Origin: Hysterangium stoloniferum
Lineage: Eukaryota; Basidiomycota; Agaricomycetes; Hysterangiales; Hysterangiaceae
Direction of reading: 5' to 3'
Assembly (NCBI GenBank): GCA_015178975.1
Contig: WHVD01000004.1
Coordinates: 1,798,001 to 1,862,000 of the forward strand
Length of the DNA: 64,000 nt
Made by a program: the position numbers and the translations under genes. Below, one piece after another: positions 1 through 64,000 of the stretch; the first letter of the stretch is position 1; every line of letters starts with the position of its first letter. The notes beneath the pieces are model-generated. The model searched no databases. It was given only the letters and a program-made list of their open reading frames with translations, and was not told the DNA's origin.

Positions 1-285
1 GCGAAAACGGCGGGTATTGGCTTGCGCACAGGAACACATCGACCAGAACTTGTGCATGAATTGACCACACTATTTTCCTTCAATGCGAATGAACTGGCCA
101 TCAAGATGGAAGTGCGATTGCTCATGTCGGCGGCGATAGAGGGGTTATACCGAGCAGTAGGTGTGACCTTGAGGGAGTTTGTTGGTCGATGTGAAGCTGT
201 TCTGGAGGTAGGAGATAGAGATGATGTCCCAGTATTAAAGCTTGGTACTTTACGAGTGACATCTACCGACATGAAAAGTCAGTGA
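1..285 (+). CDS. 3' end of an unknown gene (partial)
   Basis: The frame is open from base 1 to a TGA at 283-285, giving at least 94 residues, so this is the C-terminal end of something that begins outside the window. The peptide is mixed hydrophobic and charged with no motif I recognise. It is CpG-rich compared with the decayed repeats further along, so it is more likely host sequence than old repeat. It stops 24 bp before the G1 LTR. It could be a terminal exon or a chance open frame. Confidence 0.35.
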   Translation, partial: AKTAGIGLRTGTHRPELVHELTTLFSFNANELAIKMEVRLLMSAAIEGLYRAVGVTLREFVGRCEAVLEVGDRDDVPVLKLGTLRVTSTDMKSQ

Positions 286-308
286 TTGCGTAGTGAATAA
301 AGCAAGAG

Positions 309-952
309 TGTGAAGAGTCGATAGATTCTGACTGTTCGATATATGAAGAATAGTGTTTATTCAACTACTATTAGCAGGTATTGACCGTACAGTACAATAC
401 CGTAGATTACTAGACAAGCAGTACTAGTAAGAAGACACGCTACGCGTCACAAGAGCAACTGTACAGTTGCTCTTGACGGCTAGAATGAAAGAATGAAAGA
501 GTTGACCTTCACGGTACAACTCGTAGCTAGATGTAAAATAGATAATCAACGCGAAGCTGAATATCTAGAGTAAAGAGATAATAGCGCGAGTCGACTATAA
601 TGTCGACTAGCGCAAAGACCTTAGAGTGGAACTCGACCTTCGCAGTTCGAGTCCAAAGTACGTTAGTATGCGAGAGAATACTACCTTTATAGGTAGTTGA
701 GATGTTACCCTTGACACCTCTCGCTATTCGACGTCTGGGTCGTTTACGAGGTGGTGTCTGCTGGGTAAAAAGTGTCTGTCATTTTGGTGCCGAGAGTGCC
801 CATACATATACACAAAGCTTCGAACTACAAAATAAAGGTATGCTCGAAATATAGAAAGAATATAAAGAAAGAAAATAAAAGATAAATAATAAAGTACTAT
901 AATCCAACTATTATTCCTTAGTCCAATTATGCATATATGCATACCCTTTACA
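309..952 (-). repeat. G1 3' LTR (left copy)
   Basis: This 644-bp repeat matches 10885-11529. On the + strand it starts TGTGAAGAG and ends CCCTTTACA, so it has TG...CA ends in both readings. The borders were set by the adjacent G-rich tract on one side and the primer-site candidate next to the other copy. A perfect 24-bp palindrome lies at 451-474. Hand alignment against the right copy gives about 20 substitutions and one 1-bp indel. Confidence 0.93.
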
Positions 953-968
953 GTGCCCCCCAGTTCAA
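953..968 (-). other. G1 polypurine tract
   Basis: Reading the minus strand into the 3' LTR, a run of six G followed by CAC directly precedes the LTR start TGTAAAGGG. This is the expected place for the plus-strand primer of an LTR element. It supports placing the LTR boundary at 952/953. Confidence 0.6.
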
Positions 969-977
969 AGGGATGTG

Positions 978-3101
978 CTATACTAGGTGTCGAAGAGCAT
1001 CTGGGACGCCACCCCAAGCTTCCTGTGAGGATCCCCCAAGGTCCAAAATGATGTTTCCCCATCGTTCCCTTTTTACTCTGAAAGATTCGGCTATTCTCGC
1101 CCGAGCCCAATCACTAGAATTCCTGTACAAGGAGTTGGCCCATCGTCTGTAGGCTTTCTCTCTGCAACAAACGACTGTGCAGACACTAACCGGTGGAGCG
1201 GAAATCCGCACGAGAAGAGGAGCATTGGGGAGGGGAAACGAAGACGCGGGCAGCGGGGCAGGAACGTGTGGCTGCATGGTGGTCTCTGTGGGAGGTGTCA
1301 GGACGAGGGCCTCGAGTAAATCTACTAAGCCAGCAATAGAGAGGACATTCGCTGAGTCTGGGGGCAGACGGTGAAGCTCCACTATGATGTGCCAGAATAT
1401 AGAGAGTTTAATCTCCTGTGCTGCTCGCGCAAAGTTCTTCCCCTCTGCAAGATCCTCGAAGGAGAGATAGAAATCCTCCATTATCTCCGACAACGGAGCC
1501 AGACCGCGACAACTCTTAAGGCTCCCTTGAAGGACCGGTTGCTGAAGTACTGGCACGAGCTGTGATAGCACCCTTCTGACAGGAAACTGTTCGGAAGGGT
1601 AGTTGACAGCTACTCGCATCCAGAAAGTTGTGGATACGGGCTCAGTGAGGGGAACCGGGCTGTCGAGGACGGGAATAGGGGATTGTTCTTGGAGAGGAGT
1701 GGTGGCTTTCTGCATCTCCTTCGCCTTTCTGCTTGCCATGGGATCAATGACGTCCGGTGTAGGGGGGTCCAAATCGACATCCATTCGCTCTGGTGGAAGG
1801 TCCTGGATAGGGCTACCCAAGGACACGCAATATGAATACGGAGAGTCGGGAGGGATACCCGGTGACGGCGGAAGTTGGGTCGGTACCGGTATAGCTTTTG
1901 GGGAGGGAGAGAGACGAGGCGCCAGAATCGGGGCTGGGGGAGTGCGTGCCGGAAGAAGGACGGGAAGGGGCCTCGACCTTGGTGAAAGGCATGGGACTGG
2001 AATCGGGGAAGGTTTGCGTTGGGCTGAGGGAGTGTGTGCCGGGTGAAGGATGGGAGGGGGCCTCGACATCCTAAGTGAGGTTGGGACCGGTACAGCTTTT
2101 GAAGAGGGAGGTAAATGAGGCGTTAGAATCGGGGCTGAGGGAGTGTGTGTAGGGTGAATGATGGGAAGGGGCCTCAACGTTGGCGAAAGATGTGGGACCG
2201 GAATCGTGGAAGGTTCGCGTTCCAGTGACTGTTCACTAGGGCGGTGACCCCTCCATACTCTGGATGATGGTCTCCACGTTTGTCTTTGGTTGGGGTTGCT
2301 GGTTATGAAGCGAACTTTAGACGGGAGAAGGAACCCTTCATGGCAATCCTCTCCCAGAGATCGGATGCTATACACACCATTCCTGTTCTCGTCTTCCTCC
2401 TCATCCTCATCCGAGGAAAAATCAATTGGTCCCCTACGGTATTCTTTTTCTCGTTGGGGCAACGTTTGACCGTCCCCTCGGGTAAGAACTATTCATTGCA
2501 ACTTAATGCGTTGAAGTAGTTCCCAGTCGTAAAAGATGGTACCCTCCTTCTCCTTCCAGCTCTTGGTTCCCGTCGTCCTAATGCAAGGCGTCCCACCCTC
2601 ACTATCATCAGTCTCCGCGAAGTCGGCCCATTTCTCTCCCGGGGGGGGGGGAAGGATCGGTGCGGAAGCTCTGTTTCCGAATTGCGCTCTGTACTCACGC
2701 CACTGCCGCTTGGAGGGGACTCCTTCTCTTGCTCCCCTCACCTCCTGTTGACTTCTATACTCAGCACGCCTTTCTCTTTTGCGGGTGAGCCTCCTTGCAT
2801 TGTGTTCTTCCATAAACATTTCCTGCTTCCGCATGATAGCAGTGACTTCCTCAGATGACGGTCTGACAGAGGGGCCTAACGGCTTGCTCCAATCCGTACC
2901 GGTATTTCCCCCCGGCTCATCACCAAAGGAGAAAGTCGACAGGGGGGTTGATTCTTGGGTACCCCGATTGCTCTCGACATTGTCTGTACGAGGCACGTGG
3001 GTGATGAATCCCCCACTGGTCATGGATGTACTGGCTGTCAGGGCTCGCGGGACCTTTTTGAACTTAGGGAGGACTTGCTTGTTTTGTTGGAAAGGGAGCA
3101 T
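978..3101 (-). pseudogene. G1 third ORF (708 codons), split by one in-frame TGA
   Basis: One frame runs from ATG at 3101 to a stop at 978-980, interrupted only by a TGA at 2493-2495 (codon 203). Before the stop the protein is basic with a charged, probably helical segment (EEHNARRLTRKRERRAEYR). After it there is an acidic patch (DFSSDEDEEEDENR), then proline-rich tandem repeats at about residues 290-420 built on units like RPLPI, TPSAPIL and KAVPVPT, and a less repetitive C-terminus rich in Leu and Ala. It lies between pol and the 3' LTR, where envelope genes lie in some retroelements, but I see no signal peptide or membrane anchor. A CGA-to-TGA change would explain the break. I cannot assign a function; a nucleic-acid-binding accessory protein is a guess from composition. 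Confidence 0.7.
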
Positions 3102-3458
3102 TATAGCACGATAAAGTGGTGAAGTTGAAGATAGAGGGAAGGGCTGTAGATAGGTGAAGGACGTGGTGTGAAAGATAAAGAAAATTTATGCGAATTTACG
3201 TGTACTTTTTTATATATATTGAATTGAAACTCCGCTCGGTTGGTCGTTAAATAAAATTCATTAATTGTGGCCGGGTTTTGGGGAAATGTGTCCGCCGCCA
3301 ATTAGTGGTTGTCCCAATCGACCGGAGGGATAGAAAAATGAAAGAGAATAAAAGCCAATGAGATGGCTCACTGAATAACTGAGATATTTCTGAAAGGAAG
3401 TTACGAAAGAGATGGAATAAATGATAGAATAGATGATTCCTTGAGCGCATATATCCCG
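3102..3458 (-). other. G1 spacer between pol and the third ORF
   Basis: This is 357 bp of AT-richer sequence without a convincing reading frame. It could carry the promoter or splice acceptor needed to express the third ORF. I see no clear TATA box in the right place; a TATATATAT run lies at 3211-3219. Confidence 0.4.
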
Positions 3459-6400
3459 TTAAATGTTGAACAGCGCCTTGTACGCCCTCAGAAGTGCCAG
3501 AGCATTTCTGAGGTCAGTGCTGCTTAACCACGAATCCTCTTCAGGTCCATAACCTTTCCAGCACACCCTAAATAGCAGACGATTTCGCTGTTTCCTATGT
3601 CCAACAATAGCTTCGACTTCATATTCTTCATGATCTGATTTCAACTCTCTTAGGTTCTCAAGTTGGGGTCTTGGACCTAGCTTGGAAGGAGAGGGTTGAT
3701 ATTTCCGCAGATGATCCCGATTAATGACTGGATGCATCGGATACTCCAGGGGGATCTTAAGCCTAAATACTTGAGAGTTCAATTTCTCAAGGACCTCGAA
3801 TGGTCCAATCCGTCTTTGTATTAGTTTCTTCCCCATTCCCTTGACTTCCACCAGTTCGAGGGAGTGGGGGTTCACCAATACAAAGTCTCCCTCAGAGATA
3901 TCTTCTACAGGTCTTTGCTTCTTGTTATATGCTCGTGCTTGAATCTCTTGGGCTCGAGCGATTGAATCCCATGCCATCTGCCGATGATTTTCTAGCTCGA
4001 GGATCCATTGGTTGGCCATAGGGCTGTCTGATAGTTCTCTAGGAACTAGGGGTTCGTCACCTCCTAGGACTTGAGACATTCCTCTTGGAAGGTATCCCAT
4101 TAATAAGAAGGCCGGGGCATAGTTTGTGGAACTGTGAACAGTCGAGTTGTATGCGTGAACAACTACCTCAATCCACTGGGACCAGCTTTCCTTAGCAGAG
4201 GCACAATAGGCTCGAAGCATCTGTTCTATGGTCGCATTCATATTCTCCGTTTGCCCATCCGTTTGAGGATGATGAGCCGAAGATACCGCAAGGGTGGTAC
4301 CATAGATCTTACAGACTTCCCGCCAAAACCTGCAGGTCCATCTCTTATCCCGGTCACAGATTATTCGAGAGGGCAGTCCGAAGGGGCTTGCCACCTGTTT
4401 GACAAATATTCGTGCGAATCCTTCAGCCGTAAGGTTCGAAAAGGTAGGTATTGTAATAGCATAACGCGTCAATTTATTAACGGCGACGAAGACTGCGGAA
4501 TACGAATCCTTTCCTGAATCGGGTAGTCCAGTGATTAAGTCCATAGAAACTACCTCGAATGGCCTAAAAGGTACGTCAGCCGGTCTGAGGGCTCCTTGAC
4601 GAGTGGTGCGATCGACTTTGGTTTTTTGGCAGATGTTGCAGGTACGCGCGTACGACACACAATCTTGTAGCATTCTTGGCCAAAAGAACCGGTCTTTCAT
4701 CAGGTTGAACAACCGCTGGCCTCCGGCGTGTGCTCCCTCAAAAGGGTTATCATGTACCAACCTTAAAATTGAGTTAATCATAGTTCTGGGTACACAGACT
4801 CGACCTTTCCAGTCCGAGTCGCGAAAGTACAGGAGTCGGTTTGCTCCCACGAAGTAGTGAGAAGGAGTAACAACCGCATTGGGTGAAGGGGTATCTAGAG
4901 CGTAGAGATTCCTGAAAACGGGGTCCTTTGAATAACCCTCTAGAAATTTCTTTATATATCCCTCCTCGATGCTGATTAGTAGCTGAGGATGACGCAATGC
5001 GAAGTCAGACTCGTCTTCCTGGTCGTTCCTTATTGCGTTATGAGAATCCCATTCTGACTGTCGGACCTTTTGAGTTACTCTGAAAGGTTCCATAGAATTG
5101 AGTATGGTAGAGAAGACTGCCTTCTTAGCGGGTTTGTCCTTCCATAGTTTTTCCTCAGTACTCTTGTCCAGAGAGGTCGAGGTGATAGCCTGCAAATCAT
5201 CTCTAATAGGGCTCACGAAGGCTGGTACCCGAGGGAGTCTGGACAGTGGATCCACGTTGCTGTGAACTCTCCCTGCTTGATGCAAAATCTCGAGACCTGG
5301 AAATGCAGCGTATATCACCCCCCATGTGGCTAGTCGACGATTAGTGTTCTCGTAAGATCTAGCCCATTGCAGAGCTGCATGGTCCGTAATGAGCAGAACA
5401 TGTTCACCTTCAATGAAAGGTTGAAAGTGGACTAGTCCCTCCTTTGCTGCTAACGCTTCCCGTTCAGTAGCAGAATAGTTACGCTCAGCACTTTTCAGTG
5501 TGCGACTCCAATATGCAATGACTTGTTCAACAGTAACTTCGGTCACCTCAAAAGTGGGTCCCCACGAATCCGACCACTCAATCTCGGGCTGTTTGGTTTT
5601 GTACCGATGAACAAAGGATGGCACATCCTGCGCACGGTCAAAAGCCAACTTGGCTTGGGCATAGATTTTAGTGTCCACTAAGTCTCCTAAAGCCATCTTC
5701 TGGACTTGTTGGAGGCAACAACCCAAGGCAAAATCCGAAGCGTCCGTATACAATCGGTAGGGCATCCCACTAACTGGATGTCCCAGCACTGGAGCTGATC
5801 CTAATGCGGTTTTAACATCCTCATAAGCTCGGACATGTTCAGCAGTCCACGTCCAGGGTGTTCCCTTTTTTAGGAGCGAGAATAAAGGGGACACCATCCA
5901 TGAATAGAATGGTATATATGCTGAAAAGTAAAGGACCATTCCAAGGAACCGTTGTAGGTCAGAAACCTTAGTGGGTGGGGCCAATTCCAATATAGCGTGA
6001 ACTTTTTCTTGGTGGGTTGAAAAACCCAACCTGGATACTTTATGACCCAATAACAATATCGAATTATATCCGATAAAACATTTCTTGGGAGAGAGAGTGA
6101 TACCGGCCGAAGCGATAGCGCCAAGCACCTGATTCAGGTGAAGCAAATGATCATCCCAGTTCTTAGAGAATATGACTATGTCATCGATGTAGACTAAACA
6201 AAAAATCCACAAGTAGGGTGCTAAAACTGTTTGCATGACGCGCTGAAATGTGGAGGGGCCATTTCTGAGCCCGAATGGCATCCTTTTAAATTGCCACAGC
6301 CCTCTATGGGATCTAAAGGCTGTTTTGGGCTTATCGTCCTCCAACATTTCTAATTGAGTAAACCCGGCTAGCGCATCGAAAGAAGAAAGAACATTTGACC

Positions 6401-8495
6401 CCGACAGCGCCTGCATGATCTCCGATTGACGTGGTAAAGGGAATTCGTCTGGAACAGTGAGATGATTAAGTTTCCGATAGTCGATGACCACCCGCGGTTT
6501 ACCATTGCGATATACTACAAAGGCTGGCGCTCCCCAGGGGCTTTTAGATGGCTCAATGACACCCTGTTCGAACCAGGTATCCATTTGCTCGTCTATAACT
6601 CTCCTATTGGCAGGGGACGAAGGGAACATAGGCATGGATATGGGCTGGGCTCCCTCTTTCAAGGGGACAGGGACTCTACATTCCACTTGCCCTAACCGTC
6701 CGTCGACTCCGAAAGCCTTAATGTTCTCAGTCAAAACTGATCTGAGACGTGGCAGGACCTCCGTTGGTATATCCGGTCCCAAATTGACTAACTTGTGAAG
6801 ATCCTCTGAGGCAAATTTCTCATTATCAGCCACTGCAGCCGTCTTAGGACCAGGCGGTTCGAAATCGTCCGCAATCTCTGGTTCAACAGGTGGCTTAGGC
6901 CTTTCTGAGGTGACTTGACGGTCCTCCTCAAGTTGAGAGAGACTTTCGATAAGGTGTGCGATCTTGGTCGCGCCTGCTACCATTAAACCTTTCTCCTCGA
7001 GTGACCTGGGCTTGTGAGCCCAACGAGCGGGGTCATGAATTATCCCTATTGTCTCCCCTCGTCGGATAGTCTTAGGGGTTAGCGATGGATTGGCTAAAGG
7101 TACTGCCGCACTATTCCTTGAAATTGCCGTGATTGGTGTGGCTAATATCGAACCGTCCTCGTTTTGCAATACAATTCCTTCAACAATCCATTCATCGCCC
7201 TCTAGATCTTCAACAAAAATAGGCACTAGTCTGGCTGACTCTGGATCGATAGTGCAATCCTCCAAGGCTCGCGCGACTCTTTCAGTACGCACACCTTTAT
7301 CGGGGAGAGAGGTGAGTTTGGATTGCTCCTTCTCATGCTTCCCGAAAGGGGCCTTATTGACGGTGAAGGTCAAAGGTTGAGGTTCCTTAGAAGAACTGGC
7401 TGGAATAAAACCCTGTCGTCCCAGGAGAATAAGTCTAGATCCCAACGGCTGATCTCTTAGAGTACCAATTTCATAATTAATATGGAAGTCTTCTCCTAAA
7501 AGAATTGGCACCGTCATTCCTCTAACGACATAAGTTTCTGCCGCGAACTTCAGTAACATTCCACTGTCGTCCTCCAGGTAAATAGGAATATTAACATATC
7601 CGATAACCTTAGCGTTACCCGTGAGCTGGATTAGACGTAACTTGAGTCCTTGTTTCAACTTATATATGCCCTGAAGCTCCTTGTAGAATTCCTCCGATAT
7701 AAGGGAAAGATCCGCTCCCGTGTCCATTCGAATTTTAACGCGTTCGGGTGAATCGGGAGTTCCTACATGACCGAAAACATGGAGCGCTGCAACTCCTATG
7801 CTAGAGTAACCACTGGGAGGATCCCGTTTTCGATAAAGGATCGTAGTATCCTCCTTCATCAGACGACTGGGACGAGGGTATTGGATTCGAGGCCTTTTAC
7901 TTTCCTTGCGCAGGGACAAGCTTACATTCCTGCGCTCACTTCGGCAAGGAACATGCTTCGAAGGGGAATCCAATACTGGATCATTGTCGCTGTCCTCCGA
8001 ATCCGAGTTCTCGTACGGTAGTAAATCGGGGGGGTTCCCGGGATCAAACGGGAAAGTGTCAACATCAGCTCCAGGCGAACAGAGCGAATTCGAACTGATT
8101 TGTTCGTGAGAATCTCCAGTCTGACAGTAGTTCTCGGTCAGGCCTTCAAGGTCCTGCCGATGAGCACTCAGCCGGTCTCCCTTTTCGAAGAAATCTGCGG
8201 CGAGTATGGATACATAAACTTCAGACGGAAGAGCTTCACCAGTCGTTCGATTTTCCTCCCTTACTAATTTGTCTCCGACTTGGGGCGCATAAATGGAAAC
8301 AAAAGTCAATTCGTCATCAGAGCTATTTACTTGTCCTTGTATAGATAGTCCATGAACCGCTTCATATAACCTTTGCTCCTCAGCTTCCTCCGACATATCC
8401 TGTGTGGAGCATTTGTTGATAGAGACATAATGAGACATTTTGCCAGCTTGAGGGCAGTCTATCTTAAAATGCTCCGGACTTCGCATATCCAACAT
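3459..8495 (-). CDS. pol: G1 Pol polyprotein (protease-RT-RNase H-integrase-chromodomain)
   Basis: The open frame of 1678 codons has no internal stop. Order of domains by residue: second half of a gag zinc knuckle (1-15), acidic linker, aspartic protease with active-site DTGADLSL (D258), reverse transcriptase with YIDD near 768, RNase H starting LYTDASDFALG near 917, integrase zinc-binding H..C/C region near 1250-1285, integrase DDE core (MDLITG, ICDRDK, HPQTDGQTEN, about 1317-1415), and a C-terminal chromodomain (YEVEAIVGHR ... FRVCWKGYG ... EEDSW) near 1620-1672. This order and the chromodomain place it in the chromovirus branch of Ty3/Gypsy; chromodomains usually direct integration into heterochromatin. 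All motifs that I can check are intact. Translation probably depends on frame entry from gag, because the frame begins inside the gag zinc knuckle. Confidence 0.95.
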   Translation of the reverse strand: MLDMRSPEHFKIDCPQAGKMSHYVSINKCSTQDMSEEAEEQRLYEAVHGLSIQGQVNSSDDELTFVSIYAPQVGDKLVREENRTTGEALPSEVYVSILAADFFEKGDRLSAHRQDLEGLTENYCQTGDSHEQISSNSLCSPGADVDTFPFDPGNPPDLLPYENSDSEDSDNDPVLDSPSKHVPCRSERRNVSLSLRKESKRPRIQYPRPSRLMKEDTTILYRKRDPPSGYSSIGVAALHVFGHVGTPDSPERVKIRMDTGADLSLISEEFYKELQGIYKLKQGLKLRLIQLTGNAKVIGYVNIPIYLEDDSGMLLKFAAETYVVRGMTVPILLGEDFHINYEIGTLRDQPLGSRLILLGRQGFIPASSSKEPQPLTFTVNKAPFGKHEKEQSKLTSLPDKGVRTERVARALEDCTIDPESARLVPIFVEDLEGDEWIVEGIVLQNEDGSILATPITAISRNSAAVPLANPSLTPKTIRRGETIGIIHDPARWAHKPRSLEEKGLMVAGATKIAHLIESLSQLEEDRQVTSERPKPPVEPEIADDFEPPGPKTAAVADNEKFASEDLHKLVNLGPDIPTEVLPRLRSVLTENIKAFGVDGRLGQVECRVPVPLKEGAQPISMPMFPSSPANRRVIDEQMDTWFEQGVIEPSKSPWGAPAFVVYRNGKPRVVIDYRKLNHLTVPDEFPLPRQSEIMQALSGSNVLSSFDALAGFTQLEMLEDDKPKTAFRSHRGLWQFKRMPFGLRNGPSTFQRVMQTVLAPYLWIFCLVYIDDIVIFSKNWDDHLLHLNQVLGAIASAGITLSPKKCFIGYNSILLLGHKVSRLGFSTHQEKVHAILELAPPTKVSDLQRFLGMVLYFSAYIPFYSWMVSPLFSLLKKGTPWTWTAEHVRAYEDVKTALGSAPVLGHPVSGMPYRLYTDASDFALGCCLQQVQKMALGDLVDTKIYAQAKLAFDRAQDVPSFVHRYKTKQPEIEWSDSWGPTFEVTEVTVEQVIAYWSRTLKSAERNYSATEREALAAKEGLVHFQPFIEGEHVLLITDHAALQWARSYENTNRRLATWGVIYAAFPGLEILHQAGRVHSNVDPLSRLPRVPAFVSPIRDDLQAITSTSLDKSTEEKLWKDKPAKKAVFSTILNSMEPFRVTQKVRQSEWDSHNAIRNDQEDESDFALRHPQLLISIEEGYIKKFLEGYSKDPVFRNLYALDTPSPNAVVTPSHYFVGANRLLYFRDSDWKGRVCVPRTMINSILRLVHDNPFEGAHAGGQRLFNLMKDRFFWPRMLQDCVSYARTCNICQKTKVDRTTRQGALRPADVPFRPFEVVSMDLITGLPDSGKDSYSAVFVAVNKLTRYAITIPTFSNLTAEGFARIFVKQVASPFGLPSRIICDRDKRWTCRFWREVCKIYGTTLAVSSAHHPQTDGQTENMNATIEQMLRAYCASAKESWSQWIEVVVHAYNSTVHSSTNYAPAFLLMGYLPRGMSQVLGGDEPLVPRELSDSPMANQWILELENHRQMAWDSIARAQEIQARAYNKKQRPVEDISEGDFVLVNPHSLELVEVKGMGKKLIQRRIGPFEVLEKLNSQVFRLKIPLEYPMHPVINRDHLRKYQPSPSKLGPRPQLENLRELKSDHEEYEVEAIVGHRKQRNRLLFRVCWKGYGPEEDSWLSSTDLRNALALLRAYKALFNI

Positions 8496-10807
8496 TCCTT
8501 GGTGGGTTTGACCGCACTCTTCTTGTTACTCCTCTCGAAGAACATTTTTCCGTGACGCTTTCCCTGCGTTGGATTAGCGACGTCAGGGACGGTCCTTCTC
8601 GTCGAGCCTCTCTCGTTAGTCTCACTAACGAGAACCTGGTTAGGTGAAGGGAAGTCGTCGATGACTCTAAAATCCACTTCCTGACCCTCTGCTAACATTA
8701 CGCGCGGTTTCTGGAACCTGTAACGTTCCCGGTGTGTTTGAACCCAAGCGTTAATCAGAGCTTCTTGCAGGTTATTAGCATAAGTCTGCAAACTCATGAT
8801 ATCGTCGATGGGTTGTCCTTGAAGAAGGTAGAGCCATTCCGTAGGCAGCGTGAGAATGAGTCTGCGTGTCTCATCTCCTCTGTCCTGGTGGAACCCATAC
8901 AGAAAACGATAGAGTTTAACTCTCCGTTGGATGTAGTGGACGGGTGTCTCGCGATCGTGACCAACTTGTCGAAATTTCATGGCTTCCCATTCTAAGGCCA
9001 AGGATTCACGCCAGCGAGTTCCAAGCAATCCTTCCACAATGCCCCAGAGAAATGACCCGTGAGATTGACTGAATTCAGTACGATGCTCACGGTCTAGGGT
9101 GCTCCACCAGACTTTAGCGTTTCCCGTAAGTCGTCTTGGCAGAGCGAGTCCTAACATCACACTCAAAGAGTCTGATATCTCCGCAAGACTCATGATGTCC
9201 ATGATATAGTCCAAGGCCTTGGATTGGGCTCCATCGTATTCGGGGAGGTCAGACCATTTGATCTTGAGGTCGCTGGTGTTAAGAGTGATCTTCTTGTCCT
9301 TAGGTAAGTCATCAATAAGCGTGCTGGCTTGAGACTGCATCGGAGTTCGAAAAGGGGTGTTAGGCACTCTATTGTGGCGCTCCCCACGTCCCGAGTTCCC
9401 TCCTCGGTCTGAAGTGCTCGGACTCCCGGATGAATCACTAGGGGGTCCTCCTGATGGCAAGAAGGGATTCGAAGTGATCGGCAGAGAATGGCGGGGACCG
9501 TCTGGATTCAGCGATCCTCGACCAGCGACTGGGCCAGCTATACCCTCAGTGAACGCTGTAGAGAAGGACGGTCGACCCTTGCTGGCGACTGATCGATTTC
9601 TGACAGTGGTCACCTCGTTCCCGACGTTAGGGCTGTTGGAAACTCCCTCAAACGCGACGCGAGAGCGAGGATCTCCCTGAAAAGGCATGGGACCAGATTC
9701 CATCGTGATTTGTCTCTCCATCTCCATCGTGTTCGGGAGTCGACGCGGCTGAGGTTGATGAAAGGGAGCACAGACCTCAATCCTCTTTTCTTGAAGACGT
9801 TCTATCACCTGCATCCTCAAGTCCAGCGGAAAGTCCTCCATTATCACAGGACGGTTGAGAGAAGATAGGAAACGAGTATCTGGAGACCCATTTAGGTTGC
9901 GAATGAATGAATCAGTCGTGGAGATAGGCGAATCGGGGACCTGAATCGAGTCGTTATAGGGGAGGAGTACCTCTAAAACCATTTTATCGAGTCTTCTTTG
10001 ATTTCGTCTCAGCCGACCCCTTAGAGTGAAGTATGCAAACGGCAGATTTGGCGTGACTCCATTGAGAGACTCCTCCAACATGCAGATGTACATGTACTGG
10101 TAGTCAACCTTAGGCACAACATGATCTCCGCCGAGCAGGACGTGCAGGATCTGCAACGCATCATCATGCGTACGAAGTGCCTCAAGGAAGAGAGAAAACA
10201 CCTCCTGCTTGAGAATTCTTCTTCCTCCTTCCATAGCGGTAGTCACCTCATTCGACCATTCGGGAATTGATCGGGTCAAGTCCTCGAGGTTCCCTGGTCA
10301 CGTGAATAAGTCTCGCGCCGATAAGATCGCTTGGTAATGACCCAACCAAACTGCTACAGTCACCGGTAAAATGGGGTAATCCGTATTGTACTCCTCTACA
10401 AAGGGGGTAACCAGATCCTCGGAGATTTGATCAGTGTAGTACATATCCCATTGTACATCGATGGGCTGAGCATAAATCATACAACCTCCGAGGAACTGCT
10501 TGAGGATAACCTGTCTCGGCGGGAACCTGAGAACAGGCGAGGGTGCTCAACCAGTCTCAACGTTGGCTCCAGGGGCGTTCGACTGCCCGAGTGACGAGCG
10601 TTCTTCAGGTGGGTCGGGTGGAATGTTTGTTGACGAATCCGCTACTACTCCGGAAGGATCCTCCAGAGGAGTTGATCCTTGGAGAGTCGACGAAGACTTC
10701 CTCAAAGTGACATTACAGGGTGGTTCCAAATTAGCAGATTTTTGATGAGGCATGAAGCCACTCGGAGCTGATGAAGACCTAGGTGTTTGGTTCTTGCCCG
10801 TAGTCAT
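8459..10807 (-). pseudogene. gag: G1 gag, interrupted by two TGA codons
   Basis: A single frame of 783 codons runs from ATG at 10807 to TAG at 8459-8461, with in-frame TGA at 10547-10549 and 10298-10300 and nothing else. Gag forms the particle that packages element RNA. The central part has the usual retrotransposon-gag look (ARVW-like LTGNAKVWWSTLDREH, then FLWGIVEGLLGTRW and WEAMKFRQ). The C-terminus begins a zinc knuckle (CWIC) but ends before the His and last Cys, which lie in the pol frame. All three arms of the frame are collinear, so I treat it as one gene. Both stops would be CGA (Arg) one transition earlier. The ATG is about 77 nt from the 5' LTR. Confidence 0.85.
8473..8495 (-). other. 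gag/pol frame change inside the zinc knuckle
   Basis: Gag is read up to the codons for Cys-Glu at 8480-8485, then a -1 change enters the pol frame. The two halves together give a perfect CX2CX4HX4C zinc knuckle, whereas neither frame alone has it. No XXXYYYZ slippery heptamer is visible. One A missing from an A run would explain it equally well. Confidence 0.7.
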
Positions 10808-10865
10808 TCGCGTGTTCGAGTTTTAGTAGTCCAATAATAAGATCTTTCTTCGTAGGAAAAGAACG

Positions 10866-10883
10866 GTCCGGCCCAGATCACCA
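10866..10883 (-). other. G1 primer-binding-site candidate
   Basis: One base inside the 5' LTR the + strand reads CCGGCCCAGATCACCA, which looks like the 3' end of a tRNA including the CCA tail. Read on the minus strand it is TGGTGATCTGGGCC, a typical primer-site form. I could not name the tRNA. Confidence 0.55.
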
Positions 10884-10884
10884 C

Positions 10885-11529
10885 TGTGAAGAGTCGATAG
10901 ATTCTGACCGTTCGATATACGAAGAATAGTGTTTATTCAACTACTATTAGCAGGTATTGACCGTACAGTACAATACCGTAGATTACTAGACAAGCAGTAC
11001 TAGTAAGAAGACACGCTATGCATCACAAGAGCAACTGTACAGTTGCTCTTTGACGGCTAGAATGGAAGAATGAAAGAGTTGACCTTCACAGTACAACTCG
11101 TAGCTAGATGTAAAATAGATAATCAACGCAAAGCTGAATATCTAGAGTAAAGAGATAGTAGCACGAGTCGACTATAATGTCGACTAGCGCAAAGACCTTA
11201 GAGTGGAACTCGACCTTTGCAGTTCGAGTCCAAAGTACGTTAGTATGCGAGAGAATACTACCTTTATAGGTAGTTGAGACGTTACCCTTGACACCTCTCG
11301 CTATTTGACGTCTGGGTCGTTTACGAGGTGGTGTCTGCTGGGTAAAAGGTGTCTATTGTTTTGGCGCCGAGAGTGCCCATACGCATACACAAAGCTTCGA
11401 ACTACAAAATAAAGGTATGCTCGAAATATAGAAAGAATGTAAAGAAAGAAAATAAAAGATAAATAATAAAGTACTATAATCCAACTATTATTCCTTAGTC
11501 CAATTATGCATATATGCATACCCTTTACA
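10885..11529 (-). repeat. G1 5' LTR (right copy)
   Basis: This is the 645-bp partner of 309-952 with the same TGTGAAGAG and CCCTTTACA ends. It should hold the promoter that drives gag-pol on the minus strand. The 24-bp palindrome is conserved at 11027-11050. Confidence 0.93.
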
Positions 11530-11592
11530 ATAGTAGTTGAATAAACACTATACTTCATATATTGAACGGTCAGAATCTATCGACTCTTCACA
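11530..11592 (+). repeat. Inverted tip of a G1-type LTR
   Basis: These 63 bp are the reverse complement of the first 63 or so bp of the G1 LTR and end with its tip (ACTCTTCACA). With 10885-10947 they make the right LTR look as if it had long inverted ends. The piece is missing next to the left LTR, so it is a flanking fragment and not part of the LTR. Confidence 0.8.
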
Positions 11593-11618
11593 ATGATCCA
11601 CAAGTAAAGTTCTTTCAG

Positions 11619-11740
11619 TGTCGCAGCAGTTCCTTCCTAATTAGGAAGTGCCACGACAACTGTGCAAAGTTACTCAATTAGAAAGGAACTGCTGCGTGGT
11701 TGTCGCGGCACTTCCTAATTAGGAAGGAACTGCCGCGACA
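11619..11740. repeat. Fold-back (MITE-like) element
   Basis: Two 41-bp arms at 11620-11660 and 11699-11739 are near-perfect inverted copies around a 38-bp loop. Each arm contains the palindrome CTTCCTAATTAGGAAG. There is no coding capacity. It may be a small non-autonomous DNA transposon, but no target duplication was identified. Confidence 0.6.
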
Positions 11741-12317
11741 TACAGGTTTTTCATGTAAACCTAGAACCCATGTCATTTAAAAGTTATATTTTGTTATTTT
11801 TGGACTCTAATAGGTTTATTTGAGACTCAATATTGCTCAAGGAAGGACTAAAATTAAGGATGTGCCAATTAAGTAGTGCCCAAGATATATTTCACCAGGA
11901 AATTGTACACTAGATATGATATTTATCATGTTTTGATGCTCTAATATCAAATATAATTGTATTTTTGTGAATTTCCGACACAAATTTGAACAAGTATCTA
12001 CTTGTTTTGAAAAAAAAAAAACATGTCGTGGCACTAGTGCAGCAGCGTGACACCCTGCGTGGCACTTTCCTATAGCCCCAATGGAATGAAGGAGCCAAGG
12101 GTCTGGAGGGCCAAAACACAATGAAATGCTGGATGTGAAATAATGAATGGCTGGTGTCAAAAAAAAAAGTGAAAGCCCATTGTCAAATGGGCTCGCAGAC
12201 AGGTCACACAAGTTGACAGGACCATGGGGCATTGTCTAGAATGAGACTGGATACAGGATAGTGTAGCATATGGTAGGGGGTAAGAGACAGAAAACTTCCT
12301 GGGCTATATAGGCTGTG
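11741..12317. other. No gene; repeat-derived sequence
   Basis: No supported reading frame. 12035-12110 resembles the region just upstream of the UGT genes (compare 15530-15590 and 22050-22100, shared core GCGGCACTTTC). 12180-12317 is a diverged copy of 24880-25010. Confidence 0.4.
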
Positions 12318-12671
12318 TGTTAATAATCAAGACCCTAGAATATATATCTCAGTCTCATATAACAGTAGAGTGTAATGGACTGTAATATTATGTACCTAGA
12401 ATATATATCTGGTATACATGTAATCAATAAAGACTAGAGTATAGTAAAAGATAGCTCACCTCAGTCTCATATAACAGTAGAGTATAACACACTGAGGTGT
12501 AGCTATGATGGGCATGTGATTTATACAGGATTATGAACAATAGAGGTATGAGTGGCACAATAGGAATAATGATGACAAAGAGAATAGTGGGACAAGGAAT
12601 GATTTGATCACACATCCTAAAAAAAAGATATGGTCTTGGAGTTGTCCATAATATACAGATATATTCCAATA
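12318..12671 (-). repeat. Solo LTR, family S copy 1
   Basis: This 354-bp insertion is flanked by a perfect 5-bp duplication CTGTG (12313-12317 and 12672-12676). The homologous stretch at 24995-25030 lacks it. It is the reverse complement of family S copy 2 at 59640-59941. One terminal CA has decayed to TA. The family is short, so a Copia-type origin is likely but not proven. Confidence 0.75.
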
Positions 12672-12875
12672 CTGTGATCACATGCTAATGGAACTAAAGG
12701 TCTGTGCACATAAGACTGGGGTGTCAGGCTTACAACTGCCCATGTCAGAGTGTTAAGTGTAAATGTTGTAGAATGGTAGACCTAATTGGAATAATGATAA
12801 GGGAAAAATATTATTAGTAGTTTTAGGATAAGGCCATAGAGATATGCACTTGTTGCACCAAGATCATTGGAAAAG

Positions 12876-13672
12876 TGTTAAGTTCCAATGGATCTCGATC
12901 CTTGAGCCACAGATTTTCTGGTAATATTCCAAACACTTTCCAGGAATGTCCCATGGAGTCCCCAAGTAATAGTCCAGGGAGTTTCCAGGGACTGGGGATT
13001 CGTACAAGGAGTATCAGAATAATGACCAGAGTACTGGGATGGACTTGGCTTCAGCTTATGTTCTGCACCCTCATACACTCATTCGGGTGTCCATATTTCA
13101 AGCTGACAGAATGCCTACAAGGAAGATGTAGATTCTGGAGTTCCAGTGGGAGTTCCAGGAATTGAGTGTGCAGATAGACAAGAGCAGTAGAGACTGGATC
13201 AGGACATATTTGGGGTGTAACTATGTAATTTGAGATTCAAACTGGATTGTAAGTACATGAGTATGGGAGACAATATAGACTTTGAATTATATGCAATACC
13301 AAATCTGGTAATAATGAGGTGCAAAACAAGTAAACATAAAATGAGACAAGTAAACACCAAACTAGATGTTAGGGATGGAATGGAACAGGAGTGGGGTGCA
13401 AAACATGACAGGTCATTTGACCATAATGGGAGTGGGGTTCTATGCTCTGTTAGAGGGGTTCTGGGAATCTGGTTGGAGTCTGGTGACAGGCACAGAGAGT
13501 CAGGTATAAACAGGTTGACATGTGGGTCCGGTGGAGTCTGATGACTGGTGCATATTGGGTGATATGCAGGTCCCAGCAGGTACTCCAGTTGTAACTGTAC
13601 CTTGGGTACAATATAGAGAGTCGGGTGCAATAGGGTGGGGTCTGGGTCTCAGTGGGTTTTCTGGTCCTAACA
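12876..13672. repeat. Solo LTR, family L copy 1
   Basis: 797 bp from TGTTAAG to CCTAACA with a perfect target duplication AAAAG (12871-12875, 13673-13677). The same host sequence occurs without the insertion at 17905-17960. It has the LTR core GGACTTGGCTTCAGCTTATG at 13041-13060. Related copies are at 33631-34451 and 59185-60042. Chance frames in it are not genes. Confidence 0.88.
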
Positions 13673-13739
13673 AAAAGCTGAAACAGGCCTCAGATCTATC
13701 AGCATCTGGAAGTGTGGTTCCACTCAAGAATGAACCTTC

Positions 13740-13904
13740 TGTTGAAGTCATGGCCACTTGGCAATAATCTCAATGCAATGACATTTGTGGGTTCTAGAAT
13801 ATTTTGTGCTAAACTATGTAATTCTGTATAGTAGCTTAGTAATGTTAACACTTTTTGTTCATGTCCATGGTGTACCAATATATACCCCCCCCTTTCTGTC
13901 AACA
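13740..13904 (+). repeat. K1 left LTR
   Basis: Starts TGTTGAAG, ends GTCAACA, and contains a run of C near the end. About 85-90% identical to 15145-15305; most differences are transitions at CpG or TpG/CpA. Confidence 0.88.
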
Positions 13905-13914
13905 GGTATCAGCC
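13905..13914 (+). other. K1 primer-binding site
   Basis: GGTATCAGCC immediately follows the left LTR. It matches the core of the initiator-methionine tRNA primer site used by most Copia elements. Confidence 0.65.
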
Positions 13915-14272
13915 CCACAGATCTATTGTTTGGATACCTTGGCATGCATTTTCATTCCTTCAAGTAGTTACTCATCATATCTTTTTAGGTGGCTGTATAC
14001 ATACATAGAAGGGCATAGAAGCCACAGTGTTCACATGGGAAGGGCTCCAGAGCGACACAGTGAACTTGCAGGAGTAGGCAGCCATATTAAAGGGCTTAGA
14101 AGCTGCATTACTTGCACAGGAAGGGCTCCACAGTATCTGTTTTGGTGTGTTTGAATTGAACACTGAGAGTGTGCTGACTTTATTGTTTGGCACTAGGCTT
14201 TTTTTAGCCACATTTTCCATTTTCCATTCTATCACTATTCTAAAGTAGTTTGGCATCGAACACTTATCCAAA

Positions 14273-15046
14273 ATGGGAAACAAGAACCACTTCTAAAAAC
14301 TAGGTGAGGAGAACTACAGCACATGGTGTGTCTACACGAAAGCACTCCTCACATGCAAGGATGTGTAGGACATCATCAACAGGTTGGAAACTCAACCACC
14401 CAGTTCACCCTCCTCAAAATTGGTCCATGCATTTATTAAAAAACAACAACTCACAAAGCTGAATTCATCCTTGGCATTGAACCAGAGCAAATACCTCACC
14501 TCCATGAAAATGATCCCACCATCTCTTGGGAAAATCTGTGCCAAGTACACATTGCCCATGGATTTGCATCTCATCTTGATGTTCACTGCCACTTCCTGGC
14601 CATAAAAAAAGGACAACTCACAGAGCATGCAGCTATGGATTGCCACTGTGAAACATGCCTCACAATGCCTCAGCCATGCAACCAGCCCTCCATCAATTAA
14701 CATGGATACCACCCTCTATTGTTGGTTCAAAACCCACAAAGAAGAAGAGATGATCCTGGTGCTCACCAACAGCCTTGATGAATCTTATTACAAGTTTGTT
14801 GTCAGCTTGGATTCCATCCCACCTGAACAACTCACCCTCGAATACATCATTAACTGCCTACTCAACGAAGAATCATGCCAGCTTGGCCCTTGTGCAATAT
14901 CTATTGTTGGTAATGACGTTGAAACTCAAGCTTTCTCAGCTACCCGAGGCTGTGCAATTAAGCATCCCCCCAATGTTCAATGTTTTAATTGTGGCGGACA
15001 AGGTCATTATGGGACCGACCCAGCTTTAGGGCTTACACCAATGTGA
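14273..15046 (+). pseudogene. K1 gag remnant
   Basis: One frame of 258 codons from ATG at 14273 contains three stops (near 14294, 14366 and 14603) but is otherwise collinear. The N-terminus has the Copia gag pattern (KLGEENYSTW, then KALLTCKDV), the middle resembles the UBN2-type gag domain (ESYYKFVVSLDSIPPEQLTL), and the end has most of a zinc knuckle (CFNCGGQGHYGTD) with the last Cys lost. It would have packaged its own RNA into particles made with help from a complete element. It is now certainly non-functional. Confidence 0.8.
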
Positions 15047-15144
15047 ATGTTGCTGACTCCTGCAATATATTTGGAGCCAACAACACCACAGATTACAGGA
15101 TGGATATGCATCACACAACTATCGACTTCGCATTCTAAGGAGTG

Positions 15145-15305
15145 TGTTGAAGTTATGGCCGCTCGGCAATAATCTCAACGCAATGACATTTGTCCTAGAA
15201 TATTTCGCGCTAAACTACGTAATTCTGTATAGTAGCTTAGTAATGTTAACGCTTTTTGTTCACCTCTATGGTGTACCGACATATACCCCCCCCTTTGCGT
15301 CAACA
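15145..15305 (+). repeat. K1 right LTR
   Basis: 161 bp, TGTTGAAG to GTCAACA, preceded by a short purine-rich tract (AAGGAGTG). Retains more CpG than the left copy. Confidence 0.88.
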
Positions 15306-15619
15306 CCTTCCTAGTGCTGTCATTTTCATCTCATCCACACTGACATCTTATCATGTTAAATGATTTATGCTATTAGAAAAGGGCCTAATACACCATTTTA
15401 AAGATTAAAACTAAGTCTTAAAGTAAATCAACAGGCCCCCAGTACACATATTGATATATTATGAAGAATAGATGGAAAGTTATATCTATTTATGGTAGTC
15501 AAATATGTTTTTGAGGGCATTTTGAGGTGTTCGCGGCAGTCACGCCTGTGCGGCACTTTCCCATGGCCCGTGTCAAGTCCAGGAATGGAAATGTCTAAAG
15601 CCATTCGAGCGCTAACCCG
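15306..15619 (+). promoter_or_regulatory. UGT-A upstream region
   Basis: 15306-15420 is host sequence whose start is duplicated at 18060-18100. From about 15478 to the start codon the sequence matches 22012-22130 upstream of copy D (shared GGGCATTTTGAGGTGTTC), so the promoter region was copied with the gene. No clear TATA box is seen. Confidence 0.4.
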
Positions 15620-17766
15620 ATGTCTAAGAAATCCTCCATCTTTTCGAGCCATATCATCTCTGTGTTAGTCCCAGGCTGGGGTATGTGATAATATCACGAC
15701 TTAGCAGATGGCTTGTTGATTATGCTTTTCGCATCAAAATCTAGGACACTTAAAGCCTTTCATAGCTCTAGCAAGCAAAATCGTACAATTACACCCCAAC
15801 ATCCTCATCACTATCCACACTCTTCCGCAATATGATATAAAGGTTGAGAGAGAAATCGACAGATACTTTTGCGAACGTCAAGAAAGCTCGAGATCCAATA
15901 TCAGGCATTCCCATCTATTTGCAGTACATTGCCTATAATACTGATCCCAAGTTGCCGACATAGGATAACCACTGTGGACGACGAAGAATTTCGCAACCAA
16001 GCCTTTTCCCCTGACCAACTCCTACACGGTTTTGAATCATTCTATAAAAAACTCACCAATTGCCAGCCCATTGTGTGCCCAAGAGGGAAAGCATATGCTG
16101 CCGCACCTGCACCAACCATTGCAATTATTGATGTATGTCTAAGAGTTACCGTCGATTAAACCATTTAATTCATACGTACCTTAAAAGATAATCCTGCCAG
16201 ATGTAGCACAAGTTATTCGTGATATCGGCGGAAAGGGTATTTTCATAATGGGTTGGACTCCAGCAAACTTGTCCTCCTGTATGCGACTGCTTGGCCCCCA
16301 GGAGCTTGGTGGCTACGGTGATCTTAACACACAACTACGCACACTTGCGATCGAGACGGCAAAACCTATAACAGAAATTGAGGATGAGGTAAATTTCCTG
16401 AGCTACCACGTAACAAAACTGTCTTAAATAGTTGCGAAGGTTTATTTTCCAGGGAATGTTATCTCCATCCCTGGATTGCCGTTGATGTATGGATATGAGT
16501 ATTCCACACAAGAAGTAAGTATGTTCATGTTCATTCTCATAGAATCACTAAAGCTATCTTAGGCAATGTTTGTTGAGGTTCCTAAAGTTCCCTGGTTCAT
16601 AATTGCACAACAGTATGTTTAAATACTTGTAAAGCTGGCCTGTGTTTATTAATGAGATATTTAGGTTCATGAAACTATGCGATGGGATGATTTCCACGAC
16701 AAGTATTGCGTATGAGGCTGAAAACATTCACGCCTGGCGAAATTGGCTTTTACAAACCAATCGTAAATTCTATGTGGTCGGCCCAGTTCCACCACCACCA
16801 CCTGCATGCGAGGAGAGACTTGAGCAAAGTATAAAGACGGCCGGATCGATGGACCCTTGTGACAAGCAGAACATCATTTCATTCCTTGACAGAGCTTTAG
16901 ATATATATGGCAGAGACTCTCTGATTTACGTGAGACCTCCCTCTGAATTGATTGTGATGCGCTCAGGGGGCCATCTGATGTTAATAATTATACCCGCCTC
17001 AGATCTCGTTTGGAAGTGCCTGGTGGCCGAAAACCGAGTATGTCTGGAAATTAATAGACATTCTTTTGGAGTGTGAAATCCCATTTGTGAGCTGTTTCTT
17101 GTATCCTAAATCATTTTATGAGTTGTCATGAAATGCCTAGATTCTTGCGCATGCTTCACCCATGGCAGTCATCCCGCCTGAAGTTTCCGCTAAAGTCGAA
17201 GCGAGTGGATTGGGTCTGCTCTCGCCTTGGACGCCTCAAGAGCTTATATTGAAACATCCGGTTAGTTTAATTTGACGAGAGATGTCGCTCTCTTTGACTA
17301 TGTCCTAATGCTCTAATCTTCAGGCTACTGGTTGGTTTCTCACCCACTGCGGTCATAACAGTATCATGGAGGCGTTGAATGAAGGGGTACCCATGTATTT
17401 CCAGCTCTCTAATTCTTCCTACTCAAATCTAATCGTTGTCAACCCCGCAGGATCGCATGGCCTGTGGCTGGAGACCAACCGCCGGCCGCTGCCCGTCTTA
17501 CGCTCATGCTTGATGTCGCCTTTGAGCTGCTTGAAGTTCGAACTGGGAAGTATTGTCACAAGCCCCTTTATCGTGGGTTTGTGCGGATAGGAACGGCTGA
17601 AGCCCTCGAAAACGAAATACGCAGCGTGTTCAGAGATGCAAGGGGTGCTGTTGGGGAAAGAAAACGAAGAAATGTGCACAGAATTAGAGATGCGATGCAA
17701 GGGGCTTGGGATGAAGGAGGAGATGCCCTTGAGGAGTTAAGAAATTTGTTGAAAGACCTTTGCTGA
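15620..17766 (+). CDS. UDP-glycosyltransferase A (family 1), 11 exons, 518 codons
   Basis: Transfers a sugar from a UDP-sugar to a small acceptor such as a sterol or secondary metabolite; probably cytosolic or membrane-associated. Exons: 15620-15680, 15745-15904, 15964-16132, 16188-16388, 16440-16514, 16578-16612, 16665-16929, 17003-17086, 17141-17260, 17324-17394, 17451-17766. All joins keep frame; intron 2 has a GC donor. The N-terminal PGWGHLKPF supplies the catalytic His. The C-terminal half has a proline run (GPVPPPPPA), VYISFGS, GLLSPWTPQELIL and the sugar-nucleotide signature ending THCGHNSIMEALNEGVPM. The residue after THCG is H, where W is usual. No stop or frameshift was found, and length fits fungal UGTs (about 500). 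It faces paralogue B tail to tail. The acceptor is unknown. Confidence 0.85.
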
Positions 17767-19093
17767 TGATCCAGTACATGGGATTCTTGTTGAATAGTGG
17801 TAGTGCACTGCCCGGCCATGTCAGAGTGTTAGTGTAAACGTCGTAGAACGGTAGACCAAATTGGAATAATGATAAGGAAAAAATATTATTAGCAGTTATA
17901 GAATGAGGCTATAGAGATGTGCACTTGTTGCACCAAGACCATTGAAAAAGCTGAAGCGGGCCTCAGATCAATCAAATAGACAAGGGATGATATCTCAGAA
18001 CTTCTCTAATTCTGGAAAACAGATCTATTAGCGTCTGGGAGTGTGGTTCCACTCAAGCATGAACCTTCCTATTGCTGTCATTTTCGTCTCATGTCTACAC
18101 TGTCATCTTCGTCTTGCATCCACACTGTGATGTTCACTTTGTCACCATGCCTCTCATCTTGTCTTGCTTCCACACACACTCATCATCACAATCACCTTAT
18201 TTGACCTTATAGTGTTTGCGGCATGGGAGTCTGTGGTAGTATCTTCAGTGGCGATTTGTCAGTGTCTCAGAGGTTTTTGTTTTGTTTCCTTTTTATATTC
18301 TGCTTGCCACCCGAAAGTAATTTTTGTTGTAAAACGAGCTAGATCTGACAGCCAAATGCACCAGTTACTGCATTGCTTGTAGGGTGAGCATTATTTACAA
18401 TTTCTTGTTTTTATTTATTTTATTTATATGTTTTAACATGAGCTCTAAGGATCTTTCTAATATAATGGCCGTCTCCTTGTTCATAGTGTGTACATTGTTT
18501 ATGGCTTCTTTTCTTTTTTGTTGACAACTGCCACCACCAAGTGCCTTGCCTTGCCGCCACACCACTGTCCAAATACTCATCCTACTCATTGCAACCGACA
18601 CCACCTCATCTTCTCCCTTCCTGCCACCACCCCACAATAATCTATTCTCTACATCTTCCCTGTTTCCATCCCCACCACATTCCTCCCTATCATCCCTTTA
18701 CTATACCAGGGTAGCCTGAGTGTTCCTCCTGCCTCCCCCCTACTATCCTACCACTGTGAACGGACTGGAATCAGTGTAAAATTGACAGGAAGCCTATGTT
18801 AAATCACAGACAACCTCTTCAAGCAAAAATTACATTTGAGAAAATTTATTAAATATGGGCTTTTTCCTACTGTATTTCCTTAGAATTTCCTGACGCAAAT
18901 TTTCCGGGCGTTCAGACATGGTCTTTCACCTTATAAAAACAAAGTACCAAAACATAGAGACTTCAAACTGTATCTCAGTTCAGGGGGTCCTTAGAAAGTT
19001 TGGTCGAATATCGCGATTTTTCGGAAGGTTTTTCAACTCTGAAAACTTTGGTGGGCCTCCAGTGCGAGGCTCTCTATTCAACAAAGTGTAGCA
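17767..19093. other. Between the convergent UGT genes: repeat copies, no gene
   Basis: 17815-18100 is a second copy of the host sequence at 12735-12875 plus 13673-13739 plus 15306-15340, without the solo LTR and without K1: a natural empty site for both. 18370-18740 is T- and C-rich with no frame I trust. 18835-19085 is related to 61930-62140. Confidence 0.5.
17815..18100 (+). repeat. Duplicated host segment carrying two empty insertion sites
   Basis: CCATTGAAAAAGCTGAAG here corresponds to the target of the solo LTR at 12876, and GAACCTTCCTATTGCTGTC to the target of K1 at 13740. Each has a single copy of the 5-bp target. The two segments are otherwise clearly homologous, with many transitions. 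Confidence 0.8.
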
Positions 19094-21246
19094 TCAGGAC
19101 ACGTCTTCTAATAAGTTTCTTAGCTCCCTAAGGGCATCTCCTTCTTCATTCCAAGCCACTTTCATCGCATCTCTAATTCTGTGCACATTTTTTCGCTTTC
19201 TTTCCCCAACAGCACCCCTTGCATCTCTGAACACGCCGCGTAGTTCGTTTTCGAGGGCTTCAGCCGTTCCTATCCGCACAAACCCACGATAAAGGGGCTT
19301 GTGGCAATACTTCCCAGTTCGAACTTCGAACAGCTCAAAGGCGACATCGAGCATGAGCGTAAGGCGGGCAGCGGCCGGCGGTTGGTCTCCATCCACAGGC
19401 CATGCGATCCTGCGGGGTTAACAACGATTAGATTTGAGTGAGAAAAATTAGGAAGCTGAAAATACATGGGTATCCCTTCACTCAGTGCTTCCATGGTACT
19501 GTTATTGCCGCAATGGGTGAGAAACCAACCAGTAGCCTGAAGGTCAGAGCATTTGGACGCAGTGAGAGAAAGCGACATGTATCGTCAAATTAAACTAACC
19601 TGATGTTTCAATATAAGTTGTTGAGGCATCCAAGGCGAGAGCAGACCTAATCCACTCGCTTCGATTTTAGTGGACACCTCAGGCGGGATGACTGCGAGAT
19701 GTGAAGCATGAGCCATAAGCTAGGAATTCCAAGGCATGATGAATTAGAAAAACCATCAGGATACAAGGAACGGCTCACAAATGGGATTTTACACTCCAGA
19801 AGAATGTTTATCAATGTAGAGACGTATTCGTCTTTCGGCCACCAGAAACTTCCAAATGAGATCTGAAATGGAATATTATAACCATATGCGAGACGGTCTC
19901 GTGAGTGCATCACAGTCAACTCCGAGAAAAGACTCACATAAACCAGAGAGTCTCTGCCATATCTTTTTAAAACATCGTCAAGGAATGAAATGATGTTTTG
20001 CTCGTCAATGGAGGCCGTCAATTCAACCATGTCCGTATTCTCCTTCAGTCTGTCCTCATTGGCGGGTGGTGGTGGTGGTGGAACTGGGCCGACAACATAC
20101 AATTTACGATTGGTTTGTGAAAGCCAATTTTGCCATGCGTGGACATTTTCAGCCTCATATGCAATATTTGTTGTGGAGACCACCCCATCGCATAGTTTCA
20201 TAAATCTAGACATCTCTTCATTAAATACAGGCTAGCATTGCGGATATTTAGACATACTGCTGTGCCATCATATCCCAAGGAACTGTAGCAATCTCAGGAA
20301 ATCTTGACTGTGATATTATTTAGCTTTAATGCTTCCATGGGAAGTGAACACGGGCATACTTCTTGTGTGATATATTCATATCCATACATCAATGGCAATC
20401 CTGGGACAGCAATAACACTTCCTGAAAAAAGGACCTTCACAACATAAGATGTTTTATTTACGTGACAGTTGAAGAGGTTCACCTCATCCTCAATTTCTGT
20501 TATAGTTTTCCCGGTCTCGATCGCCAGTGTATGCAGTTTTTTCAGATCGCCGTGCCCGCCTAGCTCCTGCGGACCAAGTAGTCGCAAACAGTAGGACAAG
20601 TTTGCTGGAGTCCAACCCATTATGGGAATATCCTTTCCGCCGATATCACGAATGGCTTGTGCCACATCTGGCAAGATGACCTTGCAAAACACGTATAATT
20701 ATGTAAGTGACTTACTCGAAGATAATAGACATACATCGATAAATGCTAGAGTTGGTGCGGGTGCGGCAGGATATGTTTTCCCCGTAGGGGATACAATAGG
20801 CTGGCAATTGACCAGATTTTTATAGAACAATTCGAAACCATGCATGATGTGGTCAGGGACAAAAGGCTTGTTGCGAAATTCTTCGTCGTCCACAGTGGTT
20901 ATCCTTAGTCAACAGCTTGGGGTCAGTGGCGCAGACGTTGTTCTGTAAGTAAATGTAAATGCCTGATATTGGATCTCGAGATGTTTTGGTCTAAGCAGAA
21001 GTATCTATCAATTTCTCTCTCAATCTTTCCTTCAAATCGCGGAAAAGTATGGATAGTGATGAGGATGTCGGGCCGTAATTGCAGCATCTTGCTTGAGAGA
21101 GCTACGAATGGTTTTAAATGCCCTAGAGTTTGAGGTGAAGAGATGATAAATAAGACATCTACCAACTCGGTATAAAATCACATACCCCAGCCAGGGAATA
21201 ACACGGAGATAATGTGGCTCGAAAAGGTGGACGGTTTCGTAGACAT
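19094..21246 (-). CDS. UDP-glycosyltransferase B (family 1), 11 exons, 518 codons
   Basis: Paralogue of A on the opposite strand with the same intron positions. Exons (minus order): 21246-21186, 21122-20963, 20903-20735, 20680-20483, 20434-20360, 20292-20258, 20205-19938, 19862-19779, 19719-19600, 19536-19466, 19409-19094. Start ATG 21246 (MSTKPSTFSS). Motifs: PGWGHLKPF near the N-terminus, a GPVPPPPPP run in mid-protein, VYISFGSFWWP, GLLSPWMPQQLIL, and THCGNNSTMEALSEGIPM in the nucleotide-sugar site, where N replaces the usual W. Intron 2 (20904-20962) is 59 nt with a GC donor; without it the frame looks broken. Joined exons total 1557 nt with no stop. Differences from A are spread along the protein, so both copies may be expressed and may use different acceptors. 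Confidence 0.82.
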
Positions 21247-21522
21247 CGCAAAGAAGAGAGAAAAACAAGAGATTAATGGGAGGGGGCAGTTATAGGAAAA
21301 AGCCCCGGATGCAAAAACTCAGAGAATAAGTAGTGGAGCTTTGATATTTTAAACTCATAAGCGCCCATTAAAATCTGCAAAAGCATCCCGGATCGCCGAG
21401 TCTCCGGATCATTGAGTCATCTGATCGGGGCCGATGACTCGACAATCCGGATGATCATCCTCCGCTGAAAATCGATTTTGAATCCACTACATCTCAGGAT
21501 TCTATTGGGCACTTATGAGTTG
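21247..21522. promoter_or_regulatory. UGT-B upstream region
   Basis: About 275 bp between the B start codon and the first piece of copy C. It contains two inverted GATC/CCGGA-type motifs around 21400-21450 but no recognisable core promoter. Confidence 0.3.
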
Positions 21523-22003
21523 GTGCATTACAGTTAACTCCGAGGAAGGGCTCACATAAAATGGAGAGTCTCTTGCCATATCTTTTTAAACGAATGAAAT
21601 GTATCACCGGAGACTCTGTCTCCGGATTCTCTTTGAGTCTGCCGGTGGTGGCGGGGCGACAACATAGAACTCATGTAACAAAAATATCTTATGTAGTCGG
21701 GAAGATCTGTTTTCCAGAAAATGGTTTTGCCGTCCCGGCACTGCCGTTGGTGTATGGATATGTGTACTCCACACAAGAAGCATGTATGCTTATGTTCATT
21801 CTCATAGAACCACTAACGCTATCATAGCCAAGGTTTTCTGAGACTCCTAAAAATCCTTGCCAGTGGATTATGGTTGCACAACAGTATGTTTAAATACATG
21901 TAACGTCAGCCAGTATTTGATGGTGAAATATTTAGATTCATGAAACTATGCGATGGGGTAGTCTCTACGACTAGTATTGCGTATGAGGCTGAAAATGTTC
22001 ACG
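21523..22003. pseudogene. UGT-C: fold-back pseudogene fragment
   Basis: 21523-21660 matches the antisense of the end of exon 7 and its junction (compare + strand 19905-20085). From about 21661 the sequence switches to sense and covers exon 5 (LPLVYGY), exon 6 and the start of exon 7 (FMKLCDG ... YEAENVHA), then ends abruptly at 22003 where the upstream flank of copy D begins. It is a rearranged piece with an inversion breakpoint and cannot encode an enzyme. Confidence 0.7.
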
Positions 22004-22011
22004 CGCCAATA

Positions 22012-23455
22012 TGCTAGTCAAATGTGTTTTTGAGGGCATTTTGAGGTGTTCGCGGCAGTCGCGAAACCCCGCGCGGCACTTTCTCACAGCCCGTGTCAAG
22101 TCCATGAATGGAAATGAAATCTAATCCGATGGGCTAAGAAATCCTCCATCTTTTCAGAACCACATCATTTCTGTGTTAGTCCCAGGCTGGGGTATGTGAG
22201 AATATTACGAAGCCGGCGGATGGCTTGTTGATTATGCTTTTCGCATCAAAATCTAGGACACTTAAAGCCTTTCGTAGCTCTAGCAAGAAAAATCGTACAA
22301 TTACACCCCAATATCCTCATTACTATCCACACTCTTCCGCAATATCATATAAAGGTTGAGAGAGAAATAGACAGATACTTTTGCGAACGTCAAGAAAGCT
22401 CGAGATCCAATATACGGCATTTCATCTATTTGCAGTACATTGCCTTTGATACTGATCCCAAGTGGCCGACATAGAATAACTACTGTGGACGACGAAGAAT
22501 TTCGAAACCAAGCCTTTCCCCAGGACCAACTCCTGCACGGTTTTGAATCATTCTATAAAAAAAACTCACCAATTGCCAGCCCATTGTGTGCCCAAGAGAG
22601 AAAGCATATGCTGCCGCACCTGCACCAACCGTTGCAATTATTGATGTATGTCTAAGAGTTACCGTCGATTAAACCATTTAATTCATACGTCCCTTCAAAA
22701 GGTAATCCTGCCAGATGTAGCACAAGTTATTCGTAATATCGGCGGAAAGGGTATTCCCATAATGGGTTGGACTCTAGCAAACTTGTCCTCCTGTATGCGA
22801 CTGCTTGGCCGGCAGGAGCTTGGTGGGTACGGTGATCTTAACACGCAACTGCGCACACTAACAGAAACTGAGGATGAGGTAATTTCCTGAGCTGCCAGGT
22901 AAAACAAAAAACTGTTTTAAATAGTTGCGAAGGTCTATTTTCCAGGGAATGTTATCTCCATCCTTGGATTACCGTTGATGTATGGATATGAGGTAAGTAT
23001 GTTCATGTTCATTCTCATAGACTCACTAAAGCTATCTTAGACAAGGTTTGTTGAGGTTCCTAAAGTTCCCTGGGCCATGATTGCACAACAATATGTGTAA
23101 ATACTTGTAGTCAAGCTGGCCTGTATTTGACGAGATATTTAGGTTCATGAAACTATGCGATGGGATGATCTCCACGACAAGTATTACGTATGAGACTGAA
23201 AACATTCACGACTGGCGAAATTGGCTTTTACAAACCAATCGTGAATTTTATGTTGTCGGCCCAGTTCCACTACTACCACCTGCATGCGAGGAGAGACTTG
23301 AGCAAAGTATAAAGACGGCCGGATCGATGGACCCTTGTGACAAGCAGAACATCATTTCATTCCTCGACAGAGCTTTAGATATATATGGCTGAGACACTCT
23401 GATTTATGTGACCCCTTCCTCGGAATTGAGTGTGATGCACGCTACTGGTTAGTTT
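22012..23455 (+). pseudogene. UGT-D: truncated UGT pseudogene with its upstream flank
   Basis: 22012-22130 repeats the A promoter region. The start codon is followed by an in-frame TAA after two codons because of a 1-bp insertion. Exons 2-7 are collinear with A (HLKPFVALARKIVQL, ITTVDDEEFRNQAF, DVAQVIRNIGGKGIPIMGW, FMKLCDG) and keep the GC-AG intron 2. Exon 7 has a TGA near 23390, and a deletion joins intron 7 to the start of exon 10 at about 23446 before homology ends. It is closer to A than to B. Clearly dead. Confidence 0.82.
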
Positions 23456-26400
23456 ATCAAAGGGAGTTTATATTGCCAAGCAGTTGGAACAAAGGAGGGT
23501 AACACTCAATTATGGGACATCTAACAGATTCTATATCATTTTGTATTTCCATCAAATTCAGGGATGTGAATAGGATTTTAAATTGATTAATTATGCACAG
23601 GTTCTATGTGATGTTCAACCACATCCAGGAGTTTTATGGATTTTTAATTGGATCATCCTCTGACAAGTCACAAGAAGGATAAAGGGATACAGAATCCTAC
23701 TGGACTATACAAAATTGAAGGAGTTTATATTTAATAATACAGTTGATGCTTAAAAGGTCCTATGTACACCTGACCACCCTCCATCTACTTTTTGGATCCT
23801 TAACCAATTTTAAATCTTATAAGGATCCAATAAAGATTATTGGAGTTTATATAAGATAAGGCTCTACTACAGATCCTAAAATATTTTGGAGAGAGGGGTT
23901 TTCCCGGTGACAGCAAATCATGTAAATTGGTTATGATAATCATTTTGGTCTATTGCAATATAAACCTGAATGCTGGGTGGGAAACGATGGAAATGGCATT
24001 GGTTGCAGTTCGGGAAGGACGGTACGTTCCACTGGTCATTTTTTCTCTGAACATTTAACATCTGTTGAATTCTGGCCCTCCATTTGCCATGACGGGCCCG
24101 CGGGTTGACATTGCTTTCAAGGAATATATCAGCCAGCGATTTGGATGGGTCGGTTCCCAACTGCTTGATGTGATCCATAAGTTTAGAGTTGAACATGAAG
24201 TGCCATTTTTGCCCCCATATGGCTTGTGGTCCGATGCGGCTGAGGCAGTAACTGATGCGTATCGTTCCGGATACGATCGACAATCTCGCCCATGGCGATG
24301 GTGCTTCTCTTCTCGGATATAAGAACGTCGATCGTCTTAATTTCTAGCGCTCGAGAACTCTTACGTTACGACATTGCTTATTCGGTGAAAATACCCTCAA
24401 CTATTATCCGTCACTGATGGTGAATGATCTCATATGAATGTATTCTAAAACCAATGTGACGCTAAAAGGGGTGACTTAACCTTGTTTGAGAAGGAAAGGT
24501 GGAAGACTCTGACAGGTGTGCAAGGACAATTCCAATGCAATTTTATTTGAGTCTTCGTCAGCTCACTGTGTGGGAATCACTGAGTACAGCCCCCTGGTGG
24601 GAGCAACCGCTACCCGTGAATATCTATGTTTAACTACAGCACTTGATTACAATTTCAAATGCAGAACGTCCCCACTGTCGGCGATAAACAATCTCAATAA
24701 GTGTAAGAAATTGGGAAGGTACCTTGAGTCTATCCCAAAACAAATATGATTCGCCGGGTTTTCATTTAAATGAGAAGGGTAACTGACGTTGTGAATCCTG
24801 TGCCAGAATTGAATGCGATGCCTAGAAATCCCCACTGGTTCCGCTAATTTGTATTCACCGTTTGAAACCCCGTTGTCAAGTAGGCTCACTGGTCCGGGTC
24901 ACACAGGTTGATAGGACCACGGTGTCTTGCTCGATGAACTAGCAAACGATATACATGACGGGCAGCGTCCGGTAAGAGAAGGAAAACTTCCCGGACTATA
25001 TATGCCGTGATTACGTGCTAATGCGAACTAAAGGGAAAACAAAAGGTGAACTTGTAAGACTGGGGCGCCAGGCTTACACCGTTGCTAATGTGAAATATGT
25101 ATGTCATTGCCAATGAAGAGAATCCCAGCTTTATCACACATGCAGAGCATCCGCGGAGTCCTAGCTCTAGACTTAGTATTATTTCATATGCGGTGATAGA
25201 GATGATATACAAGCAGCTTGAAGCCAGACAGCGGTGTCTTGCGATATTGAACGCGTCATTCCACAGTCTAAATTTCCTAGTCTTGGAAAAGAACGTCTGA
25301 AAAATCAGCCATTCAAGGGTCATTGGCTTCAAAATTCACTTTAAATTAATCGCCGATGGCCAATGACCATTGCCACACGGAATACCGTCAATGACAGGAT
25401 GCTGTGTTGGAAATATGGGAGGTGTGTCAAATTCAGCGCTTAATACTAAACTTAGCTAGTACACCTGTATTACAAGGAAATTAAGCCTAATGTACATATG
25501 TGTAATCATGGGTTAATATGCACCCTTTTCGGGTTCTGCCTCTTACACGTAGTCAATGCTCCACCCAAATCAATGATTCGGAACTCACCTAAATCTTCGT
25601 CTTGATTTCAGTGGCTGTGGTGGGATATCATTAATTAAATATCTCTCTTATTGGAATTTGTGGTATAGCTCCCGCCCGCCAGTGCCAGTGTAGTGCCCGC
25701 AGTGCAAGGGAATACGAGTCGAAGTGATCCCTGTATTGGTAAAGTTGGTTTTGCAATAAGTCAGGTAGAGATTTCCAGTGCGAGTCGTTCGAGTCAAAGC
25801 TTTAGTATATGGTTCCGTGGTTCATAACCTGACAGAAAAAACTATAATAGGGCACGACATTCCTGTCCTCAGTCGCTGCCCAATGTTGGAGATGTAATTA
25901 GTATAATAGGGCACGAAATCACCTGCCTGTATACATGAGTGGTTTGGCACAAACATAGCATTTACGAAGTAAACGCTTAACTCAGTCGCTATACAGGGTT
26001 GGCGATGTAGCGACTATGGTTCGTAGAAAATATTCCTGTTTGTATGAAAGCGTGGATGATGGCTGCGCTCTCAACACGAGGTCGATCAAATCAAAGATGT
26101 GGTTCGAGAATCCCAGTATCAGCGATCGGTAGCGCTATCGTTTGCTGTTATATTTGCCACAGAGGTCCCACAAAATTCAAGCCGCTTGATCTGCTAAGGG
26201 TGCATGAAGAAACCGCATTGTCATTAGCCCGAGTAGACCCATAATTGGGTTTCTCGTCATTTGACGTTTTGGTAGAATTACATAACAGGAAGCGCACAAG
26301 CTCGCCAGATATAGTCTGAGGTCGATTGAGGCAGCACCCAATGAGCATCGCTCTGGATAGCATTCATATCATTCATAGCGAAGGCACTTCTCAGGTGATG

Positions 26401-26751
26401 GAACATCCGGATGGTTTTCAACTCTGCCGCTCAAGAACTCTAGGATGCCATACGATATGGGGTGACAACTACCTAAACTATTGTTGGCCGCCGTGTGCTT
26501 GAGGCGGTTGTAGGTGTCACTAAGTTTAAGACATTGGCGTGAGAAACTAGTGTAGGATTTTAGCAACGTAAATTTAGAGTATCCTATCCTGGAGTCTATA
26601 TTTCAAAAAATGTGGGCGAACCCTGCCTAGAAAGGCAGGAATGACACGCAGTGTCCTGCGCAGGCACGGCTACAATGCTGTACATTGGAATTAAGATTGT
26701 ATTATAAGTGCGGCACCCCTTTTTAGTGTAAGTACGACAGGCCTCCTACCA
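23456..26751. other. Long stretch without a supported gene
   Basis: 23456-23900 is AT-rich with no frame. 23918-24283 (minus) is open for 121 codons but has no domain, no neighbour support and no splice context, so I do not call it. 24770-25100 is a diverged copy of 12100-12735 lacking the family S insertion. 25430-26700 has only short chance frames. 26625-26660 can form small hairpins (CCTGCCT/AGGCAGG). Confidence 0.4.
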
Positions 26752-28505
26752 ATGTCTACTCCCGATGACACGACTCCGAGCAAGGATGATATGGTACCGG
26801 TTGAAACTGTCCTCGAAGACGTTGAGGAGCGACCACCCTCGATTCCCAAAGGTCTATTGATCTCAGAAGAATTGGAGAAGATCGTTGAGAATAGAATTAA
26901 GGAAGGGTACAGTTTAAAGCTCCGAGAACAATGGAGGTGCAACGAACCCGGGCACGACATATGTTACCGGAACCCAGAAGACGACCAGCACACGCAACTG
27001 TCTGAAAACGATATAGAAGTTTGGGTGGACGAATACGTGCGCAAAATAAAATAAAATATCCTTTTCGTGTACAACTGTTGACAAACGTGGTGTTTTCAGT
27101 TTCAAGGAGAGGAAATTTTCCACCACCCACCGAGTATTGTTAAGATCCTAAAGAAGCCTCCCAATACCACATCCCACCTCAACCGATATCCCAGTCATGG
27201 CGTGGACTGTGGAACTGTCTCACAGCATGTCACAACTTCAAGTCCCGGAATTGAACCCGGCTATTTCTTTGGAGTCGGCATGGAAAGGATTGGGATGACA
27301 GTCCTTCGCAACGCAAGAATAGTCTTATTGCTGACCAAGTTGAAGATATACCAACAAATTGCGCGGAAGTCGAATCGAGACATGGTTGGCTCTAACAAGT
27401 TCCTACATAAGTACCACGCGCTTCCAAGACTTGGAAAAATAATCCAAGAAACCATTGATTTATTGAGGTGGGGATAACTCGGCGTTGAATATATATATAC
27501 TCAAAATACTACATCTTCGTAGACCCCCATATCCTCGTCAAATTCAGGAACGAGCGCAGGAAACTTTGATACAATTCCAGGTATCTACAATTGTTATGCG
27601 GGTGAGCAACAAAGCTTACCCTGCCGGGCTTATAATACAATTGGCTCGGGCCTTCTCGCAATGTCCCGGCGTTCGAGAAAGAGAATCGCCAACTTTGATT
27701 ACAACATCACTTTACGATGCTATAGCCAAATCGCCGCTACACATTAATCTCAATGGCGTTGCATCAACATTTATCGTAACCATCGCCCATTATCTCTCGA
27801 ACTTCGATTGTCAAGAGACGGCTCGCGGATTGCTTTCCGGCCTTAGCCTTATCGTGGAACACATCTCCCACGAGCGTCAGCTGTTTGTAGAAGAAGTCAC
27901 GGCGATCAGAGAGTACTTAGAATTCTGGTTACCAGCGTGCGTCGCGCCATGACATATTTTCATCTTACTCACCAACACAATGTAATAGAGAATATCCCCA
28001 CCGAATGCCTTCGCACTCTCTTTTTCATAGCCAGTTTATTGTGGATTGCCTCCACCAAGATACATGGTTTCGAGATATTGCTGGCGATGTATTGAAGGTT
28101 ACATTGCACGACATCAACCAGTTTATTGTGGATTGCCTCCACCAAGATGCAAATTTTCGATATCTTGTTGGCGCTGTATTGAAGGTTACACTGGGCGACA
28201 TCATCAATGTGAATATAACATCATCGACACCATCATATCTCAGACTGTATGAAGATGTCCTGGCCTTGGGAGTCTTCTTCAACAACAAAACGCTTCTCGC
28301 CGATCACGTTAACCAGCTGAATCGGATTTCTACTTTCATTGGGCCCCTTGTCTGGTATGTTGAAAATGTTTTATCTTCTAGTACCCTCTTACATTCACCC
28401 ATGAAATTGTCCTCCCAGTCTGATTCTGATGCAAACGAGTTTCAATTCGAAGCTTTTGACGTCTGTCATGGGAATACTAGATGTGACTATGCGGCTAATA
28501 GCTGA
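26752..28505 (+). CDS. Unknown protein, four exons, 527 residues
   Basis: Exons 26752-27036, 27100-27467, 27523-27936 and 27989-28505 join in frame across introns of 63, 55 and 51 nt; donors are GTGCGC, GTGGGG and GTGCGT, and each acceptor is preceded by a plausible branch region. The N-terminus is acidic and disordered-looking, followed by a Cys/His-containing stretch (CNEPGHDICYRNPEDDQHTQ). Exons 3 and 4 are rich in hydrophobic helices, suggesting an alpha-helical repeat fold. Exon 4 begins with a tandem duplication of 29 residues. I recognise no domain and propose no function. The weak donors make exact borders uncertain; an alternative is several unrelated frames, but three in-frame joins by chance are unlikely. 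Codon and CpG content look like host DNA. Confidence 0.55.
28032..28205 (+). repeat. 87-bp tandem duplication inside the unknown gene
   Basis: Units 28032-28118 and 28119-28205 each begin CAGTTTATTGTGGATTGCC. The period is 29 codons, so the frame is kept. The units have diverged by several substitutions, so the duplication is not brand new. Confidence 0.85.
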
Positions 28506-29455
28506 ATCCCCCGACCCCGAATCGGCGTGTATCACAGTGTGCAACCGCGAGACCATCAGCATTCTCATTCTTCTACATCAGAATTGTGACGAAATGCGCG
28601 GCTCAATCAACGAACAACATCTGGAAAGTGGGAAGATCAGTAAGTAGACCGTCTATATTGTCTAGAGCCATCTAGCTAGCTCGGCTAGACTGGGCTAGAC
28701 ACACTACTTTCGCGAGATCCTTATTTACTAGTCGGTATAAAAGCTTACTATAAATATAGGTAGTCGATGGAGGATAGGGAGTCTACATAATGGGCGTAGG
28801 CGTTCCCAGGTCCCTGACGAAGACGAAGACGAAGACATCAGCTCGCTCGAACGTTTATTGCGTTCTTTCCTTTCCATGGCCGCCCCACTTTTCACTGATG
28901 TGTCGGTAGGTCTGATTTAAACTCTATATCAGTGTTGCAAAGCAAGGTTTTCCTGACTAAGGCCATGCGCCATCAATCGGACAGAACTCCGAATGATTTC
29001 TCCTGAACAATGCCGACACATCTCACCCAAACCAGAAGGAGCACAATAGTTTTTCCCTGTATTTAATTCGCTTTTCAGCTTGATTTACAATCTGTATAAA
29101 GCTATATATTTTGAGGCAATGTAAAAACGCATACAGTCACCTTTTACCGTTGCTGCGCCCTCTGAAGGTTTTGCTTACACTCATACATGCATTGCATCCA
29201 TCCTTTACATGGTGTGAGGGACAGTGTTGGGCGGGCTCCTTAAACTAGTTCTATCCCTTTGAAAACACACAGTAGTCCAGGGTGCTTTCCCGTGTTATCC
29301 GGCCTGAAACCACAACAATTCCAAGAGTGTCACTACACCAATGTTTCATTAGGAGGAAGGTGAGACATACCCCATGTTAGAGTATGATATTATAGCTTTA
29401 TGATGTTCTATGTTACTCCCTATATTTTTCTGATATTTGTAGTATTTTTCTCAGC
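28506..29455. other. Intergenic, no gene seen
   Basis: Contains an imperfect palindromic stretch around 28660-28705 built from CTAGC/GCTAG words and a short (GACGAA)n run near 28817-28835. No supported frame. Confidence 0.4.
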
Positions 29456-30193
29456 TGTTAAGATCTAAGCTAAAAAGGGGAAGGGAGGCTCTGAGTTGGG
29501 GTCCAATGATTGGAAATGAACTAATCAGGGGGCTGATGATAGAGATTGTACTAGTCAGGAGGTCCAACTCTATAATCATAGTGGAGCCTGGTTTCAACTT
29601 ATGTATGTGTTGTGCCCCTCATATGAACTGTTAGGGTGCTCCATTATTTCAAACAGAGCAGATAGTATGATGGAGATGAAGTTCAACACTTAGCTCAGTC
29701 AACCAGGGGGCCAAAATACTGAGAGTTATATAGTAAGAGTTTGTGGCTTGCCGAGAATGTCTTCAGGAGTATGGAGAAGGGGAGAATGAGACTGGAAACT
29801 AGTAGAGGGTAATCTAAGTCAATTTTCAAACTAAAGGACTGTAGTATGCATGAAGAGGATGTATACTATGATAAGACAAATGACTGGATGGCTGATCAAG
29901 GAAGTGAAGGGTGAAATGGATCATGAGAAATTGATGACAAGGTGGGGAGACTAAATGTAATATACATACTAAACAGTATTAAAGGAGTCTGAGGTGGTGA
30001 GTGAGATATGTAAACAGAGATGGTGATGGGGGAGAGGATGGAATGGAAACTAAAAAGGGTAAGACTATAATGAAACAAGTGTCGGGGGTGCCACAAGTGG
30101 TGATACCATGAGCAGGGATTCAGACAGTGAGATGATGAAGGGTATCAAGTCCAAAACAAGTAGTGGGGGTCTGAAATAATGGGGATCCTAACA
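29456..30193. repeat. Solo LTR, G3 family
   Basis: 738 bp from TGTTAAGATC to ATCCTAACA. Flanks TCAGC (29451-29455) and CCAGC (30194-30198) differ by one transition, which fits a decayed target duplication. It is homologous to the LTR remnant at 42149-42625. Almost free of CpG, so old. Confidence 0.72.
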
Positions 30194-30981
30194 CCAGCAC
30201 TGTAGGTGCAGTAGTTAGTGGATCATGTAGTTAGGTCACTATGTATATTCCCAGGAAACTGGGTACTTAAGTGCCCAGTGCATCATTGCACCTGTGGGGC
30301 TGTAGGAAAGCAACCTTAGAATTTGCTTTCATCTCATCCCTCACAGTGTTCTAGATAGTCTTCAGCTACATAGATATTGAGCTGTTTTAACAGGTTATGG
30401 GCCTAGGCTTAAAAAAGTGAAATCTATAGCTGGTTTTCAACCCTACAGACACCACAGCACCCCCATCCACGTACACAAATACCTTGCACTTTGTTTGGCT
30501 CATATCTCAGTCAGTTGTGGATGGATCTGGATAATTCCTAGACCATTTTTTTCATCATCACTTACTCTACAAAGCTGCCATATCAAATTCTAAATAGGCA
30601 CCTGTTGAATGTCCACTACAAACTTGCTCTCTGGAGGATGGTCACACTTTATTGAATATACAAAATCTTACTGAATAATCCTCATATTTTTAAGTGAGAC
30701 TACTTCCTCTGGCCATGACAACTTATTCTATGAGTTTATATTTAATTACCTGAAATTTCATCTTTAAAATATGCATGCCCTTTTAAAATACACACAAATG
30801 ACATAGTTACACAAGATTATTTGGGTTAACCTAGATTATATGGGTTATGATGTATTCTCTTGTATACAAGCAAACTTTCAAATATATTTCATATAATTTA
30901 CCTTTAGTTGGTTTAGAGAGTTAACCAAAACTATCTGGGGTACCAATCCCCATTGTGCAATTTATTCCAAAAAAAAATAAT
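30194..30981. other. AT-rich sequence, no gene
   Basis: No coding frame and no match to Gypsy sequence. It separates the solo LTR from the truncated end of G3. Confidence 0.4.
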
Positions 30982-33029
30982 CTACAGATGATTGTGGATG
31001 ACAAATAGTTTTGCAAATTCTTGGAAGGTACTTGTGTTGTGTGTAGGTATAAAAATACTTTGTTTGGTGAATCTGTCAACAACAACTAGGATGGAAGTGA
31101 AATAATATGAGGTGGGAAGGTGCTCGATGAAATCCATGGAAATTGAGTTCTGTGGGAACTCCAGGATGGGGAGTTGCTTTAATAGATCATAGGGTTTGTG
31201 TCTCTGGGCTTTGGATTGATACAGGTGGTGCAAGACTTGCAATAGCTTTTTACAAGTGTGTGGAGGACCAGCCATGTATTCACAATGAATAATACTGAGG
31301 GTTTTGTTAGATCCATAGTGGCCAGAGATTGGGTAGTCATGAGCATGCTGAAGGATGAGCAAATGAAATGTTCTGCAGTTGGGGATGTAGATTCTGCCAT
31401 CAAGGCAGATAAAATCACTCAAGTCTCAAGTCTCAAGTCCATTGGGAGGCCAATGGGTTGTTTGGGTTGTTGAGATGGGTACTAGTAATTGGGTCATTTT
31501 GGAGGTCCAAAAGGGTGTCCTGGTGGAGTTTGGTAACATCCATAATAGTAATGCTGTGAAGTATGGGTAAGACTAGAGAAGTGGCACAAAGGGATGCCAT
31601 AATTTGAATAGAGGTGAAAATAGGCTTTAGATTATGTGGGTTAACTGTTGCATAGTCATTGGTCCCTCTTTAAGGTAGACATCCCATCATCTAGTCATAG
31701 TGTCTTGTTTGCCACCCAGGCAGCCAGGCAGAAAACAAATTACAAGGTTAAATTGGGAGAGGCATTCTGACTATCAGGCTTGCTGGCAGGTAAGAATCTT
31801 AGTAGTGGTGAAGTATTCTAAATTCTTCTGGTCAGTGACAACATCAATCAGGGTTCCTGAACCTTTGAGGTAATGACACCAGGCCTTGAACATCTCAAAA
31901 ATGGCAAGGAGTTCTTTATCATGGACATTATAATTGAGTTCTGTAGAGGTAAAGGTTCTGGAAAGGAAGGCAACTGGTCTATCAAGTGTAATAATGGAAA
32001 GAATCACAGCTAGGGCATAATCAGACACATTGGTTTCAACAATTATCAGGTGGTCCTGCCAGTGTGTAAATATGGGCACCAATATAAAGGCATATTTGAG
32101 TTGTTGAAATGCCATCCTGCATTGAGATATGGAATTCCACAGTGCCTCCTTATGAGTAAGGTGGGTGAGCAGGACCATGATGTCTGAATAGTTGTAAATG
32201 AAATGGCAGTAGAAGTTGGCAAACCCAAGGAAAGACTGAATGTCTTTCACTTTGTGGGGTTCCAGCCATTTGCAGATAGTCTGGATTTTGTCTTCATCCA
32301 TGGTGAGTCCATCAGGCCCATTATGTAACCTAGATATTTGATACAATCAACATCAAAAGAGCATCTATCACCTTGGGCAAAATGTCCATGCTTTTGGAGC
32401 CTCTGAAACACTTCAAAAACATGTTCATCATGTAGTTTCAGGTTTTCTGAATAAATGAGAATGTTATTGAGGTACATACTGTATATGATAATACAAACAT
32501 CAAGTAGGTCACCAAGGATATCATTCATAAAGTATTAGAAAGCTGCCAGAGAATTGGTGAGTCCAAACAGTATAACCAACCATTCAAAAGAACCATGGCA
32601 TGTTCAGAATGCTGTTTTCCATTCATTGCCTGTGGCAATCTGCACCAAATGATAGGCATGTCACAAATTGATCTTGGTATAAATGCAGGCAGGCTCTCTG
32701 AGGGGCATCTAAAAGGTCTGTGATGAGTGGAAGAGGGTGCATATCCTTTTTTGTGACTTTTTTGAGTCCTCTAAAATCTAAGCAAGGATACAATGAGCCA
32801 TCCTTCTTTCTGATAAGAAGAATCAGGGTGCCATAGGACAATGTGGAGGGCTATATAAAGCCAATATGAAGGTGTTCATCTATAAATGCTCTAAGGGAAA
32901 TTAGTTCTGATTGTGAGAGGGTGTAAATGTGTATGGGAGGAGGGTCTGCACCATTCTCAAGGTCAATTTTAAGATCATAGGTTCTGTGGGGGGCTAAAGT
33001 GTCAGCATGCCATTTGCTGAAGATGTCCA
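30982..33029 (-). pseudogene. G3 pol remnant, part 2 (RT to integrase)
   Basis: Minus-strand Ty3/Gypsy pol with stops and frameshifts. Recognisable in order from 33029 downwards: RT fingers (LILLIRKKDGSLYPCLDFRG), RT active site decayed to YLNN from YxDD, thumb/connection (SFLGFANFYCHFIYNY), RNase H (VETNVSDYALAVILS), integrase zinc region (HAHDYPISGHYGSNKTLS) and the first part of the integrase core (SISMDFIEHLP). It ends inside the integrase, so the 3' part of the element is gone. The protein is collinear with that of G2, its close relative. CpG is almost absent. Confidence 0.85.
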
Positions 33030-33034
33030 CAAAG

Positions 33035-34594
33035 TGTTACGACCATGTCGTAACCCTATCGGTCCCCGAGGTTATCGCCACTTATCCACAATTCAAGTTA
33101 CTGTTCAAGTCACCAATTGGAAACCATTGGCCTCCTGACACTGATGTATGCTTTTCGCGGTGATCAAACCCCATTTACGCCCATGTCAAAACATACTTGA
33201 ACTATCTGGTTAAACTCTGATACGTCCCCTTTATTATGATGATCCGCTCTATCCTATGTTTCACATATGTCTATCTATATTTGTAGTCCTCAAACTATTT
33301 CCTTTTACCGTAGTTCTGCTCTCGGTTATCATCGGCCTCCGAACTAATCATAAACTTCCCGTTCCTAGTCGAGCTTATTGTTAAAACTGTTTTCCGCCTT
33401 TCTCCCTGTTAGTATTTTCTAGACGCCTGTTACTTGTATATGAACCCGCTGTAGTTGTAGTTACTGGGCAATCAGAATATTGACTCAGAATACTCTCTTA
33501 CGCCTCTAGCAGTCTTGTACTAAGAATCCCCTCATCCACCTTCGCATGCACTTGTCCACTCTTGGTTGCCGACCCTTGGCCTGACACTTGGCTTAACCTT
33601 CGGATCGGTATCTCGCCGAAAGGAACTCATTGTTAGGATACACACACAGGGTGGGTTTCCGGAGAAACCCACAGGATATCCGGTAGGACTTGGCTTCAGC
33701 TTATAGGCTGCACCCTTGCTAGATTGTGTTGTCCAATTTCAAACGGACGGACGGGAATCCCGGGGAGTCCGGGTGGGGGTTCGTGGGTCGTAGGTCGTAG
33801 GTCGTGAGTCGTGAGTCGTGAGTTGAGATAGTCGAGAGAGATAGATGCGCCGGAGCCCGTGGGCTCCGACTAGTGCGAGCGGTCTGATAAGAGTAGGGTT
33901 TTTAGAGAGGAAAATATATTAGATTACTGGGGGGAATCTAAGCTAATTTTCTGACTGGATTGTATGTACAACATCTGCCAGTTTATATAGACCTTGGAAT
34001 GCATGACATACCGAATCCAGTAATAATGAGATGAAACGAGCAAAACATAAAACGGGAATAATAAACACCAAGTTTGGTGTTAGGAACGGGACGGAACGGA
34101 GCGGAGTCCGAATCATGACAAAGCATAACCCATAACGGGAAACGGAGCGGGAGCGGAGTCCTAAATCGTGACAGGTCATTTGACTAAAACGGGAACAGGG
34201 CTCGATTAGAGCAGTGATGGGATTCTGAGCAGGTTCCAGTGACTGATGCATGGGACGAAGACAGACATAGACAGAGACGGGGTCCGGGGAAGGTCCGGTG
34301 ACTGATATGTGTCTTAATGAGGTCGAACGTAACAAGTCTTGATGTAACGGAGTCGGGGTGGGAAATCCTATAAACAGACGATTGGTGCTTGTAGCGCGTG
34401 GGGGCGTACAAGTTAGTGCCCGGAGTCTGGCGGGATTGTCCAGTCGTAACACTCATTAGGATTAGTCTTCACCTGCCTGAAATTTAAGGACACTCAAGGC
34501 ACATTTGCGAGGGTGCAGCACATAAGCTGAAGCCAAGTCCTTCCGATCGGTCCCTGTCGGCCAACCGACATCAGTCAGTTTTCAGTTCTTAACA
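33035..34594 (+). repeat. G2 left LTR, split by a solo LTR
   Basis: LTR parts are 33035-33630 and 34457-34594, together about 734 bp, starting TGTTACGACC and ending AGTTCTTAACA. The insertion at 33631-34451 is described separately. Confidence 0.9.
33631..34451. repeat. Solo LTR, family L copy 2, nested in the G2 LTR
   Basis: 821 bp, TGTTAGGATA to GTCGTAACA, with perfect target duplication CTCAT (33626-33630, 34452-34456). The right G2 LTR lacks it at the matching place. It keeps more CpG than the other family L copies, so it is the youngest of them. It contains a short tandem repeat of 7-8 bp units (GTCGTAG/GTCGTGA) at about 33785-33830. Confidence 0.92.
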
Positions 34595-34632
34595 GTATAT
34601 TCTGATTTCACACTCGCATCTTCCATTTAATC

Positions 34633-35873
34633 ATGCCTCCGAGAAAAAAAGATGTCAAGCCAAGCGGCAAAGCAGAATCTTCCACTCTCAAGTCTCCTTT
34701 CCTGTATACAGCCTGAGCTACTCAGAGAACCCCGCTACCAGAAACCTCCGAAGAATCTCGCTTTGTGGAGATTACCGGCAATGCTGAAGAAGTAACTGAA
34801 GCAACTGAACCCGAAGCAACTGAAGAGGTTAACAATCAACCAGCTCCGGAACACGAACCCGAGGATGGCGACCAACCTCAGGCTAGTGGTTCCAAGAAGT
34901 CCATGAAAAAGAAACCGGCTCTCGACCCTGAAGAGACATGGGAATTGTTCTCAGGTACCCTAGGATCCCTTAACGAATTCCTTAAAAGCAATATCAAGGA
35001 AAAAGAACCTGGGCAAACCCGAGTTAACAAACCCGAACCATTCACTGGCTCAAACCCGAAGAAATTGCTGACATTTCTTATGCAATGTCGATTCAACTTT
35101 CGGGACCACCTGGCTGCATTTGCAACGGATGACCGAAAGGTAAATTTTGCACTCTCTTACCTTAAGGACTCCGCAGCAGCCTGGTTTGAACCAGCATTCT
35201 CTGGCCTCACCTCCAAAGACCCCAATTGGCTTTACGATTGGGATGCCTTTGTCGAGGAACTCGAAACAAACTTCAGTCCCTACCACCAAACCGGTGATGC
35301 CGAAACCACGCTTTCTAATCTCAAAATGAAACACCCAGCACATCACTGATTACATCGTCCAGTTCAACAACCTCACCGCGTGTTGCGACTGGGGCGATTT
35401 GGCCCTCCATTACCAGTTTTACTCTGGCCTCCCGTCTCACCTCAAAGACGAAGTTTCTAAAGGAGAGACTGGCAAACCAAAGACTCTCCCCCTCATGCAT
35501 CAAAAAGCCCAAAACGTGGATGCCCGATACTGGGAACGGCGTTCGGAAATTAGTCGCGAAACCCCCTCGGACAAGAAATCATCGGACAATACATAAGAAC
35601 GCCAACAAGTCTGGTAATCAAAACACCAACAACAGTGGGAACTCGACCTCTGATAAGAAGTCCGAAAACAAAGGGTCTAATGACAAAAAAGACAAGGGCA
35701 AACAGTCAAATAAGTCTCAAGATAAAGACAAACCCGACTTAACTGGCAAACTCGGCTCTGACAGCAAGCTCCTACCACAGGAAAAGCAACGTCGAATGGA
35801 CAACAACCTTTGCTTGTTGTGTGCAGATCCTGGACACCGAGTCGCTGCATGCCCAAAAGCCACCAAATCCTGA
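34633..35873 (+). pseudogene. G2 gag, decayed
   Basis: Starts at ATG 34633 (MPPRKKDVKPSGK), 38 nt after the LTR. An in-frame TGA at 34714-34716 and later frameshifts near 35345 and 35530 break it into three frames. The middle has the usual gag core (EPFTGSNPKKLLTFLMQC, then AAWFEPAF and DWDAFVEELETNF). The end is lysine- and asparagine-rich and carries an intact CX2CX4HX4C zinc knuckle (CLLCADPGHRVAAC) near 35812-35853. Gag would form the particle. Confidence 0.85.
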
Positions 35874-35963
35874 TCGGCCACAACCTCACAACCGGCTAAG
35901 CTGGCTGCCAAGTCGAAAAAAGATTAAGCAACTCTCTGGATTCCATGCAGTTGGAGAGTTGCG

Positions 35964-38900
35964 TTGAATCTCCTCACACAATGGAAAATTGTCACCTTAA
36001 CGCATCCGCCCTGTATGATCCCAATTCCTTGTTCATCAATCTTACTTCAGAACCCCTCAGGAGTCTCACTTTTTGAGCTCTCATAGATTCAGGTTCAACC
36101 CATTGTTTTATAGATACAAGTTTTTCCCAAAAAAATCAGTTAAAAACCTATGCAATAGACCCAATTCCGCTCCGACTTTTTGATGGTACCTCTAACTCCG
36201 TAATCTCGCAAGCCTGCGAGCTCCGACTTTGGTTCCTGTGTGGAACGTTTCAGACAGTTACATTTTTTGTAACACAGTTGGACCCAAGTTGCTATGTGGT
36301 TCTAGGACATAACTGGCTCACCCGCTACAATCCGTTGATTGATTGGGTATTGGGCAGTATCCATTTCCGAACCCCATCAGCACCCGATACGACTGGTCCA
36401 TTTCCGCCTGTTTTGGCAAATATAGCCTCTACAGCACCTCTGGCCCCCATGGCAAATTTGAGTTCTCCACCGCCCATCTCTCTAATAAACGCTGCAGCTT
36501 TTATGAGAGCCATCAAGTTGGACAGCTCCCGAGCATTTACAGTCAATCTTAAAGTTGATGAAGTCACTGGCTGCTTTGCAACCCTGGTGACCAAACCGAT
36601 CGCAGATTTGGAAGGTGTTCCAGAAAAATACCATGAATTTGCAGATGTCTTCAGTAAACAAAAAGCCGATCGACTCGCCCCTCACAGGCCTTATGATTTG
36701 AAAATTGATATTGAAGATGGTTCACATCCGCCCCTAGGCCCAGTTTATCCTCTCTCGCAGTCTGAACTATCAGCTATCTGAGATTTTTGGACGAACATTT
36801 GGCTATAGGTTTTATCCGACCCTCAAAGTCTCCTTATGGAGCCCCTGTCCTATTTGTTCGAAAAAAAGACAGTTCCCTTCAGCTTTGCGTTGACTTTCAA
36901 GGACTAAATGTGATCACTCAAAAAGGTAAGTATCTGTTACCACTAATCTCTGATTTACTTGATGCCCCTCGGAAGGCCTGAATATATACAAAGATAGACC
37001 TCAAGCATGCCTATCATTTGGTTCGGATTGCTGAAGGCGACGAATGGAAAATGGCTTTTCGCACTTGCTATGGCTCCTTTGAATGGTTAGTGATGCCTTT
37101 CGGTCTCATTAATGCTCCATCAGTCTTTCAACATTTTATCAATGATGTCTTTTCCGAACTCCTCGACGTCTTTGTCATTGTGTACTTAGATGACATCCTC
37201 ATATTCTCCGAAGATCCTACACTTCATGATGAACACATTCGTGAAGTCCTCCGAAGACTCCGAAAACATGGTCTTTTTGCGAATGGTAAAAAATGTTCCT
37301 TTGATGTCAACACAGTTGAATATTTAGGTTTTATGATGGGACCTGATGGTCTCCACATGGACGACTCTAAAAGTCAAGTCATTCAAGATTGGCCAGAACC
37401 CCAAAAGGTAAAGGATATTCAGTCCTTTTTAGGCTTCACCAATTTTTATCATCATTTCATTCACAACTACTCAAAAATTACTGTTCCACTCACTCGTCTT
37501 ACTCATAAAGATGCCCCGTGGAATTTCTCCAAAGAATGCCGATCGGCATTCCAAGAATTGAAAAGTGCATTTACATCTGCCCCTATTTTGTCACACTGGA
37601 AGCCTGATGTTCAACTCATTGTGGAAACTGATGCCTCGGACTATGCGCTTGCTGCAATATTGTCCATTCTGGACACCGATGGTGAAGTACACCCAGTAGC
37701 TTTTCTGTCTCACACGTTTTCAGCGCCCAAGCTCAACTACGATGTTCACGATAAGGAACTACTTGCAATATTTGAAGCTTTCAAGACATGGCAACATTAT
37801 TTGGAAGGATCGACTCACCCGATAGATGTTATAACCGACCACAAGAATTTAGTTTACTTTTCAACCACAAAACTTCTCACCCATCGGCAAGCCCGATGGT
37901 CCGAATACCTGTCTGCTTTCAATATGGTAATTCACTTCTGTCCCAGCCACCTTGGTGGAAAACCCAACGCTATGACTAGACGATGGGACGTCTATCCTCA
38001 AGAGGGGAGTAGCGACTATGCCACAGTTAATCCGCATAATTTCAAGCCTATGTTTTCATCGGAACAACTGTCCGCGTCTATCCGAGCCACTTACCTCATT
38101 CATCAGTCTTGCGAAGTGTTATCCTTATGGATACTGAAAAGTTACATCAAGATATACTATCAGCAATTCCATTAGACCCAGTCACCAAAGCACACCTCAA
38201 TAACCTGTCTGACCCTGATCAACCCCGATGGTCATTGGACTCACAAGGTTTCATTAGACTTGACAATTGCATCTATGTACTGGATTCCGACACCCTTCAG
38301 CTGCAAATCCTACAACATAAGCACGACCACCCGATCTTGGGACATTTCAGCCTCAATAAGACCCTCTCACTCATTAGAAGAGAATATACATGGCCCGGCA
38401 TCTGAAACTTTGTTAAACACTATTGCAAATCTTGCACAATGTGTCTACACTCTAAATCACAGCGATACAAACCTTATGGCCTACTCAAACAATTACCGAT
38501 ACTGGAAAAACCCTGGAACTCGATTTCTATGGATTTCATCGAGCACCTACCAGCATCCGAAGGTCACACAGCAATCCTAGTTGTTGTGGATCGGCTCACA
38601 AAGCAAAGTATCTTCATTCCAACATATGACACAATAACATCTGTACAGTTAGCTGAATTATTCGTCACCCATGTATTTTCCAAGCATGGTGTTCCATCAC
38701 ATGTCACATCCGATCACGGATCTGAGTTTGTCTCTCACTTTTTTAGGTCACTCGGAAAAGCACTAGACATGAAATTACATTTCACTTTGGGATATCACCC
38801 AGAAGGCAACGGCCAAACTGACACATGAATCAAACCTTGGAACAGTACATTCGTGTCTATTGTAACTATCAACAAGACAATTGGAAATCACTACTACTGC

Positions 38901-39602
38901 TAGCCGAATTCGCATATAACAACACACTGAATGCCACTACTGGCATTTCGCCTTTCTTCACAAACAAAGGCTACAACCCCAACATTGCAATCCACCCAGA
39001 ACGCGATCTCACATCCACCCATGGTCAAGACTTTGTTACAAACCTTGATGAGAGAACTTCGTAAAACTATCACAATGGCTCAAGAACGATACCAATGGTC
39101 TGTGGATAAGAATCGACTTCCGCCTCCTGATTTCAAGATTGGAGATCGAGTATTCGTTAAAGCTGAGTTTTTCCAAACTACTAGACCCTCTAAGTAGCTC
39201 TCTGAAAAATATTTAGGTCCTTTTGAAGTTATAGCACAAGCCGGCACACTTTCATGGATGCTTCAGCTCCCCAACAACATGCGTGCAGTGCACCCGGTAT
39301 TTCATGTATCTATGTTAGAACCTTGTGTTGCTAACAGTATACCGGATCACATACAGCCACCACCTCCACCCGTGATCATTGATGGAGAACCCGAATTCGA
39401 GATATCAGAGATCCTAGACTCAAAAATCAATAATCACCAACGCTCATGCAAATTACTTTATTTGGTTAAATGGGCTGGCTATGAAGGTACAGATGAAGAA
39501 ACTTCATGGATCCTAGCTACAGAGCTCGGTAATGTCTTGGAAATCATTTTAGGGTTTCACCAAGCTTATCCGAATAAACCTGGTCCTCTAAATTCTTTAT
39601 AA
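35964..39602 (+). pseudogene. G2 pol, decayed (protease-RT-RNase H-integrase-chromodomain)
   Basis: Protease motif IDSGSTHCFIDT near 36085; RT with [11 protein letters not shown] and an intact YLDD near 37180; RNase H (VETDASDYALAAIL) near 37620; integrase zinc region (HDHPILGHFSLNKT ... CKSCTMCL), core (SMDFIEHLP, TSDHGSEF, HPEGNGQT) at 38530-38830; chromodomain (FEISEILDSKI ... YLVKWAGYEG) at 39400-39600. The frame has TGA at about 36779, 36979, 38403 and 38825, one TAG near 39195 and a few frameshifts. Where the codon can be inferred from relatives the TGA sites were Arg CGA. The catalytic residues that I can see remain, which points to recent decay. Confidence 0.88.
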
Positions 39603-39653
39603 GTCTATCATGCGGTATCTGACCCTTTCCCAACTATGCATTATGTTTTCACG

Positions 39654-40562
39654 CTATGATTTGTTTGCCTCTCCAGCTTCCGAACCTGCTCCCTCACTGA
39701 CAGCCACTGATACCACTCCACTGACCTTTTCCGATACCCCAATCTCGTGCCCAACTCCATCACAACTCGAGACTTCTAAATACTGCTCAAGTTGACCTCC
39801 AAGGGATTCGATAATGCTGGTCTGCTTCTCCAGCCTGACACCCAAAAGTTGCAACTGCTCGGTCATGAGCCCTTGTTGTCACAATGTCTTGAATCAGAAC
39901 CTTGTCGCCTCCGAGATGTAAGTCCACATAAGGCAGTTTTGCTCTTCCAGAGCATCGGCCTGTCGCTCCTGGAATGATCCGCCGGCTCCCGGGAAGATGC
40001 ATCCAAGCTTCTGATTGGCGCACTCTTGACAAGTGCAGCCCCGACCATTGGCCCGAGGATGGCAAGTTCAACCCCATTTCGTGCACCGGTTGCACTTAGG
40101 GTCATTTTCATGCCCCACCTTGGGAGCCTGCCTTTGTTTCTATAGGAAAATTATTAGAAGAGTCTTTATTTAGGAAACCAAACCTACCTTGGGGCTCGAC
40201 AGCCCCGGTGCATCCTCGTCCTCCTCTTCCTCTTCGTCATTGGACTCCGAAGGCATCGCAGCCTTGTGCTAAAAGAAAATTAGCAAGGTTCACAAAAGAT
40301 ACGGGAGCTGACTTACCTTCCCCTCCCACTTCTTCTTTGCCACCTCCTCTCGTGCCCGATCAGCCTCCTGCTGCTTTTTCTTCACAAGCACTGCATCCCA
40401 CTGTTTGCGCACAGCCTCTTCCTCCACCTGTTTCTTCTCCTTGACCTCGATGGCTGCCAGCTCCTCCCTCTCTTTCCGCTCCTCCTCTTCACGTGCCTTT
40501 CTCTTCTGCTCAAGCAACCGATGACATTCCTGCACGCTAGGTGGCCCACTTGGTCCCGACAT
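39654..40562 (-). pseudogene. Antisense spliced gene in G2: coiled coil plus Zn2Cys6-like cysteines
   Basis: Three minus-strand exons (40562-40317, 40268-40188, 40139-39654) join in frame across two 48-nt introns with GTAAGT/GTAGGT donors and TTAG/ATAG acceptors; 270 residues. Exon 1 begins MSGPSGPPS and is a charged coiled coil (REEEERKEREELAAIEVKEK). Exon 2 is acidic. Exon 3 has the array CX2CX6CX10CX2CX6C, the spacing of fungal Zn2Cys6 regulators, then a second leucine-rich helix. Three TGA codons interrupt exon 3 and each would be CGA one transition back. The gene runs opposite to gag-pol, between pol and the right LTR. The spacing suggests zinc or DNA binding, but the basic residues usual between the cysteines are few. 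It might regulate the element or the host. Confidence 0.7.
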
Positions 40563-40789
40563 GGGAGCGACAGTCAATCAAACCGGGAATGGTTTCGACC
40601 CCGACCCTATGGTCATGGTGGTCAAGGGAAGAGAAGTAAAGAATCAAGCGCCAGTACCCCTCAAATTCTTATATGTAAATTCTTGCTGAGTCACATGATG
40701 TTTTGACACACCAAACCGTACCCGACAAGTTTTACGTATGGGATCTAGATTTTCGGCCTCCTTGGGATCTCAGCCAAATGGGGAGATAC

Positions 40790-41529
40790 TGTTATGACCG
40801 TGTCATAACCCTATCGGTCCCCGAGGTTATTGCCACTCATCCACAATTCAAGTTACTGTTCAAGTCACCACATCGGAAACCATCAGCCTTCCAACGCTGA
40901 CATATGCTTTTTGTGGTGATCAAACCCCATTTACGCCCACATCAAAACATACTTGAACTATCTGGTTAAACTCTGATACATCCCCTTTATTATAATGATC
41001 TGCTCTATCCTATGTTTCACATATGTCTATCTATATTTGTAGTCCTCGAACTATTTCCTTTTACCATAGTTCCACTCTCAGTTATCATCGGCCTCCGCAC
41101 TAATTATAAACTTCCCATTCCTAGTCAAGCATATTGTTAGAACCGTTTTCTGCCTTTCTCCCCGTTAGTATTTTCTAGATGCCTGTTACTTGTATATGAA
41201 CCCACTGTAGTTGTAGTTACTGGGCAATCAGAATATCGACTCAGAATACCCTCTTACACCTCTAGCAGTCTTGTACTAAGAATCCCCTCATCTGCCTTCG
41301 TGTGCGCTCGTCCACTCTCGGTCGCTGACCCTTGGCCCAACACTTGACTTAACCTTCAGTCCTGATCAGTATCTCACCAAAAGGAACTCGTTAGGATTAG
41401 TCTTCACCCACCCGAAATTTAAGGACGCTCAATGGACATTTGCGAGGGCGCAGCACATAAGCTGAAGCCAAGTCCTTCCAATCGGTCTCTGTCGGCCAAC
41501 CGACATCAGTCAGTTTTCAGTTCTTAACA
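40790..41529 (+). repeat. G2 right LTR
   Basis: 740 bp, TGTTATGACC to AGTTCTTAACA, uninterrupted. Most differences from the left LTR are C/T or G/A, many at CpG. It carries the conserved LTR core in inverted orientation at 41446-41475. Confidence 0.92.
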
Positions 41530-41534
41530 CAAAG

Positions 41535-42148
41535 TCATAATACTTCTCTGGGGTGCTGTCAAGGTCAACAGTGGCATCTGAAAGGGTAGTCACATGTGCA
41601 GAGGCACCGAGCTGAGAAATGTTTCTAAAGAGATGGATGTGGGGTCCATCATGGAAGGGTTGGCCAGCAGAGCCACCATTGCCCTGGCCAAGATTGAGAA
41701 GCCAGAATTCAACTGTCAAGCACCCAGAATGTAAGATAGCCCAATACCCAGTCAATCAATGGATTGTAGTGGGTGAGCCAGTCATATCCAAGGATGACTG
41801 TGCAACTTGAATCCAACTGTGTCACATAAAGTGTGAGCTGCTGAAGAGTTCCACACAGAAAGATGACCACAAGGTTGCAAACTTGAGTTATGATACTATT
41901 GCTAGTGCCATCAAAGAGTCAGAGGGGGACTTGGTCAACTGATTGAGTCTTGAGCTTGTGAATGGTGAGGAAATTGGTGTCTATGAAACAGTGGGTAGAG
42001 CTGGAGTCCACCAGGGCTCTAAACTTTGAAGGGGTGAGTGCTGAGGTCAAGGGAACAAAGAGTGAATTGGGGTTTGAAAGAGTAGACACATTGAGCTGGA
42101 AGGCCATGATTAAAGGATAACAGTTTATGAGCTTGAGTTCTAATATAC
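41535..42148 (-). pseudogene. G3 pol remnant, part 1 (protease region)
   Basis: Minus-strand continuation of 30982-33029 on the far side of G2. It begins with ATG at 42107, about 40 nt from the LTR, and goes straight into the protease region (PNSLFVPLTSA, then ALVDSSSTHCFIDT, where the active-site triplet DSG has become DSS). The end (DSTPEKYYDFV) continues across G2 into DIFSKWHADTLAPHR. No gag lies between LTR and protease, so gag was deleted or is absent in this subfamily. Confidence 0.82.
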
Positions 42149-42625
42149 TGTCAAGATCTAAGCAAAGGGGTTGAAAGGAGGCTCTATGTCAGGGGGCTGA
42201 TAATAGAGATTGTATTTGTTGGGAGGTCCAATGTAAGCCTGGTGGCTTATGACATACCGATTACATTATCACAGACATGTGTAGTATCATTTTTAGTTAA
42301 TCATTTTACTTACCGTCATCATCATGTATCTTACTTGCCGTTCTCAAGGAATACAGTTTGGTCCTATCAACATCTCGACCAATGCCAATGTAAGGCTGCA
42401 TGAGACAGCAGCCTTTCATCCAACTCTATAAAATGGGTGGAGCTTGGCTTTAACTTCTATGTTGTGCCCTTGTACAAACTGTTAAGGTGCTCCAGGATTT
42501 CAAACAGAGTGGATAGTACAATAATAACTAAAGACAACACTTTGCTCACTTGACTGGGGGGGCTGATATATTAAGAGTCATAATGTAGAGGGTCATGGCT
42601 TGCTAACAACACCTTAGAGAGGGCT
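42149..42625 (-). repeat. G3 5' LTR remnant
   Basis: Begins TGTCAAGATC (compare TGTTAAGATC at 29456) and is collinear with the solo LTR at 29456-30193 up to about 42625, where homology ends. It is interrupted by the solo LTR at 42232-42418. The internal sequence next to it starts GTATATT, as in G2. Confidence 0.75.
42232..42418. repeat. Short solo LTR nested in the G3 LTR
   Basis: 187 bp, TGTAAGCCTGG to GCAGCCTTTCA, with perfect target duplication TCCAA (42227-42231, 42419-42423). Removing it restores the G3 LTR sequence (compare 29545-29560). It starts with a small hairpin AAGCC/GGCTT. The size fits a Copia LTR. Confidence 0.85.
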
Positions 42626-42780
42626 CGGGTCACTGCGGTTGGGAATTCACCATATATTTTGGGATATATAAGGTCTATTTGTATTTGTTTAGTCCTTTTC
42701 CATTTACAACAAGTACCATCACCTCACTCAGACAAACAGAAAGTTATACGGTCTAGGAACAGCACCACGAAAACTTAACA

Positions 42781-43265
42781 ATGAGTACTCCACACAAGAA
42801 GAATGTATGCTTATGTTCATTCTCATAGAACCACTAATGCTATCATAGCCAAGGTTTTCTGAGACTTCTAAAAATCCCTGCCAGTGGATTATAATTGTAT
42901 GTTTAAATACATGTAACGTTGACCAGCATTTGATGGTGAGAGATGTAGATTCATGAAACTATGCGATGGGATAGTCTCCACCACCAGAATTGCGTATGAG
43001 GCTGAAAATCTGGGCCCAAACAAACCGTAACAGGGCAAGAGAATCACCTCATCTTTACTTTCTATTACAGGTTGTCTAGTCTCAATCGCCAGCGTATCCA
43101 CTTGTTTGCTCAGGTCGCTGTATCCACCAAGCTCCTGAGGGCCACCCATTCCCATACAATAAGACAAGTTTGCTGGAGTCCAACCCAATATTGGAATATC
43201 CTTTCCGCCGATATCACGAATAACTTGGGCGACATCTGGCAAGGCTATATCTTTAGTATGCGTAT
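42781..43265. pseudogene. UGT-E: fold-back UGT pseudogene fragment
   Basis: 42781-43008 is sense UGT sequence nearly identical to part of copy C (end of exon 5, exon 6, start of exon 7, MKLCDG). From about 43009 the strand flips and 43265-43009 (minus) is exon 4 (DVAQVIRDIGGKDIPILGW). It has a sense-to-antisense breakpoint where C has antisense-to-sense. Not functional. Confidence 0.75.
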
Positions 43266-43797
43266 TAATTAAATGGTTCACTCGACGACAATGCGTAAAC
43301 ATACAGGTAAATCTTTCAATCCATTTCTGATATTTAAACAAACCTACTCTCTTCGGGTGCTTATCTACTTCCTGTCAGATTATCCCACTGTTCTTGAATA
43401 GCTTCGTTGGGATGATACCAAGTTCATATTTCATAGTAAGGCTGAATCGGCCGCCCCTTGCGAAAATCGTTCAGATGTGCACCACCGTGTCTTCACGCCC
43501 TGAACTGGGCTGCAAAAGAAATCTTAAGGAATCTGACCTTGACATTGCTGGTGAATACGATTGGGATAAATGAATGAAGCGCGACTAATAGAATCTCACT
43601 ATTCATTCAAAGTTGCCTCATATCAATATTAATCATCACAAATAATATATAATTGCAGTATTCTAATAAAAAAATATAAGGGGATAAGGCTCTAAATACC
43701 ATCCGACGAACTTATTATACTGTAACTATGCCCGCATCAGTGGCAAAATTCGTCAACAATCCACCGTAACGCACGACTGAAAAATGCTGCCCACCAA
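43266..43797. other. No gene seen
   Basis: Short chance frames only. It separates the UGT-E fragment from the HHE gene. Confidence 0.4.
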
Positions 43798-44271
43798 CTA
43801 TATAGGGATTTGATTCAACTCCTCCAACGTCCAGTATTTTTTCATGTTTTCCCCACGCAAATCATTTCTATGATAACGTCGTTGTCAGTAAGACGCTACG
43901 AGGTAGGCAAATAGTCAACTTACACTTCCTCATCAAGATGTCGCATCAAGGGTTCACGGAAGCCGTCAAGGACAGCCCTGAGATCCATAAATGAGTACGT
44001 CGATGGCTCTGCATGAATCCTCTGGACATAAGCTCCGAGTGCGTCAAGGCCTGTGGTAAGTACCAATTGACTGCTTAAAAGCAAGATGTGGATAATAATA
44101 GGAACTAGCATACCATCATGAATAACTTTGTGTAATTTTTTGTGTTGGTCATCCTCTCTGAATGAGGGCATTTTAGTTGCAAGTATGGGAAATATATGTA
44201 CCTATTCAGAAGTCAAAGCATCTGTGAGGCCGGGGTTTCGAAAAGCAAACCTCCTCGATGTTATGATGCAT
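43798..44271 (-). CDS. Hemerythrin-like (HHE) domain protein, probably truncated
   Basis: Exons 44271-44251, 44201-44114, 44050-43924 and 43867-43798 join in frame to 101 residues. The protein starts MHHNIEEVHIFP, which holds an HH..E..F metal-ligand motif of HHE proteins, continues with HKKLHKVIHDGLDALGAYV and ends with LMRHLDEEV then LRGENMKKYWTLEELNQIPI, the usual C-terminus of a fungal family of about 200-240 residues. HHE domains bind a di-iron centre with oxygen or redox roles. The N-terminal helices are missing. I could not find them upstream, though 44330-44410 holds a possible earlier exon (HGHGMNLTMFLQKTTEL). It may be a 5'-truncated pseudogene with clean exons or a gene with an unresolved 5' part. 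Confidence 0.6.
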
Positions 44272-45363
44272 TGTAAGATCTATCCATAATTAAACGTCAA
44301 CCAAGGGATGAATATTGTTCAATGTTACGACGTACGTCTACTCAGCTCAGTAGTCTTCTGAAGGAACATGGTGAGGTTCATGCCGTGCCCGTGAAACTTT
44401 CCATCGGCTAACTAATGAGGGCACGGTTACCAATAAGATATCACGGAAAATCTAGGTATAAACCTCGTATATTTCATCGACTGGATTAATGCTACGGTCA
44501 GAAGTGCTACTGGTCGATGGACGGGCAATACACACATTCCTGCTTGAAATAGTTGTGGAAATACGACATGCGCACGGCTAGCTATACTCGAGGGTCAAGT
44601 CTAGCTGCATTCATATACAAATCATCATACATTATCATATTTAGCTTCTTCATCAGCTGTGAGTGTCCGTTGTGAGTTGTCCGTCATGTTTACTTGTGGG
44701 GGAAAAGGAGGACGCCAAAGGTGCTAGAGACGGTATTACAAGCCTCGATAGAATGGCCACCCTTTAAAAAAAAATGAAGATAAACCAGACCCTGTAACTC
44801 CTTTAAGATAAAAGCTGCTGGCGTGAGTGAAATGTAAGCAGATAGACTTCAGCGACATCTTACTAACGACTCATTAGTCACGCACGGGCCTACCGGATCT
44901 CAGCTGATACAGATGTCTTAAAGAAGAAACACACCGATTTTCATCGGATGAAGCTATTTCATGCGTTAAGTTTTGAGTTGTCAATGTGCTTGAAACTGCC
45001 TTACATAATTACTGTAATGGGTTATACAACTCAGTTAGAAGGCTACCGTCAATCGCAGCCTCACTAAGCCTCACTCCAAACGTTGATAGGACTCGAGTAT
45101 ATTCGCCTATGAACAGAGATGACAGTACACGATGATGACGGTAAGTAAAAAGATGATGAAGAAAACTACTACGTGCGTCTATCCTGACTATCTAAGGAAA
45201 TGGATGCTAAATCTTAAGGGTCCGTTTATCCTGACTATCTAGGTTGTAGTAAGCCTCACCAGGCTTACATCAGTTTGGGTTTCGATGAAAAAAGTGACAT
45301 GGCCACTAGTGGGATACTAACCTTTACTTATATATATGCTGGCTGACCAAAGCTAGTTACAGT
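44272..45363. other. Intergenic, no gene resolved
   Basis: May hold the missing 5' exon of the HHE gene (44330-44410). Otherwise no frame, repeat or RNA gene is recognised. The word TCCTGACTATCTA occurs twice (about 45182 and 45229). Confidence 0.4.
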
Positions 45364-47516
45364 TTACATCTTTGCCTTGACCTCTTTGCCATTTTCAAGG
45401 ATGGAAGCCAACTTCTCCAACTCATTCCACCTGCTATCCCTCGTCCATCCAATCGTCCCATCCTCTTTCAAGGTGAGCATTTCATCTAGTCGGCGGGTGG
45501 GCTTCTTCTAAAACGTCATTAATCATAGCGTATATGGGAGTATAAACGAGATCTTTACTTCTTTTTCGACGTCTTTAATGGTAGCATCGATAGCGTGTAA
45601 CCAAGAACGAGCAATCCGGACTTGCTCCGTCGTAAGGACATTAGAACGGAATGCCCAGAGCGAGCGATCCGTCCCATGTGTAACATAACCTCGTGAAAAA
45701 TAATACCAAGGGCATTAATTTCGATTTTCGTGGACTCACCTTTGGGTTGTACTTGAGGGGGAGTCCATCTGATCTGGTACCTCACCACAGGGAACCCATG
45801 TTTCTGTAGGTCACGGTGAAGTATTCTTACAGGTAGGTGAACTACAGAAACACATGAGGTTACCGTTAACAATAGATGCCAGGTCTGTCATAGGTCGGTC
45901 ATATCGTACCTTGTCCATCGCTCAATATTCTACCGAACAATTCGGCGTACTTATCCCCAGACAGATTCGGTGGTAGTTCGCCATACGCCTTAACCAACGT
46001 CTTGACTATGTAATCCGGATAGTACCGTTTCAGGTTTTCTTCGATGTCTTTCGATGAATTAATCGGGTGTGCAATGGAATATAAATACCACTCCTCAGTG
46101 AGGTCACCGACGACGATGCTTTTTATCCCTTTCTCCGCGATAGCTTTGGCAAAACGACCACTCGCCTGAAATTCCATTTCGCCTTTAGCACCGGGAAGGA
46201 ACTCTCCATCTGAAGCACCTCTAAACGTGCCGTGGGCGACGAGAGATGATGCAATAGTATCGGTAAGTGTTTGGGAGGTAACCTGGTTGACGTTCTTGAT
46301 GGCGGACAACGACGAGCTATCAGCGGGGTTTAAACCCACGCTCCTCAGCAGCGCTTCATATTGCGGACGGAGTTCCCTGGGCGTCTTGGGGTTTGTACTG
46401 AGAAAAGAAAGTTATAACGACTCTCATCTAGCGGTGTATAACCTTGAAAACTTGCGCGATGGCATTTGACTGCATACAGACACGTTGGAAAGGAGAGTTT
46501 ACACCTGCAGGCAAGCGGGCAACATGGTGGAGCAATTGATGCACAGAGTGCGCCCCAGCGGACAGTCCAGAAATTCGAATGTCATTAGGGTTTCCTACGA
46601 GAATGATGCATTAAACTTTCCGAACTTATCATTTTGCGTGTATTTATAATACCTCCAAAAGATGTGATATTATCACGGACCCATTCCAGCGCCAGCCATT
46701 GATCTTTAAAACCAAAGTTTCCGGGAATATACGGTTGATCAGAGGCTAAGAAACCAAAGGCAGATAGTCTCATTATTTAAAAAATCAGTCAAATAGTAAA
46801 CATGCTTAAATGCCATTGTGAATTCACCTGTATCCTGGGTTGACCCAAATTTCTTCCCTCTCAGCAGCAATGAATTGTGCCTGGCCACTCAATCCGTGCG
46901 GTGAACCGAACTGCAGAAAACTGTACTCCAATGATCTCAGCCGTTTAATCATGGGTACACAGAACTCACCCCCCATGTATGTATACGTTTACGGGAAAAT
47001 TCGTCCTATTAGGATATGAGGGAGGGAGGACAATATCCAGAAATAGTCTTGCAATTTGCAATAATGTGACTGATTTGCCTCTGAGATGGATGGACTTACG
47101 GATTTTCTGTGGGTTTCCCAAGACCAAGCTTATTTTTTGGGTCGCTATTTCCCGCTTGACCGTCATTCATGGGCTGTGCCGCATCTACAAAGCCAGATTT
47201 GAGATAAAAATGTGTAAGTTATCGGCGGTCTACTTACAGAAGCGGTCGTGGATATAAGCCTTATCTTCGTATTGAAACCCGTCAGGAAGAGGCTTGGGAT
47301 CCTCAAACCTCCCCGGTGGCAACCCATAAGGTATTTCTGACAAAATCGTATCTGAGACAGGTCAGCGAATGGCTAATTCTCAATGAACCCACCAAGGAAC
47401 GCGGCAGCTCCATTCAACGCTCTTCCGCCCGTTACTCTCCCATGCCGGGTAGTCACAGAAATTGTTTGACCCGTCTGTGCCAATTCCTCACATAAATGCA
47501 GCTGTTTTGACTTCAT
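45364..47516 (-). CDS. Type-B carboxylesterase/lipase, about 11 exons
   Basis: Hydrolyses carboxylic esters with an alpha/beta-hydrolase Ser-His-acid triad. Start ATG 47516 (MKSKQLHLC), exon 1 ends at 47393, exon 2 starts 47336; last exon ends with TAA at 45364-45366. Motifs in order: GRVTGGRALNGAAAFLEIPYG with PPGRF, the oxyanion loop HGGFLQFGSPHG (exons 4/5), FLASDQPYIPGNFGFKDQWLALEWV, nucleophile GLSAGA in exon 7 (46570-46410), acidic region DGEFLPG, and the His region YVTHGTDRSLWAFRSN. The ending (GTIGWTRDSRWNELEKLASIL) is typical of fungal members. No signal peptide is obvious, so it is probably intracellular. All exon joins I tested keep frame and the triad is present, so it looks functional. 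Introns are 40-65 nt. Confidence 0.88.
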
Positions 47517-47630
47517 GATACACAGTGATAGAGTCTGATACCAGATCGTGTATCATGTGAGATTCCTTGGTGGCTAGTGCGGACCGGAGAAGCGCGGGCC
47601 GCTTTCGCGTGGCGGCATCCATTCAAGTTT

Positions 47631-48292
47631 ATGCCGTCAACCAGCTCAGAAACGGGAAAGCTTCAGCCGAATATCTCGAGACTAGGAGAAGCATTCAAAG
47701 TCTTGTCAGATGAATTACCACGTTTATCCAATCTAGATGCCTTTGCGATTCTTGATGCACTTCAGGATCTTAGGACGGATATTCAGAGTAGTGTGGCTGC
47801 ACAGGAGGACTTGGGAAGACAGCTCAACAAGAAGCTGACGGCGATACACGATACCCTGATATCTTTGGAACGTCGTGTTGTTGGATTGGAGGGTGGTGGT
47901 TCCTCACAGTTCAGCGGCTTTGTACGACGAACTGTAGCGGAAGACAGGTCGATGCCTGCGATAATCGAGCATGAAAAATCAACCCAGCCAATGTGAGCCC
48001 TCTGAGCCTTTACTATGACAGCAAAGTAAACCGAAACTGCGATAGAAACCTCGGTGTAGTGGACTCAGACGAGAAAGCAGCATCAGCAACACTTCCTCCA
48101 GTCGAACTGTTAATACAAAACAAAAGTAAGCTGGATCTGAAATCCTCTGAACAATTATTTTATCTCAATCATAAACAAGAGCAAGGTATATTCAATGGCC
48201 CGTCAGGGGCCCTTATAATCATCATAGTCACCTTTATCCCCATCATACTCGCCCTTACTCGACCAGAGATTTTCGATGGTAAAGCATCTTGA
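47631..48292 (+). CDS. Coiled-coil protein of unknown function with an apparent frameshift
   Basis: ATG 47631 (MPSTSSETGKLQPN) opens 122 codons ending at 47996. The peptide is helical and leucine-rich (LSDELPRLSNLDAFAILDAL, then LTAIHDTLISLERRV), like a group of short basidiomycete coiled-coil proteins. A second frame continues to 48292, starting near 47970 with NPANVSPLSLYYDSKVN. That group usually has such a segment after the coiled coil. One extra A in the A run near 47975 would fuse the two. The second part ends with a hydrophobic stretch (GALIIIIVTFIPIILALT) that could be a membrane anchor. This is either a pseudogene, a sequencing slip, or an unseen intron. Upstream in-frame codons extend to 47577 but the 47631 start fits better. 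Confidence 0.5.
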
Positions 48293-48929
48293 GTAGGTAA
48301 TGACAACCTTAACATTGTATCTCCCTTGATATCTGACTATTACCGTTGATTATAGAGAGCTTGCCTCCTTAAACCAATAACCTCCCCAACGTGAAATGTA
48401 TAGTAGCATAGCATACAATTTTCGATTTCACCTGGGCTTTAACATAAAACCCGACTGAAATTCTTCAGATTCGGGGTAATTATGTCCCCAGCGTCCTTTT
48501 TTACCGTATTTATGAATAAATCATAGACGAGGAGTGATCCTTTTCCGATTGTATCTTTCAACTTGAAGCTGTACACTTCTTTGTTTCTCCGGTCTCTGTT
48601 GGCTGTCTATATGATGCGATAGCTTCTAGCAAGTTCGGAAAGATTCCCAACTCCAGGTGGGACCCAGAATCCTGAGATGTCTTCGAGGAAGAGCAGTGGG
48701 AGATGGTTCCAAATTGAAAATCTGGTCAAGATTCATTATGTTCAGCTAAACTGTTGTTGCGGTGTCGCGGCGGTCGTCGCTGCTCACGGAACGGATTCAC
48801 CAATATATATTTTCACCATCAACTCCCTTGTGTTTTAGCATATGGTATTGTGTTGGTACGGCAAGAATTTATTTAAATGTGACGACATTATGACGTCATT
48901 GTTGATCATCGTCAACTTCTAGTTCGAAA
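48293..48929 (+). promoter_or_regulatory. Region upstream of the GH5 gene
   Basis: No gene. A TATATAT word lies at about 48803-48811, some 120 bp before the GH5 start, and could be its TATA element. Confidence 0.3.
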
Positions 48930-50562
48930 ATGCCTTCATTCAAATCTTTCATCGACAGATTCAAAGACTCCACTTCCAAAGTTTCTGAAAATTATTTGAC
49001 CGCCCGTGCTCTCGACGAGCGGGACGTGTATCGTTATCGTCGCCAGTACGGGGTGAATCTCGGTGAGTACAGAGAGGATGTTTTGGTTTAAGCGCAGAAA
49101 ATTAACACGAAGATAAAGGATCTTGGTTTGTCTTGGAGAAGTGGATATGTGGGGATCCTTTCAAGAACGCTGATTCTCCAGGTTCGAGCGACTTCGATGT
49201 TGCAAAGGGAAGGGACGCTCGTGCGGTCCTGGAGCGTCATTGGGATACATGGATAACGACGGAGGACTGGGAGTGGATTGCGGCCCGAGGGCTCAATTCA
49301 GTTCGCTTGCCAGTGAGTAACTTCGTATTTGTGCCAAACGCAACTCTAAAAGCCTCATGGTTTTAAGATTGGATATTATCATTTGTATGCAAAAGATCCG
49401 TCTGTTGTGCAAGGCACACCATTTTCAGATTTAGGAGCGGTGTTTGAGGGTGCCTGGCCACGTATTATGCATGCTGTACAAAAGGCTTCGACATATGGCA
49501 TAGGCGTTCTGATAGGTGAATTAGGACCACAGGCACATTTACCTAATCGAATTTCAACTCATAGATCTACATGCTGCCCCTGGCAAACAAAACGGAGACT
49601 CCCACAGTGGGGTAAACGGCCAAGTCGAATTTCACAAGCGAGCGAATCTCTCTCGTACGATACATGTTCTCAAATTACTAGCCACCACCTTTGCAGACAT
49701 GCCTAACGTCATCGGACTTGAGCTCGTGAATGAACCTCAGAACAGAGACAACCTGTATGACTGGTACGAATGTGCGCTGAACACTATCCGCGAGGCAGTC
49801 GGTCAAGATCTGCCTCTCTACATCGGCGATGCGTGGAATACACACCAGTATGCCTCACTAATCCAAAAACGTCAGGACTTCACCGTTCTCGATCATCATC
49901 TTTATCGTTGTTTCACACATGAAGACCAACAGCTCACGGGTGACCAGCATGCCGCTGCTCTACCTCCAGGGGCCCTGGTTGACTGCTCGTCCAAAACAAG
50001 AGGAAACCTTGTAGTAGCAGAATTCTCTGCTGCCCTGAACCCTAACTCGATCCGAAGTTCCGATCCTGCGGAACAGGACCGACAGAGGCGGGTCTTTGCT
50101 AGAGCGGAATTGAAGACGTTCCGGCAGTGCTGCGGAGGCTGGTGGTTCTGGACGTACAAAAAAGATGGGTGGGATGCAGGATGGAGTCTCCGGGATGCCG
50201 TACGGGCGGAGGTCATGCCTGAGAGGTTTGGTCTTCTAAGAGCAAGCTCACGCCCAAATGATGAGGGTAGGCGAGATGCTGAATGTTCTAAACGCCTCTC
50301 AGAGCATCAGACCTACTGGTCTAAGTTTAAGTCGTCTCATGGCTATGAACATTGGAGATTTGAATTGGGGTTTAAAAAAGGTTGGGATGACGCATTTCTC
50401 TTCTTTTCGTTTTCTCCGAAAACGGTCGTCGAGACCTCTGTCTCGGAGATCGGGTTTATAGGGCAATGGCTTCAGCGGAGGATCGCCGAGCATCTTGCGG
50501 AGAAGGGGAACAGTAAATATGTGTGGGAATTTGGTGAGACAACAGTCTGTATCGCGATATAA
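48930..50562 (+). CDS. GH5 exo-beta-1,3-glucanase-like glycoside hydrolase, 490 residues
   Basis: Cleaves beta-glucan, probably in cell-wall turnover. Exons 48930-49062, 49119-49312, 49368-49515 and 49565-50562 join in frame over introns of 56, 55 and 49 nt. The sequence has the fungal glucan 1,3-beta-glucosidase pattern: GVNLGSWFVLEKWI near residue 40, ARGLNSVRLPIGYYHLY, DLHAAPGKQNGDSHSG, the acid/base Glu in GLELVNEPQ, DHHLYRCF, and a probable nucleophile Glu in VVAEFSAALN, then WWFWTYKKD. The N-terminus (MPSFKSFIDRFKDSTSKVS) is not a signal peptide, so the enzyme is likely cytoplasmic or leaves by another route. An extra C-terminal part of about 100 residues follows the catalytic domain. 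Both catalytic glutamates are present. Confidence 0.9.
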
Positions 50563-52646
50563 AGATTGTATTAATTGTCATTTTGAGAACATGGGTTTCA
50601 ACAGGGAGCGAAAACCGCCATGGAATTTTTTTGCAGCGACATCTAGAGTATTTAATCAAGTGGCCTTTACTGCCAATGGATCGGGGATTGCAAATATGTA
50701 GCGTACACTATATTTTTACAATATGGAGAGTTATTGTCGTCATGGATCTGCCCTGGGCTTCATAGCAGAGCCAGTCATGATACGTTTAAACGATGGTTGT
50801 TGTCTTAACTGCAGAGGCTGCAAGAGAGACTTCAGATAGAAAGATTATTTAAGCTGTCGACTGAGCCCCGTTCTACACATTATAAGCATGTCCGAACGAT
50901 CCATGGCACGTAACTGACGGTTAGCTCTTTACAATGGAGTTGGTGGACCAACTCGCCGTTGGACAATAGTACGGTTTATTCGGGCGGGTGTATCACCCAG
51001 TATCACGGATTTTCAATGGTTTGGACAAGGAAGCTTTGACCGTTGAGATAGGTGGTGTAGCACTACTTGGCGCCAAGTCACTATCAGAAAGTCGACTGTC
51101 TTCCTCGTCCGTATTCCCCTGCTCGCCGGCAAGGCTAGATCGCCATGCATCAGAACGTTACTGGCGAATATTACAGTAACTATAATGAAGGTAGTTCAGA
51201 GGAGTCTAGATATTCCATATAATGGATATTATTCCCCAAATATTCCCGAATGCCTGACCAGTGAGGCTGGCTGTTATTTTAAATCACCGATCTAGTGTAT
51301 TCGTAGCCCGTACATCACCATCGAAACCCAGAGGAAAAACCGTCGGTCAAACTAATCTAAGAAGGAGGATGCCCTTTCTACGGCAAGGTTAAGCATTTCG
51401 TTTCACACTGATTGACCTTACTAATATAATAGAACTACGTAAACCCACAGGTATATCACGCCATAAGCTAATTGTAGGGGTTTGGTGCCATCCCAGTCCT
51501 CACCCGTATCTGCCGGCCTTCATTTTACCAGTGATCGACGCAGTTAAACTTAGTGTATTTCGGACCGTCGTCTCCTTTTGTGCGATCGACCAACGATCGA
51601 CAGTACATCATAAATTGACATCGAGATCTCACGCGGGGTCGCCTGTCAGCAGTTGATCAGGGAGCGAGCCCGATCCAGACTCTCCTCAATCGTAGATTGG
51701 CTGCCGTTAGGTCGCTACAGGCAAACTCTAGACCGTGATAAACCCCACAATAGGGTCTGGAATCTAAATATATGGGATTGTAGCTACCTGCCGCATAAGA
51801 ATACACTGACCTGCATAAATATCGTGCTCAAGGAAGCCATTGGTGTCCAGCTTGTGGGATGTGCTTGCAGAATGATGTGGAAGCCTATCAGAAGAACCGA
51901 TCGGTTTCAAAGTAGGAGGCTTCTTTGAAGGAGGCACGAGTTTCTCTGATCATTAGGGCATACCGATACGTCACACCCCCTCAAGCGAATAGTTATTGCT
52001 TTAGTTGCGCTTTGCACGTGGCGAGGAGAGCGTTCCTATACCGATAGATTCGGCATATAGAACGCTTAAAACTACTAGTATAACGTCAACAAAAGAGCTT
52101 CGTTACTTCGGAGTCTGCCAGGGGTCCTCTGGAGGTCCCTGCCCAATATCACTTAAACGCGCTTCTCCAGAATGGAGTTCACGCTTTATATGGTGTGATA
52201 TATACATTTCCTAATATATATAATATGTATCACACTGAGCTACTTGACTAATATATTAGCATGGTATGACAAAGCGGTATCGCTATTATGGCTTATTCAA
52301 AATGCTCCTCAAAAATAAGAAAAGAAAAGAAAACAGAGCTCGGTAGTAAGGCGTGCGTGTTATCTCATTTTTCAGACGGATATATCAAGTAAATATGCTC
52401 ACTTTGGACCAATATTGTGTTCAGATACTAATAATCGCGTCAATTCCACTAGATGTAGAATCTATCACAAAATGGGGGGGTTTGACTTTGTGATGTGCAT
52501 ACATCTATTCTGCGTACATGATCAGAATATATCTGCCAATGACTACAACGCAAAAAGTACAGTTTGACGCAGACGTAAAAACAACAAGAGTTGAAGGACG
52601 GAATTAATGAGACACCGCCGCGTGACGACACTACAGTCCATAGCTT
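50563..52646. other. Long intergenic stretch, no gene seen
   Basis: Only short unsupported frames. 51190-51230 and 52195-52250 are rich in ATAT words. No repeat family from elsewhere in the window is recognised. Confidence 0.4.
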
Positions 52647-53236
52647 TTAGTTGATCTTTAGCAACTCCACTTCGAACGTCAATGTAGCATTTGGTGGGAT
52701 CACGGGTGGGAATCCGCGGTCGGCATACCCCTATCAGTGTGTCAACAAGGTGAGTACACAGATATAAGATAATACGTACAAATTTAGGGCTAACGGTGAG
52801 TATGGCCTTTTGGCCGAGAGACAGTTGAGGAACGCCTGTGAGCGAATGTGAGAAGGCACCACCGAATATGAAATGCAACGAACCTTCATCCCATCCTTTA
52901 ATAACGTGTCCCACCCCAATCCTAGTAACGAAGGGGTCGTTTCTGGATTCAAAGACGTTGTTAGTCCATAAAAGACATCAACGACACTGAAGACATACCG
53001 ATCCCGACTCGAATCAAATTTCTTCCCGTCCGCAAGTGTACCGACATAGTGAATAGTAACCTTATCTACACGCACTATGAGGGAGGTTTCTGCGAGGGAG
53101 CTTCATGTACATACCGCCTTTTTTAGGGAAGTTCACGCCATCACCGGGTGAGAGAGTTTCAATTTGGACGTCCTATATGACACGAAAATCGAAGTCAACA
53201 TCGAGTTACGACAAGGTTGCAGCGAGTACGTGCCAT
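52647..53236 (-). CDS. FKBP-type peptidyl-prolyl isomerase (FKBP12-like)
   Basis: Small cytosolic enzyme that isomerises Xaa-Pro bonds and binds FK506/rapamycin. Exons after the first: 53172-53115, 53074-52999, 52942-52884, 52835-52780, 52730-52647. They read [94 protein letters not shown] and end LLKIN. The binding-pocket residues (Y of IHYVG, F and D of KKFDSS, VI and W of HVIKGW, Y of GYADRG, F of LTFEVEL) are all there. The first exon is uncertain: ATG 53236 with a donor near 53209 keeps frame but gives an unusual nine-residue start and a 37-nt intron. Total about 120 residues, normal for the family. Confidence 0.9.
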
Positions 53237-55473
53237 TGTTAATTATGTTTGAAGGTTTTGTCGATGTTGAACGATGAACGATGGAGCACAAGTGACTTGT
53301 AGGAGTTAAGGTTAAATAGGATTCTGGTAGATCTTGATCCGCGGAAGGCGCCCGTGATTTGGGGTGAATGATCGAAGGTGACCGAGACTTTCCGTTACTT
53401 GTGTTTTGCTATCGATGGATAAATCACTGTCCTATCCCCTCTGGGATATTTATAACCATTTAATTTGGGCCGAAAACTCCGGTAGATGGTGGCGTTCAGA
53501 TCACTCCTGCACTTCAAATTCAGAGAAGTAAATAGGCTCTCTGCCGCGGGAGAACTGTCGCAAGCACCGCCCATGAAATCTAATTAGACACGTGACTGAG
53601 TCGCCTAGGAGAGATGCGATGTAAGCGCAGCACGTTGAGTATTGTATCCTATCGATAAGTCACAAAAAGTAAGACTTTGTTGTAGTCTGGGCGTCTTAGT
53701 TCGATCGATAGGAAAATCCCGGGAGATGACCGGATGAGGAAAGAGAATGACAAGGTCCCCGCTCTTATCCTTTGTTCTGGTGGTAGCATGCATCTATCCA
53801 TAGTGGGATATATCATGAGCCATTTTCCAGGAAATATCCACAAGCGGACAAGGGCTGCATTGTACTATAGAAAGATTTGAATATTTCTCAGGACGAAGCC
53901 GGGAAGCCAAGCACGAAGTTGCTATCGTCACCAGTTCACATGGTAGGTCAATAGTCACACAATATAGGCAGTTCTCTACAAGGTCCTCGGGAGCTGGTTT
54001 TAGTGCAGCAAAAAAAAAACTATGGATGAGTATTGAGCAACGCGGCAACCATCTCATTTGGCACATGGCTGGAACAGGTCCTAACTAGTATTAGATTGTA
54101 GATAACTTCACACGCCACATCGCGTGGAAGAACAGCGCTCAGCTGTTGCCATCTGCTATCATAATCCGCCTTTTATGACTGGCGTGATTCGTGGAATCAC
54201 TTTCAAAGAAAAGGTGCAATATATATATATGCTTTTAATGCCGTGCGATGAGGAACAGATCCTAGCGTCTTCGGATTGATAGTGCAGAACCTTGGCCTCA
54301 AAAGCCGAAAGAAGGAAAGACCCCGAAGCGCGCTACAGATGGCGGAAAAAGGATAGATGCAGGCGAGTCTGGATAATACGATTCAATTAGAATAACGGCT
54401 ATCAAGCCTAAGAACACGTTTATAGAGATAAGCAACGGGTGTGACCTGGATGAAATGTCTAGCTGAGGGTGGCGTCGCAAAGTGTATGTCATTGGGAACT
54501 TGAAGGAAGTATTGCCCGACTCAGCAAATGCGACATACCACTTCGTATGTATGTGCAAAGAGGGAAGGTTTAATACAGCACCATCTGATCTCAGAAGCTT
54601 GGAGATTATGCGAGGTGCCGTAACATGTGAGTTTAAAGGTTGGCGGAATACCGCTGAAATGGGTTAGAATGATGTCCTAATCTGGAAAGCACCTTGTGGC
54701 TCATGAATTGCATATTGATGTTATCAAAGGCTGAAAATAAATGATATTATCACGAGTTGATGTGCCAATTGGATAAATGCCATCTCCCATGAAATCAACA
54801 TTGAATATCATTAGATGTCCGCTTACCCCCTTCACCACGCGAAATTTTCACCTTGGCGTAGGAGGCCGAAGTTTCCTTCGTTCAGATATCCCATCATCAT
54901 TCTTATTTGATACTTAGAGAGCCTCTAAGTATAAAGCCATGAAAGGGATTTGAGAATTCCCAGGGCTCGTTCACGAGGGAGGGGGGGCTTACAAAAGCCT
55001 GACGAGTTTTAAATGAACGAATTGAATCCCGACTGAAATCTAATAGGGTAACTGAGTTGTGAGCTTCGAGCCATCCCACAGGGAGGTTATTAAGCAGCCG
55101 CTGGACAGAATCGTTCTTGTCTGTGCACCGATCGATGAAAACTTGCCCCTATGTGAAAATAACTCATTGGTTCTCGAACGGAATGTGATAACGACTTGTT
55201 TCCATTATTGGACGAGAAGACCACTCCAGAATGGCATTGCCGAGCTATCCCAAAGAGCGCATTTCATCGTTTTAAGAATCGTCAATCAGGCCGCAATTTT
55301 TGTTAAATGTGTCCACAAAAAGACACATCACAAGTGCACTTCAATGGGCTCTCACTTGTCCTCACTGTAGCCGGAAGTTCACGGATGATGTACCGTCGGT
55401 TATGGAGAGGTGGGAGGGACTGTACAACTCAAACTGGGAGTGGCTGTGCGACACTTGAACCAACATCACGTGA
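53237..55473. other. Intergenic, no gene seen
   Basis: Several short frames on both strands, none supported. An A run at 54009-54018 has no other retroposon features. The last part contains the target of the SINE-like insertions. Confidence 0.4.
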
Positions 55474-55623
55474 CCCCGCCCTCCCCTTCCCTACATTTGA
55501 CCCTCTTGCCCATACCAACCAGCTACATACATATCCTGCCACCCCCCACCTACCATTAGGCTTTTCTCCCAACCGCTATGTATCTTAGTTATGCGATGCG
55601 GTATATAAATGTATTTAAAAAAA
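55474..55623 (+). mobile_element. SINE-like retroposon, copy 1
   Basis: About 150 bp ending in TATAAATGTATT plus an A run, bounded by a 15-bp direct repeat ACCAACATCACGTGA (55459-55473, 55624-55638). A 3' A tail with a long target duplication is the mark of target-primed insertion. The body is pyrimidine-rich with no clear Pol III boxes, so it may be 5'-truncated. Confidence 0.65.
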
Positions 55624-55645
55624 ACCAACATCACGTGATAAGGAT

Positions 55646-55679
55646 TTTTTTTTGTTTTTTTTTTTTTAATACATTTATT
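55646..55679 (-). mobile_element. SINE-like retroposon, copy 2 (tail only)
   Basis: 34 bp starting with a T run and ending AATACATTTATT, i.e. the reverse complement of the tail of copy 1. It is flanked by a 14-bp direct repeat CACGTGATAAGGAT (55632-55645, 55680-55693) that overlaps the target of copy 1. Confidence 0.6.
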
Positions 55680-55693
55680 CACGTGATAAGGAT

Positions 55694-56713
55694 AAAATTA
55701 CGTTTTATGTAACTTTCAAAAGATTAGTGTCACCACTACGTCTTTCTCGCCTTTATTTCGTGGACTTAATTATTACATACCACTACGCTATGTGAACATG
55801 AATATACCATTTCAACGATGCACCTATTTAGGGATTATTATTATGTATGTATCTTATAGAGCTATTATTACACACAGAAAGCAACGGAATAATTTTTCAG
55901 TACCAATATCTATCAAAAAAACTCATAATTTGAGGGTACCACAGTGAACGTTTTGGTAGCCAATTTCCAATACGCTTCAAGAGAAGTTTGGTTCTTGTCG
56001 ATTTTGCGGACTTTCAAATCGTTCAAGCGATTTGAAACTGGTTCACAGTTGAAGCTGATCCACAGCCAGATTTAGACAAAAAATTGAAATGAAACATGGA
56101 GCAAAATTTCGCTTAGTCAATGTCAAACCCTCCATTATGACACCCCCGATTCTTAAATTCTTATTTCCCTTTTTCATGCAAGACTATTTGTATTTCCCCC
56201 TCAAAACTCGAAAGTAGAAGGGGCAGTTATTCTCAATGGTCTGGACGTCGAAAGAATAATTAATAATACTCTGATACTCTAAGAAACTCCCATAATTTAG
56301 AGGTCCGTGTTCAGGAGATATCATACTTGTTTTCATGCCAATTTTTCAGCGTTCAATTCTGATTCCGCCTTACGTAACTGTAGCGTGCCTGACAAGCCAA
56401 ATGTCATATTGCGAGTGGGTATCTCCCAGTTTGACGGTAAATACATGATAGTCGAGAGAAGCCTTGAAACCCATGTAAAGGTACCCTATTAATATATTGA
56501 TAATTCCATATCAGGCACAACTATGGCAATGGGCTGAGACACGGGGCCCGACCATGTCCGATCCATGCCACAGTCTCTTTCATTAGTTGCAAATACTCTC
56601 TATTACAGGACTTGGTCATCAGGGCGTTCTAGTCATAGTAAGAATAGCTTAGTCACCGTACTCAAATGGGTAAACCTTTGTAGGATCCCATACAGCTATT
56701 CACATACTGGATC
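55694..56713. other. Region upstream of the F-box gene, no gene seen
   Basis: AT-rich, no supported frame. 56307-56492 is open for 61 codons without features. Confidence 0.4.
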
Positions 56714-58288
56714 ATGTCTACAGACATGTTTGATATTGACTTACTTTCGACCACTTATTCTCCAGGAGCTACAGATTCAGCATTTTTAAAAAGTTGTTTG
56801 GAAACCCAGCGAGCAGAACTTTCTTCACTCAACCATCGCATAGTTTCAACCGTTCAAGAGACAGAGGCGATAGAACGTCAACGAGGGGAACTACACAGGT
56901 CGATTACGGTCGGGGAGGCATTATTTGCTCCCATACGGAAGTTGCCTTCTGAAATATTGAGTTATATTATGGCATTGTCGGTCCCCAATTTCTTTTCGGA
57001 AAATCTATCATACGACACAGTGCTCCAATGCGGCGACGTTAGGACCCACTTCACGGAGCCAAGATATGAACGAACATGTCTCATGTTGGTGTGCCGACTT
57101 TGGAAGGCACAGATAACGGCCGCCCCGAGTATTTGGGGAACTAACAAGATTTCGAAAGATATTGACTGGAGGCACCCAACAGTTGAGGAACGGTTTGACC
57201 TTACCAGGTCGCATCCCATTGACTTATATTTGGAATTCGAAGAATGGCCCGCTGATCTCGGAGTCGCGACGATAGATGGACTCATTGCCACGCTATTAGC
57301 GTCTCATGCCCCCCAAATACGTGTTCTTATATGCGATAGTGTCCCTCTCACAGCATCAAAACTCGGTGTACTGAATAACCTTCCCCTTTCTACAGAACGC
57401 ATCGAATTTCCCGTGCTAGAAGTCTTGTTATTGAATGGCTCTGATTATCTCCGCCTACACAAATTATGCAATAGCATCAGAGCCCCTCGTCTTTCGTTAC
57501 TAGCTCTGGAAGATAGGGGTATTGATATTTTTGATTACTTAACGGACGATTCTTTTCCCTCCCTCGCCGAAGCCATAGTCACGCTTCACTGTCATATTCC
57601 CGAGAAGCCGCTTTACCGATTGTCCCTATGTCAAAACCTCACTTCTTTGCATTGGTCGGATTGGGGTGAAGGCAACCCGGAAGCCAGTTTTCCTCAACCA
57701 TTGATACTCCCCTCTCTACAATATCTCTACATTCATGTCGAATATCCCAACGCCGACCGGTCAATACTGACGCGTCTTCAAACCACAGCGCTGATCTCCT
57801 TCACGCTTCGCAGTAACAATATCTCTGGTAACCCCACCGAGAGCCTTTTTGACTTTCTGCACAGTGGTTTGCCGAACCTCCGCCACATAACGCTTACCAA
57901 AGTTATCATATACAATCGAAAGGGCCTATTCAGCGATCTCCCTGAATTACGTACAATACACTGTTCATACTCTCACCTCGGCGGTCTTTTTCTCGCAGAA
58001 TTCATACGTGCCATGCCAGACGTAACGCCGGTCCGCCGACCGCTCGTATGTCCAAGACTCGAAGAAATGTCGTTAATTCAGACAAGTTTTCACGTGCCTG
58101 ATCTCATCGCTGTGTTGAAATCACGCGTTGGTTCTAGGAAGGGCTCGTCGGCGCCAGGTAATATCCGACGTATATATATCTCAAGGAATCGATCGAAATT
58201 TCCGTGGCCACAGGAGCATGTGGGAGCGCTGGAGAGTCTTGAGAAGACGTATGGTCATGTGTTGGTAGTCGAGTCCACCAGGCACTGA
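56714..58288 (+). CDS. F-box protein, single exon, 524 residues
   Basis: Likely substrate receptor of an SCF ubiquitin ligase. Start ATG 56714 (MSTDMFDIDLL). Residues about 24-70 form a coiled coil (LETQRAELSSLNHRIVSTV, EAIERQRGELHRSI), followed by the F-box (PIRKLPSEILSYIMALSV, then CLMLVCRLWKAQITAAPSIW) at about 75-145. The rest is leucine-rich, with LRR-like turns (LTSLHWSDWG, LPSLQYLYIHVEYPN, LPNLRHITLTKV). This N-coil, F-box, leucine-rich order is characteristic of the large, fast-evolving F-box families of Agaricomycetes. No introns and no damage. It stands alone with no partner genes nearby. The target is unknown. Confidence 0.88.
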   Translation: MSTDMFDIDLLSTTYSPGATDSAFLKSCLETQRAELSSLNHRIVSTVQETEAIERQRGELHRSITVGEALFAPIRKLPSEILSYIMALSVPNFFSENLSYDTVLQCGDVRTHFTEPRYERTCLMLVCRLWKAQITAAPSIWGTNKISKDIDWRHPTVEERFDLTRSHPIDLYLEFEEWPADLGVATIDGLIATLLASHAPQIRVLICDSVPLTASKLGVLNNLPLSTERIEFPVLEVLLLNGSDYLRLHKLCNSIRAPRLSLLALEDRGIDIFDYLTDDSFPSLAEAIVTLHCHIPEKPLYRLSLCQNLTSLHWSDWGEGNPEASFPQPLILPSLQYLYIHVEYPNADRSILTRLQTTALISFTLRSNNISGNPTESLFDFLHSGLPNLRHITLTKVIIYNRKGLFSDLPELRTIHCSYSHLGGLFLAEFIRAMPDVTPVRRPLVCPRLEEMSLIQTSFHVPDLIAVLKSRVGSRKGSSAPGNIRRIYISRNRSKFPWPQEHVGALESLEKTYGHVLVVESTRH

Positions 58289-58841
58289 TCCTCCGGGGAT
58301 TCTTGTTCAAGCACCTTCTAGCCTTTGTCATAGCATTTATACGTGACCCTTCTCTCGTTCCCGGTTATTTTCAGCCTATCCCATAATACAACCCTTAAAC
58401 ATACCTTGGGAGTCGTTCCCTCATTACCACCTTCCTCTCAATTAAACTGCATATCATAATTGAATGCCACAAATAAACGACGCGAGGTAGGGCACGTCAC
58501 AATGTACGATCTGGCTTGCTGAGGAGCGGGTTGCGTAATAAATGTAAGTGGTGCAGCAGATGGTGGATGCCCGTATCGCAGATCTATTTAAATATCGTTT
58601 CGAGCATGTGTGAAGAGTTAGCATTCATTATTGGTGATTTATTTAAGAGCGATATTAGACTTCGGAGTTCCATATTGTATTATTCCTTCGGTGGTTTATC
58701 TCGCAATCCAAGATGAGGGTTGATTAACTGTTCTCGCTGGAGTCAGCCTTCGGTTGTTCGACGTCTCCGCGGGCTCTTCTTACTTTGGGATACTACTGGC
58801 AACTTATTCTTAAAGTCAAAGGAACCATGGAACAGGCTAAT
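58289..58841. other. Intergenic, no gene seen
   Basis: A short open frame at 58516-58716 has no support. The region follows the F-box gene and probably holds its 3' UTR and poly(A) site. Confidence 0.35.
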
Positions 58842-58954
58842 GAGTGTAATTTGCAGGAAATGAAATATTGGCAAAATGAATGGTGTGATGCGTGATATTC
58901 ATATGAGGCGCACCATTCAACCCCGCTGGCATTTCATTTCCTGAAAATGCACTC
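58842..58954. repeat. 113-bp fold-back element
   Basis: Terminal arms of about 25 bp (GAGTGTAATTTGCAGGAAAT near 58842 and its near-complement ATTTCATTTCCTGAAAATGC near 58931) plus inner inverted words (TGAATGGTGTG / GCGCACCATTCA) make almost the whole unit a hairpin. This fits a tiny MITE; no target duplication was established. Confidence 0.55.
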
Positions 58955-59184
58955 TAAAAATAACCCATCCTATCCTATTAAATATTTGGCGATTTGGAAC
59001 TTCTTCTACAGCCTGGAAGCTATGTGGTAAGTAGTAACTCAGTTGCACGAATGAGTGAAGCGACTGATGTGCGGTACATTATGAGTGCGGGTGTACTAAC
59101 TATCAGAGAATATAAGAAAATTACAGGGAGCAATACCCCCTAAAGGTTAACCAAGTCAAAGGAATTTATGGGGGAGCTGGTGAC

Positions 59185-60042
59185 TGTTAAGCTCTGGGCT
59201 TATGGGTGGGTCTCCAGGGAAACCCATGGATAATCCAGTAGGTAGGGAGGACTTGGCTTCAGCTTATGTGTTGCACCCTCACATGATGTTGTGGCCAACT
59301 TCAGATAGGGAGAACAGGAATCCTGAGTGGTTAGGGAATATGCAAGGTAGGGGGCAGAAGACCTGGGGGTTCCAATAATGCTATGTCAAGTCAGAACACC
59401 TGTGGGGTCTGGAAATATACTGGTACTGGTCTTTTAGAGTGGGAGATAGAATACTAGGTATGCTAAGTTGATTTTTTGATCAGATTGTAAGTACATGTTT
59501 AACTAGACTATATAGAACTAAAGATTATTGTACTACAAATCTGGTGGGACAAAAAGACAAAACAGGTGAACAAGAAAAGACTGGGTATACCATACTAGGA
59601 ACAAGGCTCAAGACAGAAGAGGAACAAACATGGGAGGCATGTTGGAATGTATACACCACAAACAATGGATTTGATGATCAACATCTATTTTTAGAACACA
59701 CGATCAAAAGCACATGTCATCCCTTTGTTCCACATATTCATTGCACAGTATTTAAACTATATGGTCACACCATCCACGCCTCAGTCCGTTATACCCTAAT
59801 ATGAGACTGAGGTGAGTTTGCTTTAGATAACATCCCTTATTCTCATATTGACAGTATGTATTAGATAATACTAGGTACATACAAATGAGTCTGTTATACC
59901 TTAATATGAGACTGAGATAATACTAGTTGCAATTTTTAACAAGGCATAATAAACCAGAGGTCAAATGGGTTCAGGGGCAGATCAGGACAAGGAACAAGTG
60001 ATGGATGGAGTCCAGGACCTGGCAGGTTTTCTGGTCCTAACA
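59185..60042. repeat. Solo LTR, family L copy 3
   Basis: 858 bp including a nested insertion, TGTTAAGCTC to GGTCCTAACA, with perfect target duplication GTGAC (59180-59184, 60043-60047). It carries the LTR core at 59249-59278 and is largely depleted of CpG. Confidence 0.9.
59640..59941 (+). repeat. Solo LTR, family S copy 2, nested in family L
   Basis: 302 bp, TGTTGGAATG to ATTTTTAACA, with perfect target duplication AGGCA (59635-59639, 59942-59946). It is homologous to the reverse complement of 12318-12671. It contains two copies of a unit around ATATGAGACTGAG (near 59800 and 59905). Confidence 0.88.
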
Positions 60043-61175
60043 GTGACCCCTAGGAGGGGATTTGAAAGTGTAAATAATTGGGAAATTGGTTAAAATTTAT
60101 ATAGAAATGATACCAAATTAAAGAAAGCAAGAAGTGGAATGTCCCCTTACAGGATCAAGGTCTTGCATCTGGAATGCATTCAAGATCTGTTCCTTTATCT
60201 TTTCTCAGTATACATAGTGGCAAGTCTCCACATCCAGGTGACTGCAACCCATTTAATTAAGCTTCTTGTCTAGGGTGTGGTTCCAAATCCTCCATCAGTA
60301 AAATGGTATTAAACACTGGGAGGAGGTACCCCTATTCTGGGATGCTCCACAACATCCAGGAGCTTCCTAGAATGGGAGGATCTCCAGGAGCCATCTGGAA
60401 CAAATACAATTTTACTGATGTCCTAGCTTGCTTTAGTCCATACAGAAACCATTGAGTCACCATAGATTTCCTCAAGCAACTCCATCTAGGTAAGCTGTAG
60501 AAACATCCATCTGATTGAGCTTGAGGTGATGCTTGGCAGCAAGGGCACAGATTATCTGAATTGATTCAAGTTTGCTGCAAGTGGTGCAAAAGTTTTATTA
60601 TAGTACACTCTTCCTTTTTGTGAAACTGCAGGCTACAATATGGATCTTGAAATGCTCAATGTTTCCATTGTGGTCAAATTCTTTTTTGACTTAGGAGGAT
60701 ATCTGAAAACTATTAAGTGTATCAAACAAACAGATGGAGAGAAATTACCAGATGGTGCTGGCCATGGAGAGAGAAGAGGTGGGGCAGAAGAGGAAGGGGA
60801 AGGAGGTGACTGTGAGAAAAGTAGCAGAAGCACAGACAGATGCCAACTGGGTTGTGACAGAAAGGGAGAAGACATGGAAAGCCAGGATCTCTGTGGTAAA
60901 TTTTATTTATTACTTTTTTAAGTCACTGGAACTAACAGACACTAGAGGCACCCCAAGATTTTTGGAGTTGGAAAGGTGAATTCCAGACAAAAGTCTTAAC
61001 AGTATCCCTCCATTAAGGCCAATTTCCCAAGGAGGCTTAGGGCATGGAAGGAAAACCACAGGGATGTGTCAAGGGATCATATGACCAGGCAGTGTATTGT
61101 TAAAGGGTAAGGGAATCTGATCAGAAATCAACAAATTCAAATTTCTCTCCATTCACAATTCTTTCCTCTACCACC
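60043..61175. other. Repeat-like sequence, no gene resolved
   Basis: 60734-60979 reads as a charged helical peptide (MEREEVGQKRKGKEV) that could be a scrap of a coiled-coil ORF, but it has no borders. CTTAACA followed by GTAT at 60997-61007 resembles the LTR end plus internal start of G2 and G3, so 61004 may be an LTR end. Confidence 0.35.
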
Positions 61176-61640
61176 ATGCAGTCTCAGCTAAAACCTACTT
61201 CTAAGACTACAGAAATGCCTATTAATATAGGGGAAGCATTGGGAGCCTCAGGCTCTGCTCCTTCAATCAGGAAATTGACAGCTGCTCTGATTGTGGAGGC
61301 CCTGGAGAGGCAGCCCTCAGAATCTGAGAAACTGGTTGGGCTCCTCAAGTCCCTTGTCACTGACAGGATGCAGTGAGCTGAGGATGATTCTGCTGTGATG
61401 GAGGGGTTGACAACGGATGTCCACAGGCTACACTGGTAGCTAAAGGGCTACTCCAACTTCTGCCTGTTGCAGCCAGAAGTTGAGGACTGGTGCACTGCAT
61501 CAGAGGAGTCTGAGTCAGAGGGGTACATGTCAGGGGAGTCCAAGGACAGGGTAGGGTTGGAAGAATTGGATAGCCTCTTGGGGAATTTAATGAGGCTAGG
61601 AAACAGGAGGTCATGGACAAGAAAATTTTGGTACAATATT
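61176..61640 (+). pseudogene. Decayed ORF, possibly a Gypsy gag-region protein
   Basis: From ATG 61176 a frame runs 66 codons (ALIVEALERQPSESEKLVGL) to a TGA at 61374, then stays open apart from one TAG to 61640 (EDDSAVMEGLTTDVHRL, then ESESEGYMSGESKD). Its place, about 170 bp after a possible LTR end at 61003, suggests the first ORF of an old LTR element. No zinc knuckle is seen. The family is not recognised. Confidence 0.4.
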
Positions 61641-62342
61641 TAATTTCACAATGATTTTAAATTTTATTGATTTCTAATTTGATTGGAGTTTTCCCCTTCA
61701 CAAAACTTCTTGTAAAAACACTTTGTCTTGGCACATAGTTTTTTCAAGTAGAAAATCACAGTTTTCATTCAATTGTTTGAAAGGAAAACTCAATAGAATT
61801 ATATGGTATTCAATTGGCTTGCCTAGACACATTATTAAAGTTTTCATATAATTTTCTTGGGCAGAAAACCTTAATAAAATACATGATTTTGCAAGAGTTT
61901 CCCTATTCAGAGAATCCATCAAAAATAGGTAATTTCCAATGATGTTTCCCCCCCAGAATTTCCTGCTGCAAATTTTTAAAGTTCTTAGATATAATATTCT
62001 TCAGAAAAACCTCCCAAAACTGAAAGTTTTGAAACAGTTTTTCACTTCAAACAATGCTTAAAAAATTTGGCCAAATATTTTGATGTTTAAAACTCCAAAA
62101 ATTTTGGGGTGCCTCTAGTGACATGATGTAGGCACCCAGATTACACAAGGATGCTGGATTTACAATGCCCCTCTATGCAAGACAACTGAAGTGTGTGAGG
62201 AGTGGATTTATATTTATATGTGTGATCGTGGCTACTGTTCCTGTTCCCATATCCATTGCGTGAACATTACCATTTTTCATTTACCTTGATCATTGTGAAT
62301 ATATCAATTGGAAAGCAAACTTGGTAATCATAATGTGGTCTA
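61641..62342. other. Repeat-derived, no gene
   Basis: 61930-62140 is a CpG-free relative of 18880-19085 (shared GAATTTCCTG and GCAAATTTT words, then TTTGG...TGGG...GCCTC). Probably an old repeat of unknown type. Confidence 0.4.
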
Positions 62343-64000
62343 TCAGCACCTCATGTTACATAACTTCATTTTGAAGTTCACATGAAGATTCGGACCGAGG
62401 GGCTTTGTAAAAATATCCGCCATATTTTCCTTCGATGGTACATATGTAAGTATTGCATTGTTAGAAGCTACTTTCTCGCCGATAAAATGATACGCGATAT
62501 TATAATATGATAGGTGCAGTCGCTATCGCGCCGGATCGCTCCGGATTGTTGCAAACCTAAGTTCGCTAAGTAATTGTCGAAGCCACCTAGCAGCGTAGGT
62601 GAGTGCGTTGTATTCGGTTTTTAGTTGTAGAAAAGAGCACTTTTTGACTGCTTCTTCGAGCTCCATGCAATACATCCATTTGTGAGTATTGCTGTATATC
62701 CAGATACCAACTTTGCTTCATTTGCAAAATCAGCGTCGACGTACATTGTCAGTTCTAATCATTGTTACAGCGCTGGTGAATGGTTCTTTCGTCCCTGGTA
62801 CTCTTGATATATCTGAAAATTTGTTTTATAGCTGTCCAGTGTTCATTGGAATGGTCTGTGGTAAAATTGGTTAAGATGATGGACTGTGAATGTGATGTCG
62901 GGACGCGTACCAAGTGCAGCGTACATGGGGGAACCGACATACGGTACATTGTGTATTGCAGGATTACGTTCATTTGGGACACAGAATTTCGTGGATTTGT
63001 TGATAGGTGTCGAAACCTGATGCATATCATCGAATCCGAATCGTACGAGAATCGCGTCGATATATCCCCTAAGAACCTTCATGGAGGTTCCTTCGTCCTT
63101 ATCCCTGCCAATCTTGATTCTTGATTCCCAATACTTTTTTCATTTCACCTAGGTCTTTCATCACAAATAACTAATTAAGTTCTTTTATTTTATAGACCCC
63201 TTCGCCAGATTTCGCGAGTAAGCGTAGATCGTCAGCATCGACAACAATAACGCGTGTCGATGTTTCGCTTTTCGGATAAAGATACACCTATCTGCTTGAC
63301 TTTGAATGTATTTTAGTTTCAATACTTTGCTTTTGAGTTTATCGCTCAATGCTCGTCCGACTTGTTTAAGCGCTCCATGTGTGCCATCCCCAAATTCCGC
63401 TGGTTGTTGCATGTATATTTCTTCGTCCAACGTTGAATTCAGGTAAGCATCTTTTACATCCATCATATGTATCTCCCAGTTAAGTTGGACTGCGAGCAAT
63501 TAGTGCTCACAACGATTCTAATTTGACCATGGGCGATGAAATCTCGAAACAATCCATTCCTTTCTGGTCGCTGTGTAAAACCTTGTGCGACAAGCCTAGC
63601 CTTGGCCTTTTCGAATGTGCCATCTGGGAAGTTTTTCGATGCATAAACCCATCGACATCCAATCGCAAGGCGATTTTCTGGTAAGTCAACCAATTCCCAT
63701 GTTCCAATGCCATTGTGTTGATCACTTCACATCTCCATCACACTCTGGCATCTTTGATAATCGCCGTGTTGCTTCGCTTTTTCTGGTGGTATGACTATCC
63801 CCCAACCAACACGCGGTGTACAGGTCTCTCAGCAGGATTGTTCATCCGTCTATAGTCAAGTCTGGGTCCTTTGCCCGAAATTCGTGTACTGGTACGTGTG
63901 GGTGCTGTCGTGTGTGGAGCTCGTTACTGACGTAGCTGGCGTTGATATTGAACTCCTAATATCCGTTGCATTCTGCTCAGTCGGCTGATTTTCCCCCTCG
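62343..64000 (-). pseudogene. Ty1/Copia pol, C-terminal part (cut by the window end)
   Basis: Minus-strand fragments of one Copia polyprotein, in order: RT start (ENRLAIGCRWVYASKNFPDG, then KARLVAQGFTQ), RT palm (VKDAYLNSTLDEEIYMQQP), the segment YVGSPMYAALGTRPDITF with HHLNQF, the RNase H approach (HWTAIKQIFRYIKST) and the usual C-terminus (MADIFTKPLGPNLHVNFK) ending at a TGA at 62343-62345. Several frameshifts and stops separate them, so it is dead. The integrase and gag would lie beyond 64000. CpG is well preserved, so decay is younger than in G3. Confidence 0.85.

Follow-up and report, generated by a model that had tools for sequence, protein, structure and literature searches.

The Host Element and its Antisense Gene

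The window, i.e., the whole 64,000-nucleotide stretch of Hysterangium stoloniferum DNA that was analysed, contains a decayed copy that belongs to a large family of Ty3/Gypsy chromoviruses, recognised as such by protease, reverse transcriptase and RNase H, integrase, and chromodomain being found in this order with an LTR on either flank (Table 1). An additional gene, composed of three exons and two phase-0 introns, is located on the minus strand between the end of pol at 39602 and the 3′ LTR and reads towards the pol end. Relative to the 3′ LTR, about 820 nt of surplus sequence is present in the 5′ LTR (window 33416-34450), perhaps as a nested insertion.

Table 1. Features of the window copy and its antisense gene (window positions).
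Feature	Position	Strand	Remarks
5′ LTR, interrupted by ~820 nt of extra sequence	33035-34594	+	repeat comparison within the window
gag region, in pieces	34717-35873	+	gag, Ty3 capsid, and zinc-knuckle matches weak, all under the Pfam cut-off
pol, protease piece	36077-36781	+	RVP_2 above cut-off
pol, reverse transcriptase and RNase H	36982-38175	+	RVT_1 and RT_RNaseH above cut-off
pol, integrase core	38406-38828	+	rve above cut-off
pol end with Tf2-1-type SH3 and a chromodomain, converging on the antisense gene	39198-39602	+	SH3_Tf2-1 and Chromo above cut-off
Exon 3, zinc-cluster-like motif, then long predicted helix	39654-40139	-	three TGA and a C-terminal deletion in the window copy
Six-cysteine array CX2CX6CX10CX2CX6C	39999-40094	-	238/240 cysteine codons kept over 40 copies
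Intron 2, phase 0, 48 nt, GTAGGT..TAG	40140-40187	-	
Exon 2, acidic Asp/Glu-rich linker	40188-40268	-	78, 81, or 84 nt long across 40/40 copies
Intron 1, phase 0, 48 nt, GTAAGT..TAG	40269-40316	-	same place in subfamily B, sequence largely different
Exon 1, 300 nt from the conserved ATG, long Glu/Lys-rich stretch	40317-40616	-	ATG in 40/40 copies
TATA-like box ATATAA in the gap between gene and LTR, 53 nt ahead of the ATG	40669-40674	-	in 39/40 copies
Conserved 37-nt non-coding block adjoining the 3′ LTR	40742-40778	unstranded	GGCCGAAA direct repeat in less decayed copies
3′ LTR, TG..CA	40790-41529	+	repeat comparison within the window

The first-pass annotation of this locus had described two 48-nt GT..AG introns joining three exons in frame on the minus strand and, in the resulting product, a CX2CX6CX10CX2CX6C array, both of which were recovered as described. 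The gene start, which had been placed at 40562, was relocated upstream to an in-frame ATG at 40616 that is conserved in every one of the 40 copies compared, with the context CCACCATGA in 38 of them. Read from this start, the window copy contains four TGA stops, namely the three in exon 3 reported earlier and a fourth that appears with the longer frame, while the conserved TAG stop is absent on account of the C-terminal deletion. Both introns retain GT..AG borders in 38/40 copies at lengths of 46 to 59 nt, and the ATATAA box was also present in the three subfamily B copies inspected. The spliced antisense gene is hence a property of the element family; its absence from other copies had been named as grounds for abandoning the proposal, and the finding of related ORFs in those copies speaks clearly against doing so.

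Copies, Subfamilies, and Decay

A DNA search of the same genome, in which 40 of 287 candidates were scored, provided 40 near-full-length copies including that of the window, all of which were retrieved; the 39 others among those scored are 83-91% identical to the window copy, and six of the 40 are wholly open from start to stop. Within the best 150 of 511 candidates scored in a protein search with exon 3, a young subfamily A (exon 3 mostly about 85-91% identical to the query, often open) was distinguishable from older subfamilies with identities down to 68%. A chromodomain search uncovered another young subfamily, B, in which the exon 3 protein shares 55-64% identity with those of the other groups. 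Further retrieval comprised 20 copies of subfamily A, 20 older copies, and 20 from chromodomain matches that were not listed by the protein search. Among the 20 subfamily A copies, 12 had the antisense gene wholly open, as did three of 14 loci (L089-L102) belonging for the most part to subfamily B, apart from an A-like one and one without exon 3; L059 was counted as not open owing to a shifted splice projection though it is free of stops, and another copy of B is likewise stop-free yet altered at its start codon. Open copies therefore exist in three subfamilies. Several copies encode identical antisense exon 3 proteins, some of them beside open pol frames of 1302 aa. Given such identical copies and pol frames open up to this length, recent activity seems likely for no fewer than two subfamilies.

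The 40 copies contain 52 in-frame stops in total, 46 of which are TGA, and for 45 of these 46 one or more of the other copies have CGA at the codon in question, a pattern suggestive of CpG decay. The alternative that TGA is decoded as an amino acid was rejected on the same observation. Indels were scored relative to a single reference in 38 copies, leaving aside the reference itself, L045, and the last part of exon 3. In exons, 8/24 were multiples of three and 16/24 were not, against 12/164 multiples of three in introns; the exon frameshifts can be explained by the decay of many of the copies.

Selection on the Antisense Frame

The proposal that the frame had recently been under constraint, originally based on the few nonsense codons of the window copy, was borne out by the pairwise diversity of the 40 copies, which amounts to 0.086, 0.086, and 0.188 at the first, second, and third antisense codon positions, respectively. 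The corresponding values were 0.088 for the pol end and 0.13 for the introns, the latter lying below the third positions (0.19) in ungapped columns. A comparison of one A with one B copy gave dN/dS values of 0.117, 0.121, and 0.135 for exons 1 to 3 and 0.052 for the pol tail, all of them rough because the synonymous distance of the gene between A and B is near saturation; the ratio below 1 that had been suggested as a check on an antisense ORF between pol and the 3′ LTR was thus obtained for each exon. The same two groups differ at 57, 64, and 152 first, second, and third codon positions over 291 codons, with 195 residues identical, and both introns interrupt the frame at identical places in the two groups although their sequences are for the most part dissimilar. 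No sign of positive selection was observed in this pair of copies, where dN/dS is low throughout.

A chance ORF was rejected by virtue of the third-position excess, the dN/dS values, and the conserved introns. A sense-strand gene was likewise dismissed despite a stop-free sense run of 229 codons in one copy, given that the constraint tracks the antisense codon positions. With the start, introns, and cysteines conserved, open copies available, dN/dS at 0.12-0.14, and the position fixed at 127 of 150 pol ends (see below), the antisense gene is an accessory gene under selection, and its reality is hardly in doubt.

Association with pol and Evolutionary History

Among the best 150 of 2837 chromodomain candidates, the antisense gene was located just beyond the chromodomain in 127, on the opposite strand in all 127 and at a median gap of 106 nt. 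For the remaining 23 there was no antisense match among those listed, and each of the nine inspected retains a recognisable piece of the gene; conversely, 59 antisense places had no adjoining chromodomain among the best 150 of 2837. The gene accordingly resembles an aORF-3R, the antisense accessory gene of LTR retrotransposons, in two respects, being situated between pol and the 3′ LTR on the opposite strand and retained under constraint in most copies (of the best 150). Exon 3 was not recognisable in L092, L107, and L108, where the spacing to pol also differs; since the pol frames of two of these elements are still 1302 and 1286 aa long, the antisense gene may be dispensable in cis.

Trees were constructed for the pol tail and for exon 3 from 47 copies, being those of 57 in which both segments are nearly complete. 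Both trees set subfamily B apart from every other row, each time with full support; the finer branches, compared informally, differ in places. In view of this concordance, the gene was probably already present in the element before A and B separated. The pol tail differs at 12% of sites between subfamilies, and exon 3 distances are 2.2 to 2.7 times those of the pol tail in every between-group comparison. A recent import of the B gene from a distant element had been considered on account of its higher synonymous distance relative to pol, together with LTRs that are 82% identical, and was dropped because the trees agree on the B split and the exon 3 excess is universal between groups.

The Encoded Protein

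In the protein of about 290 residues, exon 1 contributes a charged stretch and exon 2 an acidic linker, while exon 3 supplies the six-cysteine motif and the long helix after it. An alignment of 17 proteins, subfamily B among them, shows no substitution at any of the six cysteines. Zn2Cys6 domains (PF00172) have a spacing within the range CX2CX6CX5-12CX2CX6-8C, into which the array fits. The spacing had earlier been taken to define a Zn2Cys6 regulator; on its own, it does not define the family. Possible support beyond spacing came from an hhalign comparison with a profile built from 19 Zn_clus stretches in the genome of the element (one of 20 retrieved having been excluded, and some rows extending into non-coding sequence). 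The probability was 86 with exon 3, rose to 89 when only the first 60 columns of exon 3 were used, and dropped to 58 when the motif stood alone; the six cysteines were in register. None of 200 column shuffles in which the cysteines were held fixed reached the real score of 29.4, their median being 16.3 and the best a close 28.5.

The Pfam results are less favourable to the Zn2Cys6 assignment. Three of the six intact proteins were scanned and gave no Zn_clus match at E<=10, a limit that is narrowed by the HMMER filters dropping most matches above about 0.1, and the curated cut-off was not attained; one of 14 motif segments matched Zn_clus, at E 0.26. Across whole genomes, Zn_clus, a fungal family, gave 42 matches in the genome of the element itself versus 0 in 14 control genomes, which suggests a fungal host. 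An AlphaFold2 model of exon 3 from another copy predicted a helix from 54 to 123 (pLDDT 93-98 over residues 71-120) and short helices at both CXXC pairs within a motif of pLDDT about 50, and a Foldseek search with this low-confidence model yielded a single match at E 9.9. Sequence searches of the PDB were empty for the motif and gave only noise for exon 3, no relative was found among 88 pattern matches in viral contigs, and no bZIP was present among the Pfam matches at E<=10 in the three intact proteins. As the profile match is positive while Pfam is negative and the modelled fold of low confidence, the motif is best called zinc-cluster-like. The Zn2Cys6 regulator proposed at first therefore stands in its spacing and its likeness to the host profile and falls short in Pfam recognition and in the confidence of the modelled motif; a genuine zinc-cluster DNA-binding domain is nonetheless considered probable.

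Comparison with Known Systems

Grande, RIRE2, Retand, and PvRetro13 of plants are known to carry extra antisense ORFs between pol and the 3′ LTR, as is Boty of Botrytis and Sclerotinia (PMC7264820), and the initial premise that antisense genes are out of the ordinary in LTR elements was consequently too strong. The plant aORF-3R (maize Grande gene23, rice RIRE2, Silene Retand, and PvRetro13) share the position and orientation of the fungal gene and, as presented in these accounts, resemble it further in that most copies of a family keep the ORF and a regulatory role is suspected (PMC7264820, PMC11963269). A promoter upstream of gene23 of Grande is mentioned (PMC7264820, PMC11963269), and the antisense ORFs of Retand are stated to encode, in many cases, proteins with DNA-binding capability (PMC11963269); the term “zinc finger” is absent from the main text of PMC7264820 and PMC11963269. 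The plant genes differ in their hosts, the fungal gene has two introns, and the two are likened by position and description rather than by sequence.

The gene brtn of Boty-like retrotransposons in Botrytis cinerea was reportedly the subject of a study by Zhao et al. in 2011. It is likewise described as an extra antisense gene in a fungal LTR element with a chromodomain (PMC7264820, PMC8365987, PMC4227169). Its host is an ascomycete, and the likeness is drawn from the descriptions in citing papers, not from a comparison of sequences. Further afield, HBZ/APH of the primate T-lymphotropic viruses is portrayed as the product of a spliced antisense transcript and a mostly nuclear regulator, as proposed here for the fungal protein, but HBZ is a bZIP protein with a promoter inside the 3′ LTR (PMC10186651), whereas the fungal gene has no bZIP match at E<=10 in the three proteins scanned and its TATA-like box lies outside the LTR.

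The fungal Zn2Cys6 regulators (PF00172) share the six-cysteine spacing, the long helix thereafter, and a positive profile comparison with the present protein; the latter differs from them in lacking a Pfam match in the intact proteins scanned and in being encoded by an element, in antisense. VANDAL elements are DNA transposons. The VANC proteins of these Arabidopsis elements would be alike solely in a possible working mode, that of an element-encoded, sequence-specific protein (PMC10398659). Among the titles and abstract openings of the mostly open-access literature searched, none concerned an antisense gene of a basidiomycete Gypsy element that is spliced or has a zinc-cluster-like motif. An antisense accessory gene at this place is known, and the fungal gene represents a new variant in its two introns, zinc-cluster-like motif, and conserved TATA-like box.

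Proposed Expression and Role

The reading preferred here, with a probability of roughly 0.55, is that of an accessory gene convergent with pol, the transcript of which would start from its own promoter, lose two introns, and be translated into a nuclear DNA-binding regulator of about 290 residues. An antisense transcript is predicted because the splice signals are found on the antisense strand, and the TATA-like box before the ATG, kept in nearly all copies, suggests a promoter between the gene and the 3′ LTR, outside the LTR itself. Following removal of the two short introns, the protein would be expected from its domain plan to enter the nucleus and to bind DNA as a dimer through the zinc cluster, the long helix being suited to dimerisation. 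It might then regulate the transcription of its own element, and the chances that the regulator acts on the element itself are judged to be even. The best candidate target is the 37-nt block, which by eye is identical in most inspected A and B copies and altered in the window copy. This identity stands in contrast to the near-saturated synonymous sites of the antisense genes in A versus B. The block may instead serve reverse transcription, as it adjoins what we presume to be the polypurine tract.

A more specific function, regarded as rather unlikely, would be that of an anti-silencing factor resembling VANC, in which the spliced zinc-cluster protein, expressed from its own antisense promoter, recognises the 37-nt block in the non-coding DNA of the element and holds silencing off in an arms race with CpG methylation by the host, so that the retrotransposon would possess a sequence-specific means of anti-silencing or autoregulation. 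The dominance of CGA to TGA changes in nonsense decay (45 of 46 TGA among 52 stops) would be expected if the copies were CpG-methylated, the faster divergence of exon 3 relative to the pol tail between groups is what an arms race could give, and the block beside the gene contains a repeated CGG-type half-site, VANC proteins being described as binding the non-coding regions of their own elements (PMC10398659). Set against this are the low dN/dS, which does not indicate positive selection, and the alternative use of the block in reverse transcription.

Slightly less probable again is a cofactor of replication or integration, acting as a nucleic-acid chaperone or in packaging or target choice and not regulating transcription. 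Charged helices with a small cysteine domain would suit RNA binding as well, and the missing Pfam Zn_clus match fits such a protein; on the other hand, promoter-like sequence of its own and an antisense position do not favour a structural protein, and the similarity to the Zn_clus profile may exceed that of cysteine spacing. The capture of a host gene carried along as a role-less passenger, for which the Zn_clus genes of the host (the 42 matches above) would be a possible source, is very improbable: purifying selection, which a passenger would not be expected to display, was observed between subfamilies, the constraint persists across groups whose pol tails are 12% apart, and the gene is present at 127 of the 150 best pol ends; a separate host copy was not seen either, an argument of little weight since copies of the element saturated the searches. 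Least probable of all is an antisense RNA that matters by itself through silencing or interference, the frame being incidental, for although convergent transcription over the pol end could yield double-stranded RNA, as raised for plant elements (PMC7264820), the codon-position bias, dN/dS of 0.12-0.14, invariant cysteines, and maintained introns require a protein.

Significance

The gag and pol genes are held to be sufficient for retrotransposition (PMC7264820), and yet a further gene, interrupted by introns and read from the opposite strand, has been kept under constraint by this family while its subfamilies split. If the regulator gene is expressed as its structure implies, the introns would leave the antisense transcript only, so that the element would be transcribed in both directions while its sense genomic RNA carries the introns unspliced. 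The family offers an abundant and recently active case for testing the role of antisense accessory genes, and its existence raises the possibility that certain fungal gene models containing cysteine arrays of this kind are in fact genes of retrotransposons.

Other Features of the Window

A second Gypsy pol remnant is located at about 30982-32770 on the minus strand, within which 191 nt show 71% complementarity to the part of the main element that encodes reverse transcriptase; no antisense gene was noticed by eye in the stretch beyond it (28300-31100). Overlapping plus-strand frames are also present at window 49106-50562, which we take to resemble a glycoside hydrolase (cellulase-like) gene.
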